Part shown: positions 1-64,000 of the stretch, in pieces | How positions within the stretch are numbered: the first letter of the stretch is position 1 | Layout: every line of letters starts with the position of its first letter | Origin: Oceanospirillaceae bacterium | GTDB taxonomy: Bacteria; Pseudomonadota; Gammaproteobacteria; Pseudomonadales; Balneatricaceae | NCBI GenBank assembly: GCA_002686055.1 | Contig: NYZU01000022.1 | Span: 19,793 to 83,792 of the forward strand | Direction: 5' to 3' | Length of the DNA stretch: 64,000 nucleotides | Translations under genes and position numbers: made by a program | The notes under the pieces: model-generated | What the model was told of the DNA's origin: nothing | Database searches by the model: none | What the model saw: the letters and a program-made list of their open reading frames with translations, nothing else

Positions 1-1
1 C

Positions 2-421
2 CAGCCGGCAGTTGAGGCTTGTGAGTGTGAGTTTTGGGGCTTGGAATATCTGTCACAAGGGCGTTTTAGCACTTTGCGGGTATATATCGATCATGCACAA
101 GGTGTGGATGTTGATATGTGTGCCAATGTTAGTCGTCAGGTGGGTGCTATATTAGATGTTGAAGACCCTATATCTGGTGAATACAATCTTGAAGTATCTT
201 CCCCAGGCCTTGATCGCCCTCTTTTTACTTTGGCACAATATGAATTAAATATTGGCCAGACCATAAGTTTACGTTTACGTTTGGCCTTTGAGGGTCGGCG
301 TAAGTTTACTGGTTTGCTACGTGGTATCGAAGGTGATGACGTAGTTTTGCTAGTCGATGATGAAGAATTTTTGTTACCCGTTGGTAGCATTGAAAAAGCC
401 AATGTTGTGCCACAGTTTTAG
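2..421 (+). CDS. rimP: Ribosome maturation factor RimP, 5' end truncated by window edge
   Basis: Open frame from position 2; motif [25 protein letters not shown] typical of RimP; directly upstream of nusA. Confidence 0.95.
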
Positions 422-441
422 TGGTTTAAGTGAGAGCTGAT

Positions 442-1923
442 ATGAACAAAGAAATTCTATTGGTAGCCGAAGCGGTTTCTAACGAGAAAGACGTACCTAA
501 AGACGTAATTTTTGAAGCTATTGAGCTGGCCTTAGCCACGGCTACGCGCAAGCGTATCGACGATGAGTGCGACATTCGTGTAGCCATTGATCGTAAAACA
601 GGTGAAGCCACGACTAGCCGTTGTTGGACTGTTGTCAGTGACGAAGATTATGTTAATCCTTCTGCCGAACTGATTCTAGAAGAAGCCCAGCAAGATAACC
701 CTGATCTGCAATTGGGTGATCTAGTTAGTGAAGAAATAGAGTCAGAGGCCTTTGGTCGTATTGCTGCCCAAACTGCTAAGCAAGTGATTGTGCAAAAAGT
801 ACGTGAAGCTGAACGTGCCAAGGTGGTTGAGTTATATCGTGATCGTATCGGTGAAATTATTAGTGGCACCGTTAAAAAAGTCACTCGTGACAATGTGATT
901 GTTGATCTTGGCAATAATGCCGAAGCGTTACTCGGCCGTGACCAGCTAATTGGTCGTGAAACTTTCCGTATGGGTGATCGTGTGCGGGCACTTTTATCTG
1001 AGGTACGTACCGAGAATCGTGGCCCACAGCTCTTCTTAAGTCGCACTGATCCACAAATGTTGGTGGAGTTGTTCCGTATTGAGGTGCCTGAGATTTCTGA
1101 GGAAGTGATTGAAATTCGCGCTGCCGCTCGTGATCCTGGTTCGCGTGCTAAAATTGCAGTAAAAACCAACGATGGTCGCATTGATCCCGTAGGTGCTTGT
1201 GTTGGTATGCGTGGTTCCCGTGTGCAAGCTGTAACTGGTGAGTTAGGCAATGAGCGTGTGGATATTGTTCTGTGGGATGATAACCCAGCCCAGTTAGTTA
1301 TTAATGCTATGGCGCCAGCCGAAGTTAGCTCCATTGTTGTTGATGAAGACAAGCATTCCATGGATGTGGCAGTAAATGAAGACAATTTAGCCATGGCCAT
1401 TGGTCGTAATGGTCAAAATGTGCGTTTGGCCACTGAATTGACTGGTTGGATCATTAACGTCATGTCGGAAGAGGAAGCAGGCGCTAAACAACAGGAAGAA
1501 GTTGGTAGTTTGGTGCAGCGTTTTGTTGATGCTCTAGATATCGACGAAGACTTTGCCACTATGTTAGTGGAAGAGGGCTTTACCTCCTTAGAAGAAATCG
1601 CCTACGTACCTTTGGAAGAAATGCTGGAAATAGATGGTCTGGACGAAGAGCTGGTAGAAGAGTTGCGTAACCGTGCTAAGAACCAGCTGCTTAACCAAGC
1701 TATCGCCGTAGAAGAACAATTAGATAAATCTGAACCAGCAGCTGATCTATTAGCTATGGAAGGCATGGATACTCACTTGGCCTTTGTCTTGGCGAGCCGA
1801 GGCATTATCACTATGGAAGATCTGGCTGAAAAAGCGGTTGATGAACTAATTGATTTAGAAGAATTAAACGAAGAAAAAGCCGCGCAGTTGATTATGACTG
1901 CCCGTGCCCCTTGGTTTGAGTAA
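442..1923 (+). CDS. nusA: Transcription termination/antitermination protein NusA
   Basis: ORF 430..1923; likely ATG at 442 ([16 protein letters not shown]); S1/KH domains and acidic C-terminal repeats; synteny rimP-nusA-infB. Confidence 0.97.
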
Positions 1924-1949
1924 TTGCCAACACACAGGAGACATTAACT

Positions 1950-4517
1950 ATGGCAGACCTAACTGTCGAAAAGCTTGCTTTAACAGTAGGCGTTCCCGTT
2001 GAGCGATTATTGACTCAAATGGAAGAAGCTGGCCTGGCTAAACGCGCTGCTAAAGATGCCGTATCTGAAGAAGAGCGTAAGTCTTTGTTGGTTCACCTGC
2101 AAAAAGCCCATGGTGGCAGTGGTGAAGAGGCTGATGGCCCGAAAAAGATTACTTTACGTCGTAAAACGACTAGTACTCTCAAAGTAGCGGGTTCTGGCGG
2201 TAAGCGGACGGTAAACGTAGAAGTGCGGAAAAAGCGTACCTACGTCAAACAAAGTGAAGAAGAACTGCAAGCCAAGTTAGAAGCTGAGCAAGAACAATTG
2301 CAAGAGCAACAAGCTGTGGCTGAGCGTGAAGCTGCTGACCAGATAGAACAGGAGCGTGCTGCGGCTGAAAAAGCTGCAGCAGAAAAGGCTGCAGCTGAGA
2401 AAGCGGCGGCTGAGAAAGCGGCGGCTGAACAAGCCGTTGCAGAAGCAGCTGCAAAAGAAGCTGAATTAGTGAAAAAAGCGGCTGAGCAGGCGAGAGCAGA
2501 AGCCGAACAGGCCGAAGAGTCAAAGAAAAGTGGCAAGAAAGGCAAGGGCTCAGGTGACCGCGAGCGGGTGTTTAGCACCCCTGACAAACCTAAAGGTGGT
2601 GCTAACAAAGGCAAGCAAGCTGCTGGTAAAGGTAAGGACAAAAAGCGCAATCTTATGTCCAATGATGAAGAGCGCTATCGTAAGCCGCGTAATAAAGGCA
2701 AGTTGGCAGCGCCTAAGCGCAATAGTACTCAGGAACACGGTTTCTCTCGTCCTACTGAAGCTGTGGTTCATGAGGTATCTATCCCTGAATCTATTACCGT
2801 CGCTGAACTAGCAAGTAAGATGAGCGTTAAGGCAGCAGAAGTGATCAAGGTGATGTTTAGTATGGGTGCTATGGCCACCATCAACCAAACTATTGATCAG
2901 GATACAGCGACCATTGTGGTTGAGGAAATGGGCCATAAGGTCAAGTTGTTAAAAGATGATGCTGTTGAAACTGAGGTTGTTGAAAGTATCAGTTACGAGG
3001 GTACCCAAGTAACGCGGGCGCCTGTTGTTACTGTTATGGGTCATGTTGACCATGGTAAAACATCTTTGTTGGATCATATTCGTGAATCGCGAGTTGCCTC
3101 GGGTGAGTCGGGCGGTATTACCCAGCATATCGGTGCCTATCATGTTGATACCGATAAAGGCATGGTGACCTTCCTAGATACCCCTGGACACGCGGCCTTT
3201 ACTGCTATGCGTGCCCGTGGTGCGCAAGCCACGGATATTGTTATTCTGGTAGTTGCTGCTGATGACGGTGTAATGCCCCAAACTGAAGAGGCTGTGCAAC
3301 ATGCTAAGGCTGCGGGTGTGCCACTTGTCGTTGCTATCAATAAGATGGATAAAGAAGCCGCTGATCCAGATCGGGTGAAAACTGAATTGTCTAGTCGTGA
3401 AGTGGTACCTGAAGATTGGGGTGGCGATGTACAGTTTATTCCCGTGTCTGCTAAGACAGGTTTGGGTATTGATAATCTGCTAGATGCGGTCTTGTTGGAA
3501 GCGGAAGTGTTAGAACTTACCGCTGTGCCAGAAGCGCCGGCTAAAGGTGTAGTGGTTGAAGCCCGTTTGGATAAGGGTCGTGGTTCAGTGGCTACTGTAC
3601 TGGTACAAAATGGTACCTTACAACAAGGTGATATTGTTCTGGCTGGTCAACAGTTTGGACGGGTGAGAGCCATGTTGGATGAAAATGGCCGCCCAGTGAA
3701 AACCGCAGGTCCTGCTATTCCAGTAGAAATTTTGGGTCTTGATGGTACACCTGATTCTGGCGAGGACTTTACCGTTGTGCCAAGTGAGAAAAAGGCCCGT
3801 GAAGTTGCCATGTTCCGTCAGGGTAAATATCGTGACGTTAAATTGGCTCGTCAACAGGCAGCGAAACTGGATTCCATGTTTGCTAGTATGGGCAAAGAGC
3901 AGGCTAAGGTACTCAATGTGGTTTTGAAAACCGACGTGCGCGGCTCGTTGGAAGCCTTAACTGCGTCACTAATGGATCTTGGTACTGACGAAGTAAAAGT
4001 CAACGTTGTCTCTGGTGGCGTGGGTGGTATCGCTGAGTCTGATGTAAACCTAGCAGTCGCCTCTAGTGCGGTTATCTTTGGTTTCAACGTGCGTGCCGAT
4101 GGCCCAGCCAAACAACTGATTGAAAAAGAAGGTGTTGATCTGCGTTATTACAGTGTTATTTATGACATTATTAACGATGTAAAACAGGCACTTTCTGGTT
4201 TGTTGTCGCCAGAGTTGCGCGAACAGATTGTTGGTGTTGCTGAAGTACGTGATGTATTCCGTTCACCTAAGCTAGGTTTAATCGCTGGTTGTATGGTGAC
4301 AGAGGGAACCGTTCACCGCAGCAAGCCTATCCGTGTATTACGTGATAATGTGGTTATCTTTGAAGGTGAGCTAGAATCCTTACGCCGCTTTAAAGATGCT
4401 GTCCAAGAAGTACGTAATGGTATGGAATGTGGTATCGGTGTGAAGAGCTACAATGACGTCAAGGTCGGTGACCAGATCGAAGTCTTTGACACTATTGAAG
4501 TGCAACGCAGCCTGTAA
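1950..4517 (+). CDS. infB: Translation initiation factor IF-2
   Basis: GTPase motifs [29 protein letters not shown]; low-complexity AAAEK N-terminal region. Confidence 0.98.
2361..2435 (+). repeat. Five in-frame 15-bp tandem repeats encoding ([10 protein letters not shown]) within infB
   Basis: gcggctgaaaaagct / gcagcagaaaaggct / gcagctgagaaagcg / gcggctgagaaagcg / gcggctgaacaagcc. Confidence 0.9.
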
Positions 4518-4543
4518 CCATCAGCGAACAAGAGTGACTACTA

Positions 4544-4909
4544 ATGGCTCAGGAATATAGCCGAACTCAGCGGGTTGCTGATCAGGTACAACGGGAACTG
4601 GCGATGCTTATCCAGCAGGAAGTCAAAGACCCACGGGTTGGTATGGCAACTGTCAGTGCGGTGGAAGTATCCAAAGATATGGGGCATGCCAAGGTGTATG
4701 TCACCATACTTAATGGGGATGACGCCGAAGCTACGCAAACGGCCATTAAAGTGCTTAACAATGCCTCTAGCTTCTTACGTGGTCAACTGGGTCGTCGGAT
4801 GCAGCTGCGCACTGTGCCAAGCTTGCGTTTCCATTATGATGACAGCCTTAAGCGTGGTAACCATTTGAGTAGTCTAATTGATCAAGCTCGCGCTAAAGAC
4901 AGCTTCTAG
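4544..4909 (+). CDS. rbfA: 30S ribosome-binding factor RbfA
   Basis: [33 protein letters not shown]; position between infB and truB. Confidence 0.95.
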
Positions 4910-4930
4910 GTAGGCTGTCGTTTATTGGCT

Positions 4931-5911
4931 ATGGCAAAGCAACCTAAAGGTCGTGCTGTCAGCGGGATCTTGATTCTCGATAAACCCACGGGCATGAGCT
5001 CAAATCATGCCCTACAAAGGGTTAAACGTATATTTGGGGCCCGTAAAGCAGGTCATACTGGGGCTCTGGATCCACTGGCTACTGGCTTACTGCCGATCTG
5101 TTTGGGTGAGGCGACTAAGTTTACCCAATTTCTTCTTGATGCTAATAAGCGCTACCAGACTAGTGCCCAGTTAGGTGTGCGCACAGATTCCAGTGATGCC
5201 GATGGCAAAGTGATAGAAACTAAGCCCTATGAGCATATTACACAAGCTAAAGTAGAAGCCGAATTACCTCAGTTTCGAGGTAAAATCAGTCAAGTGCCTT
5301 CTATGTTTTCTGCCTTAAAGCATCAAGGTCAACCTTTATACAAATTAGCCCGCGCTGGCAAGCAGGTTGCGGTCAAGCCTCGTCAGGTTGAGGTTTTCGA
5401 TCTGACTTTGCTAGCTATGCAGGGTTCCCAAGTGGCCATGGATATTACCTGTAGTAAGGGTACTTATATTCGCTCTATTGTCGAAGATTTGGGTTTAGCC
5501 TTGGGTTGTGGTGCCCATGTGGCCGAGTTAAGACGTTTGCAAGCTGGGCCTTTTGTAGCCGAACAGATGGTTACCCTCGAGCAATTGCATGAGTTGGTTG
5601 AGTCGGTGCAACAAGAATATGCGGGTAAAGCACCCGAAAAGGCCCTATTTGCAGCCTTAGATAAGCTATTATTGCCATTGGATACTGCCGTTTTGCATTT
5701 AAATGCTGTACAATTAGCCCCCCAACAATCGGGTGCGCTGCAACAGGGTAAAATTGTCACCCTAGACGAGCAGCAGGTAATGCCCGGTGTCGTGCGAGTT
5801 TACAGCTCGCCGGTGGTCTCAGCGGAATCCTTTATTGGCTTGGCTGAGGTTACAGAAGATGGTGTCTTACGTGCTAAGCGACTATTGCAAACCCAGCCTC
5901 AGGCTGACTAG
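4931..5911 (+). CDS. truB: tRNA pseudouridine(55) synthase TruB
   Basis: GILILDKPTGMSSNHALQRVKRIFGARKAGHTGALDPLATGLLP motif; likely ATG at 4931. Confidence 0.96.
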   Translation: MAKQPKGRAVSGILILDKPTGMSSNHALQRVKRIFGARKAGHTGALDPLATGLLPICLGEATKFTQFLLDANKRYQTSAQLGVRTDSSDADGKVIETKPYEHITQAKVEAELPQFRGKISQVPSMFSALKHQGQPLYKLARAGKQVAVKPRQVEVFDLTLLAMQGSQVAMDITCSKGTYIRSIVEDLGLALGCGAHVAELRRLQAGPFVAEQMVTLEQLHELVESVQQEYAGKAPEKALFAALDKLLLPLDTAVLHLNAVQLAPQQSGALQQGKIVTLDEQQVMPGVVRVYSSPVVSAESFIGLAEVTEDGVLRAKRLLQTQPQAD

Positions 5912-5916
5912 CTAAG

Positions 5917-5940
5917 TTACTTTGCAGAGTAAGATTTTTT
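5917..5940 (+). terminator. Weak intrinsic terminator/attenuator between truB and rpsO
   Basis: TTACT-ttgcag-AGTAA hairpin followed by a TTTTTT tract. Confidence 0.45.
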
Positions 5941-5980
5941 CGGTTCCACTGTTAATATGCGCGGTGTGAACCTAGTCAAG

Positions 5981-5998
5981 CTTCAAATTATTTTGAAG
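5981..5998 (+). promoter_or_regulatory. 5' UTR hairpin immediately upstream of rpsO RBS (candidate S15 autoregulatory structure)
   Basis: CTTCAAA-TTAT-TTTGAAG perfect 7-bp stem a few nt before AGGAG. Confidence 0.5.
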
Positions 5999-6018
5999 GC
6001 ATATTAGGAGAAAATATT

Positions 6019-6288
6019 ATGGCATTGTCCGTACAAGAAAAGGCTGCCATCGTAGCCGATTATCAAGTTGCTGAAGGTGACACTGGTTCCCCTGAAGTAC
6101 AAGTTGCTTTGCTAACTGCTAACATCGTTGGTCTACAAAGCCACTTTAAAGAGCACAATCAAGATCACCATTCACGTCGTGGTTTGATTCGCATGGTAAA
6201 CCAGCGTCGTAAGTTGTTGGATTACTTGAAGCGTAAAGATGCTCAGCGTTACACGGCCCTTATCGGTCGCCTAGGACTACGTCGCTAG
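6019..6288 (+). CDS. rpsO: 30S ribosomal protein S15
   Basis: [39 protein letters not shown] motifs; 89 aa. Confidence 0.98.
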
Positions 6289-6297
6289 GATCATATA

Positions 6298-6328
6298 GGG
6301 CTGGGTTTTACCCGGCCCTGTTTATTTA
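6298..6328 (+). terminator. Intrinsic terminator-like hairpin in the rpsO-pnp intergenic region
   Basis: GGGCTGGGT-ttt-ACCCGGCCC followed by TGTTTATTT. Confidence 0.65.
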
Positions 6329-6483
6329 AGGTGGTTTAAAAAGCCACTCGAACTAACGGAAACTTATTTTTCACAGCTTGGCCCGTACTTCTTATTAGCT
6401 TGTAAGCAGTCTATTAGCGAGTTAATAAGAGTACTGGTGGAACAAACTGTAAATAAAAGACGTTTCCAAAACTGGAGAAAAAA

Positions 6484-8568
6484 ATGTCTGTTATTACTAA
6501 GACTTTTCAATATGGCCAGCAAACTGTAACTCTGGAAACAGGGCGCATTGCTCGTCAAGCGTCTGGTGCTGTATTGGTTACTGTTGATGATGCCATTCAG
6601 GTATTAGTCGCTGTTGTGGGCGCCAAGACTGCGCGTCCTGATCAAGGTTTCTTTCCTTTGTCAGTCCACTACCAAGAAAAAACCTATTCCGTAGGTAAAA
6701 TTCCTGGTGGCTTCTTTAAGCGTGAAGCCCGCCCTAGTGAATTTGAAACCTTAACTAGTCGTTTGATTGACCGCCCAATTCGTCCATTATTCCCCAAAGG
6801 TTTTATGAACGAAGTGCAAGTTATTTGTACGGTGGTTTCTGCTGACAAGAAAAACTGCCCAGATATTGCAGCGATGATTGGTACTTCTGCTGCTCTGGCT
6901 ATCTCAGGTATTCCTTTTGCTGGCCCTATTGGTGCTGCCCGCGTTGGTTACAATGATGATGGTTATATCTTAAACCCAAGCTTCGCTGACATGGAAGGTT
7001 CTGACCTAGACATGGTTGTAGCCGGTACTAGCGATGCAGTACTGATGGTTGAATCTGAAGCCGACGAGCTAAGTGAAGACGAAATGCTAGGTGCAGTGTT
7101 ATTTGCCCATGACGAAATGCAAGCTGTCATCAGTGCCGTCAATGAATTTGCTGCTGAAGCAGCTAAGCCAACTTGGGACTGGGAAGCACCAGCCGAAGAT
7201 GTGGCTCTAAAAGAAGCCGTAACTAGCGCTGTTGGTGCCGCCGTTGGTGAAGCTTATCAGATCAGCGACAAAATGGATCGTTATACCCGTTTAGGCGAGA
7301 TTAAAGCTGACGCTGTGGCCCAGTTATGTACTGACGAAGAAGGCCCTTCTGAAGCAGAGGTTTTGGCCATGGTTGCTAAGCTGGAAAAAAGCACTGTGCG
7401 CTCCCGTGTGGTAGCTGGTGAACCACGTATCGACGGTCGTGATAACAAGACTGTACGTGGTATTAATGTTGAGATTGGTACTTTGGCCAAAGCCCATGGT
7501 TCTTCTTTGTTTACCCGTGGAGAAACCCAAGCGATTGTAGCCGCTACCCTAGGCACTAGTCGTGATCAACAGATCATTGATTCCTTGGAAGGCGAACAAA
7601 AAGATCCCTTTATGCTGCACTATAACTTCCCCAGCTATTCAGTTGGTGAAACGGGCCGTATGATGGGTCCTGGTCGTCGTGAAATTGGTCATGGTCGTCT
7701 AGCCCGTCGTGGTGTGCAAGCCATGCTGCCAACCCAGGAAGACTTCCCATATACCATTCGTGTGGTATCAGAAATTACCGAATCTAATGGTTCTAGTTCC
7801 ATGGCTTCCGTATGTGGTACTTCTCTAGCGCTAATGGATGCTGGTGTGCCGCTAAAAGCCCCTGTTGCTGGTATTGCCATGGGTCTTGTAAAAGAAGATG
7901 AAGGCTTTGCCGTATTAACCGATATCTTGGGTGATGAAGATCATCTAGGTGATATGGACTTTAAGGTGGCTGGATCTGCTGAGGGTATCACTGCTTTGCA
8001 GATGGATATTAAGATTCAGGGTATCACTGAAGAAATTATGGAAATCGCTCTGGAGCAAGCATTTGATGCCCGTATCCATATTTTGGGCGAGATGAACAAG
8101 GTGATTGCTACCCCACGCGCTGAGTTAAATGACAATGCGCCGACCATGAAGACCATCAAGATAGATCAAGATAAGATCCGTGATGTGATTGGTAAGGGTG
8201 GTGCAACTATCCGTGGCTTATGCGAAGAGACTGGCGCTTCTATTGATATCGAAGATGATGGCACGGTACGTGTGTATGCTGACGATAAAGCAGCTGCTGA
8301 ACTAGCCGAACAGAAAATCTTAGCGATCACTGCTGAAGCTGAAGTAGGTGCCATTTATGAAGGTAAAGTAGAACGCATTGTCGACTTTGGTGCCTTTGTA
8401 AATATCTTACCAGGCAAAGATGGCCTAGTGCATATTTCCCAAATCTCCCAAGAGCGAGTTGAGAAAGTGACTGACTATCTTGAAGAAGGTCAAATGGTGA
8501 AGGTCAAGGTTTTAGATGTTGACGCTCGCGGTCGCATTAAGTTGACCATGAAGGATATAGAAGCCTAA
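6484..8568 (+). CDS. pnp: Polyribonucleotide nucleotidyltransferase
   Basis: PNPase core motifs plus C-terminal KH ([15 protein letters not shown]) and S1 domain. Confidence 0.98.
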
Positions 8569-8622
8569 TTTGGCAGTATAATACCTATATGGTAAGACAT
8601 AATAAACGAAGTTTATTATAGG

Positions 8623-8654
8623 AAAAAAGGGTCGCAAATTAGCGGCCCTTTTTT
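8623..8654 (+). terminator. Intrinsic terminator of pnp
   Basis: aaaaaaGGGTCGCaaattaGCGGCCCtttttt. Confidence 0.8.
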
Positions 8655-8904
8655 ATGCTTATTGCGCCTATTTGACCTGTTTTGCCACAAAAATCATGAT
8701 AAAATAGTCGTTTCTAGACCAAATTGGTCGAATATAGATAACTCAGACCCTCAAAGAAAAGTACTTGCCCTCTAATCCAAAACACCACTCTTATTGCGAT
8801 CACGATCAGACCATGGTTTGGAACACGGTTAGTGTTTATTTTTGTTGGAAATAACCGGCAGAACAGCTGCCATTGCTTGGGAAAACCGAACCGTGCCAAA
8901 CGAT

Positions 8905-10131
8905 ATGAACTATTCTTTAAACAAGGACAAAATTAAGATTGTACTGTTAGAGGGCGTTCACCAGTCGGCGGTGGAAACGTTAAAAAATGAAGGCTATCAG
9001 AACATTCATTTTTACACCACCGCATTGCCTGAAGATGAGCTAATCGAAATTCTTGCAGACGCACATTTTGTTGGCATTCGTTCACGTACCCAGATCACCC
9101 GTAAGGTACTAGAATCGGCACCAAAACTGCTAGCAGTAGGCTGTTTCTGTATTGGTACTAACCAAGTTGATTTGGGTGCTGCCCTAGAAATGGGTGTGCC
9201 AGTCTTTAACGCCCCATATAGTAATACCCGCAGTGTAGCAGAACTCGTGATTGCTGAGGCTGTTATCTTGTTACGTGGTGTGGCAGAGAAAAATGCCAAA
9301 GCGCACCGTGGCGTATGGTTAAAGTCAGCGAAAAATTCCTTTGAAATGCGCGGTAAGGTTCTTGGTTTAATTGGTTATGGCTCTATCGGTTCCCAACTGG
9401 GGATTATGGCTGAGTCTATGGGTATGCATGTTATCTATTACGATACGGTTGCCAAATTAAGTCTGGGTAATGCCCAAGCAGTCAATTCTTTAGCAGAACT
9501 GTTGGGTAAGGCTGATGTGGTTAGTTTGCATGTGCCAGAAACCAAGTCAACGGCTAATTTGATGGGGCCAAAACAGTTTGCACAAATGAAAGATGGTGCC
9601 ATTCTAATTAATGCTGCCCGTGGCACGGTGGTCGATATAGACGCCTTGGCCAATAGTCTGGAAAGCGGTAAACTGCTTGGTGCTGCTATTGATGTATTCC
9701 CTGTTGAGCCACGCTCCAATGATGAAGAATTTATATCGCCTTTGCGTGACTTTGATAATGTGATTCTGACTCCCCATGTTGGTGGTTCAACAGTAGAAGC
9801 ACAAGAAAACATTGGTATTGAAGTGGCTGACAAGCTGGCTCGTTACTGCGGTAATGGTACCACCTTGTCAGCGGTCAACTTCCCTGAGGTATCCTTGCCT
9901 AATCATGAAAACACCCACCGCCTGTTACATATCCATGCTAACGTCCCTGGTGTTTTGTCACAGATAAACAATGTGTTTTCTGAAAACAATATCAATATTT
10001 CTGGTCAGTACCTAAATACCAATGACAAGATTGGTTATGTTGTTATTGATATTGATGCGGCACATTCGGAGTTTGCCCTAGCTAAACTGAAAGCAGTCAC
10101 TGGCACTAAGAGCTGTCGCGTCTTGTTCTAG
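8905..10131 (+). CDS. serA: D-3-phosphoglycerate dehydrogenase
   Basis: DKIKIVLLEGVHQ, GCFCIGTNQVDL, C-terminal ACT domain; ATG at 8905 preferred over the TTG extension at 8842. Confidence 0.95.
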   Translation: MNYSLNKDKIKIVLLEGVHQSAVETLKNEGYQNIHFYTTALPEDELIEILADAHFVGIRSRTQITRKVLESAPKLLAVGCFCIGTNQVDLGAALEMGVPVFNAPYSNTRSVAELVIAEAVILLRGVAEKNAKAHRGVWLKSAKNSFEMRGKVLGLIGYGSIGSQLGIMAESMGMHVIYYDTVAKLSLGNAQAVNSLAELLGKADVVSLHVPETKSTANLMGPKQFAQMKDGAILINAARGTVVDIDALANSLESGKLLGAAIDVFPVEPRSNDEEFISPLRDFDNVILTPHVGGSTVEAQENIGIEVADKLARYCGNGTTLSAVNFPEVSLPNHENTHRLLHIHANVPGVLSQINNVFSENNINISGQYLNTNDKIGYVVIDIDAAHSEFALAKLKAVTGTKSCRVLF

Positions 10132-10138
10132 AAAAAAT

Positions 10139-10170
10139 AAAGCAAGGCTTAATTTTTTAAACCTTGCTTT
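10139..10170. terminator. Bidirectional terminator between serA and rpiA
   Basis: AAAGCAAGG-n14-CCTTGCTTT perfect 9-bp stem; its right end overlaps the rpiA stop codon. Confidence 0.75.
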
Positions 10171-10837
10171 AGTCTAGCTGTTTAATACCTTCAGGTGTGG
10201 CTAGTAACAGTAAATCTGCACTGCGCATAGCGAAGATGCCATTAGTCACCACCCCAGTAATCTGGTTAATCTCAGTTTCCAGATCTGTGGGATTGGTTAT
10301 CTCTAAACCGTGGACATCTAAAATATAGTTACCATTATCCGTCACCACGCCTTGACGCCAAATAGGCTCGCCACCTAAGCCAACTAGCTTGCGTGCCACA
10401 TAGCTTCGGGCCATTGGGATTACCTCTACAGGGAGAGGGAAGGCACCTAAGGTATCAACCAACTTAGACTCGTCAGCTATACAGATAAATTCTTCCGCTA
10501 CGGCGGCAACAATTTTTTCCCGGGTTAAGGCCGCGCCCCCACCCTTAATAAGATTAAGTTGGTGGTCGCTTTCGTCGGCACCATCAATATAGAAACGCAG
10601 TTGTTGAACACCATTAAGTTCCAATACATTAATACCCCGTTCCCGCAACCTTGAAGCTGTTTCTTCGGAGCTAGCGACAGCGGCATCAAAGGTGTGTTTA
10701 ATGGTGGCTAGGGCGTCTATAAAACAGTTTGCCGTCGAGCCAGTGCCAACACCCACAATAGAATCTTTGTTAAGGTGTGGGGTGATATAATCAACAGCAG
10801 CTTGAGCAACGGCTTGCTTTAGTTCATCTTGATGCAT
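10169..10837 (-). CDS. rpiA: Ribose-5-phosphate isomerase A
   Basis: [33 protein letters not shown] motifs; start [14 protein letters not shown] at 10837. Confidence 0.96.
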
Positions 10838-10971
10838 AACTGGCTCGATAAATAGCGTAAAACAGCTATTATACTCGAAATCTATAGTCTGCATGTAGAC
10901 GTTAAGGTTATGAATTATTACCATTACCAATCGAAGATCATTAAATTTTTATTTTTGCACAGGTGGCGTAG

Positions 10972-12495
10972 ATGCCCAGTCGTTATATCAAAAAAATCCT
11001 CGCTGCCAATATCTATGATTTGGCCAAGGAAACGCCAGTAGATCGAGCTAAAGGTTTATCCACTAGATTGCAAAATAATGTGCTTATTAAGCGTGAGGAT
11101 TTGCAACCGGTATTCTCGTTTAAACTGCGCGGTGCCTATAACTGCTTACAGAATTTATCCCCAGCGGAACAGGCTTTAGGCGTGGTAACGGCTTCAGCTG
11201 GTAACCATGCCCAAGGCTTAGCCTTGGCGGCTCAGCATATGGGTGTGGCGGCAACCATTGTGATGCCCAGAACAACCCCTGAAATTAAGGTCAATGCTGT
11301 ACGTTCTTTTGGTGCCACAGTAGTGCTACAAGGCGATAGCTTTCCAGAGGCCTATGCCCACTCATTAAAATTAATTGAGGAGCATGGCTATGTGTATGTG
11401 CACCCCTTTGATAATGATGATGTGATTGCTGGCCAAGGCACCGTTGCTGTTGAGTTAATTCGTCAAATTCCCGAAATGCATGCGGTATTTATACCCGTTG
11501 GTGGCGGCGGCTTGATGGCAGGTATGGCGGTGTATTTAAAATACCTTAACCCAGATATTAAAGTGATCGGCGTAGAACCAGAAGACGCGGCTTGCTTAAA
11601 AGCTGCGCTAGAAGCCGGGGAACGGGTAGTGCTGCCAGAAATTGGCCTCTTCGCTGATGGTGTGGCAGTGGCCCAAATCGGTGAGCGCAATTTCGCCATA
11701 GCTAAGGATTTTGTGGATGATGTTATTACCGTTACCACAGATGAAATGTGTGCCGCGATAAAAGATTTGTATGACGATACCAGAGCTATTACGGAACCAG
11801 CTGGTGCCTGCTCCGTGGCTGGATTAAAAAAATATGTTGCTCAACAACAAGTCGCAGACCAAAATCTGGTGGCTATTGCCAGCGGTGCCAATGTGAACTT
11901 TGACCGTTTACGGCACGTTGCCGAGCGGGCAGAAATAGGCGAGCAGCGAGAAGCCATTATTGCGGCCATGATTCCTGAACGTCCAGGAAGTTTTAAAACC
12001 TTCTGTCAGGCTTTAGGCAACCGCAATGTCACCGAGTTTAATTATCGTTATGCTGATCAGCAAAGTGCACAAGTATTTGTGGGTGTGCAATTAATGGCCA
12101 ATGGTGGAGGTCGTGACGAGCTATTGGCAGAATTATCCGCTGCAGATATCCAAGCCCAAGATCTTAGTGATAATGAGATGGCTAAGATCCATATTCGTTA
12201 TATGGTTGGTGGCCATGCCAAGGTCAATGATGAAGCAGTCTATCGCTTTACTTTTCCTGAGCGTCCAGGTGCCTTGCTAAATTTCTTAGATAAGCTAGGC
12301 CACAACTGGAATATAACCATGTTTCATTACCGTAATCATGGTAATGCTTATGGTAGGGTGCTGGTTGGTTTGCAGGTCGCACCAGACGATAAAGCCCGTC
12401 TTATGGGTTACCTAGAAGAACTAGGGTATGCATTCCACGAAGAAACGGAAAATCCTGCCTATCAGCTGTTTTTGAGCCCTTCTGCGGTAGACTAA
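10972..12495 (+). CDS. ilvA: Threonine ammonia-lyase, biosynthetic
   Basis: PLP motif SFKLRGAYNCL; two C-terminal ACT-like domains; 507 aa. Confidence 0.96.
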   Translation: MPSRYIKKILAANIYDLAKETPVDRAKGLSTRLQNNVLIKREDLQPVFSFKLRGAYNCLQNLSPAEQALGVVTASAGNHAQGLALAAQHMGVAATIVMPRTTPEIKVNAVRSFGATVVLQGDSFPEAYAHSLKLIEEHGYVYVHPFDNDDVIAGQGTVAVELIRQIPEMHAVFIPVGGGGLMAGMAVYLKYLNPDIKVIGVEPEDAACLKAALEAGERVVLPEIGLFADGVAVAQIGERNFAIAKDFVDDVITVTTDEMCAAIKDLYDDTRAITEPAGACSVAGLKKYVAQQQVADQNLVAIASGANVNFDRLRHVAERAEIGEQREAIIAAMIPERPGSFKTFCQALGNRNVTEFNYRYADQQSAQVFVGVQLMANGGGRDELLAELSAADIQAQDLSDNEMAKIHIRYMVGGHAKVNDEAVYRFTFPERPGALLNFLDKLGHNWNITMFHYRNHGNAYGRVLVGLQVAPDDKARLMGYLEELGYAFHEETENPAYQLFLSPSAVD

Positions 12496-12500
12496 AATGG

Positions 12501-13829
12501 CTAAGTAGGTAGTCGCAAGGTGACCTCTAAGCCGCCTTGGGGTCGATTACAGGCAGAAATGGAGCCGCCCTGACTGCGCATGGATTGCTCGGCAATGGCC
12601 ATCCCAATACCATAGCCCCCAGCCTGTTGGTTGCGACTTTCATCGACTCGGAAAAAGGGTTCAAACAGATTTGCCAATGCTGACTCTGGAACCCCAGGAC
12701 CATCGTCGGCAATTGCAATATCAACCCAACCCTTTGTACGTTGCACCTGAATATATACCTTGCCCTTGTCACCCGTATACCGTATGGCGTTACGGATAAT
12801 ATTTTCGAGAGCACGAGAGGTGGCTTCGGGATAACCTTGCAAGGTTAATGAAGGGGGTAAATCCAACTTAATTTTGTTTTCATTTTGTGCTTCATAGGTA
12901 GCATCATGAACCACAAGGCGAATAAGTTCGGCAATATCATACTCAGATGCTTCCGGCTGATTTTCACCCTGTTCCAGTCGTAACAAGGTCAAAACTTGGT
13001 CGATCAAGATACTCATGCGATCTATTTCACGCTCAATGCGTTCAATGTCACCTTGGTCTTTGTCTTCCAATTTGCGGGCTAATATTTCTAAGGCAATTTG
13101 CTGACGTGCCAAAGGTGTTCTGAGCTCGTGGGATATATCTCGAAACAAGCGTTGCTGATTGTTAAGCAGCAGGGAGGTACGCTCAGCCATATGGTTAATT
13201 GACTGACCAAGCTGACTTATTTCGTCTTTGCGTGAAAGTACTTTATCTTCCACTCGAGTATCAAACTTACCTCGGGCAAAGGCATTGGTTGTGCGCCTAA
13301 GACTAGCTAGTGGGGTGGTAATTCGCCAAGTAATAAAGGTGGTAAAGAGTGCCACAATAAGTAATGCCGTGGTAACTTGCAGGCCAGGCAGATGCTTTAG
13401 CCAACCCTGGTAGGAGTTATCGGTAAACACGCGGGCAATAAACACATATTTTTCACCACTGGTACTGGAAATACGATAGACCCGCAAACCACGTTTGGTG
13501 CGTTCAATAAAGCGATTAGGTGTTAACGGCAGAGCGAGAGATAACCAGTCTTTGGGCAGATTTACTTTACTAATGGGTCGATTTTGCTCGTCGAGCATAA
13601 AGGCCCTTATATTGTAGCGTTTTTCAATATTTTGGAGCTTTTTGGTTAGTGCTTGATGACCTTTCTGCTCAAAAATATCAGCTGCATCCATAGCCAAGGC
13701 AATAACTTGGTGAGATTCAACAGCCTGCCGGTTTTTGATAATGGTGCCGGTTAAGGCGGCAACTGCGGCCATGGTTATAATTACCGTAAGCCAAAAGAAG
13801 AGGAAGATTTTCCAATACAAACTACGCAT
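12501..13829 (-). CDS. cpxA: Sensor histidine kinase, CpxA-like
   Basis: N-terminal TM, HAMP, H-box FRDISHELRTPLARQQIALE, HATPase GYGIGMAIAEQ; paired with a CpxR-like regulator. Confidence 0.8.
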   Translation of the reverse strand: MRSLYWKIFLFFWLTVIITMAAVAALTGTIIKNRQAVESHQVIALAMDAADIFEQKGHQALTKKLQNIEKRYNIRAFMLDEQNRPISKVNLPKDWLSLALPLTPNRFIERTKRGLRVYRISSTSGEKYVFIARVFTDNSYQGWLKHLPGLQVTTALLIVALFTTFITWRITTPLASLRRTTNAFARGKFDTRVEDKVLSRKDEISQLGQSINHMAERTSLLLNNQQRLFRDISHELRTPLARQQIALEILARKLEDKDQGDIERIEREIDRMSILIDQVLTLLRLEQGENQPEASEYDIAELIRLVVHDATYEAQNENKIKLDLPPSLTLQGYPEATSRALENIIRNAIRYTGDKGKVYIQVQRTKGWVDIAIADDGPGVPESALANLFEPFFRVDESRNQQAGGYGIGMAIAEQSMRSQGGSISACNRPQGGLEVTLRLPT

Positions 13830-13855
13830 GTTAAGCCTTGCAAATTACCAATCGT

Positions 13856-14563
13856 CTAGTTGGCAACATAGAGATAGCCAATGCCACGAACAGTTTTGAT
13901 GCGCGGTTTGCCATCAGCAAAAGGCCCCAGTTTACGGCGTAAGTTACTTAGGTGCATATCAATACTACGATCATATAAAGTCAGCTTACGACCCAATGCT
14001 GACTCAGTTAGTTCTTCTTTGCTGAGAACACTGCCGGCGTTGGCGAGCAGATTTTCTAACAAATTAAATTCGGTACTGGTTAACTCCAGAACTTCTGCAT
14101 CTAAGGTGGCTACTCTGGTGGCAGGATTAAGCTCAATATCATCAGCCTTAACAAGTCCGTTACTAGGGGAAGGCTTAATATCTTCTCGGTCCATATCTAC
14201 CCGTCTTAAAATAGCTTTTATGCGGGCAATAATTTCCCGCGGATTACAGGGCTTGGGTAGGTAGTCATCGGCCCCCATTTCAAAGCCAATAATGCGATCC
14301 ACTTCATCGCCTCGGGCGGTTAGCATCAAGACGGGGGTTTTTTTAGTGTTACGCAGTTGTTTAAGCACTTCTAGCCCATTTACTTTGGGCAACATAATAT
14401 CTAAAACGATGGCGTCGTAATCGTTTTGCAAAGCTTTTTCGATGCCTTCAGCTCCATCGAATGTACTCGTGACAGAGAAATTCTCTAGTTGCAGAAATTC
14501 CGTCAACAACTCATTGAGTTCTTTATCATCTTCAACCAGCAATATCTTGTTGCTTTTGCTCAT
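13856..14563 (-). CDS. cpxR: Response regulator, OmpR family, CpxR-like
   Basis: Receiver domain (DAIVLDIMLPKVNG, GADDYLPKP) and winged helix with LTSTEFNLLENLL, GRKLTLYDRSIDMHLSNLRRKLGP. Confidence 0.85.
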   Translation of the reverse strand: MSKSNKILLVEDDKELNELLTEFLQLENFSVTSTFDGAEGIEKALQNDYDAIVLDIMLPKVNGLEVLKQLRNTKKTPVLMLTARGDEVDRIIGFEMGADDYLPKPCNPREIIARIKAILRRVDMDREDIKPSPSNGLVKADDIELNPATRVATLDAEVLELTSTEFNLLENLLANAGSVLSKEELTESALGRKLTLYDRSIDMHLSNLRRKLGPFADGKPRIKTVRGIGYLYVAN

Positions 14564-14633
14564 CTCGCGACTCCTTGGGGCATAGGCTTATTGTGGCATA
14601 TTTGTGTTCTATTAAGTCGAGTTGCAGAGTTGG

Positions 14634-14648
14634 TTTACGTTTTTTTAC
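14634..14648 (+). promoter_or_regulatory. Exact CpxR-type box between cpxR and the putative sRNA
   Basis: TTTAC-gtttt-TTTAC, the reverse complement of GTAAA-N5-GTAAA; 32 nt before a TATACT -10 hexamer. Confidence 0.7.
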
Positions 14649-14680
14649 GTCATCTTGACACACTCTTGCACTCGTATCCT

Positions 14681-14686
14681 TATACT
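14681..14686 (+). promoter_or_regulatory. Putative -10 element (TATACT) of the cpxR-divergent transcript
   Basis: TATACT; a TTGACA lies at 14655-14660 but with a non-ideal 20-bp spacing, compatible with activator dependence. Confidence 0.5.
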
Positions 14687-14692
14687 AGTAAG

Positions 14693-14848
14693 TCGATCGT
14701 ATTATATTGGCTGGTTCCATTAGATTGGTCAACAAAGTTGTCAAATAGAACTGCCATTAAATAGTTTGTTAGCAGGATTCAATAGTGGGCTATTACTGTA
14801 TTTTATCAGTTGGATGCCTTTTCGCGGGACTTGTTCCCGCTTTTTTTT
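14693..14848 (+). ncRNA. Putative Cpx-activated small RNA (~155 nt)
   Basis: Bounded by a promoter-like sequence and a strong terminator (GCGGGA-cttgt-TCCCGC plus T8) with a U-rich CCTTTTCG just upstream; no convincing ORF. Confidence 0.6.
14823..14848 (+). terminator. Strong intrinsic terminator of the putative sRNA
   Basis: CGCGGGACTTGTTCCCGC followed by TTTTTTTT. Confidence 0.85.
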
Positions 14849-14975
14849 GCCTGTTATTTGATACCGATTCTTACCAAAGGCTTTTGGGTAATTAAAAAAT
14901 AACCAAAGCCTAATGACTTAAGCACTGTTGCTAAAATAATGCGAGTGTTGATTATGTATGACAAGAGGTTAGACA

Positions 14976-15154
14976 GGACTCCCCACAGTTGCGTTTTCGG
15001 TAGTGGCCCTGAACCCGATGGGTTCAAGGTGGAAGAAGCTGTCTGGTAGAAGGCTTTCCGTTGCACGGACATGCGCAGAACCAGTGCGAGCTAATTCCTT
15101 GCTGGTAATATCGGCTCAAGGACGTAACCGAATGTCGCTAACCACAGGGAGTCT
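14976..15154 (-). ncRNA. ssrS: 6S RNA
   Basis: Minus strand has closing stem GACTCCC...GGGAGTC, conserved CCTTGAGCCGATATT and CCTTGAACCCATCGGGTTCA segments; TATAAT upstream (15162-15167); located downstream of zapA. Confidence 0.9.
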
Positions 15155-15328
15155 TGGGCGCATTATAGAGCCCTCAGATTAAGCTTGGCAATAATTTAAT
15201 AGTAAAGGAATTGAAAATTTTTTTGTAACCAAGTGGTTTTAGCTTCAATGAAAAAATTCTGATTACTGTCAGCCATGCAGTTTACTAAATGATTTCTAAA
15301 TACTTTTTTGATGCAGACCTTATCTAAC

Positions 15329-15613
15329 TTAATTTGGATCTAAGTGCTCTTTGACTTTGGTGTCTAATTGGCTCAAAGCAGCTTCTAACACTTGCATCTC
15401 TTTTTGGTTTTGCAGGGACTCGGCACTAAAGTTGAGGGCGGCCATAACGGCCATACGTTCTAATCCGCTGACGCGACCGCTATCCTTGATAGCTTTTAGG
15501 CGTGTATCTAGATTACGCGCCGCCTCGCGCAAGTGTTCTTCCTTACCAACGGGACTGGTGAGGGTATAGCTTTGTTCGAGGATGGTGATTTGCACAGCGA
15601 CATTATCAGTCAT
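15329..15613 (-). CDS. zapA: Cell division protein ZapA
   Basis: MTDNVAVQITILEQSYTLTSPVGKEEHLREAARNLDTRLKAIK; neighbour of 6S RNA. Confidence 0.9.
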   Translation of the reverse strand: MTDNVAVQITILEQSYTLTSPVGKEEHLREAARNLDTRLKAIKDSGRVSGLERMAVMAALNFSAESLQNQKEMQVLEAALSQLDTKVKEHLDPN

Positions 15614-15860
15614 GGCTTTGCTCCTTATTTGAGCCACTTAGTTCGGCATCCAATAAACTTAGCAATTGGGTCATGGTGGCTTCATCTTCAGCACTAAAGC
15701 CAGCTTGATCTTGGTTCTGTTCTGTTAGGGTGGCCAAGGTTTCCTCTTGCTCTGCAGTTTGGTTACGCAAAGTTTGATTTTCCTGCTGAAGTAGCTGGTT
15801 TTGTTTAATCAACTGTTCTACATGTAACACAAGGGAGTGGATATTAGACACGTTAGTCAC
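15606..15860 (-). CDS. Small coiled-coil protein, ZapB-like / TIGR02449-type
   Basis: LIKQNQLLQQENQTLRNQ heptad-rich sequence upstream of and overlapping zapA; GTG start. Confidence 0.7.
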   Translation of the reverse strand: MTNVSNIHSLVLHVEQLIKQNQLLQQENQTLRNQTAEQEETLATLTEQNQDQAGFSAEDEATMTQLLSLLDAELSGSNKEQSHD

Positions 15861-15969
15861 CGCCGGATAAAAAAATAATCTTAATCATTGACTGGCGATG
15901 GGTCAATGGTCGGACACCTTGGATTAATAAGGTATAATCATTGAGTTTATAAATGCCAGAGTTAAAAGT

Positions 15970-16548
15970 ATGTCTGATATGCCCGAATCTGTAACCTATT
16001 GTTTTGACGATTTTGCTGATATGTTCGTTGAATTAAGAGCTTTTGGTACCCCCTCTGAGCTGCATGGTTTAATGTGTGGACAGTTAGCTGCTGGGGTGCG
16101 TTTAGATGCGGATGCTTGGTTAACCATGGTGGTTGCTCATCTTGATGTACAAGAAATTGAAGATGATGATGACAAGGCTGAACTAGTGGGTTTGTATGAA
16201 GGCGCCTTGGGGCAATTAACCGATGGTGGATTTAGTTTTAACCTATTATTACCTGATGACGATACAGAACTAATGGCTAGGGCAGAATCCTTAGGTAGTT
16301 GGTGTAGTGGGTTCTTAGGTGGATTTGGGTTGGCGTTTGATCGTAAGACGCAAAAGTTAACTCCTGAGATTACCGAAACCATGGACGATTTATCACAAAT
16401 TGCCTTAATATCTTTAGATGATGAAGACGATGAGCATGCTGAGCATAATTTGATGGAATTAGTTGAATATGTGCGTATGGCCGCCTTAATGGTCTTTAGT
16501 GAGTTTAATCAGGATGCTGTAAAGCAGCCATCTCCCGCGGTACATTAA
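15970..16548 (+). CDS. UPF0149 (YgfB/YecA) family protein
   Basis: LHGLMCGQLAAG, SLGSWCSGFLGGFGL motifs; upstream of pepP. Confidence 0.85.
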   Translation: MSDMPESVTYCFDDFADMFVELRAFGTPSELHGLMCGQLAAGVRLDADAWLTMVVAHLDVQEIEDDDDKAELVGLYEGALGQLTDGGFSFNLLLPDDDTELMARAESLGSWCSGFLGGFGLAFDRKTQKLTPEITETMDDLSQIALISLDDEDDEHAEHNLMELVEYVRMAALMVFSEFNQDAVKQPSPAVH

Positions 16549-16549
16549 T

Positions 16550-17893
16550 ATGAATATGTTGCACTCCTTGCCTACTACTGAGTATCAGCAGCGCCGTCAG
16601 CAATTGATGGAGCAGTTGCCGGATAACTCGGTGGTTATGGTTTTTGCTGCTGCAGTCAGTGTGCGTAATGGTGATGTTGAGCACGCTTATCGTCAGGATA
16701 GCTATTTTTATTATCTAACAGGTTTTGTAGAGCCTGAATCAGTGCTGCTTTTGCGCCGTTTAGATAACCAGATTGATAGCCTGTTATTGTGTCGTGAAAA
16801 AAACCCATTGCAGGAAACATGGCATGGACGGCGACTTGGTGTGGAAGCTGCCCCTGAGGCATTGCAGTTAAATGCCGCGAAACCCATTAGTGAATTAGAA
16901 TCTGTCTTGGATAGTTGGCTGGATGGTGCTGATTATGTTTATTCTGCCCAAGTTCGAGAAGATGTTAGTCTGCACCTGCAAGCAAGCATTAGTCGCTTAC
17001 GTCGGCGGGTAAGACAGGGATCACAAGTCCCCGCATTTTATGGCGATATTGATAGTGTGCTAGATGAAATGCGGCTGATTAAGTCAGAAGCTGAAGTAGC
17101 GCTTATGGAGCGGGCTGCAGATATAAGTGCCCGTGCTCATCAGCGGCTAATGGAAACTACTCAGCCTGGGGTTATGGAATATCAATTAGCGGCACATTTT
17201 TCCCATGCCTGTAGCATGGAAGGTAGTCGCCGCTTAGCCTATGGCAGTATTGTGGCAGGTGGTGCCAACGCCTGTATTCTGCACTATGAAGACAATAATC
17301 AGGCTTTGCAGGATGGTGATTTGGTATTAATCGATGCCGGCTGTGAATTGGATTATTATGCCTCTGATATTACCCGTACTTTCCCAGTAAATGGGCGTTT
17401 TAGTGAGCCCCAAAAAGCCATTTATAATCTGGTGTTAGAAGCCCTAGAGACGGCCATTGCTGAGGTTAAGGAAGGCGTCCCTGTCAATACTTTGCAAATG
17501 GCGGCGGTTAAAGTCATTACTACAGGTTTGGTGGAGTTTGGCATTTTACAAGGGGATGTCGAACAACTGATTGCTGATGAAGCCTACAAACCCTTTTACT
17601 TACATAATATCGGCCATTGGCTGGGTATGGATGTGCATGATGTCGGTAAATACAAATTGCAGGGTGACTGGCGAGCCCTACAGGCCGGCATGGTTACCAC
17701 TATTGAGCCAGGCATTTATATTCCCATGGATACACCAGATATTGATCCCCAGTGGTTAGGTATAGGGGTGCGCATAGAGGACGATATACTGGTGACCAAA
17801 ACAGGCCATAAAAATCTGACCCGTCAAGTTCCAGTAACTGTGGCAGAGATAGAAAGTTTGATGCAACAAAGCGCCCAGCAGGCGCATAACTAA
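16550..17893 (+). CDS. pepP: Xaa-Pro aminopeptidase
   Basis: VLIDAGCELDYYASDITRTFPVNGRF, HNIGHWLGMDVHDVG metallopeptidase motifs. Confidence 0.95.
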   Translation: MNMLHSLPTTEYQQRRQQLMEQLPDNSVVMVFAAAVSVRNGDVEHAYRQDSYFYYLTGFVEPESVLLLRRLDNQIDSLLLCREKNPLQETWHGRRLGVEAAPEALQLNAAKPISELESVLDSWLDGADYVYSAQVREDVSLHLQASISRLRRRVRQGSQVPAFYGDIDSVLDEMRLIKSEAEVALMERAADISARAHQRLMETTQPGVMEYQLAAHFSHACSMEGSRRLAYGSIVAGGANACILHYEDNNQALQDGDLVLIDAGCELDYYASDITRTFPVNGRFSEPQKAIYNLVLEALETAIAEVKEGVPVNTLQMAAVKVITTGLVEFGILQGDVEQLIADEAYKPFYLHNIGHWLGMDVHDVGKYKLQGDWRALQAGMVTTIEPGIYIPMDTPDIDPQWLGIGVRIEDDILVTKTGHKNLTRQVPVTVAEIESLMQQSAQQAHN

Positions 17894-17897
17894 GTCT

Positions 17898-19178
17898 ATG
17901 CAACAGGCCAATTATGACATTGTTATTGTTGGTGGTGGCCTAGTTGGCACGGCCATGGCCATTGCTGTGGCAGGTATCGCCCAACGTTATCAGTTGAAGA
18001 TCGCCATTATTGATGGGGCTAAGATTAAGTCCTCGGAATCTAAACCTGCCAATAGCCTTGATGGTCGCGCCACAGCACTCGCTCTTGGTAGCCGCAACCT
18101 ACTTGAAAGAGTGGGCGTTTGGTCGGCTCTTGAAGCTTATGCGCAGCCCATTTTTGATATTGATGTTAGTGACCAAGGGCAGCCATTTGGGGTGCAGATG
18201 CAGGCTCAAGAGATGGGCCAAGAAGCATTAGGTTATGTGTTACAGAATGAGCATATGGGCAATGTATTTCGGCAGCAGTTAAGTCAACATTGTGAGGGTT
18301 TGGTAACCTTTATTAATGCAGCGCAAGTGTTGAGTTTGGATAATGCCGTTAAGGATAGCCAGCTAGTTTATGAACACACTCTTGAGGGTGAAACGCAGCA
18401 AGTTGAGGTCACCTGTCAGCTAATTATTATGGCCGATGGCGGACGTTCTAGTTTACGGGCCGACTTAGGCATGCATAGCCACAACAAAAACTATGAGCAG
18501 GTGGCGGTGGTGGTCAATGTGGCTCTGGATAAAGCCCATCAAGGCCTAGCTTGTGAGCGTTTTACGGCTGATGGGCCGATGGCCGTATTGCCCTTATTAC
18601 CAGAACAGGGTCAGTATTATGCAGCCATTGTGTGGACCCAGCCTGCAGATCAGGCAGCAACACTAGCCGCCATGGATGATGAAGAAATGCGCGTTGCATT
18701 GCAGAATCAAATTGGTTTTCGTATGGGTGAGTTTCGCGCTCTTGGTGCGCGCCAGATTTATCCTTTAGCGTTGAGTGTGGCCGAGGAACAGGCACGGCAG
18801 GGTCTGGCCGTGATTGGTAATGCGGCGCATACTTTACACCCTATTGCTGGTCAGGGTTTTAATCTCGCCTTGCGGGGTGTTTTTGCTTTAGCTGAGCAAG
18901 TCTACAAAGCGTGTCAGGAACAAGCACCTCTTGGCGATCTGACTTACTTAAATGCTTTTTTAGCGACCAGCAGTCGAGATCAAAAAATGACGGTGCATGC
19001 CACTGATCAAATTATGCAATTATTTTCCAGTCGCCAAAAGACCTTAACTTGGGGGCGTCAATTAGGCTTACTTGCTATGCAAAATATACCTCTGGCGAAG
19101 ACAGTATTTACCCGCACCGCAATGGGTTTGGATCAACCTTTGGCAGATGTGCTGCCATTACCGGTCAGGCAGGTTTAG
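17898..19178 (+). CDS. ubiH: UbiH-type FAD-dependent ubiquinone biosynthesis hydroxylase
   Basis: FAD motif DIVIVGGGLVGTAMAIAV, GNAAHTLHPIAGQGFNLALR; pepP-ubiH-ubiI synteny. Confidence 0.9.
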   Translation: MQQANYDIVIVGGGLVGTAMAIAVAGIAQRYQLKIAIIDGAKIKSSESKPANSLDGRATALALGSRNLLERVGVWSALEAYAQPIFDIDVSDQGQPFGVQMQAQEMGQEALGYVLQNEHMGNVFRQQLSQHCEGLVTFINAAQVLSLDNAVKDSQLVYEHTLEGETQQVEVTCQLIIMADGGRSSLRADLGMHSHNKNYEQVAVVVNVALDKAHQGLACERFTADGPMAVLPLLPEQGQYYAAIVWTQPADQAATLAAMDDEEMRVALQNQIGFRMGEFRALGARQIYPLALSVAEEQARQGLAVIGNAAHTLHPIAGQGFNLALRGVFALAEQVYKACQEQAPLGDLTYLNAFLATSSRDQKMTVHATDQIMQLFSSRQKTLTWGRQLGLLAMQNIPLAKTVFTRTAMGLDQPLADVLPLPVRQV

Positions 19179-19179
19179 T

Positions 19180-20454
19180 ATGGCTGACAAGCAAGAGCAG
19201 GTGCAGCAGACACCACCACACTTTCCCGTCGTTATTGTTGGTGCTGGGATGGTGGGTGCAGCATTGGCCTGTGCCTTACAAGATGTAGGCATCGATTGCT
19301 TGGTGTTGGAAGCAGGGGCTCTCAATCAGCAAGCAGATTGGTCAGCAGATGATGTAGATCCACGGGTATCAGCTATTAGTTTAGCTTCGCAAAATGTCTT
19401 AAATCATATTGGTGCATGGCCACGCATAGAAGCTATGGCGCGTTTGCAGGATTACCAAAGTATGTATGTTTGGGATGCTTGTGGTACTGGTCATATTGCC
19501 TTTAGTGCTGGTGAGCAGCACCTGTCTAATTTAGGCCATATTGTGGAAAATAAAACCATTACTACCGCTTTGCATCAGGAACTGGCAGAGCGTGGTATCG
19601 AGGTCTGGTCAGCTGTGCAATTGCAGGATATTAGCCCCCAATCCCAATCACCACGTCATGTGAACTTGGCTGATAGTCGTGTGGTTACTACTGATTTGGT
19701 TGTCGGAGCAGATGGCGCTAATTCGAAAGTGAGGCAGTTATCTGGCTTAGCTACCCGTGAGTGGGATTATCCCCATCATGGTTTGGTTACCCGCGTTGCC
19801 CTTGAACAAGGCCATGCAAATACCGCTTGGCAGCGTTTTACAGAAGATGGTATTTTGGCTTTCTTGCCTTTGCGGTCACCGGCTGATGCCACAGCGGGCA
19901 GTTATTGTTCTATTGTATGGTCCATGCCAGCCATGGCGGCTAAAGCCCATGCCGAGATGCCAGATGAGGCTTTCTGTGCAGCTTTAGAAAGGGCTTTTGA
20001 GGGGCGTTTGGGTAAAGTCTTAGGCACCGATGCACGTTATGTATTCCCGCTGCGTCAGCGCCATGCGAAACGCTATTATCAGCCGGGCCTGGTGGTTGTT
20101 GGTGATGCTGCTCATACTATCCATCCCTTGGCTGGACAGGGGGTTAATCTGGGCTTTCTTGATGTGGCGGCTTTGGTGCAAACGCTGCAAGAGGCTCAGC
20201 ACAATAGACAGTCCCTTGGCGATACTGCCGTATTAAATATTTACCAGCACAGGCGCCAAGGGGATAATCTACGTATGATGGCCTTGATGGAAAGTTTTGC
20301 TCGGTTGTTTGGTAATCAACATCCCTTATTGAGTTTGGTGCGTAATCAAGCTATGCGCTCTATGCAGACCCTAAAACCCATTAAACAACACTTGGCACAA
20401 GAAGCTTTGGGGGTGGGTAAGCATTTGCCACCTTTAGCCCAGCGTTCGGCTTAA
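19180..20454 (+). CDS. ubiI: UbiI/VisC-family FAD-dependent hydroxylase
   Basis: PVVIVGAGMVGAALACAL, DPRVSAIS, GHIVENKTI, GDAAHTIHPLAGQGVNLGF; ATG at 19180. Confidence 0.85.
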   Translation: MADKQEQVQQTPPHFPVVIVGAGMVGAALACALQDVGIDCLVLEAGALNQQADWSADDVDPRVSAISLASQNVLNHIGAWPRIEAMARLQDYQSMYVWDACGTGHIAFSAGEQHLSNLGHIVENKTITTALHQELAERGIEVWSAVQLQDISPQSQSPRHVNLADSRVVTTDLVVGADGANSKVRQLSGLATREWDYPHHGLVTRVALEQGHANTAWQRFTEDGILAFLPLRSPADATAGSYCSIVWSMPAMAAKAHAEMPDEAFCAALERAFEGRLGKVLGTDARYVFPLRQRHAKRYYQPGLVVVGDAAHTIHPLAGQGVNLGFLDVAALVQTLQEAQHNRQSLGDTAVLNIYQHRRQGDNLRMMALMESFARLFGNQHPLLSLVRNQAMRSMQTLKPIKQHLAQEALGVGKHLPPLAQRSA

Positions 20455-20485
20455 TCTATTTTTTACCCCTTTTTGGAACCTATTT

Positions 20486-21676
20486 ATGGCCCATCTGATA
20501 CTTAAGCCTAAAGCTGACCGGCGTTTGCGTAATGGCCACTTATGGATTTATAGCAATGAAGTGAATGTTGCTAAAACCCCTTTGCAGCAATTTATGCATG
20601 GACAACAGGTGGATGTGCTGGATCATAAAGGTAAGCCATTGGGCACCGCTATGGTGAATCCTCAGCAATTGATTTGTGGACGTTTGGTAAGTCGTCGTGC
20701 TGATGCTCCCTTAGGCGAGGCTGAACTAGTACAACGTTTGCAGCGAGCTTTGGAGAGCCGAGAACAGCTGTTTGCCGCCCATTGTTACCGCTGGGTCTAT
20801 GGTGATAGTGATGGCTTGCCAGGGCTAGTGATTGATCGCTTTGCCGATACCATTGTGATACAGATTTCCCTAGCCGGTATGGAATTGTTATTGGAGCCAT
20901 TATTGGCGGCCATTAATCAGGTACAGCCCGGGCTCAATATATTATTAAAGAATGATGGCAAGATGCGGGCTGTGGAAGGTCTGGAAGAATATGTACGCAT
21001 TGCTCAAGGACAGGTACCTGAGCTGGTGCCATTACAGGAAAATGGTGTGCAATTTATGGCGCCAGTCTGGCATGGTCAAAAGACCGGCTGGTTTTATGAC
21101 CATCGGTTAAATCGGGCCCGTGTGCAAAGCTTAAGTAAGGGTAAACGGGTATTGGATCTGTTTAGCTATATTGGTGGCTGGGGGATTCAAGCTGGTGCAG
21201 CTGATGCTAGTGAAGTGGTCTGTGTTGATGCTTCAGCGCAGGCTTTGGAGCTGGTGCATCAACAAGCGCAACTAAATGGTATCAGTGAGCGTGTCCAAAC
21301 CATTAAGGGCGATGCTTTTGCGGCTCTTAAGCAATTAAAGGAAGCGGGTGAAAAGTTTGATGTGGTGATTCTAGACCCGCCGGCTTTTATTCAACGACGT
21401 AAAGATATTAAAAGCGGTGAGTTGGCCTACTTGCGGGCTAACCAACTGGCCATGCGCCTAGTAGCAGATACAGGCTTTTTGGTATCGGCTTCCTGCTCTA
21501 TGCACTTACAGCGTGACCGCCTAGTTGCTATTGTTAATGAAGCTAGTCGCAAAAATGGCCGCCATGGGCAAATACTGGAGCAGGGTGGCCAAGGTGGCGA
21601 TCACCCCATTCATCCAGCTATCGCTGAAACAGACTATTTGAAATCTATTCTGGTTGGTGTCAGCCCTGCTTTGTAA
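20486..21676 (+). CDS. rlmI: Class I SAM-dependent rRNA methyltransferase (RlmI-like)
   Basis: PUA-like N-terminus (LKPKADRRLRNGHLWIYSNEV), DLFSYIGGWGIQAG, ILDPPAFIQRR. Confidence 0.85.
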   Translation: MAHLILKPKADRRLRNGHLWIYSNEVNVAKTPLQQFMHGQQVDVLDHKGKPLGTAMVNPQQLICGRLVSRRADAPLGEAELVQRLQRALESREQLFAAHCYRWVYGDSDGLPGLVIDRFADTIVIQISLAGMELLLEPLLAAINQVQPGLNILLKNDGKMRAVEGLEEYVRIAQGQVPELVPLQENGVQFMAPVWHGQKTGWFYDHRLNRARVQSLSKGKRVLDLFSYIGGWGIQAGAADASEVVCVDASAQALELVHQQAQLNGISERVQTIKGDAFAALKQLKEAGEKFDVVILDPPAFIQRRKDIKSGELAYLRANQLAMRLVADTGFLVSASCSMHLQRDRLVAIVNEASRKNGRHGQILEQGGQGGDHPIHPAIAETDYLKSILVGVSPAL

Positions 21677-21682
21677 GGACTT

Positions 21683-21704
21683 AGGCGAGACACGGCACTC
21701 GCCT
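21683..21704. terminator. Hairpin between convergent rlmI and hemH
   Basis: AGGCGAG-acacggca-CTCGCCT. Confidence 0.5.
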
Positions 21705-21721
21705 ATTATTTAGGTATGTCT

Positions 21722-22744
21722 TCATTGAGAATAGGATAGACGCTTTTCCAAAATACCTACCAAAGCATCTATATGCACTGGGTCGTCATTTAAGCAAGGG
21801 ATATAGTGGAATTGCTCGCCGCCATGCTCAATAAAGCTTTCCCGCGCTTCCATATCAATTTCTTCAATGGTCTCTAAGCAATCTGAAGAAAAGCCTGGGC
21901 AGATAACAGCGATATGTTTAACGCCATCTTTGGGTAGCTGCTCCAAGGTTTTGTCGGTATAGGGTTGTAGCCAAGGCTCACGGCCAAAACGTGACTGGAA
22001 GGTGGTCATCACCTGAGCTTCATCAAAGCCCAGTTTCTCCCTTACCAGACGTGTGGTCTGATGACAGAAGCAATGGTATGGATCACCTTTTTTTAGATAG
22101 CGCTCAGGCGTGCCATGATAGGAAAAAATAAATTTATCTGGTTGACCATGAGCTTCAATATGACGTTTTATGGTTGTGCAAAGGGCGTCTAAATAACCCT
22201 CAGACTTATGGTAACCATTGATAAACTGCAACTCTGGTACCCAGCGTAATTGGGTAAAGGTTTTGGCTATAGCATCAAAGGTCGAGCCCGTTGTGGCACC
22301 AGCATACTGAGGATATAAGGGTAGTACAATAATATCCCGCACATTTTGGTCAGTTAGCTCTTTAACGGCTGCCGCCATGGATGGATTACCATAACGCATG
22401 CCTAAAACCACGGGGATATCTCCATATTTTTCGGCCAAGCGTTGTTTGACAGCTTTTACCTGCTCTTGGCTATACACCATTAATGGTGAGCCAGAGTCAG
22501 TCCATACGGATTGATAGAGCTTGGCTGAGCGGCGTGGGCGAATGCGCAAAATAATCAGATTAAGGATCATCCACCATAGTAGCCTTGGCAGCTCCACAAC
22601 CCGAGGATCACTTAAAAATTCTTTTAGGTAACGTCTTAGCTCCGTAGGCCGAGGCGCATCTGGGGTGCCCAGATTACACAATAAAATACCCTGTCGCGGA
22701 GAGGCTCCGTCGTGGTCATAGTCAGTTTGACCAATATATTTCAT
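21722..22744 (-). CDS. hemH: Ferrochelatase
   Basis: GILLCNLGTPDAPRPTELRRYLKEFLSDPRVVE; SYHGTPERYLKKGDPYHC. Confidence 0.96.
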   Translation of the reverse strand: MKYIGQTDYDHDGASPRQGILLCNLGTPDAPRPTELRRYLKEFLSDPRVVELPRLLWWMILNLIILRIRPRRSAKLYQSVWTDSGSPLMVYSQEQVKAVKQRLAEKYGDIPVVLGMRYGNPSMAAAVKELTDQNVRDIIVLPLYPQYAGATTGSTFDAIAKTFTQLRWVPELQFINGYHKSEGYLDALCTTIKRHIEAHGQPDKFIFSYHGTPERYLKKGDPYHCFCHQTTRLVREKLGFDEAQVMTTFQSRFGREPWLQPYTDKTLEQLPKDGVKHIAVICPGFSSDCLETIEEIDMEARESFIEHGGEQFHYIPCLNDDPVHIDALVGILEKRLSYSQ

Positions 22745-22934
22745 TTACTGCTCCTAAAATTTAGCCAGCAAGTTGCCAATAATGATAACCATAAAGCACG
22801 TGTCTGTTATCAACAACTATTGATATATCGATTATACGCCACATCACCAGCTTAGGTTGAATGGTTTGTGTATAGATAGTGTAAAAATAAATAGTGTAAA
22901 AATTCTCTTGAATAAATTCTTGTAGTGGAAGATA

Positions 22935-22950
22935 CTGTATAAATAAACAG
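22935..22950. promoter_or_regulatory. LexA (SOS) box upstream of umuDC
   Basis: CTGT-ataaataa-ACAG, flanked TA...TA; matches CTGT-N8-ACAG. Confidence 0.9.
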
Positions 22951-22980
22951 TATTTTTAATGATATTCCTCCGAGAACCCT

Positions 22981-23430
22981 ATGAATATTACATTATTAGG
23001 CCGTAGCCATTCCCAAGCATGGTTTCAAGCAAACGGCCTGAAGATACCACTTTTTACAGAGGCCGTATCTGCTGGCTTTCCCTCGCCGGCACAAGATTAT
23101 GTGGAAAAAGCCCTTGATTTAAATGAGCTCTGTATTAAGCGACCGGCAGCGACGTTCTTTGTGCGCGTGGAAGGCGATTCCATGATTGAAGCGGGTATTT
23201 ATGCTGGTGATATCTTGGTAGTGGATCGCTCCGTTACTGCTGAGCATGGGGATATTGTGATTGTGGCTATTTATGGTGAAATGACGGTCAAAGAGTTACA
23301 ACTGCGGCCAACAATAAAACTGGTACCACGTAATCCCGCCTACCCAACCATAGATATTGCTGAAGGTACAGCACTGGATATCTTTGGTGTCGTCACTAAT
23401 GTGGTACGTAATGTACGCTATAAATCGTAA
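22981..23430 (+). CDS. umuD: UmuD-like SOS mutagenesis protein / S24 autoprotease
   Basis: Ala-Gly cleavage site SAGFPSPAQDYVE, GDSMIEAGIYAGDILVVDRS, catalytic region MTVKEL. Confidence 0.95.
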   Translation: MNITLLGRSHSQAWFQANGLKIPLFTEAVSAGFPSPAQDYVEKALDLNELCIKRPAATFFVRVEGDSMIEAGIYAGDILVVDRSVTAEHGDIVIVAIYGEMTVKELQLRPTIKLVPRNPAYPTIDIAEGTALDIFGVVTNVVRNVRYKS

Positions 23431-23438
23431 CTGAAACC

Positions 23439-24710
23439 ATGTCGCCTGTTTTTGCCCTTGTCGATTGCAATAATTTTTATGCGAGTTGTGAGAAATTATT
23501 TCGGCCAGACTTAGTGGATACGCCAGTGGTGGTGCTATCCAATAATGATGGCTGTGTAGTGGCGCGTTCTAAAGAAGCTAAAGCCCTCGGCATTAAAATG
23601 GGGGTGCCCGTATTTAAAATTCAAGCCCAAATTAAGCAATATGGTATTCAGGTGTTTTCCTCGAATTACAGCTTATATGCCGATATGAGTGATCGGGTGA
23701 TGCGTACCCTAGAAGAGATGGCGCCAAGGGTGGAAATCTATTCTATAGATGAAGCTTTTCTGGATCTTACGGGAGTGCAATCAGCCGTATCTCTAGTGGA
23801 CTTTGGTCAACAGGTTAAACACACCATTGAGCGTTGGATTGGTATTGCCGTTTGTGTGGGTATCGCACCCACCAAAACCTTAGCCAAGTTAGCCAATCAT
23901 GCGGCTAAAAAATACACTGCCACCGGTGGCGTAGTGGATTTAACCCATCCTAGTAGACAGCGTAAATTACTCGCACTCACACCAGTAGAGGATATTTGGG
24001 GGGTTGGTAATAGGATATCAAAACGCTTAAAAGATATGGGTATTCACACCGCATTAGATTTAGCTGATACCTCCGCCAAATCAATACGAAAACATTTTTC
24101 TGTGGTCTTGGAGCGAACCGTGAGGGAGCTGAATGGCGAAGCCTGTATGGAGTTAGAGCAAATACCACCCACTAAAAAACAGATTATCTGTAGCCGTTCC
24201 TTTGGTAGTAGAGTTACTTCTCGTATGCACATGCGCCAAGCCCTATGTGAGCATGTCACGAGGGCGGCAGAAAAACTACGTAAAGAACGCCAACAGGCCA
24301 AATTATTAAGTATTTTTATTCGTACCAGTCCTTTTCAAAATAATGTACCTCAATACCGTAATGGCCTCACAGCAAAACTACCTAGACCCACTGATGACAC
24401 TCGCGACCTGATCCAATTAACGATGGTGCTACTGGAACAAATATGGCGTGATGGGTACGACTATGCCAAAGCCGGTGTTGTCTTGTCCGACTTCTATGAT
24501 ATTGGCACCTATCAATTGGGGTTATTTGAGAATCATATAGAGCGCAGTAATAGCCGCCAACTTATGCATATATTGGATACCATTAACCACAGCGGCCAAG
24601 GGCGACTATTTTTTGCGCGCCAGGGGGTAACAAGAGGCTGGGTTATGAAGCGTGACCATTTATCACCGGCCTATACCACCCATTGGCAGCAATTGGTTAA
24701 GGTTAGTTAG
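23439..24710 (+). CDS. umuC: Y-family DNA polymerase UmuC (Pol V catalytic subunit)
   Basis: FALVDCNNFYASCEKLFRPDL, SIDEAFLDL, C-terminal clamp-binding-like QLGLF. Confidence 0.95.
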   Translation: MSPVFALVDCNNFYASCEKLFRPDLVDTPVVVLSNNDGCVVARSKEAKALGIKMGVPVFKIQAQIKQYGIQVFSSNYSLYADMSDRVMRTLEEMAPRVEIYSIDEAFLDLTGVQSAVSLVDFGQQVKHTIERWIGIAVCVGIAPTKTLAKLANHAAKKYTATGGVVDLTHPSRQRKLLALTPVEDIWGVGNRISKRLKDMGIHTALDLADTSAKSIRKHFSVVLERTVRELNGEACMELEQIPPTKKQIICSRSFGSRVTSRMHMRQALCEHVTRAAEKLRKERQQAKLLSIFIRTSPFQNNVPQYRNGLTAKLPRPTDDTRDLIQLTMVLLEQIWRDGYDYAKAGVVLSDFYDIGTYQLGLFENHIERSNSRQLMHILDTINHSGQGRLFFARQGVTRGWVMKRDHLSPAYTTHWQQLVKVS

Positions 24711-24815
24711 GCTATATATTACATGCATACACAGATCCACTTTAGATTAGAGCCCCATCCATAACGAATGGGGTAAGCTTGTTATCATCAAAATACCCAC
24801 TGGTGTTATGTTTGC

Positions 24816-27614
24816 TTAAGGATTAAGCACAGTAATGGTGCGGCTATGGTGATTATTAACAAATGCCGCAAGCATGGCATCCAGAGTGGCTGCTTTGATA
24901 TTTGGGTAGGCTGCTTTGGCATCCAAAAGGGTGCTTGGGTCAATATCTAGTAATTGTGCGTTTACCAATTCCCAGATGATATAATTGGCTTTATGACGAT
25001 GGTTGCCGTAATCACCACGTAGCATGTTAACTTCTTGATTTATGTCTTTCTGGCTTAGGCCTTCTTTAACTAACTCATTGAGGCTTTGGTCTATGGTGGC
25101 TAGTACTTTATCCACTTGTGCTGGGTCACACTCAAGATTAATTGACAATAATTGTAAGGGGTCTTGAGGATAAAGTTGGTTAATTTCTCCGCTAACACTA
25201 TAAGTTAGGCCTAACTCTTCACGAATAGTTTGCCGCAGGCGTTCAGATATAAGGTTGCTAAGTATTTCAGTCTGCGCATAGTAATCAGTATTATTTATGG
25301 GCTCTTGTAACTGCAGGTTGTAGGACACAATGGCAGCTTTATGGTTGCTTTTGTTGCCTTCAATGCGAATATCACCGGGCCATTTAGGTGATGGTTTAGG
25401 CTTTATCTGCTGACCTTGTTTGGGTAGGCTGGCAATATAACTTGTTAAATGGGGCTGTAACTGTGCCAGTGAAATATCACCGACGATATGCAATACGTAG
25501 TTTTGAGCACCAGCTATATACTGCTGATAAATCTGATACATATCATTGGCATCAACCGATTGAATTTCGTCAATAGTTAGTGAACGGTAAGCTGGGTTAC
25601 CTTGACTGATATGGGCTTCAATTTCATGAATATAGTCTTTATAGTCCAATGTATTGAGGTCGTTAATTTCTTGCTCAAATTTAGCCATAAAGTGGTCATA
25701 AAGCGCTTTATCAACTCGTGCATCCTGTAAGGCAACATGTAGCAGCTTTAATAATACTTCTGCTTTATCACTGGGACCTTCCAGCGCCATGCCACGACTA
25801 TCAACATCGAATACAGGTTCTAAGCCAAGGGCCTGCCCTTCTAACCAATTTCTTAGCTGGTGCCCATCCAGTGATTGCAAACCACTAGCAGACATTACTT
25901 CCATACCAAGACGAGTATTAATTATCTCCTGTGAGGTTAAGATATTAAATCCACCTAATGTCACCATTTCCATATAAAACTTACCAGGTGCTGAATCGCT
26001 ATAGCTATACTGCACTTTGATACCATTACTAAGGGTCAGTAGATGAATGCCATTATCCAGTTTTTCCTGTTGGGTGATTGTGCCAGGTGGGTGGTTTATC
26101 TCCCAATTGATCACTTCACTTGCTGCTTGCGTGACAATTGGTTGTAAGCTAGTTTGCTGGCTTTCAGTAATCCAATTGCGTACCTCTGCTTCCGTTGGCA
26201 TAGGAGCATCTGGTTTGGCAACTATTTCGATTTTATAGGGTCGCGTAAATATTTCTTGGGCTAGTTGCTGAAGATCATTTGGTGTTAATTCTGGCAAGCG
26301 GTTTTCTAGCATGTCGAGATAATGCTCTTGATCTCTTAACCAAAAATTATAAAGAGCATGATGGGTAGCAAGATGTGCCAAATGAGCCGCGCTATCCTGC
26401 TGCACCCGTTCGTGTTGCAACATCTCATTACGCACATTGTCCAATTCTGTTTGGGTAAATCCATTACTAATTAGGTCATGGATAACGCTTCCCATTAACT
26501 TGACACCGGCTTCAAGATCCTCTTCTTGGCTGCGAAAGCCAACACCCATTTCGACAAAGTCACCGACTGGATTGAAGTGGGCTGCCATAAAATCTCGCAA
26601 GCTATTGGTTTGTTGTGTAGATAGCTTTTGCAAGCGTTCATCCAATAAATCCATAATGAGTTCAAATTTCAGATGAGTAAATAGCGTATCTGAGTTTGTG
26701 GGCACATTACTTGCGTAGGCATTACCCAGCCAAAAATAGTAGGCGGGTTCTCTTGTGTCTGTAAAAATATCAAAAGTGTTTAACCGCATTTCTGGCAGAG
26801 GGTATATCTTATCCCGGCCGGCATTTGAACTGGGCCAACTGTGGAACTTTCTGGCAACGGTTTTTACTACTTCATCAAGATCAATATTACCCGTCACAAT
26901 GAGGGTAGCGTTAGCTGGATGATAATGTTGCTGATAAAAGTCTTGAAGTGCCTTGGGCTTTGCTGCTTCAATACTTTCCAGGGTACCTATTGGGAAGCGT
27001 TCAAGGTGACGGCTGTTGGCATAATGTAACTGCTCCTGTTGGTATTGATAGGTTTCCTTTTCGGGTTCGGATTGGCGCCATTCTTCTCGAACTACGCCAA
27101 TTTCTTTGGCTACTTCTTGGCTATCAAATTTGGCCTTGTAGGCAAAGAAAGAGAGTAGTTCTATGGCTTTATTTATACGCTCTCGAGAAGCATTAGGAAT
27201 GTCTAGATGATAGCGAGTATGATCAAAGCTAGTATAGGCATTAGCATGATCAGCCATGGTTATATTCAGTTCTTCTAGAATAGAAAATACGGGATCTTTA
27301 CTACCATACTCCGGTTGGTTAAAGAGCATATGTTCAACAAAATGGGCATAACCAAGTTGATCATCTTCTTCATGGAGGCTGCCAGCATGGATTAACAGGT
27401 CAAGGCGAGCTTCATTTTGGGAGTGGCTATTACTATTGGGCCACAAGATTATTTGCAAACCGTTATCGAGTCGGTAGGTATAGGTTTGGCTGTATTCGCC
27501 TTCTATGGTGGAATTAGGTAAAACCTCATTAGGCTTAGACAATGAATTAGTCTGACATCCACTAAGTATTATTAGGGAAGAAACAATTAGGGCAATAAAA
27601 TTAACAAGGCGCAT
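24816..27614 (-). CDS. M16 family zinc metallopeptidase, predicted lipoprotein
   Basis: Lipobox ILSGC; HFVEH inverted zinc motif; 932 aa with duplicated M16 domains. Confidence 0.9.
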   Translation of the reverse strand: MRLVNFIALIVSSLIILSGCQTNSLSKPNEVLPNSTIEGEYSQTYTYRLDNGLQIILWPNSNSHSQNEARLDLLIHAGSLHEEDDQLGYAHFVEHMLFNQPEYGSKDPVFSILEELNITMADHANAYTSFDHTRYHLDIPNASRERINKAIELLSFFAYKAKFDSQEVAKEIGVVREEWRQSEPEKETYQYQQEQLHYANSRHLERFPIGTLESIEAAKPKALQDFYQQHYHPANATLIVTGNIDLDEVVKTVARKFHSWPSSNAGRDKIYPLPEMRLNTFDIFTDTREPAYYFWLGNAYASNVPTNSDTLFTHLKFELIMDLLDERLQKLSTQQTNSLRDFMAAHFNPVGDFVEMGVGFRSQEEDLEAGVKLMGSVIHDLISNGFTQTELDNVRNEMLQHERVQQDSAAHLAHLATHHALYNFWLRDQEHYLDMLENRLPELTPNDLQQLAQEIFTRPYKIEIVAKPDAPMPTEAEVRNWITESQQTSLQPIVTQAASEVINWEINHPPGTITQQEKLDNGIHLLTLSNGIKVQYSYSDSAPGKFYMEMVTLGGFNILTSQEIINTRLGMEVMSASGLQSLDGHQLRNWLEGQALGLEPVFDVDSRGMALEGPSDKAEVLLKLLHVALQDARVDKALYDHFMAKFEQEINDLNTLDYKDYIHEIEAHISQGNPAYRSLTIDEIQSVDANDMYQIYQQYIAGAQNYVLHIVGDISLAQLQPHLTSYIASLPKQGQQIKPKPSPKWPGDIRIEGNKSNHKAAIVSYNLQLQEPINNTDYYAQTEILSNLISERLRQTIREELGLTYSVSGEINQLYPQDPLQLLSINLECDPAQVDKVLATIDQSLNELVKEGLSQKDINQEVNMLRGDYGNHRHKANYIIWELVNAQLLDIDPSTLLDAKAAYPNIKAATLDAMLAAFVNNHHSRTITVLNP

Positions 27615-27660
27615 AGGTTATCCATAACTATAATAATTTATAGTATATAAGGATAGCCTA
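27614..27660 (-). repeat. Nested inverted repeat directly abutting the M16 peptidase start codon
   Basis: Outer TAGGTTATCC/GGATAGCCTA (9 of 10 complementary), inner ACTATAA-taat-TTATAGT (perfect). Confidence 0.75.
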
Positions 27661-27733
27661 AAAAGATCAGAAATCAAGTTTGGTTGTGATTTTGATCTGC
27701 GCTAGCTAAATATTTTGGTATTTAGTTAACCAG

Positions 27734-28390
27734 TCAGCGCAAGCTGATAATGGGCCAACCACAAGCTTGGGCATGGGCGCGTAGTTTGTCGTCGGGATCC
27801 ACCGCCACGGGTTCGTCTACTTCTTGCAACAGGGGTATATCGTTAAAAGAATCACTGTAGAAGCGGGCACCAGTCAGGCTGAGATCGGTGGTGTCTAACC
27901 AGTCTTTAAGTTTGCTGATTTTGCCTTCCTGAATACAGGGGGTACCAATTATATTGCCTGTATACTGGTCATTTATCTGCTCAGCAGTGGTGGAAATAAG
28001 AATATCAACGCCCATATATTTGGCAATGGGGTAGGTAATAAAGTCGTGGGTGGCGGTGATAATAATAATGGTATCACCCGCTTCACGATGCTGTTGCAAT
28101 AATTCTTGGCCCTTAGGCAGAACCATAGGGATAATATGTTCATGCATAAAGCGGTAATGCAATTTATTGAGTTCTTCTTTGCTATAACGACTAAGGGGCT
28201 CCAATGCAAAAGCGGCATAGGCATACATATCCAAGCAACCATTTTGGTAGTCTTGATAGAACTGATCGTTTTGTTGCTTAAAGTAGTCACCGTCCACCAG
28301 TTGGTTGGCGACCATAAATTCTCCCCAGCTGTGGTCGCTATCACCACCTAGTAGTGTGTTGTCCAGATCAAAAAGGGCAAGTCGAGTCAT
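27734..28390 (-). CDS. HAD-IB family phosphatase
   Basis: LALFDLDNTLLGGDSD, DTIIIITATHDFIT, FYSDSFNDIPLL motifs. Confidence 0.9.
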   Translation of the reverse strand: MTRLALFDLDNTLLGGDSDHSWGEFMVANQLVDGDYFKQQNDQFYQDYQNGCLDMYAYAAFALEPLSRYSKEELNKLHYRFMHEHIIPMVLPKGQELLQQHREAGDTIIIITATHDFITYPIAKYMGVDILISTTAEQINDQYTGNIIGTPCIQEGKISKLKDWLDTTDLSLTGARFYSDSFNDIPLLQEVDEPVAVDPDDKLRAHAQACGWPIISLR

Positions 28391-28563
28391 AATCTTGGTT
28401 CTCTTTGGCTACTTTGGGCCACAGTGGTCTGCTACATAATAGCTTCGATTGGGTAGAAGCTATCTAATTGAATTGTAAAACTTATCTTATTCTACTATAG
28501 AAGTTGTTGTTGATGCGCTTTTTATGGAACAATGGGGTATGAGAAATTTTTTGGTGAAAAACC

Positions 28564-29082
28564 GTGATAGATAAAGATGGTTTTCGCCCTAACGTAGGTA
28601 TTATTCTCGCTAACTCCAAAGGTCAGGTATTGTGGGCAAAACGGGTTGGTTGGGATGCTTGGCAGTTTCCTCAGGGGGGTATTGATGCCCATGAGACGCC
28701 AGAGCAAGCTTTGTTTAGGGAGTTAAAAGAAGAGGTAGGCCTTGATCCACATCATGTGGAGGTATTGGCCTGTACTCGTGGTTGGCTGCGTTATCGTTTG
28801 CCAAAACGTATGGTTCGACATGGTTCCCATCCGGTATGTATTGGGCAAAAACAAAAATGGTTTTTGCTAAAAATGCTGGCTGATGATGATGCCGTACAGA
28901 CTATGTCTGGTGAGACCCCTGAGTTTGATGACTGGCAGTGGGTAAGCTATTGGTATCCTGTGGCACAGGTGGTGCCCTTTAAGCGCGAAGTCTATCGACG
29001 GGCAATGAAGGAACTCTGTCCCCGTCATTCAAGACTGGTTTATCAAAGACAAAATCTGACCTCACAGTATCAGGAAGACTGA
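28564..29082 (+). CDS. rppH: RNA pyrophosphohydrolase
   Basis: [41 protein letters not shown]; Nudix box [23 protein letters not shown]. Confidence 0.97.
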
Positions 29083-29090
29083 GGCACGTT

Positions 29091-31379
29091 ATGCTAGCAA
29101 GTATCAAAAAAATCACCCAACAAGTCGCGGCAGCTGATGATTTACAGTCGGCGCTGGATCTTGTTGTGGATAACGTGAAGCGCGCCATGCGCACAGATAT
29201 TTGCTCCATTTATTTGCATTTTCCGGCCACTGAAAATTTTGTCTTAATGTCCACCAAAGGTTTGGATCAGGGAGCTATTGGTAATTTATGTATTCCTACG
29301 GATAAAGGCTTAGTTGGCTTTGTAGCCAAGCGCTCAGAGCCTTTTCGCACTAATAACGCCTCTGCCCATCACAACTTTCATCCAGTAGAGGGCATTGGTG
29401 AGGAACCTTTTAATGCCTTTTTAGGTGTGCCCATTGTGCATCATCGTGTGGTATTGGGGGTGTTGGTCGTCCAGCATGGCGATAGCCGACAATATACCGA
29501 TGACGATGAAGCCATGTTGGTTACTCTGTCTGCCCAGTTGGCTGGTTTTATTGCCCATGCTGAGGCCACTGGTGGTGGTTTACGCGCTAATGTATTAGCC
29601 GACGAACAATCCACTGATGTTTGCTATACCGGTGTTTGTGGTGTTGGTGGGGTGGCCATTGCATCGGTCGCAGTGATTTCACCGCCGGCGGACTTTAAAA
29701 AGGTGCCTGACCGCGAATGTGAAGATATTGAAGCCGAGGTAGAATCTTTCCAAAATGCTTTGCAGGCCGTGCGCCGCAAAATTAAGGTGGTTAGCCGTAT
29801 GTTGGCACGCAGCCTTAAGGATCAGGAGCACGAGCTGTTTGAAGTTTATATGCGCATGCTCGATGATAATGCTCTGGCTGGAGAGATTATTGCCAGAATT
29901 CGTGAGGGGCAATGGGCTCAGGGTGCCTTAAAACATGTAATTCGACAGCATGTACAGGCCTTTGAAATCATGGATGATCCCTACTTGCGTGAGCGCGCCA
30001 CGGATATTCGTGACTTAGGTCGACGGGTGTTAGCTGAGTTGCAACAAACCCAAACCCAAGCCCGAACATACGCTGATGCGACGGTACTAGTCGCTGAAGA
30101 AGTGACAGCAACCATGTTGGCTGAGGTACCCGTAGATAAGTTACAGGCGATTGTTTCTATTCGTGGTTCCAGTAACTCTCACGCCGCTATTCTAGCCCGC
30201 TCGATGGGTATTCCAACGGTAATGGGGGCAGTGGACTTCCCTTACACCCGTATGGAAGGCCGAGAAATCATTATTGATGGTCACTTGGGGCATATTTATG
30301 TCAATCCGAGTGCTGACTTATATCACCATTATGAACAGGTCATTGTTGAGGAAGCTAACTTCTCCAAAGAATTGGAGGTGCTGCGTGATTTGCCGGCTGA
30401 AACCCGCGATGGCCATACGGTGTCATTATTAGTTAATACCAGTTTGCCTATTGATGTCAGTCGCTCTTTAGAGCGCGGCGCTGAAGGGGTGGGTCTGTAT
30501 CGCACAGAGGTGCCCTTTATGATTAAAGAGCATTTTCCTTCAGAGCAGGAACAAATTGATTGTTATCGTACTCAGCTAGAGGGCTTTGCTCCCCGTCCTG
30601 TGACCATGCGTACATTGGATATTGGTGGGGATAAATCCTTACCATATTTCCCTATTGAAGAAGATAATCCGTTTTTGGGTTGGCGGGGTATCCGCGTGAC
30701 TTTGGACCATCCGGAAATCTTTCTGGTCCAAATTAGAGCTATGTTAAAAGCTAATCAGGGCTTAAATAATCTGCAAATTCTATTGCCCATGGTGACTCAT
30801 GTAAGTGAAGTTGATGAGGCTTTAACCCTTATTGATCAGGCTTATCAGGAGATCTTGGAGGAAGGTTGTCAGGTCGATAAGCCTCCTGTTGGAGTTATGA
30901 TTGAAGTACCTGCGGCGGTTTATCAAGCTAGCCAATTAGCGGCTAAGGTTGATTTTATTTCTGTGGGTAGTAATGACCTAACCCAATATTTGCTGGCAGT
31001 AGATCGTGATAATCCCCAGGTTGCTGAGCTTTACCATGCCTTGCACCCTGCCGTATTAGCTGCTTTGCAGCAGATTGTTGATGCTGGAAAGACGGCCAAT
31101 ATTCCAGTCAGTCTTTGTGGTGAGTTGGCTAGTGATCCTGCTGGCGCGCTGTTACTGATGGCCATGGGTTATGATACCTTATCGATGAATGCGGCTGGCT
31201 TACCTAAGGTTAAGTCGGCATTGCGTAATTTCACTTTGCAGCAAGCCCAAACCATGTTGCAAGATGCCTTGGCCAAATCGAACTCCGACCAAGTTGAGGA
31301 GCTGGTAAAAGAATCTATGGAAGCAGCTGGTCTTAATCGCTTGCATAGTCATGTGGTTAAGCTAAAAGCAAAATCCTGA
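29091..31379 (+). CDS. ptsP: Phosphoenolpyruvate--protein phosphotransferase PtsP (GAF domain, EI-Ntr)
   Basis: N-terminal GAF; PTS EI motif RGSSNSHAAILARSMGIPTVMG, GIRVTLDHPEIF. Confidence 0.96.
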   Translation: MLASIKKITQQVAAADDLQSALDLVVDNVKRAMRTDICSIYLHFPATENFVLMSTKGLDQGAIGNLCIPTDKGLVGFVAKRSEPFRTNNASAHHNFHPVEGIGEEPFNAFLGVPIVHHRVVLGVLVVQHGDSRQYTDDDEAMLVTLSAQLAGFIAHAEATGGGLRANVLADEQSTDVCYTGVCGVGGVAIASVAVISPPADFKKVPDRECEDIEAEVESFQNALQAVRRKIKVVSRMLARSLKDQEHELFEVYMRMLDDNALAGEIIARIREGQWAQGALKHVIRQHVQAFEIMDDPYLRERATDIRDLGRRVLAELQQTQTQARTYADATVLVAEEVTATMLAEVPVDKLQAIVSIRGSSNSHAAILARSMGIPTVMGAVDFPYTRMEGREIIIDGHLGHIYVNPSADLYHHYEQVIVEEANFSKELEVLRDLPAETRDGHTVSLLVNTSLPIDVSRSLERGAEGVGLYRTEVPFMIKEHFPSEQEQIDCYRTQLEGFAPRPVTMRTLDIGGDKSLPYFPIEEDNPFLGWRGIRVTLDHPEIFLVQIRAMLKANQGLNNLQILLPMVTHVSEVDEALTLIDQAYQEILEEGCQVDKPPVGVMIEVPAAVYQASQLAAKVDFISVGSNDLTQYLLAVDRDNPQVAELYHALHPAVLAALQQIVDAGKTANIPVSLCGELASDPAGALLLMAMGYDTLSMNAAGLPKVKSALRNFTLQQAQTMLQDALAKSNSDQVEELVKESMEAAGLNRLHSHVVKLKAKS

Positions 31380-32110
31380 TCAAGACTATCTGCTTTATCA
31401 AAGTCACGTTCTTTAATCCCTAACTGCTCCTGCTGATCCTGTAGCAGACTAATGCAGGTGCGGGTGCCATAATCCATAGCTGGAGCATCAATAAAACAAG
31501 CCGAAAGTCTTTGCTCCCAAGCCAAGGGAATACCCGTATCGGGTAGTAAATGATCGGCAGCGATTTGTTTATCGTGCATTAGTCCTTGTAGATCTTGGTG
31601 ACTAACCACTGCTTGTTGCAGTAACTTCTGCATATGCGTTTTCACTTTCTGTACTTTCGGCCAATTGCTATCCAGACCAGCATTGCTTAAACCATAAATA
31701 CCTGCTGCCAACTTCTGTGGAGGCTGGTGGTTATGGTTACCAAAATAAACCAACTCTTTACCATCCCATAGTAAAATATTGTAACCATCAAACAGCTCTT
31801 TGCTGATGGTATTAGCAAAGCTTATAGCTGAATCTCCCTGTTGCAGAAATCTGACACAAAGCTCGCCTCGAGATGCGCCTTTAATAGCAGTAGCGTTACC
31901 ATCGCGGAAATTAGTCAGTGCCGCCCAGCGCCCATTTGGGCTAATACCAAACCAGGTACCATTGCCTTTTAGATCCTTGCCAGCAAGGATCTTAGGTTGT
32001 TGCCAGTAGTGCATACGTTGGGTTGGTCGCTGGCGAAATTCGTCTCGATTTGCCGCCATTAGTAAGGGATAGTTAGGGTGTATTTGGTGGGCAACAACGA
32101 TCAAACACAT
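31349..32110 (-). CDS. NRDE (TANGO2-like) family protein
   Basis: MCLIVVAHQIHPNYPLLMAANRDEFRQRPT; overlaps ptsP 3' end tail-to-tail by 31 bp. Confidence 0.85.
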   Translation of the reverse strand: MCLIVVAHQIHPNYPLLMAANRDEFRQRPTQRMHYWQQPKILAGKDLKGNGTWFGISPNGRWAALTNFRDGNATAIKGASRGELCVRFLQQGDSAISFANTISKELFDGYNILLWDGKELVYFGNHNHQPPQKLAAGIYGLSNAGLDSNWPKVQKVKTHMQKLLQQAVVSHQDLQGLMHDKQIAADHLLPDTGIPLAWEQRLSACFIDAPAMDYGTRTCISLLQDQQEQLGIKERDFDKADSLDQDFAFSLTT

Positions 32111-32114
32111 AGGC

Positions 32115-32882
32115 TTACCGAGCTTTACGTAACAGTAAATACAGACCTAAAGCAATCATCGGCATGGATAATAACTGGCCTTGGGTAAGCCAGCCAAAGG
32201 CAATAAAATTAAGATGGGCATCGGGTTGTCGAGCAAACTCGACAACCAAACGTTGGCCACCATAGCCTAATAAAAACATACCCGATACCTGTAAGTTGGC
32301 GCGAGGTTTCGCCGAATATAGCCACACTAGTATAAATAGGAAGATGCCTTCCAGGGCAAATTGATACAGTTGTGATGGGTGCCTTGCCAGCTGGTCGACA
32401 TGGGGGAAAACCATACCCCAAGGTAGTTCTGTGGGGCGTCCCCATAGCTCGCCACCAATAAAATTACCCAATCGTCCTGCACCAAGACCTAGGGGTACAA
32501 TCGGTGCCACAAAGTCCATAATGCTAGCAAAACTACGTTGTTGCCTGCGGGCACAAAATATCACGGCCAGAATGACACCGATTAGGCCGCCATGGAAAGA
32601 CATACCACCTTCCCATACTCGCAAAATCATGCTGGGTTCTTTAATAAAAGCGCCAAATTGATAGAACAGGATATACCCTATGCGGCCACCTAGCACGACG
32701 CCAATCGCGCCATAGAAAATAATATCGCTAACCTGCTCTTTGCTAAAACCGGCAATGGATGCTCGACGCATGGCTAGCCACCATGCCGAAACAAAGGCCA
32801 GCATATACATAATGCCATACCAATGAATGCTGATAGGCCCTAGCTGCAGGGCAATCGGATCAATATTGGGATAAGTCAGCAT
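32115..32882 (-). CDS. lgt: Prolipoprotein diacylglyceryl transferase
   Basis: HWYGIMYMLAF, GGRIGYILFYQ, GRLGNFIGGELWGRPT, HPSQLYQ. Confidence 0.96.
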   Translation of the reverse strand: MLTYPNIDPIALQLGPISIHWYGIMYMLAFVSAWWLAMRRASIAGFSKEQVSDIIFYGAIGVVLGGRIGYILFYQFGAFIKEPSMILRVWEGGMSFHGGLIGVILAVIFCARRQQRSFASIMDFVAPIVPLGLGAGRLGNFIGGELWGRPTELPWGMVFPHVDQLARHPSQLYQFALEGIFLFILVWLYSAKPRANLQVSGMFLLGYGGQRLVVEFARQPDAHLNFIAFGWLTQGQLLSMPMIALGLYLLLRKAR

Positions 32883-32902
32883 ACAATGGTTCCTGATACT
32901 GG

Positions 32903-33697
32903 TTAAAAAATAAAATTACTTAGCATGCGTATACCTACCAATATCAGCAGTACAGCAAACATGAATTGTAGCCATTGTGCTGGCATCTTATGGGCCAAGC
33001 GGGCTCCAAAATGGGCACTAATCGCACTGGTGAGCAAAATACCTAACAGGGCAGGTAGATAAACATATCCTAGAGCATAGCTCGGCAGATTGTCTATATT
33101 TTGCCCGAGGATAATATTTGTGGTGGCGCCTACCAAGCCAATGGCTAGACCACAAGCCGCCGCTGTAGCCACGGCTTGCTTTATCAGCACACCGCGGTTA
33201 ACTAGCCAAGCAACAAGAAGGTTGCCACCACCGATACCAAACAGGGCCGATGCCCAACCAATTAATGTGCCTGTGATTGTGATAACCAGCTTATTAGGGA
33301 GTTGTTTGCTAGCTGGGCGTTGCGTAAGTAGGAGCATCTTGCCACCTAGATAGATTACAAACACCCCAAAGATAGCTTGTAAGATATGGCTTGGCAGGGC
33401 GATGGCTGTATTAACCCCAATAAAGGCACCTAGCAACATGCCTAATGCCACTGGCTTAGCAAGACTCCAGACAATGGCTTGCTTTTTTTGATGAGTGTAG
33501 ATAGCAGTGAGGGCGGTAAAAACAATATTAGCGAGGGAGGTGGCGACAGCCATATGCATCACTAGGTTGGTATCTATACCCTGTAAGGTAAAGGCAAAAA
33601 CCAAGGCTGGTACTACAATAACGCCACCACCAATACCAAATAAACCAGCCAATAAGCCAGCAATGGCACCGACCAGTAGATAAATCAGCAATAACAT
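32903..33697 (-). CDS. Sulfite exporter TauE/SafE family membrane protein
   Basis: Polytopic membrane protein with GIGGGVIVVP and GIGGGNLLVAWL repeats. Confidence 0.85.
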   Translation of the reverse strand: MLLLIYLLVGAIAGLLAGLFGIGGGVIVVPALVFAFTLQGIDTNLVMHMAVATSLANIVFTALTAIYTHQKKQAIVWSLAKPVALGMLLGAFIGVNTAIALPSHILQAIFGVFVIYLGGKMLLLTQRPASKQLPNKLVITITGTLIGWASALFGIGGGNLLVAWLVNRGVLIKQAVATAAACGLAIGLVGATTNIILGQNIDNLPSYALGYVYLPALLGILLTSAISAHFGARLAHKMPAQWLQFMFAVLLILVGIRMLSNFIF

Positions 33698-33767
33698 AGC
33701 TGGTGCTCATTAGTGATAGTTAAATCACTAAAATAATACTCCAAACTGCGTCTAACCAATGGCGCTA

Positions 33768-34280
33768 TCATGCGCTCTCTGTCCGATCCATAACTAGGTA
33801 GCTGAAATCATAAGGGTTAGGTTCCTCGGCAGCGATATCTTCGCGAGCAATTTCTTGCCATTGGCTTGGGTCTAGTTCTGGAAACCAAGCATCACCCTCT
33901 ACATGGCGGTGAACTCGGGTCAGATAAACACGTGCTGCCATGGGCAAGGCCTGCTTATATATTTGGGCGCCACCTATAATCATAATTTCTTCACCTCCGT
34001 TAACCAGCACTAGGCTTTCTGCGAGATCAATCGCGGCTTGCAGGCTGGCCACCACATGAATACCCTCAGCTGGGTAATCGCTATTGCGGGTGATAACAAT
34101 ATTGTCGCGGCCGGGGAGGGGCTTGCCAATAGATTCGTAGGTTTTACGTCCCATTATCACCGGCTTAGCCATGGTTATTGCTTTAAAGTAGGTGAGGTCA
34201 CCAGGTAGATACCAAGGGAGTTGGTTATCGCGACCGATAACGTTATTTTCTGAAGCGGCGACAATCAATGCTAGGGACAT
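33768..34280 (-). CDS. folA: Dihydrofolate reductase
   Basis: [49 protein letters not shown]; start inferred at 34280. Confidence 0.93.
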
Positions 34281-34389
34281 AGTTTGTTGGTCATTTAAGT
34301 TGGTAAACACTAGAGGATATTGTACTAGGCTCGCTTGCAATCTGCTAACATATGCAAGCAAAAGTTTTTCTGTAAATGGTTTGGAAGAA

Positions 34390-35241
34390 ATGAAGCAATA
34401 TCTCGATTTATGTCAGCGCATTATTGATGAAGGTGTTTGGATTGACAATGAACGCACTGGCAAGCGCTGTTTAACAGTAATCAATGCTGATTTAACCTAT
34501 AATGTTGGGGCGGCTGAATTTCCTCTGGTAACAACGCGAAAAAGTTATTACAAGTCAGCTATTGCTGAGTTATTGGGTTATATCCGTGGCTATGATAATG
34601 CCGCTGACTTCCGCCGTCTGGGTACCAAGACCTGGGATGCTAATGCCAATCTAAATGAAGCTTGGCTTAATAATCCTTACCGTAAAGGTGAAGATGATTG
34701 TGGCTTTATTTATGGCAAAGTAGGGCGCAATTTCCCCAAGCCAGATGGTGGCAGCCTGGATTTACTGCGCAAAATTTATGACGACTTAAAAGCCGGTCGT
34801 GATGATCGGGGTGAGATATATACCTTTTACCATCCGGGTGCTTTTCATATGGGTTGTCTGCGCCCATGTATGTATAGTCATCACTTTTCTTTATTAGGGG
34901 ATACTCTCTATTTAAATAGTACGCAACGCAGTTGTGATGTGCCCTTGGGATTAAATTTTAATATGGTGCAGGTGTATTTTTTCCTTGCCATCATGGCTCA
35001 AATTACTGGTCATAAAGCAGGTCTTGCCTATCATAAGATAGTCAACGCTCATATCTATGAAGATCAATTGGCGTTAATGCGTGATGTGCAATTAAAGCGC
35101 GAGCCTTTTGCTCCACCGACATTAAATATCAATCCGGATATTAAAACCTTAGAAGATTTAGAAACTTGGGTAACTGTGGATGATTTTGAGGTGGTCGGCT
35201 ATGAAAGTCACCCACCTATTGCTTACCAGTTTTCAGTGTAA
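34390..35241 (+). CDS. thyA: Thymidylate synthase
   Basis: [41 protein letters not shown] at 34390. Confidence 0.95.
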
Positions 35242-35254
35242 ATATCTAAACCAA

Positions 35255-35287
35255 ATGCTTAGGCAGAGCTTGCCCCTGCCTAAGCAT
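35255..35287. terminator. Perfect 12-bp hairpin between convergent thyA and ilvD
   Basis: ATGCTTAGGCAG-agcttgccc-CTGCCTAAGCAT; no clear U-tract. Confidence 0.6.
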
Positions 35288-35295
35288 AAAGGATA

Positions 35296-37140
35296 CTAGT
35301 CCAGCTTAGAAATATCCCGAACTGCCCCTTTATCGGCACTGGTGGCCATCTTGCCATAGGCTTTTAGAGCACTAGTGACTTTGCGTGGACGCTCAGCGGC
35401 TGGTTGCCAAGCGTTTTTGCCCTTCGCTTCCATAGCGGCACGTCGAGCAGCCAGCTCATCATCACTTACCATAACATCAATACTGCGATTGGGGATATCA
35501 ATGCGGATCATATCGCCTGCTTCAATCAGAGCGATATTGCCACCACCAGCCGCTTCTGGGGATACATGACCAATCGACAAACCAGATGTGCCACCAGAGA
35601 AGCGGCCATCGGTTAATAATGCACAGACTTTACCTAAACCCTTGGATTTTAGGTAACTGGTGGGGTAAAGCATTTCTTGCATACCAGGGCCACCACTTGG
35701 TCCTTCGTAGCGGATTACCACTACATCACCGGCTTTTACCTTATCGCCTAGGATATCAGCCACGGCATCATCTTGGCTTTCACAGATATGGGCAGGGCCT
35801 TCAAATACCCAGATACTTTCGTCAACGCCAGAGGTTTTAACAACGCAACCGTCTGCGGCCAGATTACCTTTTAGGACAGCTAAACCACCTTCCGTAGAAT
35901 AGGCATTTTCTAGACTACGGATACAACCGTCGGCGCGATCATCATCTAAGGTTGGCCAGCGAGTGGCCTGACTAAAGGCTGTTTGGGTAGGAATACCGGC
36001 AGGGCCAGCTTGATAAAATTGCGCAACATCAGCGTCTTTGCTATTCACAATATCCCATTTATCCAAAGCTTCCCCCATGGATGGGCTATGCACAGTGGGC
36101 TGATCCGTATGCAGTAAGCCAGCCCGGTTCAGTTCACCAAGAATACCCATTACGCCACCAGCCCGATGGACATCTTCCATATGATACTTAGGGGTATTGG
36201 GGGCCACTTTACATAGTTGAGGTACGCGTCGAGATAGAGCATCAATATTGCTCATATCAAAGTCTATTTCACCTTCTTGGGCGGCAGCCAACAGGTGCAG
36301 AATAGTATTGGTAGAGCCACCCATAGCGATATCCAGACTCATGGCGTTTTCAAAAGCGTTAAAGTTGGCAATATTGCGTGGTAGTAGGCTGGTTTCATCG
36401 TTTTCATAATAACGCTTGGTAATATCAACGATCATGCGACCAGCATTGAGGAATAGCTGTTCGCGATCAGCATGAGTGGCTAGCAAGGAGCCATTACCTG
36501 GTAAAGATAGTCCCAAAGCTTCCGTTAAGCAGTTCATTGAATTGGCAGTAAACATACCTGAACAAGAGCCACAGGTTGGGCAGGCGGAGCGTTCATACTC
36601 TTCAACTTTTTCATCGTCGGCATTGGGGTCAGCCGCGATTACCATGGCGTCAACCAGATCAAGTTTGTTCTCACTGAGTTTGGTTTTACCCGCTTCCATC
36701 GGGCCACCAGAGACAAAGATACAAGGAATATTAAGACGCATAGCAGCATTTAGCATGCCCGGGGTGATCTTGTCACAGTTAGAGATACACACCATGGCAT
36801 CAGCACAATGGGCATTAACCATATATTCTACCGAGTCGGAAATAATATCCCTAGAGGGCAAGGAATAGAGCATGCCATCGTGACCCATGGCAATACCATC
36901 ATCAACGGCTATAGTATTAAATTCTTTTGCCACACCACCAGCACGTTCGATTTCCCGCGCTACCAATTGTCCCAAATCTTTTAAATGCACATGGCCAGGT
37001 ACAAATTGGGTAAAGGAATTACAGACAGCAATAATAGGCTTTTTAAAGTCTTCGTCTTGCATGCCAGTGGCGCGCCATAAGGCACGAGCACCGGCCATAT
37101 TGCGGCCTGAAGTGGAAGTTTTAGAACGATATTGAGGCAT
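35296..37140 (-). CDS. ilvD: Dihydroxy-acid dehydratase
   Basis: Fe-S motifs [16 protein letters not shown] and [29 protein letters not shown]; 614 aa. Confidence 0.97.
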
Positions 37141-37180
37141 AATCTTAGTCTGCTTTATGTTAATTGAGGGCGCGAACGTC

Positions 37181-38503
37181 TTAGCGTAGGGCCTTAGTAA
37201 ATACTTTTGAGTTACGTTGGTAATTATATAACTGCTGCTTTTCAGCAGGTAATGCTTTTAGTGTTGAGGGTGCAAACCCATTTTCTACAAACCAGTGGGC
37301 AGCCGCAGTGGTGAGGACAAAAATTTGGTCTAAGCCTAAACGCTCAGCTTGTTCCTCAATATGCTGTAGTAAAGCCGCACCCCTGTCAGCACCACGATAA
37401 GCACTATTGATGGCTACACAAGCTAATTCTGCCTGGCGTTCCTCCGCAAATGGGTAAAGGGCAGCACAGCCAACAATAGCACCATCAAGTTCGATAACAC
37501 TAAAGTAATGAATTTCGGCTTCGAGCAATTCCCTTGAGCGGCGAACCAATAAACCATCTTGTTCCATGGGCCGGATCAATTCGAGAATGCCGCCAGCATC
37601 ATCAATGGTAGCCGTACGAATTTTCTCGTAACTTTCTTTGACCAACATAGTACCAGAGCCATCACGGCTAAATAGTTCAGTTAATAGGGCACCATTGACT
37701 TGATAGCTAAGAAGATGGCCGCGTTTTACCCCAGCTTCACAAGCTTGACTGAGCACTTCCAAGTATACCGAAAGTTCCGTTGCTTGCTGTGTTTGATGTT
37801 GTTGCACCAGACGCTGGGCGGCTTTGGTTAACAGCTCAGTTACTCGTTCGCCGCGGGAGTTAGTGATCCCACTTTCAGCTCCCAACATAATCAATTTATC
37901 GGCCTTCAGACTGGTAGCAACTTGTCCAGCAACTTGCTCAGCTGCAAGGTTAAAGCCTTCACCCGTTGGGGAGTAACCTAAACAGGAAATAAGCACCAAA
38001 CTATTTAGTTCTAATTGTGCCCGAATAGCCTTGGCATCAACCCGACGCACAGTGCCATTGTGGGCGTAGTCGATGCCATTATGGATGCCAATAGGCTGGG
38101 CAATAATAAAGTTGCCACGCACCGTGCGAATCCTTGAGCCTTGCATAGGTGAATTGGCTAAACCCATAGAAAATAGGGCTTCCAATTTAGCATTCTGCTG
38201 ACCAACAACGGCGCTTACCAATGACATTTCTTCAGCGGAGGTAATGGTCTCGCCCTGCTGGCCACCATTGGTCAAACCGGCATTTTTTCTAGCCGCAGCG
38301 ATTTGTGGTCGACTACCATGCACTAATACTAGCTTTACTCCTAGACTACTTAACAGATTAATATCATGGACTAGGTGCTTAAAGTTATCGTGATCTACTG
38401 CTTCACCAGATACGTAAACCACAAAGGTACGTCCACGGTGCGCATTGATATAGGGCGCAGAGTGGCGGAACCAGTTAACATAATCCTGGTCGGGTTGTTG
38501 CAC
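37181..38503 (-). CDS. argA: Amino-acid N-acetyltransferase
   Basis: Amino-acid kinase-like N-domain plus GNAT C-domain; GTG start. Confidence 0.94.
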
Positions 38504-38806
38504 GATATTGCCTTTTTGATAGTTCGGGTTTTATTGGGTCTGATTTTAACCGCAAACGTTAGTATTGGAAACCCAAAACAACTTAGGGACTGGTGATGGC
38601 TAGATAATTCGGGTTTTATAAACCTCCAAAACTAATTGTGTGGGCAATTCTCTATTTGGATTGCATCTTGGAAACAGTCAATATTGCTGATTTGGTTTTT
38701 TTATTGATTAAATATGGCTATAGTCTTTGCATACCGTTTAGGCAAATTGGCCTGTTAGTTAATTGAAAATATTCTTGGCTCTTTGTTCATTTTTGTAGGA
38801 TTAATA

Positions 38807-41728
38807 ATGGTCGTTCCCCAAGTACAAGTACCCGCTCTACTCAATACTGAGGAACAACAAATGTGGGCCCGTCTAACTGATGTTGTGGGGCAATCTGACC
38901 AGCAACACTGGCAAGCCTGTTTGCCTTCTACAGAAGCCATTAAAAAGGTCATGTTGGCGAGCCCTTGGTGTCTGCAAAACTGGTTAGTCGAACCACAACT
39001 GCTAAATCCACAATGGTTTGCGCAAGCATATGATAAAGCCGGTATGCATCAGGAGCTGGCAGAGGCTATGGCGGAGATTAACCATGAGGAGCAGTTGGCC
39101 AAGGCCTTAAGAGTATTTCGCCGCCGTCATCAACTGCGTTTGATATGGCGTAATACCTTGCGCTTATGTACTAGTGCTGAGTTGACTCAAGAAGTCAGCA
39201 ATATGGCGGATATCTGTATTGAGTTGGCTCTGCAATGGCTCTATGACCAAGCCGTAGCTAATTGGGGCCAACCTCAAGATGCACAGGGTAAGCCACAGCA
39301 TATGGTGGTGCTAGGGATGGGTAAGCAAGGTGGTAGAGAGCTTAATCTGTCTTCTGATATTGATTTGATATTTGCTTTTCCTCAGCCAGGCGAAACCCAC
39401 GGTGGTAAAAAAAGTTTGGCTAACCAACAATTTTTTATTCGCCTTGGCCAACGCTTAATTCAGGCCTTGGATCAAACCACCGTCGATGGTTTTGTGTTTC
39501 GAGTTGATATGCGTTTACGACCCTATGGCGAAAGTGGTGCTTTAGCGTTGCACTTTGCTGCAATGGAGCGCTATTACGAGGAGCAGGGGCGAGAGTGGGA
39601 GCGTTATGCCTTAATTAAGGCTCGAGTCGTTGCTGGTGATAAGCAGGCGGGAGCTGAACTACTGAAGACTTTGCGGCCCTTTGTTTACCGCCGCTATCTC
39701 GACTATAGCGCTATTGAGTCTTTACGCAGTTTAAAGCAAATGATTGCTGTGGAGGTGCGACGTCGTGGCTTGGATAACAATATTAAGTTAGGCAGTGGGG
39801 GTATCCGAGAAGTTGAATTTATTGCCCAGGCATTACAGTTAATTCGAGGCGGTCGCGATCAGCGCCTACAGACCCCAAGCTTAATGGCGGTTATCGACTT
39901 CTTACCAGAGCTGGCTGGCTGGCAAAATGACGAAGCGCAGACTTTACATGAGGCTTACTGGTTTTTGCGTGATGTTGAACATGCTCTGCAAGGGGTCCAT
40001 GATAAACAAACCCAAGAATTGCCGACTGATGATATTGGTCAAGCGCGGTTAGCTTATGCTATGGATTTTGCTGATTGGAACAGTTTAGAAGAACAAATCG
40101 AACAGCACCGTGACTTTATTCGTGAGCAATTTGCTTTGGTGGTTGCCACTCCCCATGAAGAATTGGTTGATGACAGTGAAGTATCTGCCATTCAAGTTTT
40201 ATGTGGTGAGCTAGAATTGATCGACAGTGCCTCTCATGATGCTGTGCCCAAGCAAGCATGGCAGCAACTATTATCCACATCTGGTTTTGGCGACTCAGGT
40301 ACGGCACTTCAGCATTTACTTGGTCTATATCAAAGTCATTCCGCTCGCAGTATGCAAACGGTAGGTAAGGAACGCTTAAGGCAAATATTGCCAAGCTTGT
40401 TATTCTTATGTAGCCAGCAAGCTGAGCCAGCGCAAACCTTGGCACGGGTGTTAATGTTGATTGAAGCCGTATTAAGGCGCTCAGTGTATTTGGTTTTGCT
40501 GCAAGAAAACCCTTCAACTTTACGTTTGGTGGTAGATTTATGTGCTGCTAGCCCTTGGTTTGCAGAATTCTTGGCTTATCAGCCATCGCTCTTAGATGAA
40601 TTATTGGATGCCAATACGTTATTTTCGGTGCCCAATCAGGCCCAGTTATCTGGTGAGCTACAGGAACGTTTATTACGCGTACCTGAAGATAATATTGAAC
40701 AAACCATGGAAGTCCTACGCCATTTTAAACAAGCTTGTTTATTACGTGTGGCGGCGCAAGAGGTGACGGGTAAACTACCTTTGATGCGTGTTAGTGACCA
40801 GTTAACCTTTACTGCTGAGGCAGTGTTGCAACATGTGTTGCGCTTGGCTTGGCGAGCCCTTGCACAGCGCCATGGCGAGCCTTGCGATGGGCTGGAGCCT
40901 TGTGCTGAATTTATTATTGTTGGTTATGGCAAGGTGGGTGGTTGGGAGCTCAGTTATGGGTCTGATTTGGATTTGGTGTTTATTTATGACGCGCCCTTTG
41001 ATGGTATGACCAATGGTGAAAAAAGCATTCCAAATAGTGTATTTTTTACTCGTTTAGGTCAGCGCATTATCAGTTACCTAAGCACCATTACTGCCGCAGG
41101 GCAGTTATATGAAGTCGATATGCGCCTGCGTCCTGATGGCGCCAAAGGTTTATTAGTAACCACCATATCAGCCTTCGAGAAATATCAGCAACAGCAAGCA
41201 TGGACATGGGAACACCAGGCCTTGGTACGGGCGCGGCCTATTGCTGGCAGTCAAACTTTGGCTGGCCGATTTAATCAAGTCCGACGCAAGATACTAGCGC
41301 AGCCACGAGATATGGCTACACTGCGTCAAGATGTCGTTACCATGCGGGAAAAGATGCGTGCTAGTTTGGCCACTAAACCGAGTCAACAGGCCCAGCAATC
41401 CTTCAATATTAAGCAGGATCAAGGTGGTCTAGTAGATATCGAGTTTATGGTGCAATTTGCCGTCTTGGCCTATGCCGCTCAAGCCCAATCCTTATTGACT
41501 TATACGGATAATGTGCGGATTTTGGATGCTCTGCGTGAGGCAGATTTAATGTCTGTAGAGGCGACAAATATATTAGCGGATTGTTATCGCCAGATGCGCT
41601 CAATGGAGCATCGTCAAGCCCTACAAAATCAAGCTGGCAAAGTAGTTACCCATAAACTGCAAGATGAGCGCCAACAGGTGCAGGCTATTTGGCAAACATT
41701 GATGCTGGACTCAGCAGCCCTGCCGTAA
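38807..41728 (+). CDS. glnE: Bifunctional glutamine synthetase adenylyltransferase/deadenylase
   Basis: Duplicated nucleotidyltransferase motifs GMGKQGGRELNLSSDIDLIF and GYGKVGGWELSYGSDLDLVF. Confidence 0.96.
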   Translation: MVVPQVQVPALLNTEEQQMWARLTDVVGQSDQQHWQACLPSTEAIKKVMLASPWCLQNWLVEPQLLNPQWFAQAYDKAGMHQELAEAMAEINHEEQLAKALRVFRRRHQLRLIWRNTLRLCTSAELTQEVSNMADICIELALQWLYDQAVANWGQPQDAQGKPQHMVVLGMGKQGGRELNLSSDIDLIFAFPQPGETHGGKKSLANQQFFIRLGQRLIQALDQTTVDGFVFRVDMRLRPYGESGALALHFAAMERYYEEQGREWERYALIKARVVAGDKQAGAELLKTLRPFVYRRYLDYSAIESLRSLKQMIAVEVRRRGLDNNIKLGSGGIREVEFIAQALQLIRGGRDQRLQTPSLMAVIDFLPELAGWQNDEAQTLHEAYWFLRDVEHALQGVHDKQTQELPTDDIGQARLAYAMDFADWNSLEEQIEQHRDFIREQFALVVATPHEELVDDSEVSAIQVLCGELELIDSASHDAVPKQAWQQLLSTSGFGDSGTALQHLLGLYQSHSARSMQTVGKERLRQILPSLLFLCSQQAEPAQTLARVLMLIEAVLRRSVYLVLLQENPSTLRLVVDLCAASPWFAEFLAYQPSLLDELLDANTLFSVPNQAQLSGELQERLLRVPEDNIEQTMEVLRHFKQACLLRVAAQEVTGKLPLMRVSDQLTFTAEAVLQHVLRLAWRALAQRHGEPCDGLEPCAEFIIVGYGKVGGWELSYGSDLDLVFIYDAPFDGMTNGEKSIPNSVFFTRLGQRIISYLSTITAAGQLYEVDMRLRPDGAKGLLVTTISAFEKYQQQQAWTWEHQALVRARPIAGSQTLAGRFNQVRRKILAQPRDMATLRQDVVTMREKMRASLATKPSQQAQQSFNIKQDQGGLVDIEFMVQFAVLAYAAQAQSLLTYTDNVRILDALREADLMSVEATNILADCYRQMRSMEHRQALQNQAGKVVTHKLQDERQQVQAIWQTLMLDSAALP

Positions 41729-41747
41729 GATATATTATTGGGAATAT

Positions 41748-42674
41748 TTAATATATCTCTGGCGCACCCTGAGGGCGGGTTTTAAAACGTCGATGCAGCC
41801 ATAGATATTGTGCAGGGTAGTGCTTTATGGCTGCCTCAACATGGTTGTTGATAATCCTAGCGTCTTGGGTATCGTCACCAGTGGGTAATTCATCAAGTTC
41901 TATTAGCTGAAGATGATAGCCTTGTTGTTGCTGTTGCTGGTGGGAAAAGAAGAATACTCGGCATTGGGTGCTCTTCGCCAGACGACTTGCAATAGCTGTG
42001 GTTGCTGTTGGGATACCAAAAAAAGGCGCAAATACAGACCGCTCTGGACCTAAATCCTGATCTGGCGCTAGCCATATCGTTTGGCCGTCTTTTAATGTTT
42101 TTACCACCTGACGAATTTGATCTCGTTCAATGGCACCATTTAAACAATGGCTGCGGCCGCGCAAAATAAGGGCATCCAATAACGGATTTTTATGCCGCTG
42201 ATAAGTGACGCTAAACGGTTGGTGCTGATTAAGTAGAGCACACCCAAGGTCAGGGCTAGTAAAATGAGCACCTAATAACAGTACACCTTGCTCAGAATCA
42301 CAGGCCTCTTGCAGGGCCTCTAAACCGTCAATTTGTATATGTTTATTAAACGGTTTTAGGGAACTCCACCAAGCATAGGCTGTCTCAATAACGCCTATAC
42401 CGTTAGCATAAAAAGTATCTAAGACTAGTTTATGTTGTTCCTGCTGATTGAGTTCGGGAAAGCAGGCGGCAATATTTTTTTCTGTAATGCCCCGACGACG
42501 CTTGGAGAGCTGGTACAATAGATAACCCAGAGCAGGGCCAAATTTTTTACCCACAGACCAAGGTAAAAAAGTAATTAGTCTAAGCAGCCCCATAGCTAAC
42601 CAAATAGGCCAATACTTTATGCCAGTAAAGGCTGAGAGAGAAGCATTTTGGGGTGAGAATTTGGCGCTAGACAC
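41748..42674 (-). CDS. lpxL: Lipid A biosynthesis acyltransferase (LpxL/HtrB family)
   Basis: LLLGAHFTSPDLGCAL, VTYQRHKNPLLDALI, WLAPDQDLGPERSVFAPFFGIPTAT. Confidence 0.85.
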   Translation of the reverse strand: MSSAKFSPQNASLSAFTGIKYWPIWLAMGLLRLITFLPWSVGKKFGPALGYLLYQLSKRRRGITEKNIAACFPELNQQEQHKLVLDTFYANGIGVIETAYAWWSSLKPFNKHIQIDGLEALQEACDSEQGVLLLGAHFTSPDLGCALLNQHQPFSVTYQRHKNPLLDALILRGRSHCLNGAIERDQIRQVVKTLKDGQTIWLAPDQDLGPERSVFAPFFGIPTATTAIASRLAKSTQCRVFFFSHQQQQQQGYHLQLIELDELPTGDDTQDARIINNHVEAAIKHYPAQYLWLHRRFKTRPQGAPEIY

Positions 42675-42777
42675 GAGATTATTATGAGCTCTGGCAAAGA
42701 TGGGATCAGTTTACACTGCCAGTGAATTGGCGGCAACGGGCGGTAATATTTGAAAAGGCCCAGTAACAGGAAACAAT

Positions 42778-44535
42778 ATGGATTTAGATGCAGAGGTAAC
42801 AGTTAAGCAATCGGCTTGGTCATCCTACAAGCGCTTGTTAAGCTATGTGGCCAGCTATTGGATGGTCTTTGTTGTGGCTATCCTTGGTTTTGCCCTGTTT
42901 GCTGCCTCGCAGGCTGCCTTTGTTGAACTCACTAAGCATATGGTTGAAAGTGTCGAGCAAAATAACCTTGATGCTCGGTATATTGTTCCAGTGCTAGTTA
43001 TTCTGATTTTTTTGGCTCGAGGGGTAGGTTTTTTTCTTGGTAACTACGGTATTGCCTATGTGGCTAGACACGTAGTCCATGATTTGCGGGTGGCTATATT
43101 TGATAAGCTACTGGTGTTGCCTGCTGCATACTATCATCGTCACGCTTCAGGCACCTTGTTGTCCAAATTAACCTTTAATGTGGAACAAATTACCGGTGCT
43201 GCCACGGATGCGTTAAAAATACTGGTGCGTGAAGGCCTGACAATTATTGGTTTATTCGCTTATCTACTCTATCTCAATTGGCAGTTAACCCTCGCCTTCT
43301 TGTTAGTTGGCCCTTTTATTGGCTTAGTGGTGAGCAAGGCCGCAAAACGCTTTCGTACGATTAGTGGTAATTTGCAAGATAGTATGGGCGATGTTACTGC
43401 TAGTGCTAGTGAAAACATCAAGGGCTATGATGTGGTGCGGATGTTTGGCGGCCAGACTAAAGAGCGCCAACGCTTTTTTAAGGCTAGCAATGGTAATCGC
43501 CAACAAGCTATGAAATTAGCTCTGGCTGAATCTATCTCTACTCCTGTGGTGCAGATGTTAGTAGCGGTAGCGATGGCATTGCTGATTTTTCTGGCCTTAC
43601 AGCCGGAGATTATTGCGGTTATGACGGCGGGTGAATTTATCGCCTTTATTATTGCAGCGGGTATGCTGACTAAACCCTTACGCAGCTTAACGGAAGTGAA
43701 CTCTATTTTGCAGCAAGGCATCGCTGCTGCGCAGAGTATCTTTTCCTTACTTGATGAAACTCCCGAACCAGATGATTCGCAACAACAACTGGTACAACCT
43801 AAGGGCGATATAACTTTCCAACAACTTGGTTTTGCCTATCAGGATAAGCCCATACTGGAAGATATTGAATTAACCCTACCAGCTGGCAAAGTGGTTGCCT
43901 TGGTTGGTCGCTCAGGTAGTGGTAAATCGACATTGGTCAATTTACTGTTACGTTTTTATGACCCTCAAAGCGGCCAAATTTGTATTGGCGGGCAGGATAT
44001 TAGTCAAGTCAAGCGGGCTGATTTGCGCGCCCAAATTGCCTTGGTAAATCAGCAGGTGACCCTGTTTAATGGCACTATTGCTGAAAATATAGCTTACGGC
44101 GCTATGGCTGATGCACCTCTAGAAGCTATTGAGGCAGCAGCAAAAGCGGCGCGGGTGGATGAATTTACTGATCAAATGCCTGCCGGCTTGCAGACGCAAA
44201 TTGGCGAGTCGGGTGTGCTGTTGTCGGGTGGCCAGAGACAACGTATTGCCCTAGCTAGAGCGCTATTAAAAGATGCACCCATACTGGTATTGGACGAAGC
44301 CACTTCTGCCTTAGATACAGAATCAGAACGCCATATACAGGGAGCTGTAAATGCTGTTATGGCCGGTCGAACAACTTTAGTAATTGCTCATCGCTTATCA
44401 ACTATTGAGCAAGCGGATTTAATTGTGGTGATGGATAAAGGCCAAATTGTAGAGCAAGGTTCTCATCAGTCTTTACTAAATCAAAAAGGTGTTTATTCCC
44501 ATTTACATGATTTACAGTTTGCCGAAGCCGATTAA
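42778..44535 (+). CDS. msbA: Lipid A ABC exporter MsbA
   Basis: ABC TM plus NBD (Walker A GRSGSGKST, signature LLSGGQRQR); adjacent to lpxL and waaA. Confidence 0.93.
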   Translation: MDLDAEVTVKQSAWSSYKRLLSYVASYWMVFVVAILGFALFAASQAAFVELTKHMVESVEQNNLDARYIVPVLVILIFLARGVGFFLGNYGIAYVARHVVHDLRVAIFDKLLVLPAAYYHRHASGTLLSKLTFNVEQITGAATDALKILVREGLTIIGLFAYLLYLNWQLTLAFLLVGPFIGLVVSKAAKRFRTISGNLQDSMGDVTASASENIKGYDVVRMFGGQTKERQRFFKASNGNRQQAMKLALAESISTPVVQMLVAVAMALLIFLALQPEIIAVMTAGEFIAFIIAAGMLTKPLRSLTEVNSILQQGIAAAQSIFSLLDETPEPDDSQQQLVQPKGDITFQQLGFAYQDKPILEDIELTLPAGKVVALVGRSGSGKSTLVNLLLRFYDPQSGQICIGGQDISQVKRADLRAQIALVNQQVTLFNGTIAENIAYGAMADAPLEAIEAAAKAARVDEFTDQMPAGLQTQIGESGVLLSGGQRQRIALARALLKDAPILVLDEATSALDTESERHIQGAVNAVMAGRTTLVIAHRLSTIEQADLIVVMDKGQIVEQGSHQSLLNQKGVYSHLHDLQFAEAD

Positions 44536-44537
44536 AG

Positions 44538-45584
44538 TTAATCTTCAGCTAGAGTCTGTAGCATCAATTGCAAACGTTGTCGAAATGGTTTGCTACTATA
44601 ATTTTGTAGCACATGTTGATAGGCCCGCTCACAAATTTCTAGATGCTCAGTTTCACTAAGTTGCATAATATGATCAAGTTTGGTTGCCATTGATGCAGCA
44701 TCAATGTCCGTAAGAAATCCCGTTTCGCCATCTTGGATAATGCCTTCGGGGCCACCACAGCGGGTTGCCAAAACCAGTTTTTTTCTCGCCATGGCTTCAA
44801 TAATGACCATGCCAAAGGTTTCACTGCGGGAGGGAATACAAATGATATCAGCAGCATCAAAAAAAGCGTCTCTTTGCTGATTGTCCACCCAGCCCATCAA
44901 GTTAACCTGATTCTGGAGTTGATATTGGCTAACCAACTTACTGATTTTATTATACCAGCGGCCTTTACCTGCCAAGGTGGCACGAAAATGTGGCTGCAAA
45001 GCCTTTAATAACTGCAAAGCCTCAATAAGTAGATCCTGACCTTTAGTGCGACGCATTACGCCCATATGTGCAATATGAAAGGGTGTTTGTTGGGCTCGCG
45101 CAATGGGTTCCTGAGAATTAAGTTCCACTAAATTAGGCATCACCAGCACTGGCCCTTGAAAGCCATTATTAATGACAAAATCTCTCACTGGCTCGGATAC
45201 GGCTAATATCATATCAGCTGCATTTATGCCGCGAGCTGTGTAGCTATGCAGCACCAAAACCAACTGACATTGGCTAGGTAGAACAGGTTTTATTAACGCT
45301 GCATCAATCGGTTTATGAACTAGCACCAGATCAGCAGGGGTTTGCTTAACTAATGCTTGAAGACGTCGTTGAGCTAGATGTCGGAAACCAGGCAAACGAC
45401 TCCGTGGGTAGTCTAGAAATTGGTAATCGAGTTGGCGTTGGTCAAGCAATGCTTGCATTTGAGCCCCAGACCGAATAATGGAGGTGACTTGGTGGCCTAA
45501 GTAGCGTAAATTATCGCTGTAATGTACAAACGCTTGTTTGGGGCCGCCAAGATCTTTTCCGGAGATTAAATTTACAATACGCAT
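44538..45584 (-). CDS. Glycosyltransferase family 4-like protein
   Basis: GT-B fold sequence; IICIPSRSETFGMVIIEAMARKKLVLATRCGGPEGII. Confidence 0.85.
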   Translation of the reverse strand: MRIVNLISGKDLGGPKQAFVHYSDNLRYLGHQVTSIIRSGAQMQALLDQRQLDYQFLDYPRSRLPGFRHLAQRRLQALVKQTPADLVLVHKPIDAALIKPVLPSQCQLVLVLHSYTARGINAADMILAVSEPVRDFVINNGFQGPVLVMPNLVELNSQEPIARAQQTPFHIAHMGVMRRTKGQDLLIEALQLLKALQPHFRATLAGKGRWYNKISKLVSQYQLQNQVNLMGWVDNQQRDAFFDAADIICIPSRSETFGMVIIEAMARKKLVLATRCGGPEGIIQDGETGFLTDIDAASMATKLDHIMQLSETEHLEICERAYQHVLQNYSSKPFRQRLQLMLQTLAED

Positions 45585-45688
45585 GGTAAATGGCAGCCAA
45601 TTAAGTAACTAACAAAAGTTTTGTTGGTTGGCATTCTATCAAGCTAAATGCTTGTACAAAACCCATCTAGTCGAAAGGAAGAGAAAAT

Positions 45689-46951
45689 TTGTCACTCATC
45701 TATAGCATACTTTGGTATCTGTTGTTACCTATTGGGGTTATAACACACCTGATTTTTATCTGGCGGCGACCTGAGTTTAGATCAGATTTTTGGCAGCGTT
45801 ATGGTTGGGTGCCAACCATGGATCAGCAGCCTTTAGTTGTGCATGCCGCTTCGGTGGGTGAGATCAATGCTGTTGCTGACATGTTATCTCAGCTTGCTAA
45901 AGCGTCCACTATGCCTATTTTAGTTACCACGACAACGGCGACTGGACGTGACCGCTGTATAAAATTATTCGCTGACTATCCAACTATTATGCATGCTTAT
46001 ATGCCCTTTGATATGGGTGTAGCCCAAAGGCTATTTTTACACAGAGTAAAGCCGCGGGGTCTATTGCTAGTGGAAACTGAATTATGGCCTAATATGCTCC
46101 GCTTATGGCAAGCAAGGGGGCTCTCCTTATGGCTTATTAATGGCCGTTTATCAAATCGTTCAGCTCGTGGCTATAGTCGTCTACGAAGCCTTAGTAAGAC
46201 TATGCTGGCTAATTTACAGCGAGTGCTGGTGCAAGATAAGGCTAGTGCCCGACGTTTCACTTGGCTTGGCGCTGAAGCTGCCAAAGTACAGATTATGGGT
46301 AGTGTAAAGTTTGATATTGCTTTACCTGAGACAAAAATATCATTAAATACCAGCCCGTGGTTACTCGCAGATGATACCTGTTGGGTATGCGGAAGTACGA
46401 GGGAAGGCGAAGAGAGTATTTTATTGCAAGCTTGGGCGAAAATGGATGCCATAAATAATGGCTTACTTATTTTAGTGCCAAGGCATCCACAACGCTTTGC
46501 CGAAGTGGCGGATCTATGTGAATCTAGTGGCTTGCCATGGCAACGCTACAGTGACACCAAGGCTGACAATATAAACCAAACTGGGCGTCGAGTGTTATTG
46601 GTTGATGCGATGGGTTTGCTAATTGATTTTTATGATCTGGCCGATGTGGTGTTTGTAGGTGGCAGTTTGGCGGCAAAAGGTGGGCATAATCCTCTGGAAG
46701 CGGCGGCTTTGGGCAAGCCAATATTAATGGGTCCTCATACGTTTAATTTTGCCGAGGTTTGTGAACTTTTGCAGCAAGCAGGTAATTTGCAATTTACTTC
46801 TGCTGGGCAGCTAACGGAGCAAATTCCTGCACTAATGGCCGATGCTGAGAAAAGACACTTAATGGGGCAAGCTGGGCAGCAATTGCTAGCCGAGAAAAGA
46901 GGGGCTACAGCAGCCTATGTGCAAATGATTAGCCAACAGTTTGGTGCTTAG
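45689..46951 (+). CDS. waaA: 3-deoxy-D-manno-octulosonic acid transferase
   Basis: VHAASVGEINA, TTTTATGRDRC, FVGGSLAAKGGHNPLEAAALGKPILMGPHTFNF. Confidence 0.95.
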   Translation: MSLIYSILWYLLLPIGVITHLIFIWRRPEFRSDFWQRYGWVPTMDQQPLVVHAASVGEINAVADMLSQLAKASTMPILVTTTTATGRDRCIKLFADYPTIMHAYMPFDMGVAQRLFLHRVKPRGLLLVETELWPNMLRLWQARGLSLWLINGRLSNRSARGYSRLRSLSKTMLANLQRVLVQDKASARRFTWLGAEAAKVQIMGSVKFDIALPETKISLNTSPWLLADDTCWVCGSTREGEESILLQAWAKMDAINNGLLILVPRHPQRFAEVADLCESSGLPWQRYSDTKADNINQTGRRVLLVDAMGLLIDFYDLADVVFVGGSLAAKGGHNPLEAAALGKPILMGPHTFNFAEVCELLQQAGNLQFTSAGQLTEQIPALMADAEKRHLMGQAGQQLLAEKRGATAAYVQMISQQFGA

Positions 46952-46957
46952 ACGACG

Positions 46958-48556
46958 ATGAATTTAGCTGTTAAGCATTATCATTGGTTTTGGCTTTCTG
47001 GCTTGGCTTTACTGCTGGTGTTATTGCCATTCTTAACGGCATTAGGTGCCCTTGGAAGTTATATGGGCGCTATTGATTGGCAATTGTTGCGCACCGACCC
47101 TTATCTACGCGGGGTTATCTGGTTTTCACTATGGCAGGCACTATTGTCTACCTTGATCAGTGTTGGCTTGGCTGTTCCCCTTGCTAGAGCCTTAGCAAGG
47201 CGCCATTTTCCTGGGCGTGATTTACTATTACAAATATTTAGTGTGGCTTTAGTTGTGCCAGCCATTGTCGCTGTGTTTGGCTTGGTTGTGGTGCATGGCC
47301 GACAGGGTTGGGTCAATGGTCTTTTAACTAGTCTTGATTGGTCATCTGGTTCCTATCTTTATGGGCTAACGGGTATTTTATTGGCCCATGTATTTTTTAA
47401 TTTACCTTTAGCCACCCGCATAATCTTGCAACGCATGCAGTCTGTGCCCCCTGAATCATGGCGCTTGGCTCAGCAATTGGGAATGTCTTCATGGCAGCAT
47501 TGGCGCCTATTGGAGTGGCCCCATGTGCGCATGGTGTTGGCTCCAGTAGCGGCCTTGGTATTTGCTTTATGCTTTACTAGTTTTGCTGTGGTAATGAGTT
47601 TGGGTGGTGGGCCTAAAGCGACTACCTTAGAGGTTGCTATTTATCAGGCTGTGCGCTTAGATTTTGACTTACCTTTGGCGACCCAATTAAGTTTAGTGCA
47701 GCTATTATTGTGTGGTCTGATATTGTGGTTAGGTATTCGCTTAGGGCGACCAACGGTGATTAATCCAAGTTTAGGTCTTAAGGTAACACGTCCAGATACT
47801 GATCACTGGCTTGGCAAAGTGATTGACAGTGTTTTCTTACTAGTTGGTTTGCTATTAGTTGTATTGCCTCTAACAGGTGTGATTTTAGCTGGCTTTAATG
47901 ATCATTGGTGGCAAGTATTAGCAGACCAACAGTTATGGTTAGCGGCGTGGAATAGCCTTTGGGTTGCCTTGAGTGCGGCCCTTCTTTGCTTGTTTATGGC
48001 TTGGGGTTTATTGTTGATGCGACGCCATACTCAGCAGCGTTGGCCGTGGATGGCTACGTTAATAGAGTCATTGGGTATGGTGACATTGGTGGTTCCGGCA
48101 TTGGTATTGGGCACCGGTTTGTTTTTGGCTCTGCGCCATTGGGTGGATGTGTTTGCCATAAACCTTTATCTTGTCATGCTCATTAATAGTGTTTTGGGTT
48201 TACCCTTTATGTTACGAGTGCTAACTGAACCTTATATGCAATTGGCACAACAGCATGATCGTTTGTGTATGAGTTTAAATATGCAAGGCTGGCAACGTTG
48301 GCGCTGGCTGGAATGGCCGGTGTTACGCCCAGCTATGGGCTTGGGTTTAGCCATTGTGGCGGCGTTCTCAGTAGGTGATCTTGGGGTGGTGGCGTTATTC
48401 GGTACGCCAGATGTAAAAACCTTACCACTACTTATGTACCAGCGCTTGGGTAGCTATCAAGCAGCGGCGGCAGCGGTGACCGCTTTGGTATTATTAACAC
48501 TGTGTTTAATGGTATTTGTGGGTTTGGAAAAAGGTGTCGGGAGGCGTCGTGCTTGA
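46958..48556 (+). CDS. thiP: Thiamine/TPP ABC transporter permease ThiP-like
   Basis: Fused two-part BPD permease with two EAA-like loops; overlaps thiQ. Confidence 0.8.
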   Translation: MNLAVKHYHWFWLSGLALLLVLLPFLTALGALGSYMGAIDWQLLRTDPYLRGVIWFSLWQALLSTLISVGLAVPLARALARRHFPGRDLLLQIFSVALVVPAIVAVFGLVVVHGRQGWVNGLLTSLDWSSGSYLYGLTGILLAHVFFNLPLATRIILQRMQSVPPESWRLAQQLGMSSWQHWRLLEWPHVRMVLAPVAALVFALCFTSFAVVMSLGGGPKATTLEVAIYQAVRLDFDLPLATQLSLVQLLLCGLILWLGIRLGRPTVINPSLGLKVTRPDTDHWLGKVIDSVFLLVGLLLVVLPLTGVILAGFNDHWWQVLADQQLWLAAWNSLWVALSAALLCLFMAWGLLLMRRHTQQRWPWMATLIESLGMVTLVVPALVLGTGLFLALRHWVDVFAINLYLVMLINSVLGLPFMLRVLTEPYMQLAQQHDRLCMSLNMQGWQRWRWLEWPVLRPAMGLGLAIVAAFSVGDLGVVALFGTPDVKTLPLLMYQRLGSYQAAAAAVTALVLLTLCLMVFVGLEKGVGRRRA

Positions 48557-49256
48557 GTTACAGCAATTGCATGTTTGTCAGGGGCAAAATAATTTTTGTT
48601 TTGATGCCATATTGCCCACAGAAAAGTGTACAGCTCTGGTGGGTGCCAGTGGCGCAGGCAAAACAACACTATTAAATACGTTAGCCGGTTTTGTTACGCC
48701 AACCAGTGGGAAACTGCTATGGCAAGGGCAGGATCTAGTGTCACAATTGCCAGCCCAAAGGCCGTTTACTAGCTTGTTTCAGGAACACAATTTATTTGCT
48801 CATTTAGATCTATTTACCAATGTTGGCTTGGGTATTGATCCTGGGTTACGCTTGACAGAGAATCAGCGGCAAGCCGTGGAGGAAGCTCTGATGCAAGTCG
48901 GTTTGGCTGGCATGGGCAAACGTTTGCCAGGCAGTCTATCTGGGGGTCAGCGGCAGCGCGGGGCTTTAGCAAGGGCCTTAGTGCGGCGGCAACCATGGTT
49001 ATTGTTGGATGAACCATTTAGTGCTTTGGATCCCGGTCTGCGTAGGGAAATGATCGACTTGGTTGCCGATCTACAAGAACGCAATAAGCTGAGTTTGGTG
49101 TTGGTTTCTCATGATCCTGAAGAGGCCTTGCAGTTAGCATCAGAGGTTATATTTATCGCTGAGGGTGGCGTATACTGGCAGGGTCAAGGGCGTGATTTCT
49201 TACAACAACAAAGTGAGCCAATTGCACGCTACCTAGGTCATATGGCTAGTCTATAA
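48549..49256 (+). CDS. thiQ: Thiamine ABC transporter ATP-binding protein ThiQ-like
   Basis: GTG start at 48549; GASGAGKTTLLNTLAGF, LFQEHNLFAHL, LSGGQRQRGALARALVRRQPWLLLDEPFSALDP. Confidence 0.82.
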   Translation: MLELQQLHVCQGQNNFCFDAILPTEKCTALVGASGAGKTTLLNTLAGFVTPTSGKLLWQGQDLVSQLPAQRPFTSLFQEHNLFAHLDLFTNVGLGIDPGLRLTENQRQAVEEALMQVGLAGMGKRLPGSLSGGQRQRGALARALVRRQPWLLLDEPFSALDPGLRREMIDLVADLQERNKLSLVLVSHDPEEALQLASEVIFIAEGGVYWQGQGRDFLQQQSEPIARYLGHMASL

Positions 49257-49290
49257 GCCTGTTTAATTTGCGTTAACAGTGATAGCAAGT

Positions 49291-49310
49291 GCCAGAGTTA
49301 GCTGGCTTTT
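49291..49310 (+). terminator. Candidate terminator after thiQ
   Basis: GCCAG-agttag-CTGGC-TTTT. Confidence 0.5.
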
Positions 49311-49362
49311 GCCAGTAAAAATGAGCCTTTTTTAGGGTTAAGATTTAGTTTCTGAGACAATC

Positions 49363-50835
49363 ATGCAAGACACGGATACACACAACACCGCTAGCAACAG
49401 CCTAGAAGGCATGGCAGGTCCCATACCGCAAGCGCCAAAGGGGCACTCTGGTGGCCAGCAGGTAATTGTGATTGGTGCTGGTATTTCAGGCCTCTGTAGC
49501 GCTTGGTTTTTGCAACAACAGGGCTATGATGTGCTGGTTTTAGAAGCTGGTGCATGTGTGGGTGGTAATTTGCAAACTGTACAACGTGATGGTTGTCAGT
49601 TTGAGCGTGGGCCCAACTCATTTATTAATAACCGCCAAGCCATGGCAGATTTAATCAAAGGGGCAGGTCTGGAAGAAGAAATAGTCTTAGCCAATGCTGC
49701 AGCTCACCGTCGATATATCGGTAAACACGGAAAACTAATTGCTTTACCCAGCAAACCCCTAGAGGCTATTACTAGTAAAATTTTGCCTTGGGCAGGTAAG
49801 CTTAGAGTTGCTAAAGAGCCTTTTGTAGGGCAGTCTGCAGGGGAAGAGACAATTGCACAATTTGCCACACGTAGGCTTGGCAAAGACGTATTTGACTGGT
49901 TAATTGATCCCTTTATCTCGGGTATTTACGCAGGTGATCCGAGTAAGCTTTCCATCCAAGCAGCGGCACCTAAGTTATTTGCCCTTGAGCAGCAACATGG
50001 TTCTTTAATAAAGGGCGCTTGGGCACAAATAAAAGCCCGTCGTGCAGCAACTGGCCCCAAGTTGGATGGGGCCATGATGAGCTTTAAATCAGGTTTGCAT
50101 CAGTTGATGAGTACGTTGGCAGACCAGCTATTAAATCCAGTGCAAGTGAACACGCAGGTCGAGAGTGTTAGTTACAGCCAAGATCATGGTTATATGGTGC
50201 GTAGCGGGGACACTATCTGGCAGGCAGAAAAGTTGGTTATGGCGGTGCCCGCAGCGCAGGTTGCCCGACTTATTGAAGACTTGCCAACGCCTAATGAGCC
50301 ACAATTAGTGGCGGCACAAAAGCAATTACGTAGTATCGAATACCCTGCTGTTGCAACCATTTCTTTGGCTTTCGAAAAAGGCCAAATACAACACCCACTG
50401 GATGGTTTTGGTGCCCTTATTCCGAGTAAGGAGAACAAACAAACCTTAGGCGTGTTATTTCCTTCAAGTATTTTTCCAGACCGAGCAAATGCCAATCAGC
50501 ATATTTTTACTGTGTTTGTTGGGGGTGGTCGAGGTCATCAAGCCATGCAACTTACCCCTGATGAGCGTTTAGACTTGGTGCTAGAGGAGCTCCATAGTTA
50601 TTTAGGTATTGATGGTCAGCCTCTATGGAGTGAAGAAAGTTATTGGCCAGCGGCCATTCCGCAATATACCCTCGGCCATTTGCAAAAAGTGGCTGAGATT
50701 GACCAAGCTTTAGCTCATCTACCAGGTCTTTATCTGCGCAGCAATTGGCGTGATGGTGTGGCTCTTGGTGATTGTGTTGAACAAGCCCAAGCCCTAGCCC
50801 TACAGATTGTAGATGAAGATGTAGAGGATAAATAA
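49363..50835 (+). CDS. hemY: Protoporphyrinogen/coproporphyrinogen oxidase, HemY-type flavoprotein
   Basis: IVIGAGISGLCSAWFLQQQGYDVLVLEA, GPNSF, DPFISGIYAGDPSKLS. Confidence 0.88.
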   Translation: MQDTDTHNTASNSLEGMAGPIPQAPKGHSGGQQVIVIGAGISGLCSAWFLQQQGYDVLVLEAGACVGGNLQTVQRDGCQFERGPNSFINNRQAMADLIKGAGLEEEIVLANAAAHRRYIGKHGKLIALPSKPLEAITSKILPWAGKLRVAKEPFVGQSAGEETIAQFATRRLGKDVFDWLIDPFISGIYAGDPSKLSIQAAAPKLFALEQQHGSLIKGAWAQIKARRAATGPKLDGAMMSFKSGLHQLMSTLADQLLNPVQVNTQVESVSYSQDHGYMVRSGDTIWQAEKLVMAVPAAQVARLIEDLPTPNEPQLVAAQKQLRSIEYPAVATISLAFEKGQIQHPLDGFGALIPSKENKQTLGVLFPSSIFPDRANANQHIFTVFVGGGRGHQAMQLTPDERLDLVLEELHSYLGIDGQPLWSEESYWPAAIPQYTLGHLQKVAEIDQALAHLPGLYLRSNWRDGVALGDCVEQAQALALQIVDEDVEDK

Positions 50836-50836
50836 T

Positions 50837-51448
50837 ATGCCAAAGTTTATGGCAAATGATGTTGAAATTCTGGATGAAAAAGAAGCCTATCGGGGTTTTT
50901 ATCAACTTAAGCAATATCTTCTACGGCATCGTTTATTTGCTGGTGGTTGGAGTCGCCCATTAAAGCGTGAAGTAGTTTGCCGCATACCTGCGGTGGCGGT
51001 TTTGCTCTATGATGCCAAAGCTGATGCGGTGGTGTTAATTGAACAGTTTAGGGTGGGTGCCTTGCAGCATCCAGATGGTCCGTGGCAGCTAGAAATGGTG
51101 GCGGGACTGATTGATACCGACGAAACCCCGGAACAGGTGGCAGTGCGGGAGTGTCAGGAAGAGGCAGGGGTGAGTATTACCACAGGGCAGTTACATAAAA
51201 TATGTGAATATTTAGTTACCCCTGGGGGTAGCAACGAATCCCTAACAATTTATTGCGCTCCTGTTGATGCAAATGAAATAGGTGGTTTTCATGGCGTACC
51301 CAATGAGGGCGAGGATATTAGAGTGTTAAGTATGGCACGAGCAGAATTATGGCAGTGGCTACAAGAAGGTAAAGTGACTAACGCGGCGACCATTATTGCC
51401 TTGCAATGGTTAGAACTTAATTTTTCCCAAATGCAGGTGATTAAATGA
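50837..51448 (+). CDS. nudF: ADP-ribose diphosphatase NudF
   Basis: VVLIEQFRVGAL; Nudix box GLIDTDETPEQVAVRECQEEAGV; upstream of DUF1249-cpdA. Confidence 0.93.
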   Translation: MPKFMANDVEILDEKEAYRGFYQLKQYLLRHRLFAGGWSRPLKREVVCRIPAVAVLLYDAKADAVVLIEQFRVGALQHPDGPWQLEMVAGLIDTDETPEQVAVRECQEEAGVSITTGQLHKICEYLVTPGGSNESLTIYCAPVDANEIGGFHGVPNEGEDIRVLSMARAELWQWLQEGKVTNAATIIALQWLELNFSQMQVIK

Positions 51449-51900
51449 GCGCAGTTAAGCGGCGTTATATTCCTAATTTAACTCGGCAAATGGCTGTTGC
51501 AGAGACAAATTATCATCGTTTACAACGCTTGTTGGGTGATCTCAAGCAATTAAAATCGTTACAGGTTACCTTACAACATGAGCAAGCCACCCCAAATACG
51601 CAATTACATATAAAGGTCATAGAGCGCTTTAACTATACGACCACTCTGGAAATACAATTAGGCAGTGGCTCAAATTGGTGGCATAAGCCATTACATGTGC
51701 GCCTCTATCATGATGTGCGTATGGCTGAAGTAGTCAAAAGTGCTGACTATCGTCAGTATCGTGGCAGTTACGGTTACCCCAATGACCAAGGCCTAGTGGC
51801 TGATGAAAAAGCCCAATTAAATAGTTACTTAGCCTTACTTTTACAACAGGCCGTCCAGCATGGCACCCATTTGCAACGTCAAGCGCAAGAGGTGGCATGA
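51445..51900 (+). CDS. DUF1249 family protein
   Basis: Conserved nudF-DUF1249-cpdA order; RLYHDVRMAEVVKSADYRQYRGSYGYPN. Confidence 0.85.
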   Translation: MSAVKRRYIPNLTRQMAVAETNYHRLQRLLGDLKQLKSLQVTLQHEQATPNTQLHIKVIERFNYTTTLEIQLGSGSNWWHKPLHVRLYHDVRMAEVVKSADYRQYRGSYGYPNDQGLVADEKAQLNSYLALLLQQAVQHGTHLQRQAQEVA

Positions 51901-52667
51901 GTAAACGTATTATCCAATTAACAGATCTGCATTTGCAGGCCAGTTCTGAGACGCTTTACAAAGGTGTTCTGCCTGATGCCAGATTGAACCAATGTTTAAC
52001 TTGGTTGGAGAAACAGGAATATGATCTGTTATTGCTAACGGGTGATCTTTGTCACGGAGGGCATGTAAGTGCATACCAAAGGTTAAAGGATTATCTGGCT
52101 CATGTGGACAAGCCTTGGTTATGGCTACCGGGTAATCATGACAATGTTGATCATATGCTGCAAGTAACTGACCAGCCCATAGATTCCGTGCGAACACTTG
52201 CTCTAGCAGATTGGCAGGTAATATTGCTTAATAGTACTCATAAACCAGATGGGCGAGGCGGCGGCAGTATTAGCCAAGTCCATATGCTTGAATTAACCCA
52301 TTGTCTTGAAGCTAATCAATCAAAGCCAACGCTAATTGTCTTACATCATAACCCCATCCCCGTGGCTTCCACTTGGCAGGATAAAATTATGTTAGGCAAT
52401 GCTAGTGATTTTACGCAGCTATTGACCGAGCATAAGCAAGTAAAAGGCGTGGTATTTGGGCATATTCATCAACCCCTAGATCGCCTAGAAGGCGGTGTGC
52501 GCTATTTAGGTACACCAGCTACCTCAGTTCAATTTGCTGTACAACAGGAACAATTTACCTTGCAGCCAGAATTAGGCCCGGGATTAAGAACCATCGATCT
52601 GTCAGAAGACATAACTTGGCAAACTCAAGTAACCTATATAGACCAACAGGCGAGTCATTATGGTTGA
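51897..52667 (+). CDS. cpdA: 3',5'-cyclic-AMP phosphodiesterase CpdA
   Basis: QLTDLHLQ, LTGDLCHGG, LPGNHDN, LHHNPIPV, GHIHQP. Confidence 0.93.
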   Translation: MSKRIIQLTDLHLQASSETLYKGVLPDARLNQCLTWLEKQEYDLLLLTGDLCHGGHVSAYQRLKDYLAHVDKPWLWLPGNHDNVDHMLQVTDQPIDSVRTLALADWQVILLNSTHKPDGRGGGSISQVHMLELTHCLEANQSKPTLIVLHHNPIPVASTWQDKIMLGNASDFTQLLTEHKQVKGVVFGHIHQPLDRLEGGVRYLGTPATSVQFAVQQEQFTLQPELGPGLRTIDLSEDITWQTQVTYIDQQASHYG

Positions 52668-53232
52668 GCATATTGTCTATCTCCATGGTTTTAATAGTTC
52701 CCCAGCGTCATATAAGGCTCAGCAGTTTATGCACATTATGGCCCGTGATTATGCTCACGTTAAGGTCCATGTGCCGCATTTATCAACATGGCCACAAGAG
52801 GCGATGACAGATATCGTTGCACTGGTGGAAAATTTAACAGGCAAGGTGGCTTTTGTGGGGAGTTCTTTGGGGGGCTTTTATGCTACTTGGTTGGCACAAA
52901 AGTTTACCACTAAAGCGGTACTGATCAATCCAGCGGTAAGACCTGATTTATTACTTGCGGATAAGCTTGGCACTAACAGCAATTATCATACCGATGATGG
53001 TGAATATGAATTTACCATTAAGCATCTGGAGCAGTTAAAAAGTTTGGTCGTAGACCCCTTAACTAGAGCTGATGACTTCTTGGTTCTGCTACAAACGGCC
53101 GATGCAACCCTCGATTATCAAGATGCAGTAAAATTATATGCTGACAGCCAGTTAGATATTACCCAAGGTGGCAGCCACGCATATGATAATTTTCCGCAAC
53201 GGATTCCCCAAATCATGTCATTTCTCGGTTAG
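52660..53232 (+). CDS. yqiA: YqiA/YcfP family esterase
   Basis: YLHGFNSSPASYKAQQ, VGSSLGGFYATWLAQKF; cpdA-yqiA-parE synteny. Confidence 0.9.
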   Translation: MVEHIVYLHGFNSSPASYKAQQFMHIMARDYAHVKVHVPHLSTWPQEAMTDIVALVENLTGKVAFVGSSLGGFYATWLAQKFTTKAVLINPAVRPDLLLADKLGTNSNYHTDDGEYEFTIKHLEQLKSLVVDPLTRADDFLVLLQTADATLDYQDAVKLYADSQLDITQGGSHAYDNFPQRIPQIMSFLG

Positions 53233-53313
53233 AATAAGACCTTGAAGAAAGCCATGTTGGTGACAATTTTTATATGGTCTTAGTGGCCCAATGAGATGGA
53301 TTGAAAGACAACC

Positions 53314-55215
53314 ATGACTGTGCAAGAAAATTATAATGCTGATGCTATTGAGGTACTTAGTGGCCTCGATCCTGTCAAGAAGCGTCCAGGTATGTACACG
53401 GAAACAGTACGCCCTAATCACTTGGCCCAAGAAGTTATTGATAACTCCGTTGACGAGGCCTTAGCAGGCCATGCCAGTCAAATAGATGTGGTTCTACATG
53501 CTGATCAATCCATTAGTGTTAGTGATAATGGCCGCGGTATGCCCGTGGATATTCATGCTGAAGAGGGTGTTAGTGGTGTTGAATTGATTCTTACCCGTTT
53601 GCATGCAGGGGGTAAATTTTCCAATAAAAACTACCAGTTCTCCGGTGGTTTACACGGTGTAGGCGTCTCTGTTGTGAATGCCTTATCGACCAGTCTGGAA
53701 GTAAAGATTCGTCGCGATGGGCAGCTATATCGTATTGGTTTTGCCGATGGCGAAAAGGTTAGTGAGCTGGAGGTTATCGATACCGTAGGGCGGCGCAATA
53801 CTGGCACTATGGTTACTTTCCATCCAGACCCTCAGTATTTTGATTCCCCCAAATTTTCTGTTCCTCGCTTAAAGCATATTCTCCGTGCTAAGGCCGTATT
53901 ATGTAGCGGCCTGTTAGTCACCTTTACGGATCATACTGGTGCCCAAAAAGAAAAACAGGAATGGTATTACGAGGCTGGTTTAGAGGATTATCTGGCAGCT
54001 GCGAATACAGGCTATACCTGTTTGCCAGAAACCCCTTTTGTTGGGCAACGTAAAACTGATATGGAAGCCGTTGATTGGGCCGTGCAATGGCTCCCAGAAA
54101 GTGGTGAACTGATCCAAGAAGGCTATGTTAATCTTATTCCCACCGCACAAGGTGGCACCCACGTTAATGGGCTGCGCACTGGTTTGCTAGAGGCGTTACG
54201 CGAGTTTTGTGAAATTCGCAATTTGTTGCCCCGTGGTATCAAGTTAACGCCTGATGATATATGGGATCGCTGTTGTTTTGTGTTATCTGTCAAGATGCAA
54301 GATCCACAGTTTTCTGGTCAGACCAAAGAGCGCCTATCGTCACGGCAGATAGTGAGTTATGTATCTGGCGAAATCAAAGATTCCTTTAGTTTATGGTTGA
54401 ATAAGCATACTGCAGAAGGTGAGCTATTGGCTGAGCTAGCCATCAGTCACGCCCAAAAACGCCTCCGTGCTGGTAAAAAAGTCACCCGTAAAAAAATCAC
54501 CCAAGGTCCAGCCTTACCGGGTAAATTGGCAGACTGTGTTGGTGCTGATGCGGAGCGAGGTGAGTTATTCCTAGTGGAGGGTGATTCAGCGGGTGGTTCT
54601 GCAAAGCAAGCAAGAGACCGTGAATTTCAGGCGATTATGCCTTTGCGGGGGAAAATTCTAAATACTTGGGAAGTGGATGCTGGGCAGATATTGGCCTCCC
54701 AGGAAGTGCATGATATTGCTGTTGCCATTGGTGTTGATCCAGGTGCCGATGACTTGCAAGGTTTGCGTTACGGTAAGATATGTATTCTCGCCGATGCAGA
54801 CTCTGATGGTCTGCATATTGCCACCCTCTTATGTGCACTGTTTGTGCGTCATTTTAAGCCCTTAGTAGCCGCCGGCCATGTGTACGTAGCTATGCCGCCT
54901 TTATATCGTATTGATGTTGGCAAAGAGGTTTTTTATGCCCTCGATGAAAGTGAAAAGCAGAGTGTATTAGAGCATATTGAAGCGGAAAAGAAGCGTGGTA
55001 AAGTCAATGTGCAACGCTTTAAGGGCTTGGGTGAAATGAACCCTTCACAATTACGGGAAACCACCATGTTGCCTGATACCCGCCGCCTAGTGCAGCTTAA
55101 TCTGGAAGTGGGTGATGATACCCATGAAGTGCTGGATATGTTGTTGGCCAAAAAGCGTTCCGGAGATCGCAAGAGCTGGTTACAGTCAAAAGGTAATTTG
55201 GCTGACGTGGGTTAG
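53314..55215 (+). CDS. parE: DNA topoisomerase IV subunit B
   Basis: KKRPGMYTETVRPNHLAQEVIDNSVDEALAGHA; EGDSAGGSAKQARDR; 633 aa. Confidence 0.97.
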   Translation: MTVQENYNADAIEVLSGLDPVKKRPGMYTETVRPNHLAQEVIDNSVDEALAGHASQIDVVLHADQSISVSDNGRGMPVDIHAEEGVSGVELILTRLHAGGKFSNKNYQFSGGLHGVGVSVVNALSTSLEVKIRRDGQLYRIGFADGEKVSELEVIDTVGRRNTGTMVTFHPDPQYFDSPKFSVPRLKHILRAKAVLCSGLLVTFTDHTGAQKEKQEWYYEAGLEDYLAAANTGYTCLPETPFVGQRKTDMEAVDWAVQWLPESGELIQEGYVNLIPTAQGGTHVNGLRTGLLEALREFCEIRNLLPRGIKLTPDDIWDRCCFVLSVKMQDPQFSGQTKERLSSRQIVSYVSGEIKDSFSLWLNKHTAEGELLAELAISHAQKRLRAGKKVTRKKITQGPALPGKLADCVGADAERGELFLVEGDSAGGSAKQARDREFQAIMPLRGKILNTWEVDAGQILASQEVHDIAVAIGVDPGADDLQGLRYGKICILADADSDGLHIATLLCALFVRHFKPLVAAGHVYVAMPPLYRIDVGKEVFYALDESEKQSVLEHIEAEKKRGKVNVQRFKGLGEMNPSQLRETTMLPDTRRLVQLNLEVGDDTHEVLDMLLAKKRSGDRKSWLQSKGNLADVG

Positions 55216-55219
55216 CCCC

Positions 55220-55234
55220 TTTACATCACTTTAC
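55220..55234 (+). promoter_or_regulatory. Exact CpxR-type box upstream of the CpxP/Spy-like gene
   Basis: TTTAC-atcac-TTTAC; 32 nt before TATAAT at 55267-55272, the same spacing as the cpxR-divergent site. Confidence 0.75.
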
Positions 55235-55266
55235 TAACATTAGACCCAACTTTGCATTGCTTTATT

Positions 55267-55272
55267 TATAAT
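55267..55272 (+). promoter_or_regulatory. Putative -10 element of the CpxP/Spy-like gene
   Basis: TATAAT, about 67 bp before the ATG. Confidence 0.6.
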
Positions 55273-55338
55273 GGCAAATATCAAGAAATATAGTTCTTGT
55301 TGTCACAAATAAACTAATAAAAATGTGGAGAAAGGGTG

Positions 55339-55848
55339 ATGAATAAGATCGTTAATCAGACATTTATTCTACTATCTGCATTGATTATTGCGAGCACAGT
55401 CTCAACTCACTCCATGGCTCATAATCATGGCGCCAAGTCCGATAAAGATAGTAGCTGTAGTCCAGCTGAAGAAAGCCAGAAAAGCAAACCAGCAAAACAT
55501 GCTGCGTTAAGTCAAAATGTTCTTAATGAGCGTATGCTTATGGTGTTGATCTACAGGCTAGATCTGACGGACGCCCAAGAAGAAGCCTTAAAAGATATTT
55601 TTGCCCAGCAGAAAACGCAGATTCAAGATCAAGCAGGCTTAGTTAATGCTATGTTAGATGAGTTGGTCAAGCTTGAACCTGGCAGTGATGTTTATAATCA
55701 ACAAATCGATTTGATTGCGCAAACGAGAATTGATGGCTGGGCCAATAATATGAAGGAAAGAGGCCATATGCATGCGGCTATTGTATCAATGTTAAATAGC
55801 AAACAGAGGGCTGACTTCAAGAAGTTTATTGCCGAAGCGAGACAATAA
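55339..55848 (+). CDS. Small exported Spy/CpxP-like (LTxxQ motif) periplasmic protein
   Basis: Signal peptide-like N-terminus, then LDLTDAQEEALKDIF and MLNSKQRADFKKFI, helical Spy/CpxP-like pattern. Confidence 0.65.
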   Translation: MNKIVNQTFILLSALIIASTVSTHSMAHNHGAKSDKDSSCSPAEESQKSKPAKHAALSQNVLNERMLMVLIYRLDLTDAQEEALKDIFAQQKTQIQDQAGLVNAMLDELVKLEPGSDVYNQQIDLIAQTRIDGWANNMKERGHMHAAIVSMLNSKQRADFKKFIAEARQ

Positions 55849-55860
55849 GTTGCTGAACAC

Positions 55861-55893
55861 AAAAAACCGCAGACGTTAGCTGCGGTTTTTTTT
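55861..55893. terminator. Strong terminator between the CpxP/Spy-like gene and pyk (bidirectional)
   Basis: AAAAAACCGCAG-acgttag-CTGCGGTTTTTTTT. Confidence 0.9.
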
Positions 55894-55911
55894 GTTTCTA
55901 GAACTACATGG

Positions 55912-57360
55912 CTAGCGAATATTGTTACCTACACGAATGACCTTGATGGTATTGGTGCCACCATGTACTTGTGTATAGTCACCTTTGGTTATTAATACAA
56001 GATCGCCATCAGTTATCACCCCAGTAGCTTTTAATTCGTCCACAGCAACTTGGTTAATGGCTGCATTCTCAATCTGTTCAGAATCAAAAACATGGGTAAG
56101 TACGCCACGATAAAGGCATACACGACGTTGCGCTGCTTGTACTGGCGTATAAGCAAAGATAGGAATACCAGAACTTAAGCGAGACATAAGTAGTGGTGTG
56201 GCACCCGTCTGGGTCATACTGATAATCGCTTTCACACCTTGCAGGTGGTTAGCAATATATATAGCGCCTAAGGCAACACTTTCATCAATGGCCTCAACAG
56301 GCATATCAATACGGTGTGACGAGCGTAAAGTAGATGGGTGCTTTTCAGCTCCCAAACAAACCCGCGCCATGGCCTCAACAGTTTGTGAAGGGAAATCACC
56401 AACAGCTGTTTCAGCAGATAGCATAACCGCATCGGTGCCATCTAATACGGCATTGGCCACGTCAGAAACCTCTGCCCGCGTGGGCATAGGGCTTTCGATC
56501 ATAGACTCCATCATCTGGGTGGCCGTGATAACCACACGGTTTAGTTGACGAGCACGTTTGATAATGTCCTTTTGCACACCTACTAGGGCAGCATCACCAA
56601 TTTCGACAGCCAAGTCACCGCGGGCAACCATCACTGCTTCACTAGCTTCAATAATACCATCCAAAGTACTAGCCTCAATGGCTTCAGCACGTTCGATTTT
56701 GGCTACTAGACTAGCATCGCTATTGGCGGCTTCTAGTAAGGCTCGAGCCTCAAGCATATCTTCTGCATTGCGAACAAAAGAAATAGCTATATAGTCAACG
56801 CCAATTTCGGCGGCAGTGAGTAAGTCTTTGCGATCTTTGTCAGTCAATGCTGCTGCAGACAGTCCACCACCCTGAAGGTTGATACCTTTATTGTTCGATA
56901 AAGGGCCACCCACCTGCACGCTGGTAAAGACTTTGTTGCCTTCAGTACGTGTCACTTCTAAGATAATGCGGCCATCATCAAGGAGGAGTATATCGCCAGC
57001 TTTAAGGTCTTTGCCTAATTCAGGGAAGTCTAAGCCAACGGCATTCTCAGTCCCAGCTTCGCCATCCATAGTGGGGTCTAGAATAAATTCTTGACCCGCA
57101 ACCAGAATAACCTTGTTGTTAACAAAGCGTGCTACTCGTACTTTGGGGCCTTGCAGGTCTGCTAGTAAAGCAACATGACGACCTTCCTGTTCAGCTGCAG
57201 CTAGTACATTAGCGGCTCGCTGCTTATGGTCCTCGGCACTGCCATGGGAAAAGTTAAGGCGCACCACGTCAGTTCCGGCTTTAATAATGCCACGCAGATC
57301 TGCAATGGAGCTAGTGGCGGGACCTAGAGTGGCAACGATTTTGGTGCGACGTAATTGCAT
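55912..57360 (-). CDS. pyk: Pyruvate kinase
   Basis: RRTKIVATLGPATSS, MVARGDLAVEIG, ITATQMMESMIESPMPTRAEVSDVANAVLDGTDAVMLS. Confidence 0.97.
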   Translation of the reverse strand: MQLRRTKIVATLGPATSSIADLRGIIKAGTDVVRLNFSHGSAEDHKQRAANVLAAAEQEGRHVALLADLQGPKVRVARFVNNKVILVAGQEFILDPTMDGEAGTENAVGLDFPELGKDLKAGDILLLDDGRIILEVTRTEGNKVFTSVQVGGPLSNNKGINLQGGGLSAAALTDKDRKDLLTAAEIGVDYIAISFVRNAEDMLEARALLEAANSDASLVAKIERAEAIEASTLDGIIEASEAVMVARGDLAVEIGDAALVGVQKDIIKRARQLNRVVITATQMMESMIESPMPTRAEVSDVANAVLDGTDAVMLSAETAVGDFPSQTVEAMARVCLGAEKHPSTLRSSHRIDMPVEAIDESVALGAIYIANHLQGVKAIISMTQTGATPLLMSRLSSGIPIFAYTPVQAAQRRVCLYRGVLTHVFDSEQIENAAINQVAVDELKATGVITDGDLVLITKGDYTQVHGGTNTIKVIRVGNNIR

Positions 57361-57401
57361 GGTTTTCTCAATAGTTAAAATGGATGAGTATTGTGCTTAA
57401 T

Positions 57402-58433
57402 TTAGGCAGCAATGGCTTGCTTGTTTGCTTCCATAAGTGCCAAAGCTGTATCCAACATACGATTTGAGAAACCCCATTCGTTATCATACCAAGACATCAC
57501 TTTCACCAAGCGTCCATCCACTTTGGTGTGGTTGCTATCAAAGCATGAGGAATAGCTGCTGTGGTTAAAGTCGATGGATACCAGTGGATCTTCCACGTAG
57601 TTAAGTGCTTGGGCCAATACTGGATTATCAGCAATAGCTTGACGAATGCAGTCATTAACTTCTTCAGCAGTAGTATCAGTACCGGCAACAAAGGTTAGGT
57701 CAACTAGCGATACGTTGATGGTTGGTACCCGCACAGCCATACCATCTAACTTGCCTGCTAGTTCAGGTAGCACTAGGCCAACAGCTGCTGCAGCACCAGT
57801 TTTGGTAGGAATCATAGACATGGTAGCGGCACGCGCACGGTATAAGTCAGTGTGATAAACATCAGACAGGTTCTGATCGTTGGTATAGGCATGAATGGTT
57901 GTCATCTGACCTTGTTCAATGCCAATCTTGTCGTTTAATGCTTTAGCGATAGGAGCTAGGCAGTTAGTGGTACAAGAAGCGTTAGAGATAATGGTTTCAT
58001 TACCAGTCAGGCTATCATGGTTAACACCAAATACGATGGTGGCATCCATATCTTTACCTGGCGCAGAAATAATGACTTTCTTGGCACCGGCATCGATATG
58101 AGCTTGAGCTTTATCGCGGCTGGTAAATAGGCCAGTACATTCAAATACCACATCAATATCCAAATCACCCCATGGTAGTTCAGCAGGGTTACGTATTTGG
58201 CTAAGACTAATTTGGTCATCATTAACACTCATAGAGTTGTCGTCGTGACTCACATTAGCATTGAATTGTCCGTGGACTGTGTCGTACTTAAGTAGGTGGG
58301 CATTGGTGCGAGCATCACCCAAGTCGTTAATAGCAACAACTTGAAGGTTGTCGCGGTGTTCACCTTCGTAAAGTGCGCGCAATACATTACGGCCGATACG
58401 ACCGAATCCGTTTATGGCTATACGTACAGTCAT
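57402..58433 (-). CDS. gap: Type I glyceraldehyde-3-phosphate dehydrogenase
   Basis: [49 protein letters not shown]. Confidence 0.97.
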
Positions 58434-58454
58434 AATTTCTTACCTGTTTATTAC

Positions 58455-58471
58455 AATAATTACGTAATATT
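58455..58471. repeat. Copy 1 of AATAATTACG(T)AATATT element in gap/edd divergent region
   Basis: AATAATTACGTAATATT; contains palindrome ATTACGTAAT. Confidence 0.6.
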
Positions 58472-58527
58472 ACTAAATAAATGGCGTTTTAACAATGAAA
58501 AACCCATTTAAACAGCATAAATGTTTT

Positions 58528-58543
58528 AATAATTACGAATATT
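58528..58543. repeat. Copy 2 of AATAATTACG(T)AATATT element in gap/edd divergent region
   Basis: AATAATTACGAATATT; identical to copy 1 apart from one missing T, 73 bp away. Confidence 0.6.
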
Positions 58544-58583
58544 GTGTAGAATCACCCACAATTTAACTCAAGAAAGATTTTTT

Positions 58584-60389
58584 ATGCATAAGGTAGTCGA
58601 ACAGGTAACAGAAGCCATCATTAAACGCAGTCACTCAGAACGCGGCGCATATATGCAGCGTATGACTGAGGCGGGCAGCAATAAAGTTGCGCGTAGTCAG
58701 CTGTCTTGTGGCAATTTGGCCCATGGTTTTGCCGCCTGTCCCAAAGAAGATAAAGATCGTTTGGTGATGATGGATCATGCCGATGTCGCTATTGTTTCTT
58801 CTTATAACGATATGTTGTCGGCTCACCAGCCTTACGAGCACTATCCTGCCTTAATCAAGGAAACCGTGCGCGATATGGGTGGCGTTGCGCAGTTTGCTGG
58901 TGGTGTACCAGCCATGTGTGACGGTGTGACTCAGGGTCAACCAGGGATGGAGTTAAGCTTATTTAGCCGCGATGTGATTGCTATGTCAGCAGCTGTTGGC
59001 TTGTCCCACAATATGTTTGATGCCAGCTTGTGTTTGGGTGTTTGTGACAAGATTGTGCCTGGACTTTTGATTGGTAGCCTAAGCTTTGGCCATTTGCCAA
59101 CAGTATTTGTTCCTGCTGGCCCCATGCCATCAGGTCTGCCCAATAAAGAAAAAGCCCGGATTCGTCAGTTATATGCTGAAGGCAAGGTGGGTCGTGAAGA
59201 GTTACTAGAATGCGAGTCTGCTTCTTATCATAGTGCGGGTACGTGTACCTTCTATGGCACTGCCAATAGTAATCAGCTGTTAGTAGAAATTATGGGTCTG
59301 CATTTGCCCGGTAGTTCTTTTGTGCCTCCTAGTACGCCCTTACGTGATGCCCTCACTGCTGAAGCCGCACGTCAGGCAGTCCGTAATGCGAGCAGTGGTA
59401 ATAAAATCACCTTGGCTGAGGTGGTATCAGAAAAAACCATCGTTAACGCTATTGTGGCCTTGCTAGCGACTGGTGGCTCCACTAACCATACTATGCACCT
59501 TGTGGCCATTGCCCGAGCGGCGGGTATTATTATTAACTGGGATGATTTTGCTGCCTTGTCTGCAGTGGTGCCCAGTCTGACGCGGATTTATCCCAACGGT
59601 TATGCTGATATCAATGTTTTCCATGCCGCGGGTGGTGTGCCTTACTTAGTGCAGACCCTGCTTGATGGGGGTTACTTACACGAAGACGTGATGACCATTA
59701 TGGGTAAGGGCTTACGTAACTATTGTCAGGAACCAAAATTGGTTGATGGTGCTCTGCAGTGGCAAGCAGCGCCTGCTGAATCAGGTGATAAAGATGTTTT
59801 ACGAAGTGCTCAAGAACCATTCCATCCAACGGGTGGTTTGGTATGTGTTAAAGGTAATGTTGGCCGTGGTGTGGTTAAAGTCTCGGCAGTAAAAGAAGAG
59901 CACTGGGTTATAGAAGCACCGGCTGTGGTGTTTGATGACCAGTCACAAATCGGTGTGGCTTTTGAAGCCGGTGAATTAAACAAAGATTTTATTGCCGTGG
60001 TGCGTTACCAAGGGCCACAAGCATGTGGTATGCCAGAGTTGCATAAACTGACACCTTACTTGGGTTCTTTGCAAGATAAGGGCTATAAAGTAGCTTTGGT
60101 CACTGACGGTCGTATGTCGGGTGCTTCAGGTAAAGTACCTGCGGCTATTCATTTGTATCCTGAGGCCAAAGCGGGCGGTGTGATTGGTAAAATTCAAACT
60201 GGTGATATGCTGCGTCTTGACTGTCATACAAGTGAACTGCAGTTATTGGTGGCGGCAGAAGAACTTGATGCACGTGAAGTTGCCGCTCCCAGCGAAGAAA
60301 TTAAACAATATGGTATGGGACGTGAATTGTTTGGTAATTTACGGGACAATGTTAGCCATGCTGAGTTGGGTGCCAGTATCGCCCTCTAA
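58584..60389 (+). CDS. edd: Phosphogluconate dehydratase (Entner-Doudoroff)
   Basis: ILVD/EDD family; [42 protein letters not shown] at 58584. Confidence 0.95.
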
Positions 60390-60540
60390 CTAACCGCCGT
60401 TTTTTTCATCAAGAGATACGCGGGTAATTAAAGGTTTTTTTCGTTTAAACCTATACCTGTGTATCTTTTTGGCCTTGGCATAAGGCAAAATATACAGCTT
60501 GCCAAGCTGACTAATAAAACTTCTGATAAAGACACGTTAT

Positions 60541-61485
60541 ATGAATCACTTTGAACTTGTTGCTGATATTGGCGCCACTAATGCCCGCTTTGCCCTAGTT
60601 GCCTCTGGTCAGACAGAACTTCAACATCTGCATATACTGCCAGCGGCAGACTATGATGACTTGACCCAAGCGGTGCAAGCCTATTTGTCTATGGTGGAAA
60701 AACCAAGTTTGCAAGCTGCCAGTATTGCTATTGCTGGACCGGTTCACAAACCCGTTTTTACTCTGGCAAATAATCATTGGCAAGTGCATAAGGCAGAGGT
60801 CGAACAACAACTTGGCTGCCAAACCCTTTGGTTAAATGACTTTGCTGCCCAAGCTTGGGGGGTGACTGCTTTAGATCCTGAACATCAAGTGGTGATTAAA
60901 TCGGGTGAGGATAAGCCCGAGGAAAATCGTTTAGTGATTGGCCCTGGTTCTGGCTTAGGTGTCGCTGGTTTGGTATATAACAAATCCACTTGGGTACCCG
61001 TTGTTGGTGAAGGAGGGCACGCTAGCTTTGCCCCAGGAAATGCCCGAGAAATGGCTGTTTTAGGTGAATTGTTAAATGACTTTGAACATGTTTCCGTGGA
61101 GCGGGTGGCCTCTGGCTCAGGGATTCCTTTGTTGTACGGTGCCCTAGCTAAATTAGACGGCCAAGCACCCCAATATACTGACGCTGGTGCTATTAGTGCA
61201 GCGGCAGCAACAGATCCTTTAGCGAAAGAAACTATGGCTTTGTTTTTTGGGATTTTGGGTCAGGCAGCGGCCAGTGCGGCATTGCATATGGGCGCTATTG
61301 GTGGTGTTTATTTGGTCGGTGGTATCTTGCCGAAAATTTTATCGAGCATGCAAGACAGCGATTTTGTAGATCGTTTTTGTCAACGTGGACGTTTCCGTCA
61401 GTATATGGAGGAAATGCCTGTTATACTAAGTACAGATAATGACTTAGGCCTAAAAGGTGCGGCACTAGCATTAAAAAATCAATAA
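60541..61485 (+). CDS. glk: Glucokinase
   Basis: LVADIGATNARFAL, WLNDFAAQAWG, GPGSGLGVAGL, GEGGHASFAP. Confidence 0.95.
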   Translation: MNHFELVADIGATNARFALVASGQTELQHLHILPAADYDDLTQAVQAYLSMVEKPSLQAASIAIAGPVHKPVFTLANNHWQVHKAEVEQQLGCQTLWLNDFAAQAWGVTALDPEHQVVIKSGEDKPEENRLVIGPGSGLGVAGLVYNKSTWVPVVGEGGHASFAPGNAREMAVLGELLNDFEHVSVERVASGSGIPLLYGALAKLDGQAPQYTDAGAISAAAATDPLAKETMALFFGILGQAAASAALHMGAIGGVYLVGGILPKILSSMQDSDFVDRFCQRGRFRQYMEEMPVILSTDNDLGLKGAALALKNQ

Positions 61486-61500
61486 TAATTGGAAGTTAAT

Positions 61501-63141
61501 ATGCTTAAACTCGAGCAGTCAGACTATTGGCAAAAGTTACAAGATCTGGCTCAAACTCACAGAAACACCCACTTACGTGATTTGTTTGCTGGGGATAATG
61601 AACGTTTTCAGAAGTACTCCTTAGGCGTACAAAATATTCTTTTCGATTATTCTAAGAATTGCATTACCGATGAGGTGATGGCGGCCTTATTTGGTCTGGC
61701 CAAAGATATGGACCTCGCAGGTGCCATAGAGCGCATGTATCGTGGTGAAAAGATTAACACCACCGAAGATCGTGCTGTGCTGCATACAGCTCTGCGTAAT
61801 CGTGGCAACGCACCCATTTTGGTCGATGGTATCAATGTCATGGAGCAGGTTAACGATGAATTGGCCAATATGCGCCAGTTTGTTGACCAGGTGCGATCTG
61901 GAGAATGGTTAGGTTACTCTGGTAAGCGGATTACTGATGTCGTCAATATCGGTATTGGTGGCTCAAATCTGGGGCCGAAAATGGTTACCCAGGCCTTGTC
62001 TGCTTATGCGGATAACAAAGTTCGTGTGCACTTTATTTCTAATGTTGATGGTGTGGAAGTTGCTGAAGTATTGCGCCCCTTAAATCCTGAACAAGTGCTC
62101 TTTGTGGTGGCTAGTAAAACCTTTACCACTAGTGAAACCATGACCAACGCCCAAACAGCTCGTAACTGGCTAATGGCCTCCGCCTTTGATGAGCGCGCGG
62201 TTAAGAAGCACTTTGTAGCGGTGTCCACCAATACCGAAGCGGTAAGTGAGTTTGGTATTGATACTGAGCATATGTTTACCATGTGGGACTGGGTAGGTGG
62301 CCGCTATTCTATTTGGTCTGCTATTGGCTTACCCATCGCTTTGTATTTGGGCTTTGATCAGTTTGAAGAGCTGCTAACGGGTGCCTATGATATGGATCAA
62401 CATTTCCGAGATCAGCCAATAGCCAATAATGCTCCAATTATTTTGGCTTTGATTGGTATCTGGAATAGCTTATTACACGGTGCTCAAAGTTTGGTTATTT
62501 TGCCCTATGACCAGCCCCTAGAAAGCTTTACTGCCTATATCCAGCAAGCGGATATGGAAAGTAATGGTAAACATGTTGATCAGACTGGTAATCGAGTGAA
62601 TTACCCTACTTCACCTGTGGTATGGGGACAGTTAGGTATTGATGGCCAGCACGCTTTTTATCAGCTTCTACATCAGGGTAATGTGATTGTACCTGCCGAC
62701 TTTATTGGCTCAGTGGAAAGTTCCACGCCAGTGCGTGGGCACCATGAAAACCTGATGGCTAACTTTTTTGCCCAGTCTGAAGCACTAATGAATGGAATTA
62801 GTGAAGATCAGGTGCGCGAGCAACTGCAGGCGCAGGGATTAGATCAGCAACAGATTGAAGCATTGTTGCCTCATAAGGTTCATGAAGGCAATCGCCCAAG
62901 TAATACTCTGCTGTTAAAGCGTGTTGACCCACGCACGTTAGGCGCTTTGATCGCTTTATATGAGCATAAGATCTTTACCCAAGGTGTCGTTTGGGATATT
63001 TGCTCTTTTGATCAGTGGGGTGTTGAGTTGGGTAAAACATTAGCCCAAGGCATCTTGTCTGAAATTAATGGTGACAGCACCAATGCTCATGATAGTTCTA
63101 CCAATGGCTTGATTGACTATTTTAAAAGTCGTCGCGCTTAA
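61501..63141 (+). CDS. pgi: Glucose-6-phosphate isomerase
   Basis: VNIGIGGSNLGPKMV, DWVGGRYSIWSAIGLPIAL, QWGVELGK; ATG at 61501. Confidence 0.97.
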   Translation: MLKLEQSDYWQKLQDLAQTHRNTHLRDLFAGDNERFQKYSLGVQNILFDYSKNCITDEVMAALFGLAKDMDLAGAIERMYRGEKINTTEDRAVLHTALRNRGNAPILVDGINVMEQVNDELANMRQFVDQVRSGEWLGYSGKRITDVVNIGIGGSNLGPKMVTQALSAYADNKVRVHFISNVDGVEVAEVLRPLNPEQVLFVVASKTFTTSETMTNAQTARNWLMASAFDERAVKKHFVAVSTNTEAVSEFGIDTEHMFTMWDWVGGRYSIWSAIGLPIALYLGFDQFEELLTGAYDMDQHFRDQPIANNAPIILALIGIWNSLLHGAQSLVILPYDQPLESFTAYIQQADMESNGKHVDQTGNRVNYPTSPVVWGQLGIDGQHAFYQLLHQGNVIVPADFIGSVESSTPVRGHHENLMANFFAQSEALMNGISEDQVREQLQAQGLDQQQIEALLPHKVHEGNRPSNTLLLKRVDPRTLGALIALYEHKIFTQGVVWDICSFDQWGVELGKTLAQGILSEINGDSTNAHDSSTNGLIDYFKSRRA

Positions 63142-63165
63142 CATTTAAGGTCATTAGGGCGCTTG

Positions 63166-63849
63166 CTAAAGCTTAGTATAGCGCCTTTCTGGCCGACCCA
63201 CGCTACCATAATTAACCTCAGTTTTTACTTCTTCGGTACTGGTTAAGTATTCCAGATAGCGTCTGGCAGTGGTGCGACTGGCGCCTATAATTGAGCCCAT
63301 CTGTTCAGCACTAAATAATTCCTGTGGATTATCGGCAAATGCGTCACGTACCTTATTTAAGGTGAGTGCATCTACGCCCTTGGGGAGTCGCTCTTGTCCT
63401 GTTGTGGTTTGCTTGGCAGATTGTTTAAGTAGGCTATCGACATCGGTTTGGGCTAATTGGTCGAGTTGCTGTAGCTTTTGTAGATGGTCGCGATAGTTAT
63501 GCAGAGCCTCTTGTAGGCGGGCAAAAATCAGCGGTTTGATAAGCAAATAAAATACCCCACCATGCATAGCTTCACGTAGGGTGTCTACATCTTTGGCGGC
63601 GGTGATTAGAATCACATCTGTGTGATGGGCGTTGCTGCGCAGGTCACGCAGCAAATCTAAACCAGTACCATCGGGAAAATATACGTCTAGCAGCAGTAAG
63701 TCGGGTTTAAGCACCTCAACTAGGTCTTTAGCTTCGGCAATACTGCGCGCCACACCAACTAGTTCAAAACCATCAATGCGATCGAGGAAGCGTTGCTGAA
63801 TTTCGGCAATTTGAGGGTCGTCTTCGGCGATAATGACACGAATACTCAT
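63166..63849 (-). CDS. Response regulator of the CitB/DcuR/DpiA family
   Basis: Receiver RVIIAEDDPQIAEIQQRFLDRIDGFELVGVA, LLLLDVYFPDGTGLDLL; C-terminal HTH IGASRTTARRYLEYL. Confidence 0.85.
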   Translation of the reverse strand: MSIRVIIAEDDPQIAEIQQRFLDRIDGFELVGVARSIAEAKDLVEVLKPDLLLLDVYFPDGTGLDLLRDLRSNAHHTDVILITAAKDVDTLREAMHGGVFYLLIKPLIFARLQEALHNYRDHLQKLQQLDQLAQTDVDSLLKQSAKQTTTGQERLPKGVDALTLNKVRDAFADNPQELFSAEQMGSIIGASRTTARRYLEYLTSTEEVKTEVNYGSVGRPERRYTKL

Positions 63850-64000
63850 GCTTTCTCCTGACGCTTCTCAATATAAACAGTAAAGCGACAGCCCTGATCC
63901 GTATTTTCTAGGGTCAGACGACCTGGTAATAAGGGTAGTAACTGTTGCACTAAATGGAGCCCTAAACCATGATCGGGCTCAGTTTTGCTGCTATAGCCAC
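63846..64000 (-). CDS. Sensor histidine kinase, C-terminal fragment cut by window edge
   Basis: Minus-strand frame ...GYSSKTEPDHGLGLHLVQQLLPLLPGRLTLENTDQGCRFTVYIEKRQEKA*; HATPase G2-like GLGLHLV; ATGA overlap with the regulator start. Confidence 0.75.
   Translation of the reverse strand, partial: GYSSKTEPDHGLGLHLVQQLLPLLPGRLTLENTDQGCRFTVYIEKRQEKA

Follow-up and report, generated by a model that had tools for sequence, protein, structure and literature searches.

Sequence evidence for a probable new stress-controlled small RNA gene beside cpxRA in an Oceanospirillaceae bacterium

A 64,000-nucleotide stretch of an Oceanospirillaceae genome (hereafter the window) probably carries, beside cpxRA, a new small RNA (sRNA) gene that is predicted to be under stress control. 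We think it fairly likely that this is a stand-alone, Cpx-activated non-coding RNA gene placed on an ancestral cpxP promoter, and the best reading of the locus is a new lineage-restricted sRNA that occupies the CpxQ position but is distinct from CpxQ. The case is built from sequence, namely the promoter architecture, a conserved terminator, conservation of the RNA body, the lack of an ORF and a distant cpxP, while transcription, Cpx control, Hfq dependence, target repression and the order of the rearrangement at this locus are what we infer from it.

An initial annotation of this DNA had proposed a stand-alone envelope-stress sRNA divergent from cpxR, and the CpxR box, -10 element, ORF-poor stretch and GC hairpin with eight T on which it drew are all present where it had placed them (Table 1). 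About 130 nt without a credible ORF separate TATACT from the GC hairpin, and GCCTTTTC lies directly 5' of the terminator, which faces the 3' end of the convergent 6S RNA gene with its hairpin and T8 run. Three elements had gone unmentioned: the second, degenerate CpxR box, the neighbouring 6S RNA gene and a cpxP-like gene further along the window. The window also encodes zapA upstream of 6S RNA.

Table 1. Positions of the predicted features at the cpxRA-6S RNA locus and at the cpxP-like locus of the window
Feature	Position	Strand	Description
cpxA, sensor kinase	12501..13829	-	best NCBIfam models CpxA, below the equivalog cut-off
cpxR, response regulator	13856..14563	-	PF00072 and PF00486; best NCBIfam model CpxR, score below the equivalog cut-off; divergent from RNA
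predicted CpxR box 1	14634..14648	+	TTTACGTTTTTTTAC, exact TTTAC-N5-TTTAC; kept in 15/15 genus genomes
predicted second, degenerate CpxR box (box 2)	14655..14669	+	TTGACACACTCTTGC, TTGAC-N5-CTTGC over the -35 region; forward-specific
-10 element	14681..14686	+	TATACT; position as CATACT in family cpxP promoters
predicted non-coding RNA	14693..14848	+	156 nt; start inferred from the -10 element; no credible ORF, no Rfam match
predicted hairpin 5' of terminator	14787..14819	+	GGGC...GCCT; from minimum-energy folds
intrinsic terminator	14824..14848	+	GCGGGA-cttgt-TCCCGC-T8; hairpin and T run kept in the five RNA-bearing genomes
6S RNA (ssrS)	14976..15153	-	RF00013, 76.7 bits against a gathering score of 46.4; convergent with RNA gene
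tandem-box promoter of cpxP-like gene	boxes 55220-55255, -10 55267-55272	+	-10 TATAAT; pattern match
cpxP-like gene (LTXXQ protein)	55336..55848	+	PF07813, 25.7 bits against a cut-off of 24.3

To place the promoter, the locus was compared with 40 cpxR loci belonging to other genera in the family. A cpxP/LTXXQ gene lies divergent from cpxR in nearly all of these, an arrangement that the initial annotation had cited from E. coli: 37 of the 40 have a divergent ORF with an LTxxQ-like motif, and PF07813 matched all ten divergent proteins checked against Pfam, seven of them over the cut-off. In two more loci, those of genomes G100 (above the cut-off) and G128 (below it), the divergent protein resembles PF07813. 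The typical cpxP promoter of the family reads TTTACCAAACTTTAC-N6-TAACCCAACTTAGC-N12-CATACT. At the window locus, two predicted CpxR boxes separated by 6 bp lie, together with a -10 element, divergent from cpxR, with the same TTTAC-N5-TTTAC, N6, degenerate second box (TTGACACACTCTTGC aligns with the second box of the family promoters) and -10 distance. The box and TATACT first noticed are therefore a cpxP-type promoter, but whereas its counterparts drive an LTXXQ protein gene, this one has no cpxP downstream and would drive only a short predicted RNA. Judged by this alignment, the TTGACA-like hexamer most likely belongs to the second CpxR site; the 20-nt spacer likewise makes an ordinary -35 element less likely. 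A sigma-54 promoter (TTGACAC...TTGC) was rejected on inspection, as the GG is absent and the spacing is one base short.

A few family loci depart from the common arrangement. In loci L060 and L083 (genus g7) the box sits beside cpxR with the start of cpxP some 350-960 bp off, and L083 has a second exact box immediately 5' of cpxP; the shared promoter may have been split independently here. Genome G015 (locus L086, genus g2) is the one locus of the 40 with no cpxP-like ORF divergent from cpxR: TTTACCTAACTTTAC is found upstream of cpxR, no cpxP-like ORF lies within 1.6 kb and a long ORF region occupies the space upstream of cpxR.

Within the genus, 15 genomes including that of the window (G000) were compared, and in all of them the 6S gene lies on the upstream side of cpxR and TTTAC-N5-TTTAC is present upstream of cpxR. 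Box 2, the -10 element and the terminator are kept as a unit in five genomes (G000, G003, G011, G005 and G014), all draft MAGs from one clade, in which box 1 is followed by N6-TTGACACAC-N2-TTGC, a -10 element (TATACT or TATATT in 5/5) and a GC hairpin with a T run. The remaining ten have box 1 only, then a short spacer and the 6S end. The RNA-bearing and RNA-less states are one change apart on a cpxR tree whose inner branches are weakly supported. Since the unit is conserved in four other species and absent from 10 of the 15 genus members, the predicted RNA gene is lineage-restricted. An exact-pattern scan of a named-genome collection, from which the window's own record was possibly excluded, returned the layout in four RNA-bearing species and in a single distant MAG, there 5' of a cpxP-like ORF.

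This distribution divides the support for the proposed envelope-stress sRNA. The cpxP-type promoter, the short non-coding unit and the conserved terminator speak for it, but box 1 by itself is no evidence for an RNA, since genomes lacking the RNA still carry this box upstream of cpxR; its role is probably shared with cpxR autoregulation. The main rival explanation starts from the same observation, as box 1 is present in every genus genome, RNA-less ones included, and the terminator points at the 6S 3' end: the boxes would serve cpxR autoregulation, forward transcription would be left over from the cpxP promoter, and selection on the terminator would have served only to stop antisense transcription into 6S, leaving the RNA inert. 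We regard this as unlikely, although well short of negligible, given that the forward-only box 2 and -10 element are kept in five species and lost together with the terminator in ten.

The motifs were also set against chance expectations. Two exact GTAAA-N5-GTAAA boxes lie in the window where 0.24 are expected, and the tandem arrangement TTTAC-N5-TTTAC-N5-7-TNNAC-N5-YTTGC occurs twice against 0.00 expected, the second copy (55220-55255) lying 5' of the cpxP-like gene. Genome-wide, single boxes are hardly enriched (nine against seven for a reversed control), and with box 1 persisting without the RNA the box was discarded as sole evidence. Terminator-like hairpins are not above chance, with one in 2.2 kb against 2.2 expected. 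The feature is real through its positional conservation in relatives, not through its motifs alone.

The predicted RNA measures 156 nt in G000 and G003, and 60, 69 and 71 nt in G011, G005 and G014, respectively. Conservation of the body was compared with that of the flanks (the cpxR leader and the terminator-6S spacer) in tests that treat sites as independent and use regions picked by eye. For G005 and G014, the body as far as GCCTTT is identical at 39 of 45 positions (87%) against 82 of 153 (54%) in the flanks (p=3e-5), whereas for G000 and G003 the figures are 111 of 123 against 218 of 263 (p=0.04), so that conservation beyond the flanks is strong for the first pair and weak for the second. 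The strong conservation of the G005-G014 body argues against an inert by-product of a terminator that shields 6S; the poor conservation between short and long forms, which differ by some 85-90 nt, is in keeping with one. This extra segment (window 14700-14790) occurs only in the window genome and G003, and no second copy of it was found in the window's genome.

Minimum-energy folding gave a similar division. The short forms fold into a hairpin, an AGGC-ARGT-GCCT hairpin (the counterpart of that at 14787..14819 in the window) and the terminator, with z-scores of -1.9 to -3.1, while the long forms fold no better than shuffled sequences (z -0.6 and -1.4). In G014 the sequence of the terminator stem has been replaced and its pairing kept. 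A covariance model built from the three short RNAs (G011, G005 and G014) recovered the window RNA at its own position (27.7 bits, E=0.001), matching mainly on the 3' end, and had no other match in the searched cpxP loci or 118 family genomes. With stricter filters on the 118 genomes, the model matched only its three source genomes and missed the window and G003 copies (26-28 bits), so divergent copies may exist elsewhere. Rfam gave no match at gathering score in the RNA region (best, SorX, 17.9 bits against 46.6), in line with the initial view that the RNA was undescribed. Neither a complement search using the conserved 3' stretch nor duplex energies computed for cpxP, cpxR and the starts of 50 window genes yielded a convincing target, and no seed is shared across all five RNAs. 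The lack of a target is a further point for an inert RNA.

Some short reading frames do lie in or across the RNA region, and the transcript could in principle be an mRNA, short and Cpx-controlled, that encodes an unannotated small protein. The frames touching 14693-14848 in the window's ORF list all begin with TTG or GTG; they are 30-36 aa long, apart from a 91-aa frame whose start lies within cpxR on the opposite strand, and those near the 3' end of the RNA read across the terminator. No reading frame is conserved in the five-genome alignment of the region. A coding transcript is thus extremely improbable, and no ORF lends the region another identity. With its own predicted promoter, no ORF and an intrinsic terminator, the unit has the sequence features of a stand-alone sRNA gene.

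cpxP itself has not been lost from the genome. An intact cpxP-like gene for an LTXXQ protein of the CpxP/Spy type, oriented away from cpxR, lies 40.8 kb from it at a second locus with its own predicted CpxR boxes, in a unit (55220-55893, plus strand) that ends in its own terminator. The gene is present in 13 of the 15 genus genomes; in G000, G002, G004, G007, G010 and G012 it is on the same contig as cpxR, approximately 35-41 kb away and oriented away from it. Predicted CpxR boxes precede it in all five RNA-bearing genomes and none were recognised there in the other ten. This arrangement bears on the idea that the RNA is a true CpxQ remnant, left when an in-place deletion removed the cpxP ORF but spared its 3' UTR and terminator beside the promoter. 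The promoter and position are indeed those of cpxPQ, the short forms have a similar length and the terminator is terminal, but all five RNA-bearing genomes hold an intact cpxP-like gene elsewhere with its own, different terminator, and the matches of the RNA model are restricted as described above. We consider such a remnant very improbable.

Gene order suggests a relocation. Other genera of the family have a fau/ygfA-like gene after 6S, where the window genome has the cpxR junction, and in the sister genus g13 (G026, G099, G100 and G103) cpxR and 6S lie approximately 24-31 kb apart on one contig. Together with the distant cpxP, this makes it probable that a rearrangement in the genus ancestor split cpxP from cpxR and brought cpxR beside 6S. 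An inherited terminator was considered and set aside: no hairpin facing 6S was seen in the eight other-genus loci inspected, where the fau/ygfA-like gene adjoins 6S, so the terminator looks new.

For the stand-alone sRNA that we favour, the following course of events is proposed. A rearrangement in the genus ancestor would have parted the two genes cpxP and cpxR, with the DNA upstream of cpxR becoming fused to the 3' side of 6S. One clade would have kept the forward cpxP-type promoter, with its two CpxR boxes and -10 element, now yielding an RNA of 60-156 nt that ends at an intrinsic terminator. Binding of phosphorylated CpxR to both boxes under envelope stress would induce the RNA along with CpxP, the latter being made from the second tandem-box promoter some 40 kb away. 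The RNA would most probably use its U-rich 3' end to bind Hfq, a protein encoded by each of the 15 genus genomes, and pair with envelope-protein mRNAs, as CpxQ does in enterics. Tentatively, and with the odds close to balanced but not quite in its favour, we suggest that the sRNA was born by promoter orphaning: cut off from cpxP, the bare cpxR-side promoter would have gained a terminator and become an RNA-only arm of the Cpx response, such that CpxP and the sRNA, which share one mRNA in enterics, would here be separate genes, 40 kb from each other but under common regulation.

Among non-coding arms of the Cpx response CpxQ is the best known; it is tied to the cpxP mRNA and has been described for enterics. 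CpxR activates cpxP, which is commonly divergent from cpxRA, and in enterics the cpxP 3' UTR gives rise to the Hfq-dependent CpxQ, which represses envelope-protein mRNAs (PMC4817254, PMC9438474, PMC6737893, PMC12802237); this Enterobacteriales sRNA is cut from the cpxP mRNA by RNase E (PMC4817254, PMC9438474). The window RNA would resemble CpxQ in its expected CpxR control from a cpxP-type promoter divergent from cpxRA, in the length of its short relatives (approximately 60 nt), in its terminal intrinsic terminator and in the availability of Hfq. Unlike CpxQ, which originates from the 3' end of the cpxP mRNA, it is a predicted primary transcript whose promoter and terminator enclose no cpxP ORF, cpxP being 40.8 kb away, and no sequence relation between the two was found. 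No report of such a gene was found in the literature on Cpx sRNAs, of which our coverage was incomplete. If the proposal is true, the Cpx response can gain an RNA arm independently of the cpxP 3' UTR in a distant gammaproteobacterial lineage, and an sRNA birth can be followed with ancestral, RNA-bearing and RNA-less states all present among relatives. Stand-alone sRNAs regulated by Cpx are known from E. coli, namely cyaR, rprA, omrA and omrB (PMC6737893), with which the window RNA would share an independent non-coding gene and an expected Cpx response, but it differs from them in its genomic position, its lack of an Rfam match and its cpxP-type promoter with two boxes. On this reading it would act much as CpxQ and these sRNAs do, and we would class it as a new sRNA family restricted to one lineage, functionally of a known kind but unusually arranged.
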